From NCBI GenBank assembly GCA_019163135.1, contig JAFLKR010000007.1:1-52727 (forward strand): a DNA stretch of 52,727 bases. Reading direction: 5' to 3'. Positions 1 through 52,727 of the stretch are shown one piece after another. The first letter of the stretch is position 1; every line of letters starts with the position of its first letter. The translations under genes were made by a program, and so were the position numbers. The notes beneath the pieces were generated by a model. That model saw only the letters and a list, made by a program, of their open reading frames with translations, searched no databases and was not told the DNA's origin. Origin of the DNA: Desulfobulbaceae bacterium. GTDB taxonomy: Bacteria > Desulfobacterota > Desulfobulbia > Desulfobulbales > Desulfobulbaceae.

Positions 1-152
1 AAAAAAATAGCTCGTGTTACGACCCCGCAACTATGGAACCATCCCCGCCTGTTTATGATCGCCGACCGCTCGCAGATTGTTACTGCTTATCTTCTTTCTT
101 ACGGCAAGGTCTACCCCCCTTTTTTTAGCAGTCGGAATATCCCCCTTTTACA

Positions 153-854
153 TTGCAAACGATGATAACAACACCAGCAACGCCGCCATTTACCCGTGAA
201 GCACTCGAAATAGTCTTCGAAAAATCAAACTTCAAATCATTCCAGAAGACCGGCTACAGGTCGCACTATTGGGCGCCGCTTCTTTCCGCCTGTTCCGGGA
301 CTCGACGAAACGAGATTTTTTATCTCACCCCGGACGACGTCCTCCAGCAGTACGGAATTTGGTTCATTCGAATAAAAGCTCACGATGCCAAGACGGTAAT
401 GTCAGGATCGGTGATCCGCGACATTCCAATCCATCCAACCCTGCAAAGATTAGGGTTTCTCGAATTTGTCGCAGAACGAAGACGGACTCATCCCAACGAG
501 CGGCTCTTCTCGGAGTACAAAGCCGGTCAAGAACATGCCGGGATGGTCTTCTCGAGGGCATTCGTACATTGGATCAAAACGACGGTGCGCACCTTGCCAG
601 ACGAAAAAAAGCGCCTGTTTGATGCTGACTTTCACTTTCCGTCACTGCGCGCGCTGTTCTCGGCCGAAGCACTCCGTTCCCAAAAGGAGGCGAGTGCCTG
701 TCGGCAGAATTTCGGGATCAGCAATGGATTCCAACGGGCCCTGGACGAAGCCCTGACGCAAGACGATTTTGAGAACGCCGACATCGAGATGCGGAGAATG
801 GACCTCGAATCGTACTTACCGATGCTGTACACGTATGAAGAACTTATGGCGTGA
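153..854 (+). pseudogene. Tyrosine recombinase (phage-type integrase) catalytic-domain fragment
   Basis: The 233-residue product resembles only the C-terminal catalytic half of a tyrosine recombinase. The first catalytic Arg is in SGTRRNEI (about residue 52), and the beta-hairpin Lys region is in DAKTVMSGSVIRDIPIHP (about 78-95). The later HxxR box is degenerate: the Arg in FPSLRALFSA is preceded by Pro where His is expected. Several Tyr lie near the C-terminus (YLPMLYTYEEL), so the nucleophile cannot be assigned. The N-terminal DNA-binding half is absent, and the frame is closed by a TAG at 126-128. Start is TTG at 153 or ATG at 162. I infer a truncated, probably inactive integrase left by an old mobile element. 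Confidence 0.6.
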
Positions 855-987
855 CCGTGCCGTCAACCGAATACCGAATCAAGCTAACGGTTAACCGCTT
901 CCATTCCGTGGGCCGGAACGTCTTCATTCTTTCACCTTTATTGGCAGATTTAAAAAACTGGGCCCGATTCCCCCTGACCATTAAACG

Positions 988-1704
988 CTATCTCGCCAGC
1001 ATCATTATCCCCAATCCCATCAGCAGCAGATAAACGATCCGCAGGTAGGTCCGGCGGTTTATCCGACCGCTGATCCGGGAACCTGCAAAGGTTCCCAGCA
1101 GCACAAAGAACAGGGTGGAAGCGAAATAGCCCAAAACGCCGGGGGTGATCATCCCGCTGAAGGCATGGACCACAGCGGTGATATATCCGTTGAGCACGAA
1201 AAATCCGGTGAGGGTGGATTTGATTTCGTCTTTTTTCCAATCATGCAAAGTGGTGTAGATAATCACCGGTGGTCCGCCTGCGCCGACCGACGCGGTAATG
1301 GCTCCGGAGAAAAATCCAGCGATATATCCCCAGATAACCGGTGGATTGACAGGTTTGGGCTTGATGGTCAGGTTGAAAACGCTGATGCAGACGAGGAGCA
1401 GACCCAGAATTCGGTTGATCACAACCGGATCAGCCTGCTTGAGCAGGACAGTGCCGACTAAGACACCGGGAATGGATCCAATGAGCAATGGCAGGATTTT
1501 GCGCCATTCAAGCAAGCGGCGCAACTCGTACGCCATGGTCGTCGTGATGACCAGGCCGCTGAGGATGGAAAGCGGGACGGCAATTTTAATATCCATGATC
1601 ATGCACAAAAGGGGGATCGCCACCAAACCACCACCAAATCCCGTCAGGCCCTGGACTAGGCCGGCGAGAAGAAAGATAAGGCTGGAAAGAAGAAAGATAG
1701 TCAT
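988..1704 (-). CDS. Sulfite exporter TauE/SafE (TSUP) family membrane protein
   Basis: The 238-residue, strongly hydrophobic product begins with a membrane segment carrying LVQGLTGFGGGL, the glycine-rich signature of the TSUP family. The second family repeat is seen as GAITASVGAGGPPVIIYT near the middle. About seven or eight membrane segments are expected, matching the usual 240-260 residues. Family members move sulfite, sulfoacetate, sulfolactate or other small anions across the inner membrane; the substrate cannot be told from the sequence. No clear Shine-Dalgarno precedes the ATG at 1704. It is a single gene, convergent with the integrase fragment, with no obvious operon partner. Confidence 0.85.
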   Translation of the reverse strand: MTIFLLSSLIFLLAGLVQGLTGFGGGLVAIPLLCMIMDIKIAVPLSILSGLVITTTMAYELRRLLEWRKILPLLIGSIPGVLVGTVLLKQADPVVINRILGLLLVCISVFNLTIKPKPVNPPVIWGYIAGFFSGAITASVGAGGPPVIIYTTLHDWKKDEIKSTLTGFFVLNGYITAVVHAFSGMITPGVLGYFASTLFFVLLGTFAGSRISGRINRRTYLRIVYLLLMGLGIMMLAR

Positions 1705-2001
1705 GGAAGGGGTTGGAATCTTGTGGTAATTTGAAGAAAATAGCGTGCGCGTTACGGAACACCCTTATTGCCAAAAACGACAGTATAAAAGTAAAACCGA
1801 AGATTACAATCTTATTCCCCAAAGCTGTAGGCTTGCTGTTTACCGGTCACTTTCCCTTGCCGACTGCAGCAAAACAAGACCATTATTTAGGGAAAGCCGA
1901 CTCTATGCTATAGATTTAACCAGATAGCTCTTGAGCTGATGACGGAGCAACGCGCTACCTGTGGACTGACGAAACCCCCACTTCGCCCAATGGAGGCCTC
2001 C

Positions 2002-2985
2002 ATGAAACCCAAAGTTTATGTAACCCGAATGATTCCGCGGCCCGGCATCGAATTACTGGAAACCTACTGCGAGGTGGCAATCAATACCGAAGATCGCCCG
2101 CTCTCCAGGGCAGAGCTCCTGGATAAAGTCCGGGACAAAGACGGCGTGATTGGGCTGATGAACGACCGCATAGACGGCGATTTTTTCGACGCCGCCCCCA
2201 ATCTACGCGGCTATGCAAACTATGCCGTGGGCTATGACAATATCGACGTGCCTGAGGCAACCAAACGGCGCATTCCGGTTTCCAACACACCGGACGTGCT
2301 GACCGACGCTACGGCCGAATTGGCTTGGGCCCTTCTGTTTGCCGTGGCCCGACGCGTTGTGGAACTGGACGCGGTCATGCGCTCCGGACAGTGGAGCGGC
2401 TGGGGGCCTTTGCAATTTCTGGGTGCCGATGTCTGCGGTAAAACTTTGGGCATTGTCGGAGCCGGGCGCATCGGCACGGCCATGGCGCTCATGTCCAGGG
2501 GATTCCGCATGCCCGTGATTTATGCCAACTCTTCTGGCCGCCGCAACGAAGTGCTGGAAAAAGAACTGGGGGCATCCCTGATTCCCTTCGATGAGCTTCT
2601 CGAGCGTTCCGATTATATCAGCTTGCACGCCCCTCTCACGCCCCAATCCAGGCATCTGTTCAACGCGAAGTCCTTTGCGCGGATGAAAAAGACGGCCATC
2701 CTGATCAATACGGGCCGCGGACCGTTGATCAAAGAAGACGATCTCGTCCAGGCCCTGAAAAAAGGCCAACTCTCCGGGGCCGGGCTTGACGTCTACGAAT
2801 TCGAACCGCGTATGGCCGAAGGCCTGGCCGCGTTGCCGAACACGGTCCTGCTGCCGCATATTGGCTCGGCCACGGATACGACCCGGACGAATATGGCGAC
2901 CATGGCGGCCCGCAACCTCCTGGCCATGCTCCGCAACGAGCGACCCGAAACCTGCTTGAATCCTGAGGTGTTGGCCCAACGTTGA
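2002..2985 (+). CDS. D-glycerate dehydrogenase / hydroxypyruvate reductase family
   Basis: A 327-residue D-isomer-specific 2-hydroxyacid dehydrogenase. The NAD-binding motif is GIVGAGRIGTAMA (about residues 150-162). The catalytic Arg is in NTGRGPLI, the Glu in LDVYEFEP, and the His in LLPHIGSAT. The tract GYANYAVGYDNIDV is typical of glyoxylate/hydroxypyruvate reductases, which interconvert hydroxypyruvate and D-glycerate with NAD(P)H. I chose ATG 2002 because GGAGG lies five bases upstream; an in-frame ATG at 1939 would add a non-conserved 21-residue tail. Its neighbours are unrelated, so it is probably transcribed alone. Confidence 0.88.
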   Translation: MKPKVYVTRMIPRPGIELLETYCEVAINTEDRPLSRAELLDKVRDKDGVIGLMNDRIDGDFFDAAPNLRGYANYAVGYDNIDVPEATKRRIPVSNTPDVLTDATAELAWALLFAVARRVVELDAVMRSGQWSGWGPLQFLGADVCGKTLGIVGAGRIGTAMALMSRGFRMPVIYANSSGRRNEVLEKELGASLIPFDELLERSDYISLHAPLTPQSRHLFNAKSFARMKKTAILINTGRGPLIKEDDLVQALKKGQLSGAGLDVYEFEPRMAEGLAALPNTVLLPHIGSATDTTRTNMATMAARNLLAMLRNERPETCLNPEVLAQR

Positions 2986-3087
2986 TTGAGGCGGCTCCGC
3001 TAATTCGAACAAGATGTTACCATCGACCCGACAGATAAAGTAAAGAATCCCTCTTCCTAAAATGCCTTTCAGCGAATGAGAAATAGT

Positions 3088-4197
3088 ATGTCCCGACTGT
3101 TTGACCCCACAGAGATAAATGGAATGCCTTTAAAAAATCGTTTTGTGCGCTCCGCAACCTACGAGGCGATGGCCGCCCTTGATGGCACGGTGAAAGATCA
3201 GCTGTTGCGCTGCATGGCTGAACTCGTCCAAGGCGAAGTCGGGCTTGTTATTACTGGCCACGCCCATGTGGTCAGGGAGGGGCAGGCAGGCCCTCGACAG
3301 ATGGGCATTTATGCCGACGCAATGATCGATGGCTTGCAACGGGTGGCTTCGGTTATTCACGAAAATGGCGGGGTTGTGGCCATCCAATTGGCCCATGCAG
3401 GAATCAGGGGCATAGGAGAAAATGAGTATGCCGCCCGCGGACCTTCCGACCTTTTACAAGAAGGTGTTAAAAAGGCTTCTGCAATGACGGTTGCGGATAT
3501 CACCAGAACGGTACGAGCCTTTGGCGATGCGGCGGCCAGAGCTGTTGTGGCGGGATTTGATGCAATTCAAATTCATTCGGCCCACGGTTATCTGCTGAGT
3601 CAGTTTTTATCTCCTCATTACAACCAAAGGGATGACGGCTATGGCGGCCTCCTTGAAAATCGAGCGAGATTCCTGCTCGAAGTGTATGCAGAAATCAGGA
3701 ACAGAGTGGGACACTCATTCCCGGTGATGGTCAAAATCAACGCAGAGGATTTTCTTGATGGCGGCGTCACTGTGGAAGAAATGATCAAGGTTGCCCATAT
3801 GCTTGAGAACCAGGGAATGGATGCAATTGAGATGAGCGGCGGCACCTTTGAATCCGGCAGACTCATACCTTCCAGGATGGGTACGTCCAAGTCGGAAAAG
3901 AAAGAGGTCTACTACCGGAAAGCTGCCGAAGTATTCAAAAGTGAAATCAAGATACCGCTGATTCTCGTCGGCGGTTTTCTCTCGTTTAACATTGCGGACG
4001 AAATTGTGAATTCACGACTGGCCGATTACGTGTCGCTTTCACGACCGCTTATCAGGGAACCAAACCTTGTTAAAAGATGGGCGGAGGGGGACAGGAGAAA
4101 GGCCACGTGTATTTCATGCAACAAATGCTTTCCTACCCTCTTTACGGAAGAAGCTTTGCACTGCCCGGTTAAAGACAAATGCACATCGGTGGAATGA
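3088..4197 (+). CDS. NADH:flavin oxidoreductase, Old Yellow Enzyme family, with C-terminal Cys cluster
   Basis: FMN-binding TIM-barrel enzyme of the OYE family: LFDPTEINGMPLKNRFVRSA at the N-terminus, the active-site region IQIHSAHGYLLSQFLSP with NQRDDGYGG after it, and a late phosphate-binding glycine region (ILVGGF). After the barrel come C345, C348, C351 and C363 (numbering from the ATG at 3076), spaced CxxCxxC-x11-C. This resembles the [4Fe-4S] motif of 2,4-dienoyl-CoA reductase/2-enoate reductase relatives. The extra FAD/NAD domain of those enzymes is absent (about 370 residues in total). Likely reduces an activated C=C bond; substrate unknown. ATG 3088 fits the family start better than ATG 3076; neither has a strong ribosome site. 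Confidence 0.85.
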   Translation: MSRLFDPTEINGMPLKNRFVRSATYEAMAALDGTVKDQLLRCMAELVQGEVGLVITGHAHVVREGQAGPRQMGIYADAMIDGLQRVASVIHENGGVVAIQLAHAGIRGIGENEYAARGPSDLLQEGVKKASAMTVADITRTVRAFGDAAARAVVAGFDAIQIHSAHGYLLSQFLSPHYNQRDDGYGGLLENRARFLLEVYAEIRNRVGHSFPVMVKINAEDFLDGGVTVEEMIKVAHMLENQGMDAIEMSGGTFESGRLIPSRMGTSKSEKKEVYYRKAAEVFKSEIKIPLILVGGFLSFNIADEIVNSRLADYVSLSRPLIREPNLVKRWAEGDRRKATCISCNKCFPTLFTEEALHCPVKDKCTSVE

Positions 4198-4373
4198 TGA
4201 GCAACGTTTGAAAAATGGGCCCCGGATGTGTATTGCAGTCATTGGCTCCCCTGGCACGCGTAACGTCGCCCAACAAATGGAGGTCGGCTCCTTTGCCATT
4301 AACTCCTTATGCTCTCGTCTATTCAATCGGGTGTGTTGGGGGTCAAAATCTCTTATTAACAAAAGATGTGCTT

Positions 4374-4697
4374 ATGAACTGGTTGATACTTGTAATTGCA
4401 GGGCTGTTTGAAATCGGATGGGCAATTGGGCTCAAGTACACCGAGGGCTTTACACGTCTGTGGCCGACAGTCGGAACTGCGCTTTCGATGATGCTCAGCG
4501 TTGGGTTGCTCGGTATTGCCATGAAATCACTCCCCGTCGGCACGGCTTATGCGGTTTGGGTCGGTGTCGGGGCTGTCGGGACGGCAATTTTGGGCATCGT
4601 ATTGTTCGATGAGCCGGTAACAATGGCCAGACTGGTAAGTCTTGCGCTCATTCTTGCTGGCATCATTGGCCTCAAACTATCCATAAGCTTCTCATGA
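4374..4697 (+). CDS. sugE: SMR-family efflux protein, SugE/Gdx type
   Basis: 107-residue small multidrug resistance protein with four membrane helices. [20 protein letters not shown] carries the essential membrane Glu (E13), followed by [11 protein letters not shown] and the [14 protein letters not shown] signature of helix 3. The GLFEIGWA and [11 protein letters not shown] variants match the SugE/Gdx subgroup, whose characterised members export guanidinium in exchange for protons. ATG 4374 gives the canonical SMR length; the frame is open upstream to 4215 but that part is not SMR-like. I looked for a guanidine riboswitch in 4,198-4,373 and saw no convincing ykkC or ACGR-loop pattern. Confidence 0.9.
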
Positions 4698-4997
4698 GAT
4701 GAAAATTTCCTGAACAATAGACTTATTTACACTACATAGGAAAAATTGGAACTGACCTCTTCGCTAGATTTTATTCATGATTGTTGTTATCGAAGGGGAA
4801 ACAATAAAATCTTCGATCTTGATTGTGTTTTTGCCGCCAGATTCGCCTTCCCTGACCATACTTATGCTGATGAAGGGAAAGGTGAATCTGGCAAAGGAAA
4901 GGAAGGATGACCAGGCCGACAAGGCCTCCTGAACAAATCATTTGAAAGATCCTCTAAGTACCGACCCGAAGGAAAACGACTCTACTTCCATGAACAC
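4698..4997. other. Non-coding gap with two inverted repeats
   Basis: No gene is supported here. Two inverted repeats are present. One has 10-base arms, AGATTTTATT at 4766-4775 and its complement at 4803-4812. The other is longer and imperfect: GCCAGATTC-G-CCTTCCCT at 4836-4853 against the complement of 4874-4892, with a loop of about 20 bases. The second has no U-tract after it, so it is not a standard terminator; it could be a mobile-element end or part of a transcribed structure. Confidence 0.4.
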
Positions 4998-5175
4998 GGA
5001 TACCGCACAGTATGGGTCGCAAAACGCTTTCTTATGTGTTCAAGCCCTTCTCTACCACCAAGGAAATGGGCAAAGGGGAATGGTTCGAGGCTGGCGGGGT
5101 ACGGCATCGTCAAGCAGAACAACGGCTTTATTACTGGATACAGCGAGCTTATCAGCATACGACAAACCAGAGGGA
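4998..5175 (+). pseudogene. Ghost of a sensor histidine kinase ATP-binding domain
   Basis: Three short stretches in different frames assemble into the G1/F/G2 region of a HATPase_c domain. A DT-containing start (4998 on) is followed after a shift by MGRKTLSYVFKPFSTTKEMGKG (from 5012), and after another shift by GYGIVKQNNGFITGYSE (ending near 5148). Intact kinases read DTGxGM..IFEPFFTTKxxGxGTGLGL..VYGIVKQNxG, so the order and spacing are right but the GTGLGL box is destroyed. No start, phosphoacceptor His or receiver part is visible. This is a decayed fragment, and a small membrane-protein gene begins right after it. Confidence 0.6.
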
Positions 5176-5188
5176 AAGATTGGAAGAC

Positions 5189-5377
5189 ATGCGCTTCAAT
5201 AAATCCAAATTGAAAAGAGAAAAACAGCTGATATACGGACCTGAACCGCCCCCAAAGCTGCTCACCACAAAAGGTCTGATTATTCGAGGAATCATTTTCG
5301 CCGCTGCAGTGGCGGGGATTTGCTACCTCCTTTGGCAAGAATTCAGCGGGAGACAGAGGGCTTATGGGTGTGAATAA
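5189..5377 (+). CDS. Small single-pass membrane protein, NKSKL type (first of tandem pair)
   Basis: 62-residue product with a basic N-terminus (MRFNKSKLKREKQL), a proline-rich linker (YGPEPPPKLL) and one hydrophobic helix (about residues 30-47, IIRGIIFAAAVAGICYLLW). GGAAG precedes the ATG by a few bases. The frame is open further upstream to 5012, but that part is the kinase ghost, so ATG 5189 is preferred. The next gene starts 14 bases before this one ends and encodes a protein of the same design, which argues that both are real. Function unknown; no named family recognised. Confidence 0.5.
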   Translation: MRFNKSKLKREKQLIYGPEPPPKLLTTKGLIIRGIIFAAAVAGICYLLWQEFSGRQRAYGCE

Positions 5378-5540
5378 ATCGAAGTTAAGAAGGGCACGGA
5401 AAGAGGTGGTGCAGCCTCAGCGACAAGCACCGGCACCCGCTCAGGGGCGACCAATAAAGAGTTGGACAATGCGATTGATTATGCTGATTCCACCTTTTTT
5501 GTACGCTTGCTATCTTGTTTGGGACCTCTACAGGCAGTGA
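5364..5540 (+). CDS. Small single-pass membrane protein, NKSKL type (second of tandem pair)
   Basis: 58-residue product: MGVNKSKLRRARKEV, then a Gln/Pro/Ala-rich linker (VQPQRQAPAPAQGRP), then one hydrophobic segment (about 37-52, MRLIMLIPPFLYACYLVW). It shares NKSKL[KR]R, the proline-rich middle and the C-terminal helix (CYL[LV]W) with the product of the preceding gene, which it overlaps by 14 bases in another frame. AGAGGG lies just upstream of the ATG. The shared layout suggests duplication and coupled translation. Role unknown; a partner subunit of a membrane complex or a membrane-tethered regulator are possibilities only. Confidence 0.5.
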   Translation: MGVNKSKLRRARKEVVQPQRQAPAPAQGRPIKSWTMRLIMLIPPFLYACYLVWDLYRQ

Positions 5541-6025
5541 TTGCCCGGCCACAACACGGAGGCGTTTCGGTCGGCTATCAAGCCCATCCGCGGCATTACC
5601 ATCTGCTCATCCGAATTTTGTGGCGATGACACCCGGTCGCGAGCAGGTGCCAGTGTTGCACCAACCAGGGTTTTATTCGCTTCAAACTTGGGCATACTTT
5701 GCTAGCAGGTATAGATTTTGAGATTTTCTGAATTCAGATAACTCAAGAAGTCATTGACGGTCCCTCTGGTTTTTTATAGGAACTAACCGTGTGATCTTGT
5801 CAGTGGGACCCTGGAGGGAGAGGGCTGGAGGCTGAGCATGGCGTAACAAAAGAGTGTATTTCTGCTCTCCGAAAAGACGAGCTAACCTTGGCGGGAACGA
5901 AATCGGCCTGCTCCTCCTCGCTGCCCTGCCCCCCTCACCGCATGCCAGCCAGAAAAGCATTTACAATAGCCTTATAGCCTTCGACTACGGCTTCGACTGG
6001 TCGATATAATCCTGGGTTATCAATT
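5541..6025. other. Gap without a supported gene
   Basis: Only short frames without recognisable domains, on both strands. The stretch has purine-rich blocks around 5,805-5,835 and a near-repeated phrase CTTCGACTACGG/CTTCGACTGG around 5,985-6,001. No terminator hairpin or promoter could be assigned. The GH1 gene begins immediately afterwards, so its promoter probably lies in the right-hand part. Confidence 0.3.
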
Positions 6026-7339
6026 ATGTACGACGTCTTCAGCCTGCCGCCCATCCGCTTCCCTGCAGGCTTTCTGTGGGGCAGCGCCACCGCCGGACAC
6101 CAGATCGAGGGCGACAACATCCACTCCCAGGCGTGGCACCAGGAACTGCTGCCGGACTTCTACCAGGAGGACCCTGAGCGCAAGATCCGCGCCCCCTCCG
6201 GCAAGGCCTGCGACCACTACCGGCTTTATCGGGAGGATGTGGAGCTGATATCCACCTTGGGCCACCAAGCCTACCGCATGTCCATCGAGTGGAGCCGGAT
6301 CGAGCCCCTGGAAGGACAGTGGGATCAACACGCTGTGGCGCATTACCTTGATCTCCTGGATCGCCTGGTGCAGAAAGGCATCCAGGTCTTCGTCACTCTG
6401 CATCACTTCACCCACCCCCTCTGGTTCGACCGATTGGGGGGCTTCGGCAAAGCCGACAACCGCCGCTTCTTCGAGCGCTATCTCACCTTTCTCGTGCCCA
6501 AGATCAGCGCTTATGTCAGCGGCTGGAACGTGATCAACGAGTTCAATCAGTGGGGAGGGCTCACGGCGGGGCCTTTGATCGCCCCCCTCAAGTTCAATAT
6601 GCTGCGGGTGCATGGACTGGGCTACCATCTGATCAAGCAGCACTCGACCGCTCCGGTGAGCAGCGCCCACGCCTTCATCCACTGGTTTCCGCGCCGCTTC
6701 CACGATACCCTGGATCGACGCATGACCGATTTCGCCGACTTCACCACCAATGAGTTCTTCTTCCACGCTTTGCGCACCGGGGAGTTGGTCTATCCGGGCG
6801 TCGATGCCGAGTTTGATCCCGATGTCAAGGGCGCGCTCGATTGCTGGTCGGTCAACTACTACACCCGCCACATGGTCGATGCCCGCCTGGCCGACCTGGA
6901 CGGTTCCCGGTTCCACCACAAGGAACTGCGGATGGTCCCGATGCCTTTTTATCTGGAGGAGATGTATCCCGAGGGGTTGATCGCCAACCTGGAACGCCTG
7001 GGCGACTATCCGGTTTACATCACCGAGAATGGCTGCGCAGCCGACGATGACCGCTTTCGCCTCGTCTACCTGGCGCTGCACCTCTCGGCGTTGCAGGAGG
7101 CGATGGAGCGCGGCGTGGATGTGCGCGGATACTTCTATTGGTCGCTCATGGATAATTACGAGTGGACCTCCTTCGTCCCCCGTTTCGGCCTGGTGGCGGT
7201 GGACTTCCGAACCTTCCGGCGCACGCCGAAACCCAGCGCCTTTTTTTACCAGGAGGTTATCCACGGGAATGGGTTCAGCGGGGAGACGGTCCGACGGTAT
7301 CTGGATGTTTTACCAACCCTGCCGCCACAAAAGATATGA
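6026..7339 (+). CDS. Glycoside hydrolase family 1 (beta-glucosidase-like)
   Basis: 437-residue GH1 enzyme with the family landmarks in order: FPAGFLWGSATAGHQIEGDN at the N-terminus, SIEWSRIEP, VTLHHFTHPLW, the acid/base Glu in NVINEFNQWG (family TxNEP; the Thr is Ile and the Pro is Phe here), the nucleophile Glu in YITENG, and YFYWSLMDNYEW near the end. It likely releases terminal beta-linked glucose or a related sugar in the cytoplasm, since no signal peptide is seen. It is followed after 137 bases by an SbmA-type transporter and then a GH5 enzyme on the same strand, suggesting a common job with a beta-glucan or beta-glucoside. Confidence 0.9.
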   Translation: MYDVFSLPPIRFPAGFLWGSATAGHQIEGDNIHSQAWHQELLPDFYQEDPERKIRAPSGKACDHYRLYREDVELISTLGHQAYRMSIEWSRIEPLEGQWDQHAVAHYLDLLDRLVQKGIQVFVTLHHFTHPLWFDRLGGFGKADNRRFFERYLTFLVPKISAYVSGWNVINEFNQWGGLTAGPLIAPLKFNMLRVHGLGYHLIKQHSTAPVSSAHAFIHWFPRRFHDTLDRRMTDFADFTTNEFFFHALRTGELVYPGVDAEFDPDVKGALDCWSVNYYTRHMVDARLADLDGSRFHHKELRMVPMPFYLEEMYPEGLIANLERLGDYPVYITENGCAADDDRFRLVYLALHLSALQEAMERGVDVRGYFYWSLMDNYEWTSFVPRFGLVAVDFRTFRRTPKPSAFFYQEVIHGNGFSGETVRRYLDVLPTLPPQKI

Positions 7340-7476
7340 CTCGCCGAACTCTAATTTCAGGTTCCCGTCGTCGCCTTTCCCTGCCCGTACCGATGCAACC
7401 CTGCAACTTTGCCGCCCCGACGAAGCATCCATCGTCGCTGATTGGTGTTACTCCACCCATTGAGAGCTGATCCGAG

Positions 7477-9165
7477 ATGCCTGAATCCCGCAATTTTTTT
7501 GTCGAATTTTTTCGACTGACAAAGCAGTTTTGGTCCTCAAAGCGAAAACTGAAGATTCGCGGCACAACCTTGCTCTTTGCGGTCCTGACCCTGATGCAAA
7601 TGGTCATGGCGGTGTTGCTTACCCAATGGAGCGCGGGCCTGTTCAACGCTCTAGAGCAGCACTCCATGCGCGGCCTCATGATCCAGGTCGGCCTGCTGGC
7701 GATCCTCTTTGTCGCCGATATGATGCTGACCGGCGCGCATCTGGTCACCAAACGCAATTTGCAGATCTATTGGCGCGACTGGTTGACGGAGTATGTCTTC
7801 TCCCGCTGGATGCAGGATGGCCGCCACTATCTCATCGCCCATCTGCCAGGCGAACACGACAACCCGGATGGCCGCATCGCCGAGGATTGCCGGGTCGCCA
7901 CCGAGTCGGGGGTCGTTCTGGGTCACTCGCTGTTTTACAGCATTTTGCTGCTGATCGGCTTCACCCAGGTGCTCTGGTCGCGCTCGGGAGTGGTGACGCT
8001 CGACCTGGGATTTACCCAAATCCCCATCTACGGGCATCTGATCTGGATCGCGATCCTCTACGCGGCGTTGGCCTCCTGGCTTGGCTGGCTGGTGGGCCGA
8101 TCCCTGACCGGCGCCACCGATGCCCGGCAGTCGGCAGAGGCTAACTTCCGCGCCGGCCTGCTGGAGGCGCAGGAAAACAGCCAGGCTATCGCCCTGATCC
8201 ATGCCGAGAGCTGTGAGCGGCATCAATTTCGTGAGTTATTCCGACAGCTACGGGTGGTATGGGACGCCCAAACCGCAGCTTGGCGGAATATCGTGATGTT
8301 CGGCACTGGCTATTCCACGCTTTCCATGGCCTTTCCGATTCTGATTTCCGCTCCCCGCTACATCCTGGGAAAAATTACCCTGGGCACTTTGGTGCAATCC
8401 GCCCAAGCCTTTCAGCACATGGCCTCCGCCCTCTCCTGGCCGGCCAATAATTTGGGCGGGATCGCCGAGTGGCGTGCTTCGGTGGAACGTATTCTGGGCC
8501 TGTTGAAGGTGTTGGATAATGCGGACGAGGAGCTTGCCAAATCGGACCATCGGATCCAGGTCAAGTGCTTCGATCGTCCAGTCTTGGCCTTCCACGATCT
8601 CAGCATCCTCAAATACGACGGCAGGGTGTTGGCTCAGAACATCAACATGGAAATCGGCAAGGGCGAGCATGTCCTGATCACCGGCAACACCTTCACCGGA
8701 ACCAAACTGTTCCGCGCCATCGCCGGGATACGCCCCTGGGGCAGCGGCGTCATCGAACTCCCCAGCCAGGGCCGCCTCTTCTTCATGCCGCCCCGACCGC
8801 ATCTGCCCACCGGCACCCTGCGCGATGCCATCTGCTACCCATCCTCCCGTCGGGTCTTTACCCAGGAACAAATCGAGCAGGCGCTGCGCCTGGCAGGCCT
8901 TGAAAACCTGATCGATCAACTCGATGAGCGCGCGCATTGGGTCAACATCCTGGCTCCGGCGGAACAGCAGCGATTAGGCATGGTGCGTCTGCTGCTCAAC
9001 CGGCCCCAGTGGATATTCCTGCAGGAGGCCTTTGACTCCCTGGACCCCCAGGACGAGGAACGGATGCTGAAGCTGGTCTGTGAACAGCTCCCCGAGGCCA
9101 CGTTGCTCACGATCTCCCATATGCCCGACGGCACCTCTTTCTATACACGCCGCCTGGCCCTGTAA
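7477..9165 (+). CDS. SbmA/BacA-YddA-like ABC transporter (fused membrane and ATPase domains), degenerate ATPase
   Basis: 562 residues with several membrane helices in the first half (about 25-48, 65-85, 140-165, 185-210) and the family phrase NPDGRIAEDCR, typical of the SbmA/BacA/YddA membrane domain. The C-terminal ATPase region follows the YddA pattern but its motifs are damaged. The Walker A equivalent is GNTFTGTK (403-410), with the Lys shifted by one. The signature reads LAPAEQQR (492-499) instead of LSxGEQQR. The Walker B Asp is Gln516, although the next Glu (517) remains. It lies 22 bases before the GH5 gene, in the same operon. Relatives transport peptides, vitamin B12 or other large solutes. 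Here ATP hydrolysis is doubtful, so it may work like SbmA, which lacks an ATPase domain and uses the proton gradient (inference). Confidence 0.8.
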   Translation: MPESRNFFVEFFRLTKQFWSSKRKLKIRGTTLLFAVLTLMQMVMAVLLTQWSAGLFNALEQHSMRGLMIQVGLLAILFVADMMLTGAHLVTKRNLQIYWRDWLTEYVFSRWMQDGRHYLIAHLPGEHDNPDGRIAEDCRVATESGVVLGHSLFYSILLLIGFTQVLWSRSGVVTLDLGFTQIPIYGHLIWIAILYAALASWLGWLVGRSLTGATDARQSAEANFRAGLLEAQENSQAIALIHAESCERHQFRELFRQLRVVWDAQTAAWRNIVMFGTGYSTLSMAFPILISAPRYILGKITLGTLVQSAQAFQHMASALSWPANNLGGIAEWRASVERILGLLKVLDNADEELAKSDHRIQVKCFDRPVLAFHDLSILKYDGRVLAQNINMEIGKGEHVLITGNTFTGTKLFRAIAGIRPWGSGVIELPSQGRLFFMPPRPHLPTGTLRDAICYPSSRRVFTQEQIEQALRLAGLENLIDQLDERAHWVNILAPAEQQRLGMVRLLLNRPQWIFLQEAFDSLDPQDEERMLKLVCEQLPEATLLTISHMPDGTSFYTRRLAL

Positions 9166-9187
9166 AAACCTCTTCAGGAGACCCACA

Positions 9188-10369
9188 ATGGTAACCACAA
9201 CGGTTCACGAAAGCGGCGGCAAACTACGCGGCGTCAATCTCGGCGGCTGGCTGGTTCTGGAGAAATGGATAACCCCCAGCCTGTTTTCGGGACTGCAGGC
9301 CACCGACGAGACCTCCTACTGCGTCGAACTGGGCGAGGCCGAGGCGACCCGGCGGCTGCACCGCCACTGGAACACCTTCATCACCCGCGACGACTTCGCC
9401 TGGCTGAAACGTGCCGGCATCAATGCTGTGCGCCTCCCGGTCGGCCACTGGCTGTTCGGCAAGGATTACCCCTATCACCGCAGCTATAACGAGGTGCGCT
9501 ATCCCTTCGTGGTGGGGGGGCTGGATATCGTCGACCAAGTCTTCCAGTGGGCCGGGGACTTCGGCCTGCGGGTGGTCCTTGACCTCCATGCCGCGCCGGG
9601 CTGCCAGAACGGCTTCGACAACGGCGGTATCCTCGGTGTTTGCGAGTGGCATACCAGTGAGGAGTACATCCAGCACTCCCTGGATGTACTGGAGCGCCTG
9701 GCACAGCGCTACAAGGATCACCCGGCGCTGCACGGCATCCAGGCGCTCAACGAGCCGAGTTGGGATATCCCCACCGACCTGTTGAAACGCTACACCTTGG
9801 ATGCCTATCACCGCATCCGCCGCTTTTGTCCTCCCGAGCGGGTGACCGTGGTGTTCCACGACGGTTTCCGCAGCTTCCACGAGTATGCAGGGTTTCTCCA
9901 GGAGCCGGAATTCCGCAACGTGGCCATCGATATCCACCGGTATCAATGCTTCGCGCGCGGCGACATCGATCTGGACATTTTCGGCCACATCCGCAAGAGC
10001 ATCGTCGACCTGCGCGTTGAGGCCGACGAGATCATCCGCGAGTCGGGCTATCAGGTCTATTGCGGCGAATGGAGCCTGGGCCTGGATCTAAAGGTAGTTT
10101 CCCTCTGGGCCGACGGACCCTTCAACCATGCCCTCGAAGCAATGGACGAGTTCCAGATGGCGGCGTCCTACTGCGGCTACGCCTCCGCCCAACTGCTGAC
10201 GTTCGAGAAATACGCCGGCTGGTTTTTCTGGACCTATCGCACCGAGACCACCCCTGAGTGGAGCTATCGGGACTGCGTGGAGCAGGGCTTCATTCCCGAC
10301 CTGGGCAGACCCGAGCAGATGGTAAAATTACGCGCGACCCTGGAACGGGCCAAGAATCCAGCGGCCTGA
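9188..10369 (+). CDS. Glycoside hydrolase family 5, exo-1,3-beta-glucanase-like
   Basis: 393 residues, one TIM barrel. The N-terminus, LRGVNLGGWLVLEKWITPSL, is the hallmark of the GH5 branch containing fungal exo-1,3-beta-glucanases (EXG1 type). The acid/base Glu is in IQALNEPSW and the nucleophile Glu in YCGEWSLGL; substrate-site tracts include VRLPVGHW and VVLDLHAAPG. No signal peptide is visible, so it probably acts in the cytoplasm. ATG 9188 is preferred because AGGAG lies eight bases upstream and the conserved domain starts within 15 residues. It sits between the ABC protein and the hydrolase gene, with 22- and 19-base gaps. Confidence 0.88.
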   Translation: MVTTTVHESGGKLRGVNLGGWLVLEKWITPSLFSGLQATDETSYCVELGEAEATRRLHRHWNTFITRDDFAWLKRAGINAVRLPVGHWLFGKDYPYHRSYNEVRYPFVVGGLDIVDQVFQWAGDFGLRVVLDLHAAPGCQNGFDNGGILGVCEWHTSEEYIQHSLDVLERLAQRYKDHPALHGIQALNEPSWDIPTDLLKRYTLDAYHRIRRFCPPERVTVVFHDGFRSFHEYAGFLQEPEFRNVAIDIHRYQCFARGDIDLDIFGHIRKSIVDLRVEADEIIRESGYQVYCGEWSLGLDLKVVSLWADGPFNHALEAMDEFQMAASYCGYASAQLLTFEKYAGWFFWTYRTETTPEWSYRDCVEQGFIPDLGRPEQMVKLRATLERAKNPAA

Positions 10370-10388
10370 CCAACGGTAATCCCAGCCC

Positions 10389-11168
10389 ATGATCAAGGTA
10401 ATGAGCTTCAACATCCGGTATGGCCTGGCCGATGACGGCGAGCATCACTGGGACAACCGCAAGTCCCTGGCGCTGGCCAGAATCCAGGCCTTCGATCCTG
10501 ACCTGCTGGGTCTCCAGGAGTGCCGTGACGATAACCAGGCCGATTTCGTCCGCTCCAACCTGCCGGACTACCATTTCCTTGGCATCCATCGAGAAGGCCC
10601 CGGAGATACGGCCCTGGAGATGGCGCCCCTGCTATTTCGCCGGTCGGCCTTCGGCCTGCTCGACTCGGGATGCTTCTGGCTGAGTGAGACGCCGGAGATC
10701 GCCGGCAGCACGAGTTGGGGCAGCGCCTATCCCCGCACGGTGACCTGGGCCCGACTCGCCTGCCGAACCACGGGAACTGTACTGACTTACGTCAACACCC
10801 ATTTCGACTTTGAGCCGACGGCCATCGAGGGGGACGCCCGATGCCTGCGGCAATGGCTCGATCAGCTCCGCGCACCGACCCCGCTCATCCTCACCGGCGA
10901 CTTCAATGCCGACAAGGAGTCCAACGCCTACCGCCTCCTGACCGACGATGGCGCGCTGATCGACCCCCACCGGCAGGCCCAGCAAAACCAGAAGGATGAA
11001 GCCACCTTTCACGCCTTTGGCAGGCCCGAGGAGATGACGCCCATCGACTGGATTCTGGTTTCAGACCATTTCGGCGTCCTGGATGCGCAGATCGACCGTT
11101 CACGCGAAGGAAACCGCTTCCCCTCGGACCATTACCCCGTCACGGCCGTGCTCGACTGGCAGGCGTAA
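10389..11168 (+). CDS. Endonuclease/exonuclease/phosphatase-fold hydrolase
   Basis: 259 residues with the complete DNase I-like fold: MSFNIRYG (metal-site Asn), LLGLQECR (metal-binding Glu), NTHFDFE, TGDFNADKES (Asp/Asn pair), IDWILVS, and the catalytic SDHYPV at the C-terminus. The spread of motifs matches the bacterial subgroup of metal-dependent phosphodiesterases/phosphatases often found beside sugar genes, rather than nucleases such as ExoIII. No signal peptide. As the last gene of the GH1-ABC-GH5 run (19-base gap), it may cleave a phosphoester or phosphodiester on the same sugar compound (inference). Confidence 0.85.
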   Translation: MIKVMSFNIRYGLADDGEHHWDNRKSLALARIQAFDPDLLGLQECRDDNQADFVRSNLPDYHFLGIHREGPGDTALEMAPLLFRRSAFGLLDSGCFWLSETPEIAGSTSWGSAYPRTVTWARLACRTTGTVLTYVNTHFDFEPTAIEGDARCLRQWLDQLRAPTPLILTGDFNADKESNAYRLLTDDGALIDPHRQAQQNQKDEATFHAFGRPEEMTPIDWILVSDHFGVLDAQIDRSREGNRFPSDHYPVTAVLDWQA

Positions 11169-11197
11169 ACGTTTCTGTGATACTAACAGCGAGACGG

Positions 11198-13465
11198 TTA
11201 CTTCGAAGCGGATGAGCTCCACCCAAGTTTCTCTTTTTTCTTTGCGCTTAACGCCTGAAGGCCTTTGCATTTTTTGTCACCCAAGCGTTTTTCGAGCTCT
11301 ATCTTCAATCCTTCTCGTGATGAAGCGTTCTCCTTTATTCTACTCTGCTGGGCGATACCCCAGACGATGTGCTCGGATTCGCAGGCGAGCTCACCAAGAG
11401 AGGAAAGAAGCTGCTGCTTAAACTTATCGAGCTCTTCTGCTTGCTGCGGATCGTATTCACAGTTGAGGCTTGTGCCAGGAGTTGCGAGGCAGGAGTGTTT
11501 CTCCATTCTGGAGACATCCTCAAGAGTTGCGGCTTTTTCCAGACTCGTTAAAACCGGCTTAAAGTAAGTTTTGCCTTTGACCCATTTTTTTGAATCTGCC
11601 ATCATTTCATCCAAAACATTTTTCTCGAGAGGCGCCCAGGTAACCTCTCTGGCGTCGACGAGCGCTGCATTCCAGTTATCAATTCGCGCGGCATAAAGAT
11701 TCGCCCTGCTCAAATCGGCTCCCTGCAGCTGGGCTTCGCTTAAATCGGCGCCCTGCAAATCGGCTCCGCTCAAGTCTGCCCCCCGAAGATCGGCTTTCGC
11801 CAGATTCGCGCCCAGCAGATGGGCTTTCGACAAATTCGCGCCCTGAAGATGGGCCTCATTGAGGTCGGCGCCCAGGAGATGGGCGCCCCCCAAGTCGGCA
11901 CCCTGAAGCTCGGCTTTTCTCAAATCCGCGCCTTGAAGATGGGCGCTGCCCAAGTCGGCGCTCTGCAGGTCGGCGTCATTTAAGGTTGCACCCTGAAGAT
12001 CAGCCTCCCTGAAAACCGCATCCTGCAGCGAAGCATTCCACAAACTCGCGCCCTGAAGATGGGCCTTCTTCAAGTAGGCGCCCAGAAGATGGGCTTCCCG
12101 CAAGGTCGCACCGATCAGGATGGTCTCATACATGGTTGCATGCCGTAAGTTCCGGTTCTTAATATTAATGGGTTCGGTCTGCTGCAAAGCTTTTTCCCCT
12201 TCACCTGCACGGACAAACGTTAACATTTCAGGACTTGCCGGTTTGGCCAGCAGGACCTGTTCATTCAGATTGAGCCAGCGTACCTCTCCCAACAAACCCG
12301 ACATCACAGTCGAACCATGCGGCATCCCTTGCGCCCACAGGAGTATCCGTTCGGTTCGTTCACCATCGACATGCAGGGCAAGCGGCAGCAGCGCGCCCAT
12401 ATAGATCGTCAGCAACAACGCAAGACTGCCTCGCGGCGCCTGCGGATGCCAGAACATCGCCAAAGGCACGACCAACCAAGGGACAGCAAAGATAGTTGCT
12501 TTGACGGTCTCGACCTTTTGCAATCCAACACTTACGAAGATGATTCCAGCCACCAGCAGGAACAGCAACGAAAAATAAGATTTCCTGACGGGTGATAGAC
12601 GCTTCCATCCACAGAGCATGATAAGCGTCGGCGGCGACAGCAACAGAAGTACGCACCCGATAGTGAAGGCTGATGTTTGGCCAAAAAGAAACTTTTCTTC
12701 ACCCGCTGCGCTAAACGAAAACAGCATCTGACCAAGAAGGAGCAACCCAAAGGCAATCCAAACACTTCGCCGCGGGATATGCGCATTCAGAATTCCACGC
12801 CAGTAAGCGTACCAGTCATCCCTAGGGTCGAGGATGAGGGGCCAGATGATGACCACCAACACCACATCAATCCAGATGGCGATTCGCTGCAGCCAGGTGA
12901 CAGCCTCACTCTGGTAGGCCAGAAACCAAAGCTGCAGGGCGATAAGCGTGGCAAAGGGCAGCAGCATAAGGGTGATCGAGACCATCAGCCCCACAAGCCG
13001 CCGCACCAAGAGGTTCGGCCTGCCGACAAGGTAATAGGTATACGGGAAAGTGTGAAGGCGGTCACGCAGGCCGCCAATGCCTTCCTCATACGGCGCAACG
13101 GCGTCGAATGCAAAAAGCTCGCGTGACAGCAACTGGAGTTGCAGCAGCAAATTGAAATGAACCAGAACCACAAGATAAGGGGCAAAGGTGTAAAACCCGA
13201 CGATCGGCACGTCCACGTTGACCACCGGCAGCTTAACGCCCCTTCCCATCAGCAGGTCGAGGTCGGTTGTGCCAAAAACGATGACCAATACGTACACGCA
13301 GACCGCCATGAAGGCCACGTGCTGCCCGGCCATACGCTCCGACGCGCTGTTGGCTGATGCGAGCAGAGCCTGGGCATCCTGCTGGGTCGGCGCAGCGCTG
13401 CCTTGGGATTTGCGGCCCGCTTCCCTGGTGATGACGCGCCGTCTTTTTACGGGTTTAAATACCAT
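11198..13465 (-). CDS. Membrane-anchored pentapeptide-repeat protein
   Basis: 755 residues in three parts. A basic N-terminus leads into a long membrane region (about residues 45-390) with roughly nine hydrophobic helices. Then comes an unbroken run of A(D/N)LxxA pentapeptides (about 440-600; GADLSGADLQ, GANLAKADLR), predicted to fold as a right-handed quadrilateral beta-helix. A charged C-terminal tail (600-755) has several Cys and ends lysine-rich. In the DNA the repeat block shows 15/30-base periodicity (about 11,690-12,130). The membrane-plus-pentapeptide design is known but its function is not; a scaffold at the inner membrane is the simplest guess. No operon partner. Confidence 0.85.
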   Translation of the reverse strand: MVFKPVKRRRVITREAGRKSQGSAAPTQQDAQALLASANSASERMAGQHVAFMAVCVYVLVIVFGTTDLDLLMGRGVKLPVVNVDVPIVGFYTFAPYLVVLVHFNLLLQLQLLSRELFAFDAVAPYEEGIGGLRDRLHTFPYTYYLVGRPNLLVRRLVGLMVSITLMLLPFATLIALQLWFLAYQSEAVTWLQRIAIWIDVVLVVIIWPLILDPRDDWYAYWRGILNAHIPRRSVWIAFGLLLLGQMLFSFSAAGEEKFLFGQTSAFTIGCVLLLLSPPTLIMLCGWKRLSPVRKSYFSLLFLLVAGIIFVSVGLQKVETVKATIFAVPWLVVPLAMFWHPQAPRGSLALLLTIYMGALLPLALHVDGERTERILLWAQGMPHGSTVMSGLLGEVRWLNLNEQVLLAKPASPEMLTFVRAGEGEKALQQTEPINIKNRNLRHATMYETILIGATLREAHLLGAYLKKAHLQGASLWNASLQDAVFREADLQGATLNDADLQSADLGSAHLQGADLRKAELQGADLGGAHLLGADLNEAHLQGANLSKAHLLGANLAKADLRGADLSGADLQGADLSEAQLQGADLSRANLYAARIDNWNAALVDAREVTWAPLEKNVLDEMMADSKKWVKGKTYFKPVLTSLEKAATLEDVSRMEKHSCLATPGTSLNCEYDPQQAEELDKFKQQLLSSLGELACESEHIVWGIAQQSRIKENASSREGLKIELEKRLGDKKCKGLQALSAKKKEKLGWSSSASK

Positions 13466-13820
13466 TATCCTGAATCCTTACCGTCGTTTCCGACTCTGCT
13501 TTAAACTTTAAAGATACTGGCACAATGAACTAAATCTGACACAGAATCAATGAGGGAAGGTTGGGGATGCAATGCATAGCATAAATATGCATTGGTAAGA
13601 AAGGCGCGGCAACCATCACTAACGCGACAAGACCCCTCCAGGTTTCTGGTAGTCCCAAGATCTCCCACCCACCGCCATGGGAACTATCGTGACTCGCAAA
13701 ATCTATTAAGCTTGGAGTTGAGGTGGCCGATGGCTGTACGGCATTTGTCCCTTTTGCCATCTCCGTTGACTTGTAACGACCGTTACTTTAATATTGTCGC
13801 ATGAATACAACCAACTGGTT
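13466..13820. other. Gap upstream of the pentapeptide-repeat gene
   Basis: No gene supported; the open frames on either strand have no recognisable domain. The part nearest 13,466 presumably carries the promoter of the minus-strand gene. The right end runs into the MFS remnant. The inverted repeat AACCAAC-TG-GTTGGTT (13809-13824) straddles the border. Confidence 0.3.
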
Positions 13821-14090
13821 GGTTATATCGTCGACAAACTCGGCCATCGCAAACTGTTGGTCATTGTCGGGTAGAGCCTGAAGCCCTTTGGCCAGATGTT
13901 GGTCACTGGAGATTTACTGGCCATAAGTGTCGGCGCACGGGGCACCGTCAATGGCACGGCCAAATTTGTTTCCAGCACGGCGGTTGGTGTGCTGTGGACC
14001 GCTGTTTCACCGGTATTCAATTTCGGGCTGGCTGCCCTGCTGATGGCGGCCGGTACCGTTGTTTTGTTGCAGGCGGGCAAAAAGGAGTAG
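13821..14090 (+). pseudogene. Remnant of a major facilitator superfamily transporter
   Basis: One frame reads GYIVDKLGHRKLLVIVG, which is the MFS loop-2 pattern (G-x3-D-x2-G-x-R), then a TAG stop. It continues with GARGTVNGTAKFVSSTAV and VFNFGLAALLMAAGTVVLL, which match the last two membrane helices of MFS proteins. The middle of the transporter is missing, and the frame also has the stop at about 13872. It is therefore a decayed gene with a large internal deletion. The surviving 3' end abuts the NifU-like gene. Confidence 0.6.
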
Positions 14091-14140
14091 ATTTTTTTAC
14101 CCGCCTGCGAGTTGTTCTCCAAAAAAATGCGAGGGAAGCT

Positions 14141-14833
14141 ATGCTATATTCTTCAGAAGTGGACAGGATGACCTGCGTGGCCAAAGGACCGAATCATGGG
14201 CCTGCGCCGATCCCCCAGGAAGGCCGATGGACGCAGGCAAAAGAGATCAGGGACATCTCCGGACTGACGCATGGCGTGGGGTGGTGTGCGCCGCAGCAGG
14301 GCGCCTGCAAGCTGACACTTAACGTCAAGGACGGGATCATTGAGGAGGCGCTGGTGGAAGTGATCGGCTGCTCCGGCATGACCCATTCGGCCGCCATGGC
14401 CGCGGAGATTCTGACCGGGAAAACTATTCTGGAAGCCCTGAATACCGATTTGGTCTGTGATGCCATCAATACGGCCATGCGGGAACTGTTTCTGCAAATC
14501 GTTTACGGTCGGTCCCAGACCGCATTTTCCGAAGGTGGCCTGCCTATCGGCGCCGGGCTTGAAGATCTGGGGAAAGGGTTGCGCAGCCAGGTCGGCACTA
14601 TGTACGGCACCAAGGCCAAAGGCGTTCGATATCTGGACATGGCGGAAGGGTATGTGACCAGACAAGCCCTGGATGAAAACGATGAGGTGATCGGCTACGA
14701 GTTCGTTCATCTCGGCAAGATGATGGAAATGATCCACAAGGGCACCAGCGCCAATGACGCACTGATCAAGGCAACCTCGAGTTACGGCCGCTTTGCCGAG
14801 GCGGTCCGGACCATCAACCCACGACACGAATGA
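14141..14833 (+). CDS. NifU/IscU-like iron-sulfur cluster scaffold, GGGtGRT-associated type
   Basis: 230-residue protein of the SufE/IscU-NifU_N superfamily. Cys-containing tracts sit in the order of NifU_N-like scaffolds: GVGWCAPQQGACKL, VIGCSGMTHSAAMA and DLVCDAINTAMREL. It is longer than IscU (about 130 residues), with a C-terminal extension. GAGGGA precedes ATG 14141; upstream in-frame codons overlap the MFS remnant and are not used. The next gene, encoding a GGGtGRT protein, begins 11 bases downstream. The two are known as a conserved pair in anaerobes. I infer a specialised cluster-assembly or carrier role, with no proven client. Confidence 0.85.
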   Translation: MLYSSEVDRMTCVAKGPNHGPAPIPQEGRWTQAKEIRDISGLTHGVGWCAPQQGACKLTLNVKDGIIEEALVEVIGCSGMTHSAAMAAEILTGKTILEALNTDLVCDAINTAMRELFLQIVYGRSQTAFSEGGLPIGAGLEDLGKGLRSQVGTMYGTKAKGVRYLDMAEGYVTRQALDENDEVIGYEFVHLGKMMEMIHKGTSANDALIKATSSYGRFAEAVRTINPRHE

Positions 14834-14844
14834 GGAGGCCGACC

Positions 14845-15843
14845 ATGGCGCTATTTGAAGGATACGAACGCAGGATAGAAAAAATCAACGGAGTCCTCAA
14901 ACAACACGGCATTGCTAGCCTGGAGGAGGCGAGGTCCCTGTGCGAGGCCAAGGGCGCGGATGTCTACAGCATCGTCCGAAGCATCCAGCCCATTTGTTTT
15001 GAGAACGCTTGCTGGGCCTACATTTTGGGGGCCGCTATCGCCTTGAAAAAGGGTGAGGTCAAGGCTGTGGATATAGCCCGGACCCTGGGCGAGGGGCTCC
15101 AGGCTTTTTGCATTCCCGGTTCGGTTGCCCAGGACCGCAAGGTTGGCATCGGGCACGGCAATCTGGCCTCCATGCTCCTGTTAGAGTCAACTCGATGCTT
15201 TGCCTTTCTCGCCGGACATGAATCCTTTGCCGCTGCCGAGGGTGCGATCGGCTTGGCCAGGTCCGCCAACAAGGCGCGCACCGAACCGCTTCGGGTCATC
15301 CTCAACGGTTTAGGCAAAGATGCCGCCCAGATCATCTCCCGGATCAACGGCTTCACCTATGTGCAAACCAAATTCGATTACAGCACCGGCGACCTGGCCA
15401 TTGTCCGTGAGATTGCCTACTCTAAAGGGGAAAGGGGCAAGGTGCGCTGTTTTGGTGCTGATGATGTCCGCGAAGGGGTGGCGATCAATCATCACGAGGG
15501 CGTGGACGTTTCCATCACCGGCAACTCCACCAATCCGACCCGCTTTCAGCATCCTGTGGCCGGCACCTACAAGAAAGAATGCCAGGAGCAGGGGAAGAAA
15601 TACTTCTCCGTTGCCTCCGGGGGTGGCACCGGTCGAACCCTGCATCCCGACAATATGGGAGCCGGTCCTGCCTCCTACGGCATGACCGACACCATGGGGA
15701 GGATGCATTCCGATGCGCAGTTTGCCGGCTCTTCGTCAGTGCCTGCGCATGTGGAAATGATGGGCTTCATAGGCATGGGCAACAATCCCATGGTGGGCGC
15801 CTCGGTGGCGGTGGCCGTGGCTTTGGCGGGAGCCTGCGCCTGA
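14845..15843 (+). CDS. GGGtGRT family protein
   Basis: 332-residue product with the defining motif SGGGTGRTLHPDNMG (about residues 258-272), preceded by GNSTNPTRFQHPVAGTYKKE and followed by Gly/Met-rich segments (GFIGMGNNPMVGASVAVAVA). The family takes its name from this motif and its biochemistry is unknown. It nearly always follows a NifU-like scaffold, as here. I chose ATG 14845 because GAGGAGG lies six bases upstream; ATG 14830, overlapping the previous stop, lacks such a site. Conserved Cys include those in ICFENACW, AFCIPGS and VRCFGADD. A metal- or cofactor-linked function is inferred from the partner only. Confidence 0.88.
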   Translation: MALFEGYERRIEKINGVLKQHGIASLEEARSLCEAKGADVYSIVRSIQPICFENACWAYILGAAIALKKGEVKAVDIARTLGEGLQAFCIPGSVAQDRKVGIGHGNLASMLLLESTRCFAFLAGHESFAAAEGAIGLARSANKARTEPLRVILNGLGKDAAQIISRINGFTYVQTKFDYSTGDLAIVREIAYSKGERGKVRCFGADDVREGVAINHHEGVDVSITGNSTNPTRFQHPVAGTYKKECQEQGKKYFSVASGGGTGRTLHPDNMGAGPASYGMTDTMGRMHSDAQFAGSSSVPAHVEMMGFIGMGNNPMVGASVAVAVALAGACA

Positions 15844-15931
15844 GCGACACCCAATCGGCCATGACGTAAACCTGTCCTGAAAGCATGTTCAGGCCAGAAC
15901 GACCGTGGTTCTTCAGAGGAGTAATGCCAGC

Positions 15932-16315
15932 ATGATCATAGGGTACAAATGGTTGTTAGTGATGGTGGGCGGTAGCCTCGGGGCCGCAAGCCGCTACGGG
16001 ATTGGCTTGCTGACCGCAAGGCTGTGGGGAACCAATTTCCCCTATGGCACATTGGTGGTTAACTTGGTTGGATGTTTTATCATCGGATTGCTGTTCGCCC
16101 TGGCGGACCGTAGCCGTTTGCTGACCCCTGACGTGCGGTTACTCCTCATTACCGGCTACCTGGGCGCGTTGACCACCTTTTCCTCTTTTTCCCTGGAAAC
16201 CATCAACGCCGGTCGAGCCGGCCTAACCTTGCAACCTCTGACCAATATCCTGATCAATAATCTGGGCGGCTTGTCCCTCACTTATTTAGGATTGCGGTTG
16301 GGAGGACTGAGATAG
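15932..16315 (+). CDS. crcB: Fluoride ion channel CrcB/Fluc
   Basis: 127 residues, four membrane helices. Family motifs: GGSLGAASRYG near the N-terminus, FPYGTLVVNLVGCFIIG (the conserved Asn and Gly of helix 2), and GYLGALTTFSSFSLET (the TTFSxF Phe/Ser track that lines the fluoride pore). Fluc proteins form dual-topology dimers that let F- leave the cell. GAGGAG lies about 11 bases before ATG 15932. The next gene, a DUF190-CBS protein, follows after five bases; this pair is often seen together. No fluoride riboswitch was recognised upstream, though a short hairpin CCTGAA...TTCAGG lies near 15,876-15,893. Confidence 0.92.
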   Translation: MIIGYKWLLVMVGGSLGAASRYGIGLLTARLWGTNFPYGTLVVNLVGCFIIGLLFALADRSRLLTPDVRLLLITGYLGALTTFSSFSLETINAGRAGLTLQPLTNILINNLGGLSLTYLGLRLGGLR

Positions 16316-16320
16316 AGGGC

Positions 16321-17625
16321 ATGATGCTGAACTACCAAGCAATTGAAATATTTACCAACGAGGATGCTCGCTATCGGAACAAACCGGTGGCCGATGCCGT
16401 CATCCAATTTATCCGGGATTTAAAAATTGCGGCGCGCTGCATTGTCACCCGCGGCATTGCCGGCTGCTACGAAAGTGGCGAAATTTCAACAGGAAGAGTT
16501 GAAATTCTTTCCTTCAATCTGCCGATCCGCATTTACATCGTCCTGCCGGCAGCAGCGACCGAACAGGTGCTGACCGGAGTGGAAGAACGGGTCGGCAATG
16601 GCATCGTCGTTCTCCATGACCTCAAAGTGATCAGCCATAAAGCCGCCAACACCTTTTTTCCGCGTCAACTCATGGTGCGTGACGTCATGACGGCCGCCCC
16701 TGAATATGTCACTGCTAAAAGCCCCTTGAGCGATGCTGCCCGGCTGCTGCTTTCCTCGATTTTTACCGGACTGCCGGTTGTCGACCAGCATGACCGGCCT
16801 ATCGGGGTGATCACCCAAGGCGATTTGATCGCCAGAGGAGGCCTGCCATTGCGTCTCGGTCTGCTGGCCGAAACCGAAGAGGAGGGACTCGAAGCGACCA
16901 TGAACGCACTTGCCCCTAGGCGCGTGGTGGAAATTATGACCGCGCCGGCGGTGACCGTCGCAGCGGATCGGCCCTTGACCGAGGCGGTCGATCTTATGCT
17001 GGCAAAAGCGTTGAAACGCCTGCCAGTGGTGGACAAAGGCGGTCGCCTGGTCGGGATGCTGTCGCGTTTGGATATCTTCAAAACCGTGATGCGCGAAGCT
17101 CCCGATTGGGATGCCTTCCGGGCTCAGGACATTGAAGTGAAAAACTTGCGGATCGTGGCCGATATCCTCCGCCGTGATACCCAAACCGTCTTTGCCGACA
17201 CCACTATCGACAAAGTGATCCGGATCATAGACGGCAACGATATCCAGCGGGTGGCTGTGGTCAATGCCGAGGGTAAACTCCTTGGAATTATAGCCGATAG
17301 CGACTTGCTGCACTATTTCAAACCGGACCAGGAAGGTCTCCGCTACCTGTTTGCCAAGATGACTCAACCGTTCCGCGAGGATTCCGTGCAGGATATTGAA
17401 AAGCGCCTGGCGCAGACCAAGGCCAGCGAGGTCATGCGCACGGATATGCTCACCATCCGGGAAGACATGCTGATTGAGGAGGCCATCCGACTGATGACCG
17501 AAAAAAGCCTCAAACGGTTGCCGGTGGTGGACGACAACGATGGCTTCAAAGGAATGATCAGCCGGGATTCGCTGCTCCGCACGGGTTTTGGCCGACCACG
17601 TTCCTCTGAAGGGGAAAAGCTCTGA
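16321..17625 (+). CDS. DUF190 domain protein with four CBS domains
   Basis: 434 residues. The first about 105 are a DUF190 domain (YQAIEIFTNEDARYRNKPV, RGIAGCYESGEI, LPIRIYIV), a small PII-like fold. Then come four CBS domains at about 118-175, 200-255, 275-330 and 365-425, each with the xLPVVDxxxxxxGxIxxxDL pattern, forming two Bateman modules that usually bind adenine nucleotides. GAGGG overlapping the crcB stop serves as ribosome site; translation starts at ATG 16321 or 16324. Being fused to a nucleotide sensor and joined to crcB suggests it controls fluoride export in response to cell energy state (inference; DUF190 itself is uncharacterised). Confidence 0.85.
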   Translation: MMLNYQAIEIFTNEDARYRNKPVADAVIQFIRDLKIAARCIVTRGIAGCYESGEISTGRVEILSFNLPIRIYIVLPAAATEQVLTGVEERVGNGIVVLHDLKVISHKAANTFFPRQLMVRDVMTAAPEYVTAKSPLSDAARLLLSSIFTGLPVVDQHDRPIGVITQGDLIARGGLPLRLGLLAETEEEGLEATMNALAPRRVVEIMTAPAVTVAADRPLTEAVDLMLAKALKRLPVVDKGGRLVGMLSRLDIFKTVMREAPDWDAFRAQDIEVKNLRIVADILRRDTQTVFADTTIDKVIRIIDGNDIQRVAVVNAEGKLLGIIADSDLLHYFKPDQEGLRYLFAKMTQPFREDSVQDIEKRLAQTKASEVMRTDMLTIREDMLIEEAIRLMTEKSLKRLPVVDDNDGFKGMISRDSLLRTGFGRPRSSEGEKL

Positions 17626-17807
17626 AAAAGTAAAGCCCTAAGGCTCCTGGCCGAAATCGTAAATTTCGTCCCGGGCCTTTTCAAATGAACCAACCAGCCA
17701 TTGCATATAACCTATGAGAGTATGTGAATCGGCTGCTGCGCGACGCTTTATCAGGATCAAGGAAGAAGGGATTCTTTTCATTAAACTTATTAATTGAACG
17801 CCTCGCC

Positions 17808-18596
17808 ATGCCAGAATTCGTCGATCGCCACCCTTGCCCGCAACGTTTACCACTTTCCGGGGCCGTCAATTTTCGTGATCTCGGCGGCTACCGGACGGTT
17901 AACGATCGCCAGGTAAAGCAAAGGCTGGTTTTTCGTTCCGATCATCTCTCCCGTCTGACCGCCGAGGACCAGCAGTTGCTGCAGCACCTCCGGTTCAAGG
18001 TGGTCTGCGATTTGCGGACCGCCCAGGAACAGCAGCGACACCCCGACCTCCTGCCCCGCGATGGTTCAATTCGCCTGCTCCTCCTCCCGATACAAGCCGG
18101 AAACTTTGATCCGGCGCAGGTCATGGATCGCCTGCGCTCCGGAGAACGCGACTGGCTGTCTCTTGATTTCTTCGTCAACCTTTACCGGCAGTATCTTGAT
18201 GATTTCGGTCCGGTATGGGGCAAAATCCTTCGCCTAATTGCCGCTCCTGCGAACCTGCCCCTGGTCTTCCACTGCACCGGCGGCAAGGATCGCACCGGTA
18301 TCTGCGCAACGCTGCTGCTGCTGACCCTGGGGGTGCGGGAAAAAGATATCTTCCTGGACCACGATCGTTCCAACGCCTGCAATGCCGAGCGTCTGCAATC
18401 GATCTATGCCAGATTCGCCGACCTCGGCATCGAGCCGGAGCAGGCCGCGCCCTACCTGCAGGCACCCCGGGAACCCCTTGCCGCCATGCTGGAGCATCTG
18501 CGCAAATCCTACGGCACCATCGACAACTACCTGGAGACCAAGGCCGGGCTGGACGAAACCACGCTTGCGGCCCTACGGTCAAACCTGCTCGAATGA
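17808..18596 (+). CDS. Protein-tyrosine-phosphatase-fold enzyme (Y_phosphatase3 type)
   Basis: 262 residues from ATG 17808. The N-terminal phrase GAVNFRDLGGYRT and the P-loop HCTGGKDRTG (155-164; nucleophile Cys156, Arg162) define the tyrosine-phosphatase-like family whose members dephosphorylate phosphotyrosine or phosphoinositide/phospholipid head groups. Asp161 in GKDRTG is characteristic of the lipid-phosphatase branch. A GTG at 17724 would add 28 residues not typical of the family. The stop overlaps the start of the CDP-alcohol phosphatidyltransferase gene by four bases. I infer a lipid head-group phosphatase acting on that enzyme's product, as PGP phosphatase does in phosphatidylglycerol synthesis. 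Confidence 0.8.
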   Translation: MPEFVDRHPCPQRLPLSGAVNFRDLGGYRTVNDRQVKQRLVFRSDHLSRLTAEDQQLLQHLRFKVVCDLRTAQEQQRHPDLLPRDGSIRLLLLPIQAGNFDPAQVMDRLRSGERDWLSLDFFVNLYRQYLDDFGPVWGKILRLIAAPANLPLVFHCTGGKDRTGICATLLLLTLGVREKDIFLDHDRSNACNAERLQSIYARFADLGIEPEQAAPYLQAPREPLAAMLEHLRKSYGTIDNYLETKAGLDETTLAALRSNLLE

Positions 18597-19828
18597 CAAT
18601 CCCCTCGCCCCCCGCCGGTCGGCACCTAAACATCCCGGCAGGGAGAGCGCCGGCAAGGGTGCCGTTCCCCTTGCGTCGGCAGGTATGGCTGGCCGCTGCG
18701 CTCCTGTTCTGCCCCTGGCTGGCGACCCTGGTCCTCTGCGGGCCACTTATTCGACAGCATCCACTCGCCATTTTGACCCTGCTGCCGGGGCTCACCGTCG
18801 CGATCCATCTGCAGCGCCAACTGGTGACCAATATAGGCGCTAACCACCGATTCGGCGAAACGGACCGACCTTTCCCCACCCTGGGAGCCGCCACCTGGAT
18901 CACCCTGCTGCGGGCAGCGGCCATTGTCGCCCTTGCCGGTTTCCTGCCCCTGGCTATCCAACCAGTCCAGGCCATGACTCCGGGCCTGGCCTGGACTCCG
19001 GGGCTGATCTATCTGTTCATTTCCCTGGCTGACCTGGCGGACGGTTTTGTGGCCCGCAGGCAGCATCGGGAAACGGAACTCGGCAAACGGTTGGACATTG
19101 AAACCGATGCCGCAGGGCTGCTGGTCGCCCTGCTTTTAGCCGTCAGCCTCAATCGGTTGCCGGCCCTCTCGCTGCTGGTGGGGCTGGCCTATTACGTCTT
19201 CCTCTTCGGGATATGGTGGCGTCGGCAGCGGCATTTGCCCCTGATCGCGCTGCTATCACGGCCCTATTCGCGAATCATCGCCGGCTTCCAGATGGGGTTG
19301 GTGGCAATAGCGCTGCTCCCCCTCTTCCATCCGACCTGCACCGCCATCGCCGCCTGGCTGGTGATGACGCCGCTACTGGTTGGTTTTGTCCGGGATTGGC
19401 TGGTGGTCTCCTGCCGGATAGACATCGACAGCCACCAGCAAACGGCCCTGGATCATCGTGCTGGCCTCATGTTGACCCGATATCTTCCCTTGGCGCTGCG
19501 CCTGTGTATCCTGGCTGGCGGAATCTTCGCAGTCGCGGCAGGTAATTATTTCTCCCCGGTGCCCCACTTCTGGCGAGGAGCACTGAGCCTCTGCTGCCTG
19601 TTATCCGGCTTGGGCTGCGTGGGGCGCAGTGCCGCACTTTTGCTCACTCTGATGCTCGGCTGCGAACTGGCCCCTTTCGGAACGGAGTTTCCTGCCCTGG
19701 TGCTCTTTAGCGCTGCCGCCACCCTGATGCTCACCGGAACCGGCCCCCTGTCCCTCTGGTCCCCGGAAGAACGAATCCTCTATCGCCGCAACCGGATTGA
19801 ATCCGCGGTGGGGAGCGAACTCGCATGA
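18593..19828 (+). CDS. CDP-alcohol phosphatidyltransferase family membrane enzyme
   Basis: 411 residues with about nine to eleven hydrophobic helices. The full catalytic signature D-x2-DG-x2-AR-x8-G-x3-D-x3-D starts at Asp147 (DLADGFVARR ... GKRLDIETD), so the active site is intact. The family moves a phosphatidyl or similar group from a CDP-lipid to an alcohol, releasing CMP. The protein is longer than PgsA or Cls-type enzymes (about 200 residues), with extra membrane helices on both sides. It starts at the ATGA overlap with the phosphatase gene and ends in an ATGA overlap with the flippase-like gene. The acceptor alcohol is unknown. Confidence 0.85.
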   Translation: MTIPSPPAGRHLNIPAGRAPARVPFPLRRQVWLAAALLFCPWLATLVLCGPLIRQHPLAILTLLPGLTVAIHLQRQLVTNIGANHRFGETDRPFPTLGAATWITLLRAAAIVALAGFLPLAIQPVQAMTPGLAWTPGLIYLFISLADLADGFVARRQHRETELGKRLDIETDAAGLLVALLLAVSLNRLPALSLLVGLAYYVFLFGIWWRRQRHLPLIALLSRPYSRIIAGFQMGLVAIALLPLFHPTCTAIAAWLVMTPLLVGFVRDWLVVSCRIDIDSHQQTALDHRAGLMLTRYLPLALRLCILAGGIFAVAAGNYFSPVPHFWRGALSLCCLLSGLGCVGRSAALLLTLMLGCELAPFGTEFPALVLFSAAATLMLTGTGPLSLWSPEERILYRRNRIESAVGSELA

Positions 19829-20889
19829 CCACGAGCGCCAAGTCGCCACTTGCGAACCTCATCACCGCACTCACCGGTTGGCGCGGCCTGCTGCTGGTTC
19901 TCGGCATGGCCTTGGCCTGGCAGGCGTTGCGAGGCATGGCCTGGAATACCGCCTGGGCACAGTTGAGCCAGCTCAGTCCTGGTGCCCTGCTGATCCTGCT
20001 GGTGCTCAACCTGGTGATGCTGCCGCTGATGACCGCCCGCTGGTGGCTGCTCTTAAGGACGCTGGGCTCGCCGGTCAGATTGCTCACTGCCTGTGCGTAC
20101 CGCCTGGCCGCCAATGCGGTCAGCTACCTCACCCCTGGCCCCCATTTCGGCGGTGAACCGCTTTTGGTCTATCTCCTGCATCAGCGCCAGCAGATCCCGT
20201 TGCCTACCGCTGTAATCTCGGTGGCCCTGGACCGAATGCTTGAGCTTTGGGCCAGCATCGTGATCCTCAGCCTCAGCCTGCTCATACTGACAGCCTCTGA
20301 CAACGGCCCCTTTACCGGAGGATGGGCACTGCCTCTGGCAGTCTCCATGCTGGTTGTTCTCGCCGCTCTCCTGACCGCCCTGTTCACGGGCAGGCACCCG
20401 CTCTCCCGACTCGTTTCCTGGCTCAAGCGATTGGGCCGCAAGCAGCACTCCGCACCCACCGAGACCGCCGGAAGCTGGCTGGAAGCCATCATGCAAGGCG
20501 AGGTGATGGCCGAATCCCTCCTGCACCGGCATCAAAGCCCGTTTCTGCTGGCCAACCTGTACTCCCTGGCCCACTGGCTCGGGGTGTTGGTCGAATTTTG
20601 GCTGATGGCCGCTTTTCTGGGTCAGCCCTTGTCATTTTTCCAATTGCTGACCGTCGTAATTACCGCACGCCTGGCCTTTCTTACCCCCTTGCCAGCGGGC
20701 CTCGGCGTGCTCGAGTCGGCACTGCCCTGGGTAACTGCCGCCCTTGGCCTGGGGAGTGTCCTGGGGCTCAGCCTCTGCCTGCTCATCCGGTTTCGTGATA
20801 TCCTCTTCAGTCTGGCCGGATTAGGGCTGGCCATGAAGTATTTGACTTGTCCGGGCAAGGCCAGTACTGTTGCTGAAAAAGCAGGATAA
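19825..20889 (+). CDS. Flippase-like / lysylphosphatidylglycerol synthase transmembrane-type protein (UPF0104)
   Basis: 354 residues, about eight membrane helices. The phrases AARRWWLLLR-like (TARWWLLLRTLG), ANAVSYLTPGPHFGGEPLLVYLL and LTPLPAGLGVLESALPWV are the conserved motifs of the UPF0104/MprF-flippase-like family (MprF N-terminal domain, YbhN). Family members are thought to move or hold modified lipids in the membrane. Its start codon overlaps the stop of the CDP-alcohol phosphatidyltransferase gene (ATGA), implying coupled translation and a shared lipid substrate. A role in moving the new lipid across the inner membrane is inferred. Confidence 0.85.
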   Translation: MTTSAKSPLANLITALTGWRGLLLVLGMALAWQALRGMAWNTAWAQLSQLSPGALLILLVLNLVMLPLMTARWWLLLRTLGSPVRLLTACAYRLAANAVSYLTPGPHFGGEPLLVYLLHQRQQIPLPTAVISVALDRMLELWASIVILSLSLLILTASDNGPFTGGWALPLAVSMLVVLAALLTALFTGRHPLSRLVSWLKRLGRKQHSAPTETAGSWLEAIMQGEVMAESLLHRHQSPFLLANLYSLAHWLGVLVEFWLMAAFLGQPLSFFQLLTVVITARLAFLTPLPAGLGVLESALPWVTAALGLGSVLGLSLCLLIRFRDILFSLAGLGLAMKYLTCPGKASTVAEKAG

Positions 20890-21027
20890 TCAGACACAGC
20901 CGGTTCATAAATCTCCATTAATCTCTCTGGCTTCGGCTCGATTTCTCTCTGCCCACACGTAACTTTTTTCAGTTTGCGAACCGCATCCCTGAGATTCATA
21001 CTTCAAGAGGGGCATTCTCAAAAAACT

Positions 21028-21798
21028 ATGCTGCGTCGTGACCTCCCACCCCCGATATCCATCAGCTACGAAGGCAATGGCGACCAGGAACAATGGCTCG
21101 AGCAGCTGCCGCTCCTCTCCGAGCAATTTCTGGCAGCGCATCATCGCCCCCTGGTCACGATTTCCTATGCCCAAAGCGTCGATGGCAGCATCGCCACTCG
21201 CAACCGGGAACAGCTTCGGCTGAGCGGCCACCAGTCCATGGTCCTCACCCATCGCATCCGCGCCGCCTGCGATGCCATTGTCATCGGCATAAACACCCTG
21301 CTGATCGACAATCCGCTGCTCACCGTCCGGCTCGCCGAGGGGGCAAGCCCCCAGCCCATCGTCCTTGACAGCAAACTGCGCATTCCATTGCAGGCCCGCC
21401 TTCTGGAGCGCACCGACCTTCATTGCTGGCTGGCCTGTACCGACCTGGGTGATTCCGAACGGATCAGCGCGGTTGAAAACCAAGGGGGTGAGGTCATCCG
21501 CTGCCGCCAAGACCGTCAAGGCAGGGTGGACTTGCAGCATCTGCTCCATCAACTCGGCGAACGCGGCATCAGGAGCCTCATGGTGGAAGGCGGCAGCCAG
21601 GTGATCACCAGTTTCATCGAGGCACGCCTGGTGGACCAGATGATCATCACCATTGCGCCTCGCATGGTTGGCGGCCTCTCGGTGTTAGACCGGCCGGCTG
21701 CATGCAACGGCGCCCTTATGCATCTCAACCCTGTTTCCTACCAATCCTGCGGCCCGGACCTCATCCTCTGGGCCCAACCGCACTGGCAGGACGCATGA
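21028..21798 (+). CDS. RibD C-terminal-type reductase (dihydrofolate-reductase fold)
   Basis: 256 residues from ATG 21028. RPLVTISYAQSVDGSIA, HRIRAACDAIVIGINTLLIDNPLLTVR and SLMVEGGSQVITSF are the signature tracts of the RibD_C family, which in riboflavin synthesis uses NADPH to reduce the ribosyl chain of a pyrimidine to ribityl. The deaminase domain of full RibD is absent. There are about 40 residues ahead of the domain. GAGGGG lies upstream but 15 bases away, and an in-frame TTG at 20974 is possible. The next gene overlaps by four bases. In this operon the enzyme probably reduces an aldose-like or pterin/pyrimidine intermediate rather than supplying riboflavin (inference). Confidence 0.82.
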   Translation: MLRRDLPPPISISYEGNGDQEQWLEQLPLLSEQFLAAHHRPLVTISYAQSVDGSIATRNREQLRLSGHQSMVLTHRIRAACDAIVIGINTLLIDNPLLTVRLAEGASPQPIVLDSKLRIPLQARLLERTDLHCWLACTDLGDSERISAVENQGGEVIRCRQDRQGRVDLQHLLHQLGERGIRSLMVEGGSQVITSFIEARLVDQMIITIAPRMVGGLSVLDRPAACNGALMHLNPVSYQSCGPDLILWAQPHWQDA

Positions 21799-22829
21799 GG
21801 CAGCACCGGCTGGAATTTGTCGAGCCCGGCCGGGTCGCGGTGCTAGCTGGGCCGGCGCCGCACCCGACTGCGGAACAGGTTCTGGTGGAGACGCGACTCT
21901 CCGCAATCAGTCCGGGGACGGAGATGCTGATCTACCGCGGCCAGTGGCCCTCGGAGGTCACGGTCGACGCCACCCTGAATGCCTTAGCCGGGACCTTCGC
22001 CTATCCCTTGGCGTACGGCTACTGCACGGTCGGTCGGGTAATCGCGACCGGATCGGCGGTGCCAGGCGACTGGCTGGGCCGCCGGGTCTTTGCCTTCCAT
22101 CCCCACGAGAGCCTTTTCTGCGCCCTGCCTTCGACCCTGCATCCCATTCCCGATGACTTGGACGATGCCACAGCCCTTTTTCTCCCCAACATGGAGACTG
22201 CGGTCAACCTCCTGCTGGACGGGGCGCCCTTGATTGGCGAAAAGGTCGTCGTTATTGGCCAAGGAATCGTCGGCCTGCTCACCACCGGACTGCTCGCCCG
22301 TTTCCCGCTGGCCGGACTTACCGCCCTCGAATCCCACCCGCTGCGACGTGCGGCCTCAATTCGTCTGGGTGCCGACGTTTGCCTCGATCCGGCTGCCCCG
22401 GATCTTTCTGCCCGGTTAGGCGCAATTCCAGGCCAGGGCGGCCAGGCGGATTTGGTCTACGAACTTTCAGGCAACCCGGCAGCACTGGACACGGCCCTGG
22501 CGTTGACCCGCCCCAGCGGCCGGGTGGTGGTCGGTTCCTGGTACGGCAGTAAAAAGGTGGCGTTGGACCTCGGCTCTTTTTTTCATCGTGGCCGCCTCAC
22601 CCTGATCAGTTCTCAGGTGAGCAGCATTGCCCCAGCGCTCTTGGGCCGATGGCAGACCAGTCGCCGCCTGGATGTGGCCTGGGAAATGCTGCGCCAGATT
22701 CGGCCCCAGGCCTGCATTACCCATCGTTTCCCCCTGGCGGAGGCTTCTCTTGCTTATGCGCTCATAGATCGCAGCCCGGGTGAAACCATCCAGGTCATTT
22801 TCGAGCATCAATGCGCTGACGGGTTGTAA
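21795..22829 (+). CDS. Zinc-type (MDR) dehydrogenase, BchC-like subgroup
   Basis: 344 residues, medium-chain dehydrogenase/reductase. TRLSAISPGTEMLIYRGQWP replaces the catalytic-zinc CxxxxxGT segment and is typical of the subgroup with the bacteriochlorophyllide dehydrogenase BchC. LAYGYCTVGRVIATG and VVVIGQGIVGLLTTGLLA (nucleotide-binding GxGxxG) follow. The structural-zinc four-Cys lobe is missing. Starts in an ATGA overlap with the reductase gene, and the PTPS-like gene follows after 21 bases. It probably oxidises a secondary alcohol or reduces a ketone on the same intermediate as its neighbours; substrate unknown. Confidence 0.82.
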   Translation: MRQHRLEFVEPGRVAVLAGPAPHPTAEQVLVETRLSAISPGTEMLIYRGQWPSEVTVDATLNALAGTFAYPLAYGYCTVGRVIATGSAVPGDWLGRRVFAFHPHESLFCALPSTLHPIPDDLDDATALFLPNMETAVNLLLDGAPLIGEKVVVIGQGIVGLLTTGLLARFPLAGLTALESHPLRRAASIRLGADVCLDPAAPDLSARLGAIPGQGGQADLVYELSGNPAALDTALALTRPSGRVVVGSWYGSKKVALDLGSFFHRGRLTLISSQVSSIAPALLGRWQTSRRLDVAWEMLRQIRPQACITHRFPLAEASLAYALIDRSPGETIQVIFEHQCADGL

Positions 22830-22850
22830 AATTCACCAAGGAGAAAAACC

Positions 22851-23228
22851 ATGTACAGTCTCGGGGTACGGCGCGAATTCAGCGCCCGGCATTATCTGAT
22901 CGGCGGCGACTGGGGGGCGGAGAACATCGAGCATACCCATCGGTACCGGATGGAACTGGCCCTGGAGGCCTTGACCCTGGATCGCCACGGCTTTCTGGTA
23001 GATATTGTCGAAGTGGAACAGCATCTGGAGGCGGTGCTTGCCGATTTTGCAGGCCGAACGCTCAACGAACTGGCTTCCTTTAGCGGCCTCAACCCGAGTA
23101 TCGAACGATTGGCCACCATCCTCCATGCAGCCTTCAGTGCCCGACTGGCCCATTTTCGCCTTGAGGCCCTGACCGTCACCCTCTGGGAAGATGACATCGC
23201 CTGGACTTCCTACCGAGCGCCCCTCTGA
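22851..23228 (+). CDS. 6-pyruvoyl-tetrahydropterin synthase / QueD-fold protein without the usual Cys
   Basis: 125 residues of the PTPS fold. Zinc ligands are H14 (FSARHYL), H28 and H30 (EHTHRYRMEL); later family marks are FLVDIVEVEQHL, NPSIERLA and VTLWEDD. The catalytic Cys expected shortly before the His pair is absent; E24 and E27 sit in that stretch, and the motif is HTH rather than HGH. A pterin or related triphosphate could still bind, but the chemistry probably differs from QueD or biopterin synthesis (inference). AAGGAG precedes the ATG. The stop shares its last base with the next start. Confidence 0.85.
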   Translation: MYSLGVRREFSARHYLIGGDWGAENIEHTHRYRMELALEALTLDRHGFLVDIVEVEQHLEAVLADFAGRTLNELASFSGLNPSIERLATILHAAFSARLAHFRLEALTVTLWEDDIAWTSYRAPL

Positions 23229-24385
23229 TGCGCATCGGCCTGATCATCTACGGCAGCCTGAAAACCCTCACCGGCGGCTACCTCTATGACCGGATCGTGG
23301 TCCAGGGCCTGGAGCGGTTGGGCCATGAGGTGGAGGTAATCAGTCTCACCAGCGGCTCGTATTTCCGCCGACTCGGTCATGGTTTCTCATCCGGCCTCAG
23401 TCGACGACTGCTGGCTGGAAGATTCGACATCCTCCTGGAGGATGAACTTTGCCACCCTTCCCTTTTTCTGATCAACCAACGTCTGCGCCGGAGGGGTGGG
23501 CCGCCCGTGGTCGCCATTGTCCACCACATCTTCTGCCGGGAACCCCGTCCTGACTGGCAGAACAGTTTCCTGGCGCTTATCGAACGACGGTATCTGGCCT
23601 CGGTGGACGGCTTCATCTTCAACTCGGAGACAACCCGCCGGACCGTAACGGCCTTGGTGGGCAACCACCAGCCCCAAATCATCGCCTACCCGGCCGGTGA
23701 CCGTTTCGGCAGCCCCCTGTCCCCTGAACGCATCAGCCAGCGGGCAAGCCAGCCCGGCCCGTTGGAACTCCTCTTCCTGGGCATCATCATCCCCAGAAAA
23801 GGTTTACTGCCCTTGCTCAGCGCCCTGGCCGGCGTGGACCGCGCCCTCTGGCGCCTGACCGTGGTGGGCGGCCTCAACTTCGATCCTGCCCACACTGCCG
23901 AGGTCCGGCAACACATCCAGCAACTGGGCCTGGCGGATTCAGTCCGCTTTATCGGCCCTTGCGGCGATGATGAACTGGTCGAAATCCTCAGCGTCAGCCA
24001 TGTGTTCTGCATGCCCTATGCCTATGAGGGGTTCGGCATTGCCATTCTCGAGGCCATGGCCTTTGGCTTGCCGGCCATTGGCAGCCTTGAGGGGGCCGCA
24101 AACGAGACCATCAGCCACGGACACAACGGCTTTCTGCTGGCACCGGATGACCGGACGGGATTGGCGCAGCTGCTGATAAAGTTGCAGCACAATCGCCAAG
24201 AGCTGCTCCGACTCTCCCTTGCCGCCCGCGCGACCTATGCCAGCCGTCCTTGCTGGCAGGACAACGTCGCTGCCATTAACGGCTTTCTGAAAAAAATGAC
24301 CAACAGGCAAGGTATAGAGACAATCGTCGAGCCGTTGCGATCGACCGAAAACGCAGCACCGAGGGATGAACGTGGCGCAGGATAA
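23228..24385 (+). CDS. Glycosyltransferase family 4 (GT-B)
   Basis: 385 residues, GT-B fold. N-terminal domain: RIGLIIYGSLKTLTGGYLYDR. The C-terminal nucleotide-sugar domain has LLFLGIIIPRKGL, the phosphate-contact region and the E-x7-E element in YEGFGIAILEAMAFGLPAIGS (about residues 268-285), followed by GHNGFLLAPDD. Members retain the anomeric configuration and usually build glycolipids or polysaccharides at the inner face of the membrane. It overlaps its upstream neighbour by one base and its downstream neighbour by 20. Within this operon it likely adds a sugar to the lipid head group. Confidence 0.87.
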   Translation: MRIGLIIYGSLKTLTGGYLYDRIVVQGLERLGHEVEVISLTSGSYFRRLGHGFSSGLSRRLLAGRFDILLEDELCHPSLFLINQRLRRRGGPPVVAIVHHIFCREPRPDWQNSFLALIERRYLASVDGFIFNSETTRRTVTALVGNHQPQIIAYPAGDRFGSPLSPERISQRASQPGPLELLFLGIIIPRKGLLPLLSALAGVDRALWRLTVVGGLNFDPAHTAEVRQHIQQLGLADSVRFIGPCGDDELVEILSVSHVFCMPYAYEGFGIAILEAMAFGLPAIGSLEGAANETISHGHNGFLLAPDDRTGLAQLLIKLQHNRQELLRLSLAARATYASRPCWQDNVAAINGFLKKMTNRQGIETIVEPLRSTENAAPRDERGAG

Positions 24386-25346
24386 TTTGCCCAGCAACCG
24401 GTTGCATGCCCCCATTGCCGAGAAAACCGAGGGGAGCTTTGATCCCCGCTATCTCGCCGCCAAGAAGTCCATTGATGACCGGGCGCTGAACCGCTTCGTC
24501 TGGTCCGCGCTCTGCCAGGCCCTGCCGCTGACCACCGGGACTGCACCGGCGAACATCCTTGAGGTCGGCGCCGGCATCGGCACCATGCTGGCGCGAATGG
24601 TCGACTGGAGCTTGCTGACCGGCCCGGCAACCTATCGGGCTACGGATAGCGATGCCGGCCACCTGCAGCACGCCCGGCACTACCTTTCCGCCTGGGCCGA
24701 TCAACAGGGGCTTTCTTTGAACTGGTCTGGAAATCAGCACGGCCTGCTAGCCAGCCCACCCGCCCAAATCTCACTGTTTTTGGAGGAAGTCCGCGCTGAA
24801 GCGCTGGCCCGCCGAACCGAATCAAGGGGCACTTTCCATCTGGTCATCGCCCATGCCGTCCTCGACCTGATCGATCTCCCGGCAGTGCTGCCGGGGCTCC
24901 TGGCGCAGCTGACCCATAACGGCCTGGCCTATTTCACCTGCAACTTCGACGGCTCCACCCTCTTTCTGCCCGAATACCCCGGCGACGAAGAACAGGAAAT
25001 CCTCAGGCGCTATCATGCCTCCATGGAGGCCCGGCTGCTCGGAGCAAGCCGGACCGGTCGGAGACTGCTGAGCTTTCTGCAGCATCCGGATCTCGAGCTC
25101 CTGGCCGCCGGCAGTTCCGATTGGGTCATCCATCCCCGGAACGAGACCTACTCCGGAGATGAGGTGTGGTTCCTCCACGCCCTCATTGCCACCGTGGAAA
25201 AGGAACTCGCCGGGAAAAGCTGCCCTGCCCCCCCCGGTCTGGCCGCCTGGGCCCGCACCCGGCACCAACAGGTCGAGACGGGCACCTTGTCGTTCCTGGC
25301 CCGCAACCTCGATTTCCTGGCTCGCCGCCGACCACCTCAGCCATGA
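24366..25346 (+). CDS. Class I SAM-dependent methyltransferase
   Basis: 326 residues. Motif I is ILEVGAGIGTMLARM (about 60-74), with an acidic ATDSD after the next strand, and FHLVIAHAVLDLIDLPAVLPGL matches motif II/III. The C-terminal part (180-326) is not a familiar domain and may bind the substrate; YFTCNFDGSTLFLPEY is its most distinctive tract. The start ATG lies within the glycosyltransferase gene (20-base overlap), and the end overlaps the sulfatase-like gene by four bases. Whether it methylates the sugar, the pterin-like group or a small molecule is not visible. Confidence 0.82.
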   Translation: MNVAQDNLPSNRLHAPIAEKTEGSFDPRYLAAKKSIDDRALNRFVWSALCQALPLTTGTAPANILEVGAGIGTMLARMVDWSLLTGPATYRATDSDAGHLQHARHYLSAWADQQGLSLNWSGNQHGLLASPPAQISLFLEEVRAEALARRTESRGTFHLVIAHAVLDLIDLPAVLPGLLAQLTHNGLAYFTCNFDGSTLFLPEYPGDEEQEILRRYHASMEARLLGASRTGRRLLSFLQHPDLELLAAGSSDWVIHPRNETYSGDEVWFLHALIATVEKELAGKSCPAPPGLAAWARTRHQQVETGTLSFLARNLDFLARRRPPQP

Positions 25347-26941
25347 ACTTCACCAACCGCTCCTGGCCTCCCCTGCTGACGCTTGCCGCAGCCGTTGGTA
25401 TCCTCAGCGTCCTGCTGAACGTTGCGTATCCCGCTGAGCGCCTTTTCACCTGGCACTTGCTGCTGCCGTCCATTGACGTCTGGCTCCTGCTCCTTCCTCT
25501 GACCCTGGCCGCCTCTTGCGGAAAACGAACCCTGTTCTGGATCACCCTGCCGACATGGGCACTCTTCCTTGGCCTGCGTCTGATCCGTATCGGCGATAGC
25601 GTCGTGCCCATGTACCTTGACCGACCCTTCAACCTCTACATCGATTCCGGCTATCTGTACGGACTCTACGATCTGCTTAAAACCTCCTCGGGCCGTGACG
25701 ATTTCCTTCTGTTGTCGGCGGGGGCGGCGATGGTGACGCTCGGGGTTTGTGCCGTCAGCTGGCTCGCCTGGCAAATGGCCGCCAAGGCGCTGACCAGCGA
25801 CCGGATTCGAATTCCGTTTCTAGGGGTATCGGGCCTCGTCCTGGGCTCGGCTCTGATTGGGGGATGGCAGCCGGCCCAGCCGCTGACCCTGGTTCGCCTG
25901 GGCCAGGAGATCCGCTCCATCCACCAGCAGATCGAACAACAACGGGCCGTTGTTACCCAGATGGAGCGAACCGCCCAGGAACGGTCGGCCAATCCTGCCT
26001 CTCTCAACGGCCTTGGTGGGGCGGATGTCCTGCTGTTTATCATCGAATCTTATGGCCGCGTCGTCTTCAGCCAGACCCAGTACCGGCAGGTGATGGAAGC
26101 AACCATGACCGACTTCGGTAAAACCCTTGCGCTGCAGGGCTTCGAGGCGGTGTCTTCGTATTTGTTATCGCCCACCTACGGCGGTGAATCCTGGCTGGCC
26201 CATGGCACCTTGGAAACGGGTGTGCGGGTAGGCAATGACCTTGAAGAGACCGCGCTACTCCGATCCTCCCTGGAGCCCATGGCTTCAATTTTTCGCAAGA
26301 ACGGTTATCGTACCGTCTCGGTGATGCCCGGCACCCGATTCGCCTTTCCGGAAGGGGCCTATTTTGGCTATGAACAGGCCTATTACGCCTGGCATTTCGA
26401 TTATCAAGGGCGCACCTTCGGCTGGGCGCCCATGCCAGACCAATTCGTGCTCGACTGGGTACGCCGCCGCGAATTCATTACGCCTGAAAAACCAATTTTT
26501 GCCCGCTACGCCCTGATCAGCAGTCATGCTTCGTTCAGTATCCAACCGCCCTACATCGCCGATTGGGAAACGATCGGCGATGGCAGCCTCTACAAGGCGC
26601 GCGAGCCGATTTTCTTTCCCATTGAATGGCCGGATCTCAAGAATGCGGGCGAGGGCTATATGCGCTCCCTGGAGTATGAATTTACCCTCCTCGGCGACTA
26701 TCTCGCCCAGTATGTCACTACCGACACCCTGATTATCATTCTGGGCGATCACCAACCCAATCTGCAACTCACCGGCCCCGGTGAACCCTGGTCGGTACCG
26801 GTGCATATCATCAGCCGCAATTCCCGCTTGTTAACCCCATTCCGCCAACGGGGCTACACTCCCGGCCTTTTCCCCGCCCAACCGCTGCCTCATGCCGGAA
26901 TGGAGACCTTTCTACCGGGATTGCTGCAAGATTTCAGATAA
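25343..26941 (+). CDS. Membrane sulfatase-like hydrolase/transferase (LTA-synthase fold)
   Basis: 532 residues from the ATGA overlap at 25343. About five membrane helices occupy the first 190 residues; a coiled stretch (EIRSIHQQIEQQRAV) precedes the extracytoplasmic alkaline-phosphatase-fold domain. Its metal-site Glu is in DVLLFIIESYGR, the likely nucleophile region is SPTYGGESWLAHGTLETG, and the C-terminal metal pair is in IILGDHQPN. Relatives include lipoteichoic acid synthase and phosphoglycerol or phosphoethanolamine transferases, which take a head group from a phospholipid. As last gene of the operon it probably transfers or trims the finished head group on the periplasmic side (inference). 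Confidence 0.85.
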   Translation: MNFTNRSWPPLLTLAAAVGILSVLLNVAYPAERLFTWHLLLPSIDVWLLLLPLTLAASCGKRTLFWITLPTWALFLGLRLIRIGDSVVPMYLDRPFNLYIDSGYLYGLYDLLKTSSGRDDFLLLSAGAAMVTLGVCAVSWLAWQMAAKALTSDRIRIPFLGVSGLVLGSALIGGWQPAQPLTLVRLGQEIRSIHQQIEQQRAVVTQMERTAQERSANPASLNGLGGADVLLFIIESYGRVVFSQTQYRQVMEATMTDFGKTLALQGFEAVSSYLLSPTYGGESWLAHGTLETGVRVGNDLEETALLRSSLEPMASIFRKNGYRTVSVMPGTRFAFPEGAYFGYEQAYYAWHFDYQGRTFGWAPMPDQFVLDWVRRREFITPEKPIFARYALISSHASFSIQPPYIADWETIGDGSLYKAREPIFFPIEWPDLKNAGEGYMRSLEYEFTLLGDYLAQYVTTDTLIIILGDHQPNLQLTGPGEPWSVPVHIISRNSRLLTPFRQRGYTPGLFPAQPLPHAGMETFLPGLLQDFR

Positions 26942-27047
26942 CCGTCTGCGGACGCACACAGCCTGCAGCAGGGTATGCTATGCTTACCCTCGAGTTGCTC
27001 CTGATAACGAAATTAACGGTATTTGCAGCCAAGGGTACCTGCAGGAC

Positions 27048-27075
27048 TTGCCTTTTTACAGCGACCCTTTATCAT
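27048..27075 (+). promoter_or_regulatory. Possible sigma-70 promoter of the YceI gene
   Basis: TTGCCT at 27048-27053 and TATCAT at 27070-27075 are separated by 16 bases, about 90 bases before the YceI start. The spacing and match are fair only; no other evidence. Confidence 0.25.
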
Positions 27076-27163
27076 TTCATCAGAGTCTGAAAACCTATGC
27101 CCTGTTGGCCTACGCCATTTGCACAGGCCAAGGGGCATTCCTTTTCACCGATTGGAGGCACAA

Positions 27164-27763
27164 ATGAAGAAGCGCATACCGTTTACTCTCGTCGTCGTTT
27201 TTCTTGTTGGATTAATCGTCGCCCCGCTGCATGCCGAAATCCGTTCCTGGGAAATTGACAAGGAACATACCAACTTTTATTTCAGTGTCGATCACATCTA
27301 TGCCAAGGTCCGGGGTCATTTCACCGATTTTAAAGGGATTTTCCTTTTTGATCCCGACAACCTCAACGACAGTAAAATCTCCTTTGAGATCAATGTGAAA
27401 AGTATCGACACCGGCATCCGCAAACGCGACGAGCATTTGCTGTCAGCGGATTTTCTCGAGGCGTCCAAGTATCCTTTGATGACGTTTACCAGCAGCAGCA
27501 TCACCAAAACCGGGAAAAACACCTATAACGTCAACGGCAAATTGACGATAAAAGATGTTTCCTCCAACCTCACACTCCCCCTTACTTATGCAGGCAGGAA
27601 GGATCACCCCTTATCTCCAGGCATGGAAGTGGCTGGCTTTAATGGTCATTTGACCCTTGACCGACTGACCTATAACGTCGGGGATGGGAAATATTACCAA
27701 ATGGGTGCAGTCGGCAAGGACGTTGATATTTTGGTGACGATTGAGGCGCTCCGAAAAAAATAG
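27164..27763 (+). CDS. YceI family periplasmic lipid-binding protein
   Basis: 199 residues. A Sec signal peptide (MKKRIPFTLVVVFLVGLIVAPLHA) is followed by the YceI beta-barrel: WEIDKEHTNFYFSVDHIYAKV, KSIDTGIRKRDEHLLSADFLEASKYPLMTF, GKLTIKDVSSNLTLPLTY and a closing strand VDILVTIEAL. YceI proteins bind long polyprenyl/isoprenoid molecules in the periplasm. GGAGG stands eight bases before ATG 27164; the longer frame upstream is not used. It sits 222 bases after the lipid operon; a functional link is possible but unproven. Confidence 0.9.
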   Translation: MKKRIPFTLVVVFLVGLIVAPLHAEIRSWEIDKEHTNFYFSVDHIYAKVRGHFTDFKGIFLFDPDNLNDSKISFEINVKSIDTGIRKRDEHLLSADFLEASKYPLMTFTSSSITKTGKNTYNVNGKLTIKDVSSNLTLPLTYAGRKDHPLSPGMEVAGFNGHLTLDRLTYNVGDGKYYQMGAVGKDVDILVTIEALRKK

Positions 27764-27770
27764 TACCGTC

Positions 27771-27944
27771 CAATATAAGGGCTATTGCGCCTGGGCCATA
27801 ACCGGCCCGGAAGTCTGGAAGATCGTTGACGGCGAGCTTTACCTGAATTGCAGCATGGCGACCTATGAAAAATAGAGCAAAGATATTCCTGGCAACATCA
27901 AAAAGACCGATACCAACTGGTCAAAACATATCAGTGGCTATTGA
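27771..27944 (+). pseudogene. Remnant of a YHS-domain protein
   Basis: One frame reads YKGYCAWAI, GPEVWKIVDGELYLNCS, a TAG stop, then SKDIPGNIKKTDTNWSKH and TGA. Intact YHS-domain proteins have GYCAYAV, PEAWxIVDGKLYLNYS and WxKDIPGNIxKADxNW in this order. The N-terminal half and the segment between AWA and PEVW are missing, and the internal stop confirms decay. It directly follows the YceI gene, a pairing worth noting because both are small secreted-protein families. Confidence 0.65.
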
Positions 27945-28076
27945 TCGCCGTTGACAGCCACGCAGGGGCTTTCGTTATGGGGTTGAAACGATGCCGGGAG
28001 ATGGGGATGAAAACAAAGCGATTTCTTCACCCCGCATTCGACGTGTTCACTACGCAACAAAGAGAGGATGAAATAT

Positions 28077-29609
28077 ATGTTTGAATCTGCTGAATTGGGA
28101 CACAAAATCAAAAAATCCGTTTATGAGGAAGAAGTGCCTCCTTTGCGTGAGGCCCTGCTCAATACCCAGATGGAACTGGCGGAATCGGCCAAGTTTCCGG
28201 TAGTTATCCTGATCGGTGGACTGGACGGCGCCGGACGTGGCGAAACCGTCAACCTGCTCAACGAATGGATGGATCCACGTCACATCCAGACCCATGGCAT
28301 GGGCGATCCCTCCGACGAGGAACTCGATCGCCCCATGATGTGGCGTTTTTGGCGAGCCTTGCCGCCCAAGGGGAAAATCGGTTTATTCCTGGGTTCCTGG
28401 TACACATGGCCGATCCTGAACCGGGTCAATAGGATCACCAAGGAAGCCGATCTTGAACACAGCCTGGAGCGGGCCAAACTATTGGAAAAAATGCTTGTGG
28501 ACGAAGGTGCCCTGCTCATCAAGTTCTGGCTGCACCTCTCCAAAGATAAACAGGAGAACCGTCTCAAATCATTAGAAAAGAACCCCTTGACCCGCTGGAA
28601 AGTCACCGACCGTGACTGGAAACACTTCAAGGTCTACGACAAGTTCCAGGAGGTCCATGAAAACGTGATCCGCCACACCAGCACGGCCGAGGCCCCCTGG
28701 CTGATCGTGGAAGGCGAGGATGCGAATTACCGCAACCTGACGGTGGGCAAGGTAATCCTTAAGGCAATCCAGGATCGACTGGAACTGGACAAAACGCCGC
28801 CGCTCAAGATTCTGGCCCCGCCTTTGATGCCTTCCATCGACAACCTGCACCTGCTGAAAACCCTGGACATGGCGCAGGCTCTGGACAAAGACAAATTTAA
28901 GATCAAGCTGGAAGAATATCAGGGCAAGCTGAATGTACTGACACGCGATCCCAAGTTCAAGTACATGTCGGTGATTGCGGTGTTCGAGGGCAACGACGCT
29001 GCAGGCAAGGGCGGCAGTATCCGCCGCATTACCGGAGCCTTAGATGCCCGCTATTACCAGGTCATCCCCATTGCCGCCCCCACCGAGGAAGAACGCGCCC
29101 AGCCTTATCTGTGGCGATTCTGGCGGCATCTCCCGCGGAAAGGGCGTGTCACCGTTTTTGACCGCTCCTGGTACGGTCGGGTGCTGGTGGAACGCGTTGA
29201 AGGATACTGCGCGGAGGCTGACTGGATGCGGGCCTATAGCGAAATCAACGAGTTCGAGGCGCAAATGGTCAGGCATCATCTCCTGGTCGCAAAATTCTGG
29301 TTGGCCATCACCAGGGAGGAGCAACTGCAACGATTCGAGGACAGGCAGAAAACCGGGTTCAAGCGCTTTAAAATTACCGAGGAGGACTGGCGCAACCGGG
29401 AGAAATGGGAGCCATACGAACAGGCCGTCTGCGATATGGTGGATCGGACCAGCACCCGGCTGGCGCCGTGGACCCTGGTGGAATCCAACGACAAAAATTT
29501 TGCACGCATTAAGGTACTGAAGACCTTGTGCGAAAAAATTGAAGCGAAGCTCAAGGAATTGTACGAGGAGGGGGTCGACTACCTGGATAAACCCAAAAAA
29601 CGCCGCTGA
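28077..29609 (+). CDS. pap: Polyphosphate:AMP phosphotransferase (two-domain PPK2)
   Basis: 510 residues with two PPK2 domains in tandem. The N-terminal copy has a degenerate P-loop (GGLDGAGRGETVN), the C-terminal copy an intact one (EGNDAAGKGGSIRR) and the lid phrase VFDRSWYGRVLVERVEGY. This two-domain, class II layout is that of polyphosphate:AMP phosphotransferase, which makes ADP from AMP and polyphosphate. The start MFESAELGHKI matches the family; AGAGG is nine bases upstream of ATG 28077, while ATG 28068 would be too close. Cytoplasmic; single gene. Confidence 0.9.
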   Translation: MFESAELGHKIKKSVYEEEVPPLREALLNTQMELAESAKFPVVILIGGLDGAGRGETVNLLNEWMDPRHIQTHGMGDPSDEELDRPMMWRFWRALPPKGKIGLFLGSWYTWPILNRVNRITKEADLEHSLERAKLLEKMLVDEGALLIKFWLHLSKDKQENRLKSLEKNPLTRWKVTDRDWKHFKVYDKFQEVHENVIRHTSTAEAPWLIVEGEDANYRNLTVGKVILKAIQDRLELDKTPPLKILAPPLMPSIDNLHLLKTLDMAQALDKDKFKIKLEEYQGKLNVLTRDPKFKYMSVIAVFEGNDAAGKGGSIRRITGALDARYYQVIPIAAPTEEERAQPYLWRFWRHLPRKGRVTVFDRSWYGRVLVERVEGYCAEADWMRAYSEINEFEAQMVRHHLLVAKFWLAITREEQLQRFEDRQKTGFKRFKITEEDWRNREKWEPYEQAVCDMVDRTSTRLAPWTLVESNDKNFARIKVLKTLCEKIEAKLKELYEEGVDYLDKPKKRR

Positions 29610-29723
29610 TACAGCCTGCGGCGCGCATCGACTCGATGGCCATCAGCATCTAAGGAAGTAGCGTTTCGTTTACAGGTTGGTTGGGTTCCCTGTATCACAT
29701 TACCGCATTGGAGAGGTAAGCTG

Positions 29724-30105
29724 TCAAGGGAGCAAGCAAGAGCCCGAGAACAAGGAGTGTCCCGCCGCCTGAAATAACGGCCATCGGCGTTTTAGCTCAG
29801 GCCTGATGGTTGAGACCACTGCGATTGAATAAGCCGGTGGCAACATACCCGGAAAAAAACTCCCTATAATATGGGAGAGTCCCTGTCCGATAAATTCCTG
29901 GTTGCCGTCCAGATTTAGTCCGGTACGATCAGTGAGGGATTGAGCGACTGAACCGCTTCGGTCAGGGCAAAAAGGATGGTTGCCAAGGCTACGGGGGCAT
30001 GCCAACTAAGAGACCTGTCCTGGGGTAAGGCGACAATGGCTCCGACGATCCGGGCGATCAGATCATCTTTAACTGTTTTTCTGGTAACCGTAGACCACCA
30101 TTTGG
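29724..30105 (-). pseudogene. Remnant of a SulP-type anion permease
   Basis: On the minus strand, VKDDLIARIVGAIVALPQ (about 30,090-30,037) resembles the first SulP helix (DLxAGLxVAxVxLPQ). It is joined to ATILFALTEAVQSLN, and after a frame change to GLNLDGNQEFIGQGLSHIIGSFFPG, the hallmark of SulP proteins around the scaffold helices. The membrane domain between these parts and the STAS domain are absent. Thus an internal deletion plus frameshift inactivated a sulfate/bicarbonate-type permease. Confidence 0.65.
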
Positions 30106-30300
30106 AGAAGGCGTAAGTTGTCCCTCCCCGTTTTTCCTTGAATCCGCAACTCGTCGGGTTTGTTTTGATGTTTTTGTCACCCTTGCCAGAGGCAAGCATC
30201 TCTCCGGAAGTTCAGACAATGCATCACATTTACATTATGGCGGCCTCGCTCCATCAGTTTACGATAATGGAAAACTCGTCAAAATCCGATTTTCAGCCCA

Positions 30301-31137
30301 CTAATTGATATTGAGAAACGGGTTGATGTGATCTAGTTTATCACTGGTTTTTTCTGCAAATTTAATCTCATTTACTCCTTCTATTTCTCTTATCAGAGAT
30401 TCTATTTTTTCTCTGATAGACTTGTCAGTCCGCAAGACTTCCCCGATGTTAGAAAGGGTGACAGTGCCGTTAACGACTTCAACTTCTATAAGGAATGAAA
30501 AGTTAACAAGCATTGCATGGATTTTCGCACATAAAAGCTTGTCGTCAATAATCCCTTGTGATTCGAGCGTTGTTTGGAATGCCGGCATTTTAGAAGCTGC
30601 AATAATTAATTCAACAGCGTTATCGACGCTTAATCGATCTATAAGAATAACCATGTCATAAAGACGGCTGTCCCAAGTGTCAGTACCGTAAAGCTTCAAT
30701 CCCCATCGACGGCGTTCCTCATCGTCTTTTCTTAAAACATCATGTGCTTCTTTGAGTGAAATCTCATCACGTTTCATGATTTCTTTCACCCGGTCTTCTA
30801 TATTGGCCAAAATTCTCACTTTGAGAACATGGGGAATATTTCGAAGAAAGTACTGCCCCGCAAGACCATGATAAATAACATTATCCTTTTGAACGTGCTT
30901 GAGAAGCGCATATTGATAATAGCTGATATACCGTTCTTTACCGTGTCGAAAACGATCCAAAATAGATGGTGAATCGTGAATAGCCCGCACCAGGCTTATT
31001 TCGGGAATATTGAACTCCTCTGAAGTTTCGAGGAGGATTTCACGAGACACACAGTCATAATTCAATTTTTCAGCCAATTTTTCCGCAACTTCTTTACCTC
31101 GGCTGTATGAACCTCGAGATATCGTGATGATAGGCAT
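30301..31137 (-). CDS. Cytidylate kinase-like family protein
   Basis: 278 residues. The N-terminal MPIITISRGSYSRGKEVAEKLAEKLNYDCVSREIL follows the cytidylate-kinase-like P-loop (ISRGxGSxGxxIA), with Tyr in the fifth motif position. RDEISLKEAHDVLRKDDEERRRW is the lid region, and TWDSRLYDMVILIDRLSVDNAVELI the conserved end of the kinase fold. The last about 80 residues (EVEVVNGTVTLSNIGEV...) look like a small BON/HMA-like alpha-beta domain. Family members are common in anaerobes and their substrate is unknown. AAGGGGT lies upstream of the ATG. Base composition is more AT-rich than flanking genes. Confidence 0.8.
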   Translation of the reverse strand: MPIITISRGSYSRGKEVAEKLAEKLNYDCVSREILLETSEEFNIPEISLVRAIHDSPSILDRFRHGKERYISYYQYALLKHVQKDNVIYHGLAGQYFLRNIPHVLKVRILANIEDRVKEIMKRDEISLKEAHDVLRKDDEERRRWGLKLYGTDTWDSRLYDMVILIDRLSVDNAVELIIAASKMPAFQTTLESQGIIDDKLLCAKIHAMLVNFSFLIEVEVVNGTVTLSNIGEVLRTDKSIREKIESLIREIEGVNEIKFAEKTSDKLDHINPFLNIN

Positions 31138-31395
31138 ACAAAGTAACCCCTTTAAAAATTTAAAATTGGTAGCATCCGGCCTAACCTGAGCGCACGGTCA
31201 ATAATAGCCGAGCACTTGCTCAGTTTGGCAAGAATACACCATTTCCCAAGAAAAGGGCAATTGATATGGGCAAAATGTTGGTCGTTAGCGACTTGGTCAA
31301 CCTGATGCATTCAGCAACCAAAGAGAACGTGCTTGGGGTTGGTGGTAATTTCCCCTGCCTAATTTGAAGGGGTCGCCACTGACGTTCTTCGGATA

Positions 31396-31907
31396 TGAAA
31401 ATTGGGCCGGTGTTGTCGACGATGTGCAGCATAACGGTCACTTATGCTATCAAGTACGCCGGGGCAACGGACCGGCCAGAACCAATCCAAACCAGCAATA
31501 TTTTGAAACTGGACCGGGGCAGCATGTGGACGGCCTTCAACTATGTGGCCAATCAGGCTCAGTTGAAGTACTCGTTCATAAGGATATCCTGGCCGTGCGC
31601 GAGAAGCATGAGAACGCTTTTTTCGGCAGCCAGAGAGAACTGGAAGCCCAGGCCCTGGCACTCTGGAATAAAGACGATCAAAAAGCAGCGCGCGCCCTGC
31701 TGACCCAGCATGCCGATGCGCAAGCCACCGGCGTGCTCAAGGATTGGTGGGCTCTGTCGGAGCAACTCTACATTCGCTACAACGACGGCAACTTCAACAC
31801 TCCGGACAGCATCGCTCAACCGGTCTTTTTAACCGGCATGGTGGCTTAAGCAGGTGGGATATGAACAGGGCCCGGTGCGTTACGCCAAGCCTGCCGACCG
31901 CAAGTAG
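31396..31907 (+). pseudogene. C-terminal remnant of a C69-family dipeptidase
   Basis: Segments in alternating frames assemble into the C-terminal third of a peptidase C69 protein. WAGVVDDVQHNGHLCY is followed, after a shift, by IKYAGATDRPEPI and GSMWTAFNYVANQAQLKYSF. A shift near 31,580 leads to KDILAVREKHENAFFGSQ and WWALSEQLYIRYNDG, and a last shift gives KQVGYEQGPVRYAKP with a TAG at 31905. Intact dipeptidases show the same order. At least three frameshifts and the lost N-terminus make it a pseudogene. Confidence 0.65.
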
Positions 31908-31939
31908 AGCCTGGTCAGGCCTCCCCCGTCCTAATATAT

Positions 31940-32341
31940 GCTGCCCGTTTTCTTTGCAATCGCCGCCCCGACCATCGCCGTCGGCCAGGTCCTCTGTTCC
32001 AGGCTCTGGTAGCAAGCGACCTTGCGGCTCTGGATTCTAGCTGGCAACCATTACCTTCGCTTCGTTTTTTTCTGCTCGGGGCGGTCTCCGTTCATATCCT
32101 GGACCGGAAAGCCAGCGGCAACAAGAACTCCGGCAAGGCTGGCGTCTTTTCTATGCAGACATCATGGCCACCTTTTCCCCTGGAGGCTCTACCTCTGGTC
32201 GACGGAGAAACCGTACTACGATATCAGGCCGAAAAGCCGCTGCACGGCCACGTCGGACTTTGGACCAAGGCCGACTCGGTCACCCTTTTTAACGATCTGG
32301 TCATCGATGACGGTATTGATCATTCCCTCATCCAATGGTAA
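31940..32341 (+). pseudogene. Remnant with a glucanase/lectin-fold ending (DUF1080-like)
   Basis: The frame ending with TAA at 32339 reads LPLVDGETVLRYQAEKPLHG then HVGLWTKADSVTLFNDLVI. GKVGLWTKADSVTxFDDL is a common closing phrase of concanavalin-A-like DUF1080 domains. Upstream of about 32,100 the frame loses similarity and no start or signal peptide is visible. Part of the same decayed stretch as the dipeptidase remnant. Confidence 0.4.
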
Positions 32342-32407
32342 ATCAACGGGGTCTCTTTGTAGCCAGAGAGGTTGCCTCCCCCACCAACAACCCAGACGGA
32401 CAGTGAC

Positions 32408-33025
32408 ATGAACGCTTTGCAACACAGAAAATATCTATGGGTTTTTATTTTTCACCTGGCGGTCCTCATCCCTTTGACGGCCTGTGCCAAAAATCCAGCC
32501 CCGGCCAGCAACGTTCGGCCGCCCAACTACATCAATCAAGAATTTGGATTCAGCCTGCAACGTCCCGAATCCTGGACGGCGGGCCCTTCCCCGGCACCCA
32601 ATGCCCGGGTCAAACTGGCAACGCCTGCCAACACACAGCGCGCTGAATGTGTTGTGATTGTTAAACGTTACCCTAATGCGATCTCGGCAAAACAGAGCGA
32701 TATCGATCAAGTTTTCCTTGAAGCGCCATCGGCAGCCGAGTTGAAGGAGATTCTCAGCCAGAGCGCGCATGAGGTTGAAATCCTGGCCGCCAGCTCCGGG
32801 AATCTCGATACCCGCCCCGCCCACCTGGCACGGGTCCGCTACACCGTGGGCGCGCCGCCTGAAACAACTTATGTTACCGGGCGGGTAGTCATGACCGCGA
32901 CCCCCGGATTAACCTGGACGATGTCCTGCGGTGGACAAGGAAACACCGCCGCGGAAGCAGATAAGAGCTTTCAGTACTGGCAGCGTGAAATCAACAGCAT
33001 CGTCTCGTCGTTTAAATTCAAGTAG
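32408..33025 (+). CDS. Predicted lipoprotein of unknown function
   Basis: 205 residues. The signal peptide ends in the lipobox LTAC (VFIFHLAVLIPLTACAKN), giving a lipid-modified Cys after cleavage. The mature part begins YINQEFGFSLQRPESW, the opening of PsbP/DUF1795-like periplasmic domains that start with a 'F-S-P-W' strand pair, and ends REINSIVSSFKF, also typical of that fold. ATG 32408 places the signal peptide at the N-terminus; the frame is open 36 bases further upstream without benefit. Single gene followed by a strong bidirectional terminator. Confidence 0.75.
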   Translation: MNALQHRKYLWVFIFHLAVLIPLTACAKNPAPASNVRPPNYINQEFGFSLQRPESWTAGPSPAPNARVKLATPANTQRAECVVIVKRYPNAISAKQSDIDQVFLEAPSAAELKEILSQSAHEVEILAASSGNLDTRPAHLARVRYTVGAPPETTYVTGRVVMTATPGLTWTMSCGGQGNTAAEADKSFQYWQREINSIVSSFKFK

Positions 33026-33101
33026 AGCTTGCGGTGGATAGCCTGTAGGGGTTGCACTTCCCAGCGTGCCCCTGCCCCGGTCTGTAAACTTGCTGAAAAA
33101 A

Positions 33102-33141
33102 AAATCCGTCAGTTCCTCACAAAGGAAGAACTGACGGATTT
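33102..33141. terminator. Bidirectional rho-independent terminator
   Basis: Arms AAATCCGTCAGTTC (33102-33115) and GAACTGACGGATTT (33128-33141) pair perfectly over 14 bases around a 12-base loop. An A-run lies to the left and T-rich sequence to the right. It separates the lipoprotein gene from the convergent thiolase gene and can end both transcripts. Confidence 0.85.
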
Positions 33142-33206
33142 ATTGTGCCTTTCCGTACCCTGAGCAGCGAGAGGATCGTTCTCGCCGCTCCTCTCGAAGC
33201 AGTTGT

Positions 33207-34391
33207 TTATCGTTCAACCACCGCAGCTATGCCCATGCCGCCACCGATGCAAAGTGTGGCCAGACCGCTTTTTGCCTCTCGTTTTTCCATTTCATGCAGC
33301 AAGGAAACCAGTATCCGTGCGCCGGAGGCCCCGATCGGATGCCCTAAAGCAATCGCGCCGCCATTGACATTGACTTTGGTCATATCAAAACCGAGATCCT
33401 TGGCAACCGCGATACTTTGCGAGGCAAAGGCCTCGTTTGCCTCGATCAATTCGATCTCGTCAAGATTCCTGCCCGCTTTGGCCAGGGCTTTGGGGGTGGC
33501 CGCTGCCGGCCCGATCCCCATGATTTCCGGCTTAACTCCTGCGGATGCATAACCGGTCAATCTTGCCATCGGTTTGATGCCCAACGCTTTGGCCTTCTCT
33601 GCCGACATGACAATAATAATAGCGGCGCCATCATTGATGCCGGAAGCGTTGGCAGCGGTGACCATGCCATTGGCTTTAAATGCGGGCCTGAGTTTGCCGA
33701 CCATTTCCAGGGTGGTGTCCGGGGTGAAATGCTCATCGGTATCGAAAATGAGCGGATCTTTTTTCTTCCGTGGGATGGACACCGGGACGATTTCGTTTTT
33801 AAACCGGCCGCTCTGGATGGCCGCCTGCGCTTTATTCTGCGAAGCCACGGCAAAACGATCAAGCTCATCCCTGGTAAGATTCCAGCCCTCGCAAATATTC
33901 TCAGCCGTTGTCCCCATGTGGTAATTGTTCATCGCGCAATGCAGCCCATCATGGACCATCATGTCGATCATGCCATTGCCGGGCACATTCATCCGGTAGC
34001 CGAAGCGAGCCAGGGGCAGCGCATAAGCCGTGGCGCTCATATTTTCGAAGCCGCCGGCGATAATAATATCTGCGTCACCGCACTGGATTGCCTGAGCCGC
34101 CATAACAACGGACTTGAGGCCGCTGCCGCAGACCTTATTGATGGTGACTGCGGGAACTTCCAAAGGAATACCCGCTTTCAGCATGGCCTGCCGGGCCGGA
34201 TTCTGTCCCAGAGCACCGGTGAGCACACAGCCGAGGATGCATTCATCGACCATCTCCGGCTTAACACCTGCTCGATGCAGGGCTTCCTTGATGACCAACG
34301 CACCAAGATCCACTGCGGGAATATCTTTCAGGGAACCACCAAATTTTCCGACAGCCGTACGACAAGCGCCGACGAGGACTACTTCACGCAT
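33207..34391 (-). CDS. Acetyl-CoA acetyltransferase (thiolase II)
   Basis: 394 residues, standard thiolase length. Active-site Cys in [13 protein letters not shown] (about Cys89), the catalytic His in [15 protein letters not shown], and the second Cys in [29 protein letters not shown] opens the protein. It condenses or cleaves acetoacetyl-CoA in short-chain fatty acid, butyrate or polyhydroxybutyrate pathways; no such partner genes lie next to it. A ribosome site, AAGGAG, precedes the ATG. It is convergent with the lipoprotein gene and shares its terminator. Confidence 0.93.
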
Positions 34392-34695
34392 TATTCTCTC
34401 CTTAAGTGATAATGATTCGGTTGACCGACAATGAACAAGCCTGACAGGTCAGACAGAACCATATATTTTTTAGTGGCTCTATAATACTCAACAAAAATTG
34501 AATTGGAACCACTCCCATGCAGATACGGCCCAAAAAGTTTATCCCCCTCATCCCGGGTAGGAAAAAGTGCAGCACGATGGCCGCAAAGCGCGGTATCCGG
34601 TTGCGTGGCGTTCAGATTCCTCATCAATACTGAACCGGTTGCTCTTGCCTGGCCCTTGTATCAAAAGAAGCGGGGCACCTGTGAAAACATCTTTC
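34392..34695. other. Gap between thiolase and arsM
   Basis: About 300 bases without a supported gene. A 78-codon minus-strand frame (34391-34627) has no recognisable motif. The left part should carry the thiolase promoter. CCTGACAGGTCAG near 34,440 is a short near-palindrome of unknown meaning. Confidence 0.3.
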
Positions 34696-35475
34696 TCAGC
34701 TTGCCGGCTTGACCGCTTCAATGGTGGCGGAGACGATAAAATCGGTGACCGAGGCTGCAGAAGTCCAGGTGCGAAGAAGTGCTTTGCTCTCTTCCTTAGG
34801 CGATATTTGAATGCGCACAAAACCAGCTGCCCGCAGCATGTTCTCCAACTCGGAGAGCAGAGAGGCACCGGCAACGCACCCGGCATGAAGCGCCATATCG
34901 CGCCTGATAGAATCTGGCAGTTCCGCAGTGGCGACAATATCGGAGATGGCCAACCTGCCACCTGGCTTGAGAACGCGAAATGCTTCAGCAAAGACCCGGG
35001 GTTTATCCGGCGACAAATTGATGACGCAGTTGGACAGGATAACATCAACGCAGTCATTGGCCACCGGCAGATTTTCAATTTCTCCCAAACGAAATTCGAC
35101 ATTGCGATAGCCGTTGTGCTCGGCATTAGCGCGAGCCTTGGAAAGCATTGTCGGGGTCATGTCCACACCGATGACGTGCCCGTACTCACCTACCTGACGG
35201 GCCGCAAGAAAACAATCAAATCCCGCCCCGCTGCCGAGATCAAGGACGATTTCACCAGTTTGCAACGCTGCGATGGCCTGAGGATTGCCGCACCCCAGCC
35301 CTAAATTGGCGCCATCGGGGATAGTCGCCATTTCTTCTGCGCTGTATCCCATCTGGCTTGACCGATCAGGCGCCGGCCCGCTGCAACAGGTCGAACCACA
35401 ACATCCAGCCTCAGCCACCCGGCTATAAACCTCTCGAACCGCCTGTCGCACCCCATCGTTTTCCAGCACACTCAC
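34696..35475 (-). CDS. arsM: Arsenite S-adenosylmethionine methyltransferase
   Basis: 259 residues. An N-terminal Cys-rich segment (AEAGCCGSTCCSG) precedes the methyltransferase core: motif I VLDLGSGAGFDCFLAA, then GVDMTPTMLSKAR, VISNCVINLSPDK-like (ILSNCVINLSPDKPRVF) and VLKPGGRLAISDIV. The Cys of the FDCF and SNCVIN tracts and Cys in HAGCVAGA are those that bind As(III) in ArsM proteins. The enzyme methylates arsenite to less retained species. It lies in a minus-strand group with a thioredoxin-like protein, an ArsP-like permease and ArsR. Confidence 0.92.
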   Translation of the reverse strand: MSVLENDGVRQAVREVYSRVAEAGCCGSTCCSGPAPDRSSQMGYSAEEMATIPDGANLGLGCGNPQAIAALQTGEIVLDLGSGAGFDCFLAARQVGEYGHVIGVDMTPTMLSKARANAEHNGYRNVEFRLGEIENLPVANDCVDVILSNCVINLSPDKPRVFAEAFRVLKPGGRLAISDIVATAELPDSIRRDMALHAGCVAGASLLSELENMLRAAGFVRIQISPKEESKALLRTWTSAASVTDFIVSATIEAVKPAS

Positions 35476-35522
35476 AATGTCCCCCTCGATCGCTTTACGT
35501 TCTCAGACCTCGTTCTGAAGGA

Positions 35523-35753
35523 TCAGCCAATCCAATCTTCCACTTCGCTCTGTTTCGGCACCCGGCCGACACATTTGACCTGACCGTCTATGACGACTGC
35601 AGGAGTCGAGAAAATGCCTAGTTTGGCAATATCCTGAAAATCGCTCACCTTTATGACGCTAGCTTCAATTCCTTTTGCTGCAATCGCGGCTTCAACAATT
35701 TTCTGTGTTTTTTCACAGGAGGCGCAACCTGGCCCGCATACTTTGACTTCCAT
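35523..35753 (-). CDS. Small thioredoxin-fold protein (redox-active disulfide protein 2 type)
   Basis: 76 residues: MEVKVCGPGCASCEKTQKIV, with Cys6, Cys10 and Cys13 (CxxxCxxC), then a thioredoxin-like alpha-beta core with the cis-Pro in FSTPAVVIDGQVKCVGRVP. This short thioredoxin family commonly sits beside ArsP-type permeases and arsM. It probably supplies reducing power or handles the metalloid during export (inference). Only 18 bases separate it from the permease gene, same strand. Confidence 0.87.
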   Translation of the reverse strand: MEVKVCGPGCASCEKTQKIVEAAIAAKGIEASVIKVSDFQDIAKLGIFSTPAVVIDGQVKCVGRVPKQSEVEDWIG

Positions 35754-35771
35754 TATTACCTCATTTGAATT

Positions 35772-36863
35772 TCAGATTATCATGTTGAAGAAATACCCGG
35801 TGAAAAGGATACCGCCTCCCACTACCAAAACAAAAACAGCGATCAATTTTGGTTTGAGAACTTTACGGAGGATAATCATCTCCGGAAGGGAAAGGGCGAT
35901 CACGCTCATCATGAACGCCAGTACAGTCCCCAGAGCGGCCCCTTTTCCAAGTAAAGCTTCCACCACAGGAACAATACCAGCGGCATTGGAGTACATGGGA
36001 ATGCCCACCGCGACCGCAGCAGGAACTGACCACCACACGTCTTTACCCATAATTGAAGCCATGAAATCCTCGGGGACATATCCATGAATGAGGGCCCCGA
36101 CAGCAATCCCGGCAACTACATACATCCAGACCTTGCCCACAATTTCATGAACAGCTTCCTTTCCCCTGTCGAATCGATCATGCCAGCTGAGTTGTTCCTC
36201 AATGACGAGGGCCTCCCCGGCCCGCAGTTCCTGCACCCAATCCTCAATCCAGGTCTCGAGCTTCAACCGACCGATAATCCAACCAGAAATCATGGCGACC
36301 AGCAGACCGGTACCAAGATAGAGGGCCGCCACCTTCCAGCCGAGCAGTCCATAGAGCAGCACCAAGGCAATCTCGTTGATCATCGGCGCGGCCACAAGAA
36401 ATGAAAAAGTCACCCCCAGCGGCACACCGGCCTGTACAAAACCAATAAAAAGAGGGACAGCCGAACAGGAACAAAACGGGGTAACGATCCCGAGCAGGGC
36501 TGCCATCACGTTGCCGGCGGTTTCCCGCTTGCCTGCCAGGTATTTACGGGTGCGCTCCTGAGTGAAAAACGACCGGATCATACCGATAATAAACACAATC
36601 AAGGTCAGCAGCATCATGACTTTGGGCGTATCATAGACAAAAAACTGCACAGCGCCGCCGAGCTGACTCCCTTTTTCGATACCAAGCAAGGAATAGGTAA
36701 AATAAAAGGAAAAAGGCTCGAGTTGTTTGTAAACGACCCACCAAAACCCGACGGTGAGGAGGCTGATAACACTGATTTTTCCCCAATGGACGTTCTTGGT
36801 CACAGCCACCTCGCCATCTGGCGGTTTGGCACCGCAACAACCGGTAGATTTAATCGGTTCCAT
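35772..36863 (-). CDS. ArsP-type permease (DUF318 family)
   Basis: 363 residues with about eight to ten membrane helices. The family signature is GIVTPFCSCSAVPLFIGFVQAGVPLGVTFSFLVAAPMINE, containing the CSCS Cys pair; a second copy-like region is AVAVGIPMYSNAAGIVPVVEALLGKGAALGTVLAFMMSV. Characterised members export trivalent organoarsenicals. An N-terminal CCGAKP motif could bind metalloid in the cytoplasm. The start overlaps the arsR stop by 14 bases, so the two are cotranscribed. Confidence 0.88.
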   Translation of the reverse strand: MEPIKSTGCCGAKPPDGEVAVTKNVHWGKISVISLLTVGFWWVVYKQLEPFSFYFTYSLLGIEKGSQLGGAVQFFVYDTPKVMMLLTLIVFIIGMIRSFFTQERTRKYLAGKRETAGNVMAALLGIVTPFCSCSAVPLFIGFVQAGVPLGVTFSFLVAAPMINEIALVLLYGLLGWKVAALYLGTGLLVAMISGWIIGRLKLETWIEDWVQELRAGEALVIEEQLSWHDRFDRGKEAVHEIVGKVWMYVVAGIAVGALIHGYVPEDFMASIMGKDVWWSVPAAVAVGIPMYSNAAGIVPVVEALLGKGAALGTVLAFMMSVIALSLPEMIILRKVLKPKLIAVFVLVVGGGILFTGYFFNMII

Positions 36864-37224
36864 TCTCAGTACCTTTAACTTTCAGATTAGACACCCGAAG
36901 ACAGGCAGCCGCAGGCAAAGCTTTGAGCATTTCCTGTAACCCATTGTCATCATTCAGCCAATTTTTCAGAGTGACCAGCATAGTGCCCGCATACTCCGAT
37001 TCACTGCCATCCGATTGGCTGTATATCATCCAGGTCCCCTGGCGGACCTTTTTCACCAGCCCCGCATCTTCAAGAATTTTCATGTGACTGGAAACAGTCG
37101 GCTGGGCGAGCCCCAACACTTCGGTGATCTCGCAAACACAGAGCGCCTTATTTTCCAGGAGCTTCAGCACTCGGACCCGATTGGGATCTGACAGAGCCTT
37201 CATGACACGTAAAAATAGTTTCAT
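36850..37224 (-). CDS. arsR: ArsR-family metalloregulator
   Basis: 124 residues, winged helix: FLRVMKALSDPNRVRVLKLLE, then ALCVCEITEVLGLAQPTVSSHMKILEDAGLVKKVRQGTW. The CVCE tract in helix alpha-3 is the classic ELCVCDL arsenite site, so As(III) or Sb(III) is the likely inducer. It heads the minus-strand operon arsR-permease-thioredoxin-arsM, and a candidate operator lies just upstream. The divergent thioredoxin-ccdA genes start 245 bases away and could share this control. Confidence 0.92.
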   Translation of the reverse strand: MKLFLRVMKALSDPNRVRVLKLLENKALCVCEITEVLGLAQPTVSSHMKILEDAGLVKKVRQGTWMIYSQSDGSESEYAGTMLVTLKNWLNDDNGLQEMLKALPAAACLRVSNLKVKGTENGTD

Positions 37225-37247
37225 ATGTTGCCGATTCGTATTATTCC

Positions 37248-37268
37248 TATATTCAAGTTTTTAAATAT
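37248..37268. promoter_or_regulatory. Candidate ArsR operator
   Basis: Inverted repeat TATATTCAA-GTT-TTTAAATAT, 7 of 9 arm positions pairing, 24 bases upstream of the arsR start in an AT-rich stretch. The ATATTCAA-type half-site resembles ArsR/SmtB boxes. Assigned by position and symmetry only. Confidence 0.45.
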
Positions 37269-37468
37269 GTAAGCGTGACGGAAAGAGCCGTCAACTCTTT
37301 TTCACTATCCGACCCACTCTGCAACCCAACTGGAGTGCCAGTGGTGCACGTCGGGCTTGGACAGCCATCGACCTGATTACTTTAATCATTAACGCCTGAT
37401 TGATTTGCCAGACAAGCATGCAATTATCATTCAGGACAATTTATCATCTTTAACCAAAGGAATTGGAT

Positions 37469-37861
37469 GTGAATAAGGATCTCGTCCAGGGCCTCTTCCT
37501 GGCTCTTGTTTTATCCACGACGATAGGACTGGTATCGGCAACAACCCTGGTCAGGGCTGAGCAATTACCACAGGTCCCTGTCCCCGGAATGGTGACCATG
37601 GTGGATTTGGGTGCGAAGAAATGCATCCCTTGCAAAATGATGGCACCGATCATCGAAGAACTGGCCAAAGAGTATCAAGGGCGAGTCGCTGTCCTTTTCA
37701 TCGATGTATGGGAAAACCCCAGTGCTGGCCCGCAATATGCGCTCCGCTCCATCCCTACCCAAATTTTTTATGATGCCAACGGAAGAGAAATTTCCCGGCA
37801 TGAGGGCTTTATGGATAAAGAATCCATCGTTGCAGTGTTTAAGCAACAGGGAGTTAAGTAG
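37469..37861 (+). CDS. Exported or membrane-tethered thioredoxin
   Basis: 130 residues. N-terminal hydrophobic signal/anchor (LFLALVLSTTIGLVSATTLV) followed by the thioredoxin fold: MVDLGAKKCIPCKMMAPIIEEL (active site CIPC), VAVLFIDVWENP and the cis-Pro loop SIPTQIFYDANGREI. GTG 37469 is preferred, with AAAGG eight bases upstream; the TTG at 37463 is too close to that site. The ccdA gene follows after three bases, so the pair likely moves electrons from the cytoplasm to the outer face. The position beside arsR suggests a link to arsenic handling. Confidence 0.85.
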   Translation: MNKDLVQGLFLALVLSTTIGLVSATTLVRAEQLPQVPVPGMVTMVDLGAKKCIPCKMMAPIIEELAKEYQGRVAVLFIDVWENPSAGPQYALRSIPTQIFYDANGREISRHEGFMDKESIVAVFKQQGVK

Positions 37862-37864
37862 ATT

Positions 37865-38572
37865 GTGGATCAGATTTTTCTCACCATCAATTCATGGATG
37901 AACCAAGGACTCTTGCTCGGAGGCCTAGGTTGTTTTTTATGGGGCATGGTCAGCGTTCTGTTCAGCCCCTGCCACCTGGCGTCCATACCGCTTATCGTCA
38001 GTTATGTCGCCGGTCAGAATCAAATCATTGCAGGACGTAAAGCGGTGGTTTATGCGGCACTGTTCACGGTGGGCTTGTTTATCACGATTGCTGCTATCGG
38101 TTTCATCTGTGCTTTACTTGGCCGCATGCTCGGCGATGTCGGCCCCTATATGAATATTGTAGTGGGAGCGATTCTGGTATGGGTGTCCCTCGATATCCTC
38201 GGGGTCGCCAAGTGCTCGATGTCCAGCGGTCTCCTCGCCAAAATCAAGGTGAAAGGGATGCTTGGAGCTTTCGTTCTCGGCTTGGCCTATGGTATCCTTT
38301 CCGGTTCCTGTACCTTTGGATTTATAGCACCCATTCTCGCTCTCATTACAATTCAACAGAAAATCCTTACAGGTGTTATTTTTATTCTTCTGTTTGGGCT
38401 TGGTCACTGTCTCCCCATCGCCCTGGCCGGAAGTTCAGCTGCGTTGGTGCAACGTTTTTTGGCCAACAGCACATGGCAACAAGGGAGCCAAGTATTCCGT
38501 AAATTGGCAGGAGTCTGCATAGGAGCACTAGGCATTTACTTTATAAGCCTACCCATGATGGCAATCGTTTAG
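37865..38572 (+). CDS. ccdA: Cytochrome c biogenesis protein CcdA / DsbD-type electron transporter
   Basis: 235 residues, six membrane helices. The two redox Cys are in VLFSPCHLASIPLIVSYVAG and SGSCTFGFIAPILAL, the standard Pro-Cys positions of CcdA. It carries thiol electrons across the membrane to a partner, here almost certainly the thioredoxin encoded three bases upstream. Start is GTG 37865. CcdA-thioredoxin pairs next to arsenic or mercury genes are known in anaerobes. Confidence 0.9.
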   Translation: MDQIFLTINSWMNQGLLLGGLGCFLWGMVSVLFSPCHLASIPLIVSYVAGQNQIIAGRKAVVYAALFTVGLFITIAAIGFICALLGRMLGDVGPYMNIVVGAILVWVSLDILGVAKCSMSSGLLAKIKVKGMLGAFVLGLAYGILSGSCTFGFIAPILALITIQQKILTGVIFILLFGLGHCLPIALAGSSAALVQRFLANSTWQQGSQVFRKLAGVCIGALGIYFISLPMMAIV

Positions 38573-38855
38573 TGCGTAAACGAGCATAAAATGCCGGCAA
38601 CCTGAGTGAGCATGTAACGCGCTCTTTCCGCATTTGCTTTGGAAGGCAGTATCTCTAGCAACATAAAAAGTTGCGAAGAACAAGCACGTTACGTTGCATC
38701 AAGGATTGCGTCATCAGGGGCGAAGCCCCCAACCGGATCGCAATTGAGATGGGCTCTACGTAATTGAGAACTGCAGACCAATAACAAAAATATTGGCTTT
38801 GAAATGTACGAAAACAAATCTGAACAAATCCATTTTTACTTTTCGGAGATCTTCA

Positions 38856-39824
38856 GTGGAACATAATCACACGCATGCCCCCAATAATTTCAACCGTGCT
38901 TTTGCCATCGGCACGGCGCTCAATATTATTTTTGTTTTAATTGAGGCTGGTTACGGCGTTATCTCCCACTCATTAGCCCTGATTGCCGATGCAGGACACA
39001 ATTTAAGCGACGTGATTGCCTTGCTCCTTGCCTGGGGTGCCATAACTGTTGCCAAACGGTCGGCGACAGCACGATATACCTTTGGTTTCAAGAAAGGAAC
39101 CATCCTCGTCTCCCTGGGCAGTTCCCTTTTTCTGTGTGTCGCTATTGGTGTCATACTATGGGAGGCGTTGATCCGGTTGCGCTCCCCTGTACCAGTGAAC
39201 GGCATGACCATTACGGTGGTCGCTGCTATCGGTGTGGTTATTAATACATTGACAGCCTTATTGTTCATGACTGGAAGAAAAAACGATCTGAATATCAAAG
39301 GAGCTTTTCTCCACATGGCTGCGGATGCTGCAGTATCCGCCGGAGTGGTGGTGTCGGGGTTGGCCATCCGTGCCACCGGCTGGAATATTCTTGATCCAAT
39401 GATCTCGATAGCGATAGCGTTTGTTATTCTCTTTGCCGGGTGGGGGCTATTGAAGGATTCCTTGCACCTGACCTTAGCCGGGGTGCCTGCGCAGATCGAT
39501 GCGGTCGCGGTACTACGTTACCTGACCGGACTGCCCGGAGTGCAAGGCATCCATGATCTCCATATTTGGGCGGCGAGTACCACAGAAAATGTCCTGACGA
39601 CGCATCTGGTTATGCAATCTGGTGGCAGTGATGCATTCCTGCACGAGACCGCCGAATACCTGCATCATCATTTTGACATTCACCACACAACCATTCAAAT
39701 CGAACGAAGCGATATAAGCGGTATCTGCCACACTGAAAACACGAACGGGCAAGGTCGCTGCTGGCCTGGAAGGCAGGGGGATTCTCAATCCGCTACTTGT
39801 CCAACGGTGGACCACTCGCATTGA
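38856..39824 (+). CDS. Cation diffusion facilitator (CzcD-like)
   Basis: 322 residues from GTG 38856. MEHNHTHAPN is a His-rich start, followed by six membrane helices. The metal sites are in HSLALIADAGHNLSDV (helix 2, HxxxD) and HMAADAAVSAGVV (helix 5, HxxxD), the zinc-type CDF signature. The C-terminal cytoplasmic domain has GVQGIHDLHIWAAS. CGGAG lies eight bases upstream; an earlier start at 38793 would add 21 unlikely residues. An unusual tail after the domain has two His and three Cys (ICHTEN, RCWPGR, TCPTVDHSH). Exports Zn2+, Co2+ or Cd2+ by proton exchange. Confidence 0.88.
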   Translation: MEHNHTHAPNNFNRAFAIGTALNIIFVLIEAGYGVISHSLALIADAGHNLSDVIALLLAWGAITVAKRSATARYTFGFKKGTILVSLGSSLFLCVAIGVILWEALIRLRSPVPVNGMTITVVAAIGVVINTLTALLFMTGRKNDLNIKGAFLHMAADAAVSAGVVVSGLAIRATGWNILDPMISIAIAFVILFAGWGLLKDSLHLTLAGVPAQIDAVAVLRYLTGLPGVQGIHDLHIWAASTTENVLTTHLVMQSGGSDAFLHETAEYLHHHFDIHHTTIQIERSDISGICHTENTNGQGRCWPGRQGDSQSATCPTVDHSH

Positions 39825-39862
39825 GGCTCATTCCGACAGGTAAAGTGATTATTGCAAGCCGT

Positions 39863-40315
39863 TTAATGCGGAAGGGTCTCGGGCAAGGATTCGACAAAAA
39901 AACGAATCTGATCGCGAACTGTACGGAAGGCATGGAGGATCTCTTCTTCCGAAGATGCCGTTTTCACCATTTGGGCAGGATCAGGAAAGCCCTGATGGAT
40001 GGTTCGCCCCGGAAAATAAGGACACGTTTCATGGGCGTGACCGCAGAGGGTGATGATGTAATCAAAGGTCGCAACCGGCAACTCTTCCACCAACTTGGAG
40101 CGCTGGTCGGAGATATCGACACCCGCCTCGGCCATGACCCGAACCGCATAAGAATTCAACCCGTGTTTTTCGATGCCGGCCGAATATGGCGCAATGACGT
40201 GCGCCCGCAAATGCCGCGCCCAGCCCTCGGCCATTTGACTGCGGCAGGAATTGCCGGTGCAGAGAAAGAGGATGGTGTATTTCGCTTTCGATTCTGCTGA
40301 ATTCGAGATGCTCAT
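39863..40315 (-). CDS. arsC: Arsenate reductase, thioredoxin-coupled low-molecular-weight phosphatase type
   Basis: 150 residues. The P-loop CTGNSCRSQMAEGW near the N-terminus carries the nucleophilic Cys. The redox pair expected near residues 80-90 is in LCGHAHETCPYFPGR (Cys about 91 and 98). FPDPAQ gives the catalytic Asp. This is the pI258-type ArsC, which reduces arsenate to arsenite with thioredoxin. It is convergent with the CDF gene, 38 bases away. No arsenite pump of the ArsB/Acr3 type is in the window, so methylation (ArsM) and the ArsP-like permease may complete the route. Confidence 0.92.
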   Translation of the reverse strand: MSISNSAESKAKYTILFLCTGNSCRSQMAEGWARHLRAHVIAPYSAGIEKHGLNSYAVRVMAEAGVDISDQRSKLVEELPVATFDYIITLCGHAHETCPYFPGRTIHQGFPDPAQMVKTASSEEEILHAFRTVRDQIRFFVESLPETLPH

Positions 40316-40487
40316 AGCAATATCCTCCCTTCTGTCATTATAAGTTGAATTCTGCTCTCACATTTTTACTTTTCTTGCCTTCGACATTTCTAGCAAGATT
40401 CAGCTCTAGATCATAGGTAATTGCAGGAGTGATTTTGAATTACGCAAAGTGAGGAGACGTGAGGAGTAACTTTGAGGCTGAGATGCA

Positions 40488-41282
40488 TTAACTCTTCGCC
40501 ATTGGAGCTTTGGGCACCCCACCGCTGTGACATTCCATACAGTTGGGCTGAGCGTTAATGCCGTGGTCGGAAAGCGGCGTCCAGTCGCCCTCTTCCTCGT
40601 ATTTACCATCCTTCCAGAGGTTAAGCAGTTCGACCAGGTGATAAGCAACACTCGCTGTAACCCGGGCGCAACGATCTTTACGTTCGGGGCTGCCCACGGG
40701 TTTGTCGGAAACGGCCATCCATTTGCCGACCGAAACGTGACAGAGGGGTGATTCACTGATGGTTTGCGGAATAAAATCTCTGATCTTCGGCTCTTTCGGT
40801 TTAAAAACAGGGAGGGCGGTCTCGCAATACCACTGCATGATATCGGTGCCGATCAGGTGTCCCTCGTCAGCACCCGCAATCCGGGGGCCAATGATCAAAT
40901 TGGAAACGATATTGGCCCCTGCGTTTGAACCGCAGATCGTTCCCCAACCGGCCACGCCGCCTTCGAGAAAGACAAAGGCGTCGATGGGAAAAGAAGTGTA
41001 CGGCTCGCCGACCTTCTCCCGGAGTTGGGTGAACACGCTGCTGATCACCGCGCAGCCGCAGTACACCCGGTACCATTCTTTATACGCAAGTTCGGCGGTG
41101 GTGGTCGGGTCGAGTTTTTCATAGGGCCAAGGCCATTTTTCGGTGGCGCCGCCCATGGCCCTGGCCGGTTGCAGCACCCCTCCAAGATGCGCCAGGGCAG
41201 CGGTTGTGGCCAGTGCCCCTGTCCCGAGCATCCATTGCCGACGGGATAATCCTGTCTTCCTCTCCTCATTCACAGAATGCAT
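40488..41282 (-). CDS. Split-Soret cytochrome c-like protein (C_GCAxxG_C_C family)
   Basis: 264 residues. Twin-arginine signal LSRRQWMLGTGALATTAALA. The family Cys pattern is CGCAVISSVF, ICGSNAG, WYCETA and LCHVSVGKW, and a haem-binding CMECH lies near the C-terminus. Split-Soret cytochromes, known from Desulfovibrio, are periplasmic dimers with clustered haems and an Fe-S centre; their job is unclear. Only one canonical CxxCH is visible here. AGGAG precedes ATG 41282. It follows the tetrahaem gene by 42 bases on the same strand. Confidence 0.88.
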   Translation of the reverse strand: MHSVNEERKTGLSRRQWMLGTGALATTAALAHLGGVLQPARAMGGATEKWPWPYEKLDPTTTAELAYKEWYRVYCGCAVISSVFTQLREKVGEPYTSFPIDAFVFLEGGVAGWGTICGSNAGANIVSNLIIGPRIAGADEGHLIGTDIMQWYCETALPVFKPKEPKIRDFIPQTISESPLCHVSVGKWMAVSDKPVGSPERKDRCARVTASVAYHLVELLNLWKDGKYEEEGDWTPLSDHGINAQPNCMECHSGGVPKAPMAKS

Positions 41283-41324
41283 GGTGTCTCCTTTTTGTTA
41301 CAATTATCGGGTCATGATTAAAAA

Positions 41325-41723
41325 TTATTTCTTGGTGTGACAGACACCACACCTGGCAAGATCCTTGTCTTGCTGGAGGTGACATTCCATACAGAGCATA
41401 TGACTGGCACGCTTGAGCGTCGCTATCCTTTCCGGCATGCCAGTCTTGCGATTGTGACAGGTTTCGCATTTTTCTATTTTCTGCCCAGCGACATAATCAA
41501 TCATTTTCCTGTTGGCACCCTTGCCATGATGACAGCCGTCGCACTCCAACCACTGATGCTTCTGGTGCGGTAGATAAGCCGGTTTAGCCACTTTCTCCGT
41601 ATCTATTTGGGACTGAATAACGACTCTTTCCGGCCCGTTGTCTTCATTTGCAAAAGCAACTTGGGCACCGAAAATTGCGCAGCATACCGCGAGGATCGTT
41701 CCGTGCACAACGGAAGGTCTCAT
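41325..41723 (-). CDS. Periplasmic tetrahaem c3-type cytochrome
   Basis: 132 residues from ATG 41723 (AGGAG eight bases upstream; an ATG at 41744 would overlap that site). Signal peptide ending near AQVAFA, then four CxxCH haem sites: CDGCH, CETCH, CMECH and CGVCH. Additional His in LPHQKHQW, HGKG and RASHM can be axial ligands, as in cytochrome c3 / class III cytochromes, which shuttle electrons in the periplasm of sulfate reducers. First gene of a two-gene unit with the split-Soret cytochrome. Confidence 0.9.
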   Translation of the reverse strand: MRPSVVHGTILAVCCAIFGAQVAFANEDNGPERVVIQSQIDTEKVAKPAYLPHQKHQWLECDGCHHGKGANRKMIDYVAGQKIEKCETCHNRKTGMPERIATLKRASHMLCMECHLQQDKDLARCGVCHTKK

Positions 41724-41879
41724 ATTCTTTTCTCCTGATTGCAATTTGTATTGATCAACATAATAGAACCCGACGTGTTGCGATTGACTACCGACACATA
41801 CGAGCCATATCGAACAGTTAATTGAAATAATAGAGAATTATAACGATTCGAACTCGTCTCGACCGGCAGTTCACCCTAT

Positions 41880-41903
41880 CGTTATATTTTATATAATATA
41901 TTG
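41880..41903. promoter_or_regulatory. ModE-like palindrome upstream of the cytochrome pair
   Basis: CGTTATAT (41880-41887) and ATATATTG (41896-41903) form near-symmetric half-sites separated by 8 bases, similar to the E. coli ModE site (CGNTATATA...TATATAACG). A reversed half-like TTATAACGAT lies 40 bases to the left. It is about 160 bases upstream of the cytochrome start and 200 bases beyond the end of a ModE-like gene. Assigned by similarity only. Confidence 0.35.
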
Positions 41904-41977
41904 ATGTCAACAAAAAAATCCCGGGAAAAGGGAAGGAGAAAACAATTCTAGGAATAGTTCTATGTTAAGAAAAACGG

Positions 41978-42103
41978 AACAGGGATTGTCACCGCCGATC
42001 ACTTTTGACCACCCGCCAGCGATTTGCGACCAGACCCTAAGGGTGGGTCGGAAAAAGGATCTCGGGTGGGTCAGTTTTTAATCGACGGCGATAAACAGGG
42101 ATT
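41978..42103. mobile_element. MITE-like element or collapsed IS end-pair
   Basis: Direct repeats AACAGGGATT (41978-41987 and 42094-42103) flank about 106 bases. The inner ends are imperfect inverted repeats of about 28 bases: TGTCACCGCCGATCACTTTT-GACCACCC on the left against the complement of GGGTGGGTCAG...ATCGACGGCGATA on the right. The 'TGTCACCGCCGAT...TTGACCACCC' look is typical of IS21-family termini. No transposase remains. The right repeat overlaps the stop codon of the ModE-like gene. Confidence 0.55.
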
Positions 42104-42482
42104 AAAGAGTTTCATGCTCTATCCAGCCTTGGAATCTTTCCATAAGTTGTGAAAAATCATGAATGGCCTGTTTGCCCGAGTCCGTCAACCAGGCACCGCC
42201 TCCTTGACGCCCCCCTGCTTGTTTTTCAACCAGAGGCTCTGGAGCCAGGGCATTCATGTCTTCAACCAGATGCCAGGCATGGCTGAAACTCATCTGCATA
42301 GATTTCGCTGCGGCGGAAACCGAGCCATATTCCCCGATACGTTCAAGGAGCCTAATTCGGCCCCAGGAGAGATAGGCTTGCCCTTCATTCTCAATCCAAA
42401 TACGTCCTTTTATCTGTAATCCTCTGCTCACCCGACTAGAGGCCATGGCATTCTGCTCGTTATCTTTTCTCACCTTTGGCAT
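42102..42482 (-). CDS. ModE-like winged-helix regulator (DNA-binding domain only)
   Basis: 126 residues from ATG 42482 (GAGAG four bases upstream); ATG 42515 is also possible. GRIWIENEGQAYLSWGRIRLLERI followed by YGSVSAAAKSMQMSFSHAWHLVEDMN and the wing LVEKQAGGRQGGGAWLTDSG are the ModE N-terminal DNA-binding domain. The molybdate-binding TOBE (Mop) domains of ModE are missing, so sensing must depend on another protein or a different signal. Last gene of the mod operon, 103 bases after modB. Confidence 0.85.
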   Translation of the reverse strand: MPKVRKDNEQNAMASSRVSRGLQIKGRIWIENEGQAYLSWGRIRLLERIGEYGSVSAAAKSMQMSFSHAWHLVEDMNALAPEPLVEKQAGGRQGGGAWLTDSGKQAIHDFSQLMERFQGWIEHETL

Positions 42483-42618
42483 AAAACTCTCGCTGGAAGG
42501 GATAGATCTGTACATGGTGCTCAGCGTGAGGGAGCATCAGGATTTCTCCCCCTAAGGAGTACTGAAATTAAGTGATGGCAGCAAGCCCAATCGGGAAAAT
42601 CAAAACTTCATACCATGA

Positions 42619-43311
42619 CTATTCCCGAGCCAGCCAACGGGTGCTGAGGATCAAAGCAAAGGAAATGGTGCCCAGCAGGGTGACAAGTATATAGGCCCGC
42701 TCATATTCACCTGTGAACACCGCATTATATACTTCAAGCGATATGGTATTTGTCTTGCCCGCAATGTTACCGCCAAGCATCAGGGTCATGCCAACCTCTC
42801 CAAGGGACCGAGCAAAAGCCAGGGAGAGGCCAATAGCGATACTTTTACGTAGTGAGGGGAGGATGACATGAAAAAAAGTCTCGCTCGGCGATTTTCCTAA
42901 TACATAGGCGACTTCAACCATACGGTTTGTTTCCGTGCGAACAGCGGCCTGCACCTGTTTGACGATTAGAGGCAGACCCGCGATGAAAGCGGCAAGCATC
43001 ACTCCCTGGAAGCTGAAAATCATTTCAACGCCGAGGGTGGTTTTGAGCACGGTGCCGATCACGCTACGACGTCCCAGCAGCATGAGCAAGAGGAAACCAG
43101 TCGCAATCGGCGGGAAGATGAGCGGTAGGGTCACGAGAAAATCAAGCAACGAAATCAGGCGACCCCGGCAACTTCCGAGCATGTACCCCAAGCCAACACC
43201 GCTCACCGCTAAGAGGGGCGTGGTGATGGCAGCAATTTCTAGGCTCAGGCGTATACATCCACCGATGGCAGGCTCCTGGAGATAGGCGAGGAACCGTAAG
43301 AAACAGGTCAC
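42619..43311 (-). CDS. modB: Molybdate ABC transporter permease
   Basis: 230 residues, about five membrane helices. The permease-type EAA loop is EVAYVLGKSPSETFFHVILPSLRKSI, and LPLIFPPIATGFLLLMLLGRRSVIG is characteristic of ModB. ATGA overlap (four bases) with modA shows coupled translation. Works with ModA and ModC to import molybdate (or tungstate). Confidence 0.9.
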   Translation of the reverse strand: MTCFLRFLAYLQEPAIGGCIRLSLEIAAITTPLLAVSGVGLGYMLGSCRGRLISLLDFLVTLPLIFPPIATGFLLLMLLGRRSVIGTVLKTTLGVEMIFSFQGVMLAAFIAGLPLIVKQVQAAVRTETNRMVEVAYVLGKSPSETFFHVILPSLRKSIAIGLSLAFARSLGEVGMTLMLGGNIAGKTNTISLEVYNAVFTGEYERAYILVTLLGTISFALILSTRWLARE

Positions 43312-44039
43312 TCCAGCCCATTCTTTTTGATTATGCTTCGCGCTTCATCTGTTTGCAGGAAAGCAAGAAACGCGTTGGCTGCCTTGGTGTTCCGACTCTG
43401 CTGCATTCGTTTGGCAACCATTAGAATTGGAGAATAGAGACTTTCGTCCACCGGCAGGAGGAGGCCTACCTTTTGTTCAACAGCCATCGCTTCTGTGAGG
43501 TTGATGAAGCCAATATCCACTTCACCGCTGATTACATAGGCTGTGACCTGCGGCACGGTTCCGACAACAAGCAATTTAGATTGCACCTGATCCCAAAGAC
43601 CTTTGTGCTTGAGAAACTCGGTGGCGGCATGGCCGAAGATGGCTTTCTTCGAGTCAGCGATGGCGATCCGAGTCACGGCTTGTCCGGCAAGTTCATCCAG
43701 GCTCTTGATGGATGATCCCTTGGCCACGGCAGCAATAAGCTTGCCTTTACCGATTACATATTCCCCGGAAAAAGCAAGGTCGGTCGTATCCAGATAGCTT
43801 TTATCGCCTAAAAGAAAATCAATGGCTCCACTTTCTTTGGCTTGGGCGGTGACCTGGCCCATATTGCCGAATATCTGCTGAACCCGAAGGCCAGATTGAG
43901 CAGTATAGGTCGTGCATAGTTGCTCGACGAGTCGTTTGTAGCCGGCCCCCGCCGCAAGGGTCAATTCATCCTCCGCCTTTACGGTCGTTGTGAGCACGAA
44001 AAAGGCCAAAAGCATCGAAACCAATCGAATTAAACGCAT
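43308..44039 (-). CDS. modA: Molybdate-binding periplasmic protein
   Basis: 243 residues from ATG 44039, chosen because GGAGGA stands just before it (the TTG at 44051 overlaps that site). Signal peptide LVSMLLAFFVLTTTVKA. The mature part begins LTLAAGAGYKRLVEQLCTTY, and later tracts IFGNMGQVTAQAKESGAIDFLLG, VTAYVISGEVDIGFINLTEA and AFLAFLQTDEARSIIKKNGL match ModA-type oxyanion receptors. Small variations leave open tungstate or another oxyanion. Confidence 0.88.
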   Translation of the reverse strand: MRLIRLVSMLLAFFVLTTTVKAEDELTLAAGAGYKRLVEQLCTTYTAQSGLRVQQIFGNMGQVTAQAKESGAIDFLLGDKSYLDTTDLAFSGEYVIGKGKLIAAVAKGSSIKSLDELAGQAVTRIAIADSKKAIFGHAATEFLKHKGLWDQVQSKLLVVGTVPQVTAYVISGEVDIGFINLTEAMAVEQKVGLLLPVDESLYSPILMVAKRMQQSRNTKAANAFLAFLQTDEARSIIKKNGLE

Positions 44040-44082
44040 ACTTTCCTCCAAAATTTTGCAATAGATGGGTGTTATCAGCTAA

Positions 44083-44811
44083 TCATATTGCTTCCGCTTC
44101 CCGAGTGGGAATATCATAAAACTGGCGCGCGTCTTTGATGAAAAACGCCTTCTGCCGTTGCAACCAACCCTGGTCCTCCCTCCCTTGACGCAACGGAATG
44201 ATTTGAGCCGGAACGCTCAAGGCTTCGGCGAGATCATGGGTCACATGGATGATAACCAGACCCGATTGCTCCTGCACTTCGCGCAACTTGCGCCTGAGGA
44301 GATGACGGTTTTCGATATCAAGAGCAGAGAAGGGTTCATCGAGCAACAAAAGTTTTGGTTTGCTGGCCAAAGTTTGGCAAAGGGCCGCTCGTTGTCGCTC
44401 GCCGCCCGATATTTCGTGCGGCCGTTTGTTGCGTAGATGACCGATCCCCATGGCATCAAGGTGCTCATCTGGATTTCCGGAACCTTGCATAGCAAATCGA
44501 ATGTTGCGATGCAGGGTCATGTGGGGAAAGAGGATGTAGTCCTGGGAGAGAAAACCTACTCTCCGACTCTGAGGCCTGGTACGCAATCCTGAGGAAACAT
44601 CGTTCCAGTAAATGCCATCAAAGTTGACATGCCCTTCGTCAATTTGCTCAAGCCCAGCCAGGCAACGCAACACTGTAGTCTTTCCCGATCCGGAAGGGCC
44701 GGTTAGCACAACCGTTTTGCCGGGTTCGCAAGCAATAGTGAGATCCAGCGTAAAAAAAGGCAGCTTTTTAACCAAAATGGCGACCAGGCCACTTTTTATC
44801 GAAATTTCCAT
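44083..44811 (-). CDS. modC: Molybdate ABC transporter ATP-binding protein, no TOBE domain
   Basis: 242 residues with a complete ATPase: Walker A GPSGSGKTTVLRCLAG, Q-loop FLSQDYILFPHM, signature ISGGERQRAALCQTLA, Walker B LLLLDEPFSALD, switch His VTHDLAEA. Classical ModC is about 350 residues with a C-terminal TOBE domain for molybdate; that part is absent here. A free-standing Mop protein encoded nearby may compensate (inference). 43 bases separate it from modA. Confidence 0.88.
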   Translation of the reverse strand: MEISIKSGLVAILVKKLPFFTLDLTIACEPGKTVVLTGPSGSGKTTVLRCLAGLEQIDEGHVNFDGIYWNDVSSGLRTRPQSRRVGFLSQDYILFPHMTLHRNIRFAMQGSGNPDEHLDAMGIGHLRNKRPHEISGGERQRAALCQTLASKPKLLLLDEPFSALDIENRHLLRRKLREVQEQSGLVIIHVTHDLAEALSVPAQIIPLRQGREDQGWLQRQKAFFIKDARQFYDIPTREAEAI

Positions 44812-44831
44812 TACCCAATATTTCCGTCCGC

Positions 44832-45524
44832 CTAAACGGCTGTTTCCATTGCCAGAACCAGGTCCTCAGGACAGGTAATCATCGGGCAGTGGCCCGTATC
44901 CAGTTCGTAAATCGGCCAGAGAAATCCTTTAGCCTTTACTGCCATTTCCTGGATGAATGGACTCATTGTTTGAGTGCAACTGATATAGCTGGTGGCCACA
45001 GCAGTGGGATCGAAGTGGCCTGGAAAGGAAGTATGAAAGGCCTGGTACGAGAAAGGACGCAGACGGCTTGCAAACCAATCGGCCTCTGACCCAACCACCC
45101 CGAACACCTTGACCGGCCACGGTTTAACCTGCCCACCTTCCATGCGATGGTGGTCCAGCATTTGCCGAAACGACTGTCCGGCTATATCCACAAAACTGCT
45201 CTGAGATTCTGGGATTAAGGCGTCCACAAAAATGGCCTGTCTGATGCGGTGGGGGCGTAACATCATCAAGGCACCACAAATCAAGCCTGAAAAGCTATGC
45301 GCTACCAGGATGACCTCGTCAAGTTCTTCCATGTCCAGATAGTTGATTATGTCATTGATATAGACATTGAGATCCTCCTCGGGTCGCATACCCCGGGATA
45401 AATAGCCGCACCCGGAAAGAGTAGGAGCATGCACAATATGTCCTTGCCGGCACAGCAGTGGTGCGACCTTTGTCCATACCCAGCCGCCTTGAAAGGCTCC
45501 ATGTACCAGTAGAAATGTTGCCAC
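44832..45524 (-). CDS. Alpha/beta hydrolase (salicylate-esterase/hydroxynitrile-lyase-like)
   Basis: 230 residues. FLLVHGAFQGGWVWTKVAPLL opens the fold; the nucleophile Ser is in VILVAHSFSGLICG (elbow xHSxxG), the acid Asp is near AIFVDALIPES or DWF, and the catalytic His is in ELDTGHCPMITCPE. The GAFxGGWxW start and TGHCPMxTxPE end match the plant-esterase/hydroxynitrile-lyase-like subgroup. It stands 20 bases upstream of modC, same strand, though no link to molybdate is known. Substrate unknown. Confidence 0.85.
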   Translation of the reverse strand: MATFLLVHGAFQGGWVWTKVAPLLCRQGHIVHAPTLSGCGYLSRGMRPEEDLNVYINDIINYLDMEELDEVILVAHSFSGLICGALMMLRPHRIRQAIFVDALIPESQSSFVDIAGQSFRQMLDHHRMEGGQVKPWPVKVFGVVGSEADWFASRLRPFSYQAFHTSFPGHFDPTAVATSYISCTQTMSPFIQEMAVKAKGFLWPIYELDTGHCPMITCPEDLVLAMETAV

Positions 45525-45645
45525 AATTCAATCCTCCATGAGAAAAGGTTCAACCGAAGAAACTATCGTTGTTGCGTTGAGGGGTAAGGTCGCAAATGAC
45601 TTACCCTCATCCCTGCCGAATCGTCGGTTCGTTAACTTGGATTCC

Positions 45646-45855
45646 CTAAACAATTCGGGACAGCAAGAACAGTAGACCGGCTATACAAAGAAGTATCGGA
45701 AACAGTTGGGTGAAAAATTGCCTGGTTGTGAGAGGAGTAAATTCCATACACTTTAGATCAAGACCAAGCTCAGCGTTGTGCACTCCAGAGCACGATCCAA
45801 AGACTGCTTCTATAGCATAGAAAACAATAAGACAAAGAAGCAAGACCATGAGCAT
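45646..45855 (-). CDS. Small two-helix membrane protein in the mod cluster
   Basis: 69 residues from ATG 45855 (AGGAG eight bases upstream; ATG 45873 would overlap that site). Two hydrophobic segments (MLMVLLLCLIVFYAIEAV and FPILLCIAGLLFLLSRIV) flank a polar middle with two Cys (GSCSGV, LKCMEF). Located between the hydrolase and trmO genes on the same strand. I do not recognise a family; a membrane accessory of the transport system is only a guess. Confidence 0.5.
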   Translation of the reverse strand: MLMVLLLCLIVFYAIEAVFGSCSGVHNAELGLDLKCMEFTPLTTRQFFTQLFPILLCIAGLLFLLSRIV

Positions 45856-45954
45856 GAGTACATCTCCTATCAATCATGCAGATTGTTTTGATGTAAAAAT
45901 CAGGAGAATAATGAGCAGCCGCAACTCTCGAATCGGTTGCCCCAGTTAGCCTCT

Positions 45955-46437
45955 TTATGCTGCAAAACGCTCATCACTGCGGTGATGAGTGGCGTTAGCC
46001 GATTTACCCTCGAACCAGCCGAATCGATCAGCATCACAGCGATCGAAATCCGCCACATAAGGTTTGATGTCGATCACCGGGGTCTGATCCAGAACATCTA
46101 TGCACTCAAGGAGTACAGAGTTGCCGGAAACGCCTTTGAGACGCATGACCGAAAGTCCGATGGGATTAGGTCGCTTAGGCGACCGGGTGGCAAAAATACC
46201 GTGCCGATTGGTATCGAGAAAAGGTTTGACGAGGAGATCGTAGCCGTTGATTTGGTGGAGATGGTAGAGCACATAAACATGGGAAAACCCTTCCAGGTCC
46301 TTCAGGCCGTCACTGTATTCGGGCAGAACATCAATAGCGCCTTCGATACCCAAGGCTCCGATGGGCTGAATGGGCATTCCCTTTACCTCGGTAAAAGGGG
46401 TTCTGAAATATCCGATAGGTGTGTATGCTATATTCAT
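45955..46437 (-). CDS. trmO: TrmO/TsaA-like tRNA t6A37 methyltransferase
   Basis: 160 residues from ATG 46437 (AGGAGGA upstream). IAYTPIGYFRTPF at the start, then GFSHVYVLYHLH, FATRSPKRPNPIGLSVMRL (the SAM-binding RSPxRPNPIGLS hallmark), ECIDVLDQTPVIDIKPYV and a final WF. TrmO methylates N6 of threonylcarbamoyladenosine-37 in tRNA-Thr. Short single-domain homologues are often found inside molybdate operons of anaerobes, as here, with an unproven role. Starts the minus-strand mod operon, divergent from Mop. Confidence 0.88.
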   Translation of the reverse strand: MNIAYTPIGYFRTPFTEVKGMPIQPIGALGIEGAIDVLPEYSDGLKDLEGFSHVYVLYHLHQINGYDLLVKPFLDTNRHGIFATRSPKRPNPIGLSVMRLKGVSGNSVLLECIDVLDQTPVIDIKPYVADFDRCDADRFGWFEGKSANATHHRSDERFAA

Positions 46438-46585
46438 TGATTCCTCCTGTATTTGTTGCCAATCCATTGCCAAACATCAGCAAGTTCAGATAGCGGGATA
46501 ACGGAATGCCAGATCGATATTCAAAAACAGAACAACGATATGCAAAAAAAAACGAAAAACCTTTGAACCACCTCTAAAGGGGGTA

Positions 46586-46606
46586 TTTATTCATTGATAG
46601 AATAAA
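46586..46606. promoter_or_regulatory. Palindrome in the divergent trmO/Mop region
   Basis: TTTATTC (46586-46592) and GAATAAA (46600-46606) around a 7-base centre. The TATTC...GAATA core also occurs in the palindrome ahead of the second ModE-like gene (47548-47569), so a shared regulator is plausible. Confidence 0.4.
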
Positions 46607-46630
46607 AAAACCTGTTAATTCGAAACCTAC

Positions 46631-46671
46631 GGAGCCTGTTGGCAACTCGTTACTATCAAGCGAGTGGCTCC
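46631..46671 (+). promoter_or_regulatory. Structured element in the leader of Mop, possible riboswitch-like hairpin
   Basis: GGAGCC (46631-46636) pairs with GGCTCC (46666-46671), and inside it ACTCG (46645-46649) with CGAGT (46661-46665), leaving an asymmetric bulge TGTTGGCA. The compact nested stem lies about 130 bases upstream of the Mop start. It has no U-run. A molybdenum-linked leader RNA is possible, but I cannot match it to the known Moco motif by eye. Confidence 0.35.
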
Positions 46672-46801
46672 AGCCATCGCTATTCGTTATTAAATTAACT
46701 AGTTATATTGTCATTCACCTTTGCCGATGCGATTATATTTACATGCAAAATGGCAAATTGTTTGCCGTTTACCCAACCCCAATTCTCTAAGGAGGTTCAC
46801 A

Positions 46802-47008
46802 ATGGCACTCAGCGCGCGAAATGTTTTAAAAGGCAAAGTGAAAGACCTAAAAAAAGGTATGGTCATGGCCGAGGTTACCGTTGAGGTCGCAAGTGGGGTT
46901 TTAGTCGTTGCGGCTGTAACAACCAACTCAGTGGAGAGACTTGGTCTGGCTGTCGGCAAAGATGCCGAGGTTATTATCAAAGCCACCAGCGTTATGCTCA
47001 ACGCCTGA
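46802..47008 (+). CDS. mop: Mop (TOBE) molybdate-binding protein
   Basis: 68 residues: LSARNVLKGKVKDLKKGMVMAEVTVEV at the start and GKDAEVIIKATSVML at the end are the classical single TOBE/molbindin domain. Mop proteins form hexamers that store or buffer molybdate and tungstate. AAGGAGG stands 6-8 bases before ATG 46802. Divergent from the trmO-mod operon and followed by a strong terminator. Confidence 0.93.
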   Translation: MALSARNVLKGKVKDLKKGMVMAEVTVEVASGVLVVAAVTTNSVERLGLAVGKDAEVIIKATSVMLNA

Positions 47009-47095
47009 CCGACCCTGATCGGTCCTTTCGAGCTAGCAAGTTGGGCAATGCTCTAAAAATTCAGGCAGGCACCCCTTTTTTTGCGCTCCCCAGTC

Positions 47096-47133
47096 CCCTC
47101 TTTGTTATTTACGGAAGAAAATAACAAAGAGGG
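47096..47133. terminator. Bidirectional rho-independent terminator
   Basis: Arms CCCTCTTTGTTATTT (47096-47110) and AAATAACAAAGAGGG (47119-47133) are perfectly complementary over 15 bases with an 8-base loop. T-rich and A-rich tracts lie within the arms. It separates mop from the convergent ModE-like gene. Confidence 0.8.
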
Positions 47134-47183
47134 CGATCGCCAATAAACAAACTCGTCTTTAGACGTGATCTTTCATTCGCCGT

Positions 47184-47528
47184 TTAATAGTGTCGGGATC
47201 GCTCTTCAATAATCGAATACCAGACTGGTTCAAATTTTTGCCAATAAGATTTGACGACAATCGCACCTTTCCACGTCAGCTCTACCTGGTCAGAATTATT
47301 AGAGTTTCCGAGAAAGTTGACCAGTGGCTGCGAAAACGTGTTGTTCATCTCGGTGATGAGTTCGCGGGCATGCTTGCGATCTATCCTTGACACCTTGGCT
47401 GCTTTGGTCAATGAGCCTAATGCTTGAATTTCGTTGAGCAAAACCGCCTTTCTGTATCCTAGTTTTGCGCCCTGTTCCATCTCAATGATGACACAGCAGT
47501 CAGGGGGAACCGTACATGCCTTTTTCAT
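47184..47528 (-). CDS. Second ModE-like winged-helix regulator
   Basis: 114 residues. After a Cys-containing start (KKACTVPPDCCVIIE), the ModE/LysR-type winged helix reads KLGYRKAVLLNEIQALGSLTKAAKVSRIDRKHARELITEMNNTFSQPL, with the wing VELTWKGAIVV. No metal-binding TOBE domain. It is different from the other ModE-like gene (42102-42482): the helix-turn-helix shows IDRKHARELI instead of MSFSHAWHLV. A palindrome 20 bases upstream suggests self-control. AAGGAG precedes the ATG. Confidence 0.82.
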   Translation of the reverse strand: MKKACTVPPDCCVIIEMEQGAKLGYRKAVLLNEIQALGSLTKAAKVSRIDRKHARELITEMNNTFSQPLVNFLGNSNNSDQVELTWKGAIVVKSYWQKFEPVWYSIIEERSRHY

Positions 47529-47547
47529 AACCTTTTCTCCTTATGAC

Positions 47548-47569
47548 CGCTATTCAATTTAGAATAACG
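47548..47569. promoter_or_regulatory. Candidate operator of the second ModE-like gene
   Basis: CGCTATTC (47548-47555) and GAATAACG (47562-47569) form an 8-base inverted repeat with one mismatch around AATTTA, 20 bases upstream of the gene's ATG. CGCTATTC occurs again at 46678-46685 in the trmO/mop promoter region. Confidence 0.5.
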
Positions 47570-47997
47570 ATAAGTAAAAAATTAACGCACAGCGTGCGCT
47601 ATAATGGCTTTACGAAAACGCTTATTTCCTTAAGAGTTTAAAATTTATTCGTTTTTTAACACCCTTCTTTCATCTTTAAGCCAGTCACCACTTTTTACAG
47701 ACTGTTTTGTCATGAGCTCTCATGCCTTATCCTATACTTAGCAATTGGGGTGCCAATTACATTTTTTTGTGCAACTTACAATTAAATCGGTAAATTAGCT
47801 GAAATTTCAGGAATTTCTATTTTTATTAAAAACCCACAAAAGATGTCATTATTGTATGACACCCTGAATATTGTAGCAAAAATAACAAAAATGGAGTCGT
47901 GGAAACACGGATAGGCCCGAGCCCAGGGGCATGTAAACATTGAAATGTCGTAAAAATAGGGCAAGATTTCTTCATTAGCACTCCGGGAGGTTTGACT
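47570..47997. other. AT-rich gap without a supported gene
   Basis: No coding frame with family features on either strand. The stretch is AT-rich relative to its surroundings, with short inverted repeats such as TTGGGGTGCCAA (about 47,744-47,755). The right end leads into a transposase-like start. Confidence 0.3.
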
Positions 47998-48030
47998 ATG
48001 AAGAAATACATCGTAACGCTCACCAAGACA
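47998..48030 (+). pseudogene. 5' stub of an IS630-type transposase gene
   Basis: After CCGGGAGG (ribosome site) an ATG begins MKKYIVTLTK, which is close to the usual N-terminus of IS630 transposases (M[RK]KYIVTLT). The similarity ends after about ten codons, where the sequence joins the 3' end of parA. A cut-off insertion sequence is the simplest reading, but the match is short. Confidence 0.4.
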
Positions 48031-48040
48031 CTACAGGATT

Positions 48041-48832
48041 TCAGTCTCCAGCGAGGGGGGCAAGGGATGCCAAGCGCTCACTAATCTCAAGCGCTACCAA
48101 TGCATAATCTTCAGCACCACGACACCCGGGCATATACGAACGGACAGGTTGGCGGTGGGCAAAGGATTCGGCCAGTTTGATATCGGTACGCACCCCGGAG
48201 AGCAGCCTTCCGTTTCCAAACTGGCGGGCCACTCCATCTGTTACGCTTCGATGTTGCCCAATACGGCGGTCGAGCATGATGGGCAGGAGAGCCAGCAGTT
48301 TCAAGTCGGGGTTCGAGTCCGACGCCACCCTGAAAAGGATTCGTGCCAGATTGCGTATCCCTTCTCCGGAGAGGTGATGTGGAACAAAGGGTACCAAAAC
48401 TTTTCTGGCTGCGCACAGTGAGTTCATCAGGAGATCGTCAAATGAAGGAGGGGAGTCTATGACAATAAGGTCATACTGCTCTTTCAGGCCCTCGTCGTGC
48501 AGAGCCCGTGTAAGGCGAGTCGAATCGCCTCTGCCGGAACCGTGCTCAAAAAGGGGATTAGCGGGAACAAGCGATAAATTGGGCCAGGCAGTCGGGTAAA
48601 CAGCATCGGCCAGTAGGGCCCCGGCGGAAAGGAACAGACTGTGAACCGTTGGAGCATCCTTGGCTGGGGTAACATCAAGCCCTACGGCACAATGTCCTTG
48701 GGTGTCCATATCAATGAGCAGCACCCGTTGGCCTTGGGCCGCAAATTCCGCTGCAATATTTACTGAAGTTGTGGTTTTGCCCGTGCCCCCTTTTCGGTTG
48801 GTGACCACGATAATTTCGGCGGTACTTTTCAT
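48041..48832 (-). CDS. ParA/MinD-family ATPase of the chemosensory operon
   Basis: 263 residues. Deviant Walker A KGGTGKTTTSVN (about 14-25), Walker A' DMDTQGH, Walker B LIVIDSPPSF. Typical ParA length, without a DNA-binding N-terminus. Its start overlaps the end of the MCP-like gene by one base, in an operon with cheA and cheY. ParC-type ATPases position chemoreceptor arrays at cell poles or on the nucleoid; that role, rather than plasmid partition, fits here (inference). No parB was seen. Confidence 0.87.
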   Translation of the reverse strand: MKSTAEIIVVTNRKGGTGKTTTSVNIAAEFAAQGQRVLLIDMDTQGHCAVGLDVTPAKDAPTVHSLFLSAGALLADAVYPTAWPNLSLVPANPLFEHGSGRGDSTRLTRALHDEGLKEQYDLIVIDSPPSFDDLLMNSLCAARKVLVPFVPHHLSGEGIRNLARILFRVASDSNPDLKLLALLPIMLDRRIGQHRSVTDGVARQFGNGRLLSGVRTDIKLAESFAHRQPVRSYMPGCRGAEDYALVALEISERLASLAPLAGD

Positions 48833-50100
48833 TAAAAAAGTTCAATTTTAAGAGTGGAATTATCTGACGCAGACGTTTGGTTTCCCAAGACCGCATCATG
48901 CGTCGCTCGCTGGGCCTGCATCACATATTTATCTTTCAACTCCTCAAGATGTTCGTTCAATCGTTGATTCTGTAATTCCTCAGTGCCTTCCAGCCAGAGT
49001 TGGGTTTTTTGCGCAAACCCACCTAAAAAATCAAGGCCATTGCTGACATGCTCAATCCGCTGCCGCAACACATCCTGAAACTGTAATTCTCCCAGAACAA
49101 CAGAGACTTCTTGAGAAATAACCTTATTTGCAAAATCAATACTGTAGATTACATCTTCCAGGTGAAGAGAAGCTGTTTTAAATCGATCTTCAATGCTCGA
49201 CAAATTTTCAGCCAGACTTTTTACCTTTCGAGAATCCTCGTTACCTGCAATGTTCTGCCGGGCATTTTCCGTCTCAATCTGTGCCTGACCTGCAACCTGA
49301 TTGATTCTTTCGGAGATCTCGTGCGCCGATTTGTTGGTCTGGTCGGAAAGCCTGCGAACTTCACTGGCCACAACCGCGAATCCCCTACCGGCTTCTCCCG
49401 CCCGTGCCGCTTCAATGGTTGCATTGAGGGCCAACAACTTGGTTCTATCGGCAATGTCGGCGATGTCATCCACTAAAGACCGCATCTGCCCTATCTCGTC
49501 AGAGATCCTTTGAATCCGCGCCAGATGATCCTCTAACTGTTCGGTCTGACTGACGCCAAAAGCATTCAAGGCCTGGATGACCTGTTGGTTTTTGAGCACC
49601 TGTTCTTGCGTAACCGTGACTATTTCCGAAGATGAGTTAATCCGCTCAACCTGCAGGCAGGATTGTTCATGAATCGTCATCATTCTCCCCACCACCGATA
49701 AAACCACCGTTTCAGTTTGCGCTACCGCCTCCCGCAACTGGACACCGAGCACGGTATTGTATTGGGAAAGATCCGAGACAGTCTGGTGATAGTTTTCTCT
49801 GATTAAGATATGCTGAGCCGAACACGGATTGTGGATGTTAAAAGTGTCGTGATGTTGGCAACCTATGTGTTTTCGGTAGATGGAAACAAGGATGGCAAAC
49901 GTCGTAAAGGAGGCAACTGCTCCGGTAAGGGCAACGTCAAGTTCATTAGGCAGGCTAATAATCAACTTATCGACCCAAAAGTGCAAAAAATAGACACTTA
50001 CGGAGGTGATGCCCATGGCCCACAACAGATTTTTCAGCAATTGCGCAAGGTTTGAAGGAGCATCAAAAATCTTGCCGGGAAAGTTTAAATTTATTTTCAT
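48832..50100 (-). CDS. Methyl-accepting chemotaxis-like receptor without periplasmic sensor
   Basis: 422 residues. Two hydrophobic helices near the N-terminus (about 22-45 and 55-78) are separated by only a few residues, so there is no outside ligand domain. A cytoplasmic region follows and then the signalling hairpin [59 protein letters not shown] and the long C-terminal coiled parts continue to the end. It likely senses an internal or membrane state and feeds CheA. Hairpin arms are shorter than in classic receptors. Confidence 0.87.
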
Positions 50101-50121
50101 GTTGGTTCCCCGAGGTAGGAG

Positions 50122-50496
50122 TTATGCTCCAGGCAGGACCTGCTTAATGACCTTAACCAATTCAGGACCGGTAACCGGTTTAACCAGCCAACCGGTTGCC
50201 CCGTATTTTTTTGCTTCGTCTCTCTTCTCCTGCTTGCTCTCGGTTGTTAACGCCAATACTGGAATGAAACGGAATCCGGGAAGGGTCCGGAGGTTCTTGA
50301 TAAACTCCAGGCCTCCCATGTTCGGCATATTAATATCGGTAATAATAAGATCGGGCTTGGGGCCGACCTTCAGGAGATTGAGCGCCATGACACCATCGCC
50401 TGCACTCTCCACCTTGAATCCACTCAATTCCAGCGCCAACTTGAGGCTCAGTCGCATTGTTGCCGAGTCATCTACCACCATGATGGTCTTAGCCAT
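50122..50496 (-). CDS. cheY: CheY-type response regulator
   Basis: 124 residues, receiver domain only: acidic pair D9 D10 in VVDDSATMRLSL, phosphoacceptor D54 in IITDINMPNMGG, Thr in LALTTESK, Lys in GWLVKPV. Stand-alone receivers with this layout receive phosphate from CheA. Follows the STAS-like gene by nine bases and precedes the MCP-like gene by 21. Confidence 0.92.
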   Translation of the reverse strand: MAKTIMVVDDSATMRLSLKLALELSGFKVESAGDGVMALNLLKVGPKPDLIITDINMPNMGGLEFIKNLRTLPGFRFIPVLALTTESKQEKRDEAKKYGATGWLVKPVTGPELVKVIKQVLPGA

Positions 50497-50505
50497 ATTG
50501 TTCCT

Positions 50506-50745
50506 CTAAACTGACTGTGATGCAGAAGCAATCCAGTCGGCTAATTGTTGGTCTTTGGGTTGGGCAAATATCGAACGCTGTGCGGCCAGCAATACCTGCA
50601 AATGGGCGGGGTGCAGATGGGTGCAGGCGGCAAGGTCAATCTTCCCCTTGGGATGTTTTTGCAGCCATTCCAACAGACTTTCAGCGTCCTCGCCGTCGAC
50701 CATCTCGGAAAAAACAACCCGATCTCTCTTGAATGTTATCGCCAT
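50506..50745 (-). CDS. STAS-like small protein of the chemosensory operon
   Basis: 79 residues: ITFKRDRVVFSEMVDGEDAESLLEWLQKHPKGKIDLAACTHLHPAHLQVLLAAQ. The strand-helix layout and the 'D-x5-H-x-A-H-x-Q-V-L' core recall STAS/anti-sigma-antagonist domains, where a Ser/Thr usually follows the Asp. Here the position of the phosphorylated Ser is occupied by Cys-Thr-His, so phosphorylation is uncertain. Start overlaps the cheA stop by one base. Confidence 0.7.
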   Translation of the reverse strand: MAITFKRDRVVFSEMVDGEDAESLLEWLQKHPKGKIDLAACTHLHPAHLQVLLAAQRSIFAQPKDQQLADWIASASQSV

Positions 50746-52727
50746 TAGAAAATCTCCTTGATATCAAGCACCATCAACACCGAGCCATCTCCCAGGAGGG
50801 CGGAACCCGAATAGGCGGAAAGGCCAGCTAAGATACCGGTCATCGGCTTAAGGATGATTGCCACGGTTTCCCGGAAGTCATCGACCAGGATGCCGACCGA
50901 TTCGCCTCCCAGACTGACAATCAACACCGCGAGTTCATCCTCTTCATTAGCCTTAGGCTGGACATTGACGCCGATCAATGCGTTGAGGGGCTTCAACGGC
51001 ACGATCCGTCCGCGGAGGACCGTCGCCTGGTTCTTCTTTATGGTTCGGATATCAGCTCTTGGTATCCGAACGGTCTCCAGGACACTTTCCATAGGGATAC
51101 CAAAAATCTGGTGGTTCGATTCGACAATCATGACATTGGTTACCGCCATGGAAAGTGGCAGCGAAAGACGGATTCGGGTACCTTCCCCTTTCTCGCTCTC
51201 CAAATTAAGGGTGCCGTTTACCTTCTCTACCGCAGTCCTGACCACATCCATGCCGACGCCGCGACCGGAAAGATCGGAAACGACATCCGCTGTTGAAAAA
51301 CCGGCGGCGAAGACAAGATTTACCGCTTCCTGGTCCGAGATTCGCTCCAGCCGTTCCTGGTCAATAATGCCTTTCTCGTAGGCTTTGCGTTTGATAACGT
51401 CCGGATCTATCCCCTTACCATCGTCCCTGATTTCAATGATTACTCGATCCGATTCCTGAGTTGCGCGAATGATAATGGTGCCCGCAGCAGGTTTGCCGAG
51501 TGCGCGGCGAATCTCCGGGGTTTCAATTCCATGGTCGAGACTATTCCTGATAATGTGCACCAAGGGGTCTCCCAGCGATTCGATCACATTCTTATCGGCT
51601 TCCGTCTCTTCACCTTCCAGAATCAGATTAACTTCTTTTCCCAACTTATTGGATGAATCACGAACCAGGCGGGGAAACCTTTGAAACACAAAGGAAACAG
51701 GCATCATCCGCACTTGCATGATGGAGTCCTGCATCTCCTCGGCGATGCGATTGATCACGGCATATTGCGCCTTGATTTCACGGGAAAGTTCTCGCACCCC
51801 AAAGACGGTCTCAGCACGTCCGGCCAGATACGGCAGTCCATTTTTTGCCACCACGATTTCGCCAATCAGGTTCATCAAACGATCGATTTTAGCCTGATCA
51901 ACCTTGATACTCTTGGGCCCGGTATAGGCGTCCTCGGCGCGGCGTCCGAACTTTATTTCGCTGTCGGTCTTTGCTGGCGGGTTCGTTATTGCAAATTGAT
52001 CACTTGGGTCCGTTTGGGCCTGAAGAGTTGGTGGTGTTGCCGTCCCAACTCCAGTCTGCAAGAGTTGCGGCAAAGGCGTCTCGACGATCCCTTTAAATTG
52101 ACAGTCAAGCCACAACAGGAGAGGGGCCGCCGCCCCCTGAGCCAGAGCATCTTCCAGCGCAGTATCCAGGCTTGCTAACGATTCGAGCCAACCTATTGCG
52201 TGCAGGCAGCCGGACAAAGAGGCGGTGGCCGCCCTGAATCTTCCTGTTGTCCAGGCAACATTATCCGGCAGAGACAAAATTTCACGTTGCGCTGCAATAA
52301 GCGAAACCACCTCTGGACTGAGCGGAGCCGGTCCGGATTCCGGTGGTACCGGGTCTTTATCATGGCATAGCACCGATACGGCCCGACTATTGTCTGGAAT
52401 TCCCATTTCGTGCCAGGCAGGCGGGATCAGGGTGCGCAGTGAGCAAAGAATCTTCTCCGCTACAACACAATTATCCGGTTCCAGTTCAATCACCAGCAGG
52501 AGCCAACGCAGCGCTGAAGAGAGCCACAGGTCCGGACTGGATAACTCCAGCATGCTATTGACAGCGCGCGTCAACCCGGCGGTGTTGCCGGCATGGTGCA
52601 GCGCAAGGGCCTCGGTAACGAAATCTTCATACACCGGCCCCCCATTAGGATCACCCTGAGGCAGGACAAGAAATCGTCGGGGAACAGGAACAATCGTCAT
52701 TTGATCCGGCACATACCGATAATATTC
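50745..52727 (-). CDS. cheA: Chemotaxis histidine kinase CheA, 5' end beyond the window
   Basis: At least 655 residues. From the visible side: a linker-like helical region (about 1-260), the P3 dimerisation helices (VDQAKIDRLMNLIGEIVVAKNGL), the kinase core with N box HIIRNSLDHGIE, G1 IRDDGKGIDP and G2 GRGVGMDVVRTAVEKV, and a CheW-like P5 domain ending in LMVLDIKEIF. The phosphotransfer domain with its HxxKG motif is not seen in the visible part. Because the reading frame stays open to base 52727 (codons before the GTG at 52712 encode EYYRY), the true start and that domain may lie outside. First known gene of the operon. Confidence 0.85.
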   Translation of the reverse strand, partial: EYYRYVPDQMTIVPVPRRFLVLPQGDPNGGPVYEDFVTEALALHHAGNTAGLTRAVNSMLELSSPDLWLSSALRWLLLVIELEPDNCVVAEKILCSLRTLIPPAWHEMGIPDNSRAVSVLCHDKDPVPPESGPAPLSPEVVSLIAAQREILSLPDNVAWTTGRFRAATASLSGCLHAIGWLESLASLDTALEDALAQGAAAPLLLWLDCQFKGIVETPLPQLLQTGVGTATPPTLQAQTDPSDQFAITNPPAKTDSEIKFGRRAEDAYTGPKSIKVDQAKIDRLMNLIGEIVVAKNGLPYLAGRAETVFGVRELSREIKAQYAVINRIAEEMQDSIMQVRMMPVSFVFQRFPRLVRDSSNKLGKEVNLILEGEETEADKNVIESLGDPLVHIIRNSLDHGIETPEIRRALGKPAAGTIIIRATQESDRVIIEIRDDGKGIDPDVIKRKAYEKGIIDQERLERISDQEAVNLVFAAGFSTADVVSDLSGRGVGMDVVRTAVEKVNGTLNLESEKGEGTRIRLSLPLSMAVTNVMIVESNHQIFGIPMESVLETVRIPRADIRTIKKNQATVLRGRIVPLKPLNALIGVNVQPKANEEDELAVLIVSLGGESVGILVDDFRETVAIILKPMTGILAGLSAYSGSALLGDGSVLMVLDIKEIF

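Follow-up and report, generated by a model that had tools for sequence, protein, structure and literature searches.

The nine-gene operon analyzed here belongs to a gene cluster that recurs in both prokaryotic domains and which, at a probability that we put at roughly 55%, encodes a conserved pathway starting from the riboflavin branch and ending in a membrane lipid, at least in the lineages carrying the membrane genes. The product would be a compound of pyrimidine or pterin type. The window, i.e. the whole stretch of DNA examined, comprises 52,727 nt of a Desulfobulbaceae bacterium (assembly GCA_019163135.1, contig JAFLKR010000007.1, positions 1-52,727, forward strand). The nine ORFs lie on the + strand at 17808-26941. 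Their boundaries agreed with the original prediction, and the overlaps (18593-18596, 19825-19828, 21795-21798, 23228, 24366-24385, 25343-25346) and the two gaps of 138 bp (20890-21027) and 21 bp (22830-22850) were reproduced. The larger gap contains no known RNA family, and riboswitch control was ruled out, since an Rfam search of the window and four related loci gave no match.

The product names assigned earlier were largely retained. Scores above the Pfam cut-offs were obtained for the PTP-fold phosphatase (17808-18596; Y_phosphatase3, PF13350, E = 2.7e-60, active site HCTGGKDRTG), the CDP-alcohol phosphatidyltransferase, a protein of 411 aa with an extra C-terminal part (18593-19828; CDP-OH_P_transf, PF01066), the UPF0104 flippase-like membrane protein (19825-20889; LPG_synthase_TM, PF03706, E = 4.3e-33), the stand-alone RibD_C reductase (21028-21798; TIGR00227 also above cut-off), the PTPS/QueD homologue (22851-23228; PF01242) and the GT4 glycosyltransferase (23228-24385; PF00534, PF13439). 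In the dehydrogenase (21795-22829), ADH_zinc_N exceeded its Pfam cut-off, but BchC was matched only below threshold. The methyltransferase and sulfatase-type Pfam matches of the operon ORFs fell below the cut-offs; the corresponding genes encode a class I SAM methyltransferase (24366-25346) and a membrane enzyme tentatively placed in the alkaline phosphatase superfamily as PbgA/LtaS-like (25343-26941). The original limits of the operon enclose the nine genes and leave out one associated gene, which encodes a YceI-family lipocalin (27164-27763, + strand, 3' of the operon; PF04264, E = 6.2e-41).

The original prediction had staked its single-pathway reading on co-occurrence outside near relatives, and the genes proved to be clearly conserved together, far beyond such relatives, and co-evolving. 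The locus survey covered 104 non-redundant cluster loci (89 bacterial and 15 archaeal) from Desulfobacterota, Chloroflexota, Halobacteria, Proteobacteria, Actinomycetota and others. The genes for RibD_C, the BchC-like dehydrogenase (ADH), the PTPS homologue, GT4 and the methyltransferase (MT) recur in the same order, often accompanied by the CDP-alcohol phosphatidyltransferase gene. Same-strand neighbors are ADH and PTPS genes in 75/82 loci, RibD and ADH in 64/78, and GT4 and MT in 59/65, with GT4 adjoining both PTPS and MT in most loci. The dehydrogenase, used as the cluster marker, was found in 140 of the 242 sampled Halobacteria genomes and in 12-18% of those sampled from Actinomycetota and Chloroflexota. 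Trees of ADH, PTPS, RibD_C, MT and the CDP-alcohol enzyme correlate with r values of 0.82-0.91, compared with at most 0.38 for shuffles, the correlation of the GT4 tree being looser (0.58-0.79). Chance clustering was ruled out by this recurrence across phyla and both domains and by the tree correlations. At the level of sequence, the existence of the cluster, its conservation, its co-evolution and its residue signatures are established.

The core of the cluster is RibD_C-ADH-PTPS-GT4-MT; the genes of tyrosine-phosphatase-like and LtaS-like type are accessories that belong to particular lineages. In the 104-locus survey the PTP-fold phosphatase was present in 10 of 23 Desulfobacterota loci and in no others. 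The remaining recurrent neighbor genes of the clusters are generic in appearance.

By family name alone, the genes would fit extra housekeeping copies for riboflavin, queuosine and phospholipid synthesis, grouped by accident or for dosage. However, outside the cluster the window genome encodes its own RibA, a housekeeping RibD and a normal QueD-like protein, as well as two further CDP-alcohol enzymes. The cluster copies have divergent active sites and form a set conserved across phyla. This explanation is therefore extremely improbable, and riboflavin supply as the role of the operon was ruled out by the separate RibA and RibD.

The RibD_C reductase lacks both features of bacterial RibD, the fused deaminase domain and the Lys152 associated with the 2-oxo substrate: it is a stand-alone protein and, in an alignment including PDB sequences, has Ser at the position of EcRibD Lys152. 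Lys occupies this position in just 2 of about 81 cluster RibD_C sequences, and of the window residues S54, D102 and E195 (alignment numbering) the last two, the catalytic Asp and Glu, are invariant among them. Yeast RIB7, which prefers the 2-amino substrate, comes to favor the 2-oxo one when T35K is introduced (PMC3631187). From these residues, the window enzyme is predicted to be of the archaeal/fungal RIB7/ArfC 2-amino type, with 2,5-diamino-6-ribosylaminopyrimidinone 5'-phosphate (DARoPP) as the predicted substrate. RibD_C is encoded in 78 of 89 bacterial clusters versus none of 15 archaeal ones (Fisher p = 1.6e-11), a pattern expected if the intermediate is the ribityl compound DARiPP, since archaea already make it. 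Two haloarchaea have a single RibD_C gene distant from the cluster, and four bacteria have a copy near the cluster plus further copies.

Genes for entry reactions were found in clusters of other genomes, with GTP cyclohydrolase (GCH) II in 35, GCH IIa in 7 and creatininase in 8 of the 104 loci; the cluster of the window genome has no GCH copy. The presence of GCH II/IIa and of a creatininase-type formamidase points to an entry in which GTP is converted to DARoPP, as on the riboflavin branch, rather than to one by way of GTP cyclohydrolase I. Work on SCO6655 reportedly ties Met at the position of the E. coli Tyr105 switch to a FAPy-forming GCH II. Both Streptomyces clusters (n = 2) encode a GCH II with Met at this switch together with a creatininase, and thus appear to have both features of this type, the Met and a formamidase candidate. 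In creatininase-free clusters, GCH II has Tyr at the switch wherever the position is covered. Tyr-type GCH II was also found in two clusters containing creatininase, so the latter need not always be a formamidase. SCO6655 is annotated as GTP cyclohydrolase II (PMC2853524), and the creatininase-family protein BrbF is known to deformylate AFRPP to DARoPP (PMC9478397).

The BchC-like dehydrogenase of the original assignment is revised to a zinc-less MDR enzyme. BchC (3-hydroxyethyl bacteriochlorophyllide dehydrogenase) is its best NCBIfam match, at 65.8 bits against a cut-off of 291, yet the cluster dehydrogenase occurs in non-phototrophic organisms, sulfate reducers and haloarchaea among them. 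The ligands of zinc alcohol dehydrogenases (the Cys of CGxD, and GHE) are replaced by S-P-G-T-E and Y-G-Y. No Cys is conserved among 103 aligned cluster dehydrogenases, and the conserved histidines correspond to His104 and His264 of the window protein.

The PTPS homologue is a genuine member of its family, as originally proposed, but residues needed for PTPS/QueD chemistry are missing. At the Cys27/Asp70/His71 positions it has Glu-Ala-Gly, and thus neither the triad of QueD, PTPS-I and PTPS-II nor the C-xn-HGH motif is present. The triad is absent from every cluster PTPS, while the equivalent of the pterin-binding QueD Glu110 is kept in all; in the window protein, this Glu113 and the Zn histidines H14/H28/H30 represent the pterin-binding features of COG0720. 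The described PTPS motif classes are CxxxHGH, CxxxxxHGH and ExxHGH (PMC5041015). Cluster proteins share with PTPS-I (QueD), PTPS-II and PTPS-III the family and the invariant Glu, but differ from them in motif. Group E, to which the window protein belongs, keeps all three Zn histidines, has Glu for Cys and reads ExxxHxH (E-N-I-E-H-T-H in the window) instead of the ExxHGH of PTPS-III. Group A, found in Streptomyces, has FGPAQxxHGA or FGPAxxxHGH, the third Zn His of the Streptomyces proteins being replaced by Ala.

The closest PDB match of the window PTPS is 3d7j, the S. coelicolor protein SCO6650, for which a literature search, with most subscription journals outside its coverage, found no assigned function. 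A near-identical PTPS of S. fungicidicus and its relative in S. globisporus are clustered with the CDP-alcohol enzyme, GT4, MT, flippase, creatininase and Met-type GCH II genes. The nearest solved structure therefore has relatives in the same kind of cluster, although the Streptomyces proteins are of group A and the window protein of group E.

A BH4- or folate-type pathway, in which a genuine PTPS would act on a GCH I product and reduction would lead to a tetrahydropterin glycoside, would account for the PTPS fold and annotation, and the ADH could act as a sepiapterin reductase. However, the GCH II/IIa genes in the clusters and the loss of the triad from every cluster PTPS largely refute it, as does a motif unlike those of PTPS-I, -II and -III (PMC5041015), and we consider it quite improbable. 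A queuosine or BH4 role of the window PTPS was ruled out by the absent triad and by the normal QueD-like protein encoded elsewhere.

The CDP-alcohol enzyme of the cluster is the third copy in the genome. Its motif D-x2-DG-x2-AR-xn-G-x3-D-x3-D, DLADGFVARRQHRETELGKRLDIETD in the window, is intact as had been claimed, and likewise in 43 of 45 cluster copies, window included. The CDP-alcohol gene was found within about 10 kb in 42 of the 104 loci and the UPF0104 flippase gene in 27, many contigs ending early; in Chloroflexota, the former was nearby in 3 of 26 loci. These counts make a soluble product possible in some lineages. In that case, the clusters would direct synthesis of a secreted, glycosylated pterin or pyrimidine, either a secondary metabolite akin to the pterin glycosides or a cofactor, with the CDP-alcohol, flippase and sulfatase-like genes serving as optional tailoring or a neighboring lipid function. 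Many loci, e.g. L090, L092 and L042, carry the core without membrane genes, and cyanobacteria and Chlorobium are known to contain pterin glycosides. Nevertheless, the CDP-alcohol gene accompanies the core in Desulfobacterota, Chloroflexota, Halobacteria, Proteobacteria, Actinomycetota and Binatota, and its tree tracks those of ADH, PTPS, RibD_C and MT (r = 0.84-0.89). As this co-evolution with most of the core supports a lipid-linked end product, we lean against a soluble one, while regarding it as possible. The putative lipid end product is supported by gene content and co-evolution.

Membrane enzymes of the LtaS/EptA/PbgA kind have a metal-binding Glu, an Asp-His pair and a catalytic Thr or Ser in their extracellular domain. 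In the putative PbgA/LtaS-like enzyme, Glu235, Ser283, His395 and Asp469-His470 are invariant in 8 aligned sequences. A PDB sequence search with this protein gave no match, and a poor, low-confidence AF2 model gave weak fold matches to PbgA, LtaP and LtaS; it is probably a head-group transferase or hydrolase. The methyltransferase, whose C-terminal extension is conserved in the clusters, was modeled well (AF2 pLDDT 91.6), but Foldseek matched only generic class I methyltransferases, which gives no hint of its substrate.

The YceI lipocalin is the sole copy in the 3.64 Mb genome. Its gene lies beside the cluster in Desulfobacterota and in alpha-, beta- and gamma-proteobacteria, and YceI is a tenth, recurrent part of the gene set. 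Genes for cytochrome b561 were found in three clusters (L004, L028, L095). Isoprenoids/ubiquinone are ligands of YceI proteins, whose partner is cytochrome b561, as reported for BcnA (YceI) and LcoA (cytochrome b561), which protect against lipid peroxyl radicals (PMC9113575). The clusters resemble this system in having YceI beside some of them and b561 in others, but the ligand in the published system is presumably ubiquinone, and the available text of that report describes no comparable biosynthetic cluster (PMC9113575).

A GTP-derived, pterin/riboflavin-like unit on a lipid fits these data best. The original interpretation is supported in part: its single-pathway lipid reading is kept, and the entry, the RibD_C type and the PTPS and BchC roles are revised. 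The first two steps, GTP to DARoPP to DARiPP, are well supported. GTP would be opened to DARoPP by GCH II or, where a GCH IIa or Met-type GCH II stops at the formyl stage, with the help of a creatininase-family formamidase; in bacteria with no GCH copy in the cluster, the window genome included, housekeeping RibA would supply it. RibD_C would then reduce DARoPP without deamination to DARiPP, which in archaea would come from the riboflavin-pathway reductase. These steps would use the enzyme families of the riboflavin pathway (RibA, RibD/RIB7/ArfC, ArfB/BrbF), but the cluster has no deaminase and continues with ADH, the PTPS homologue, GT4, MT and lipid enzymes.

For the later steps, we infer that the zinc-less dehydrogenase oxidizes a ribityl hydroxyl; if at C2', the product would be the amino-ketose that GTP cyclohydrolase I makes via an Amadori rearrangement. 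By analogy with its family, the PTPS-fold protein may bind the 2-amino-4-oxopyrimidine via its invariant Glu and close or trim the oxidized compound to a pterin-like unit, which GT4 and the methyltransferase would decorate. The CDP-alcohol phosphatidyltransferase would link this unit to a phosphatidyl group and the UPF0104 protein would flip the product. Outside, the PbgA/LtaS-like enzyme (in some lineages), the YceI lipocalin and cytochrome b561 (in other lineages) may act on it.

Literature searches for the cluster, the SCO6650 neighbors and pterin lipids, most subscription journals being outside their coverage, found no description, in line with the earlier remark that no characterized pathway with this set was known. 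For every known pathway that uses these families, a defining feature that was checked is missing from the cluster, and the kind of pathway is therefore rated as new, with a putative product. Current annotations assign the cluster genes to queuosine or riboflavin synthesis or give them generic enzyme names. If the proposal is true, a GTP-derived and probably lipid-linked compound that has no name in the literature searched would be widespread, and the orphan structure SCO6650 and a COG0720 subgroup outside the described motifs checked would gain a setting. With DARiPP as the predicted intermediate, few enzymes would be needed to approach the pathway in vitro. More speculatively, and rather unlikely in its full extent, DARoPP reduction and ribityl re-oxidation may provide a dihydroneopterin-type ring independently of GTP cyclohydrolase I. 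With this ring as its pterin head group, a glycosylated, methylated membrane lipid would carry redox equivalents or trap radicals as an antioxidant; it would be carried by YceI, reduced by cytochrome b561 and common to archaea and bacteria.

The cluster is real and conserved. Re-reading of the window found nine plus-strand ORFs at 17808-26941, with strand, overlaps and gaps exactly as in the original prediction. Most of the predicted families were confirmed by Pfam or NCBIfam; the methyltransferase (MT) and the sulfatase-like membrane enzyme fell below the cut-offs, and BchC was only a weak best match (NCBIfam) for the dehydrogenase (ADH). Upstream (15905-17625) lie a probable CrcB fluoride channel gene and then a CBS-domain protein gene, probably without relation to the operon, and downstream (28068-29609) a probable polyphosphate kinase 2 family gene, all named from translation alone.

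The expectation that the gene set co-occurs beyond near relatives was borne out by ADH and PTPS searches and gene maps, which placed it in many phyla and in Halobacteria. A plasmid tblastn search with the PTPS query gave matches in haloarchaea, Thiodictyon and Streptomyces, surrounded by the same families, and ADH matches extended the set to Methylosinus, Agrobacterium, Rhodobacteraceae, Microbacterium and further haloarchaea. A single ADH-alignment scan of named genome contigs yielded 80 loci, from Desulfobacterota, Chloroflexota, Halobacteria, a methanogen record, Bacillota, Binatota, Acidobacteria, Proteobacteria, Actinomycetota, Spirochaetota and Gemmatimonadota; the window's own class contributed 16 stretches. 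Profile-based maps of 104 non-redundant loci contained ADH (103), GT4 (88), PTPS (83), RibD_C (78), MT (66), CDP-alcohol phosphatidyltransferase (42), GTP cyclohydrolase (GCH) II (35), flippase (27), sulfatase-like protein (16), YceI (11), PTP phosphatase (10), creatininase (8) and GCH IIa (7), counts that are lower bounds because many contigs stop within the cluster, and that are independent evidence except for ADH and PTPS, by which the loci were picked. At E <= 1e-70, the ADH was present in 140/242 Halobacteria, 44/251 Chloroflexota and 37/296 Actinomycetota genomes.

Some other neighbours recur as well. A GT2 glucosyltransferase adjoins five proteobacterial clusters (L027, where it is annotated MdoH, L091, L094, L103 and L104). 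Six haloarchaeal clusters (L003, L033, L070, L071, L072, L074) carry a Gfo/Idh-type oxidoreductase, annotated as aldo/keto reductase in L033, and a small membrane protein that is also found in Chloroflexota clusters.

Pairwise tree distances of ADH, PTPS, RibD_C, MT and the CDP-alcohol enzyme correlated at 0.82-0.91, and those of GT4 at a lower 0.58-0.79, compared to <= 0.38 in shuffles, with shared species history uncontrolled. Both PTPS types (groups A and E) were found inside Gammaproteobacteria and inside Actinomycetota, and the RibD_C residues largely track PTPS type, which suggests transfer as a block. In the class sample, PTPS matches (E <= 1e-12) were found in 19 of 243 genomes, a few of them weak, and among the same-genus genomes listed there in just one besides the window's own. 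Together with a GC content of 61-63% at 18001-26000, compared to roughly 43-58% in most other bins, this absence from most listed same-genus genomes suggests lateral acquisition. A fragment from the same class (L129) has no ADH but encodes GT4 and a sulfatase-like protein together with a divergent PTPS of 44% identity.

That an early intermediate is shared with the riboflavin pathway is well supported. Clusters in other genomes include GCH II or archaeal GCH IIa, and those of L028, L029 and L003 score above the NCBIfam cut-offs; the window's genome has a single RibA, located elsewhere. The zinc cysteines of cluster GCH II are kept wherever covered, and position 105 (E. coli numbering) is Tyr, except for Met in both Streptomyces clusters, which also carry creatininase. 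In SCO6655, a Met form, the reaction reportedly halts at the formyl intermediate. The creatininase-family protein BrbF of S. meliloti deformylates this intermediate to DARoPP (PMC9478397). The pairing of Met-type GCH II with creatininase is suggestive rather than strict, since two other creatininase clusters have the Tyr-type enzyme.

The candidate for the second step is RibD_C, which in the clusters lacks a deaminase and retains the catalytic Asp and Glu. Lys152 of the E. coli enzyme favours the 2-oxo substrate and Thr in yeast the 2-amino one, while archaea have Asn (PMC3631187); at this position Ser or Thr predominates in the cluster proteins, others have Gln, Arg or His, and Lys occurs in 2 of ~81. 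Deamination precedes reduction in bacteria, whereas archaea and fungi reduce first (PMC3631187), so bacteria would be without DARiPP, the reduced ribityl form. In line with DARiPP being otherwise missing from bacteria, RibD_C was found in 78/89 bacterial versus 0/15 archaeal clusters (p = 1.6e-11, which overstates independence, as loci share ancestry). In two haloarchaea the sole RibD_C lies ~190 kb and 1.5 Mb away from the cluster. Four bacteria each have one RibD_C close to the cluster plus additional copies; that of Halomonas (L104) is absent from the gene maps.

The dehydrogenase family has neither the zinc motif nor any conserved Cys. By chemical analogy, the enzyme is predicted to oxidise a hydroxyl of the ribityl chain; if C2' is the target, the resulting ketose would cyclise to a dihydropterin, and this ketose would be bound by the PTPS-fold protein. 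The Cys/Asp/His triad is present in no cluster PTPS, and the Glu binding the 2-amino-4-oxo ring is kept in all. In group E, to which the window protein belongs, the zinc histidines are all three retained, apart from rare exceptions, and Glu replaces the Cys; in group A that Cys is replaced by Ala, and the third His is lost in Proteobacteria and Streptomyces. The best PDB match of the window PTPS was SCO6650 of S. coelicolor. The MT gave a good structure model with generic fold matches only. Membership in the riboflavin, queuosine, BH4 and folate pathways was rejected on the tested features.

Among the lipid-side proteins, the CDP-alcohol enzyme has the full motif and co-evolves with the core genes as judged by tree distances; two further copies are located elsewhere in the genome. 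The sulfatase-like protein retains residues of the alkaline-phosphatase-superfamily metal site, and its modelled fold gave weak matches to PbgA, LtaP and LtaS. Directly 3' of the operon (27164-27763) lies the genome's only YceI lipocalin gene; YceI is likewise a neighbour of the cluster in further Desulfobacterota and among alpha-, beta- and gammaproteobacteria, and three other clusters contain cytochrome b561. Proteins of the YceI family have isoprenoids or ubiquinone as cargo and, as partners of b561, protect against lipid peroxyl radicals (PMC9113575). The most likely reading is that the end product is a lipid, and the YceI/b561 association, taken with this published role, makes a redox role of the product possible.
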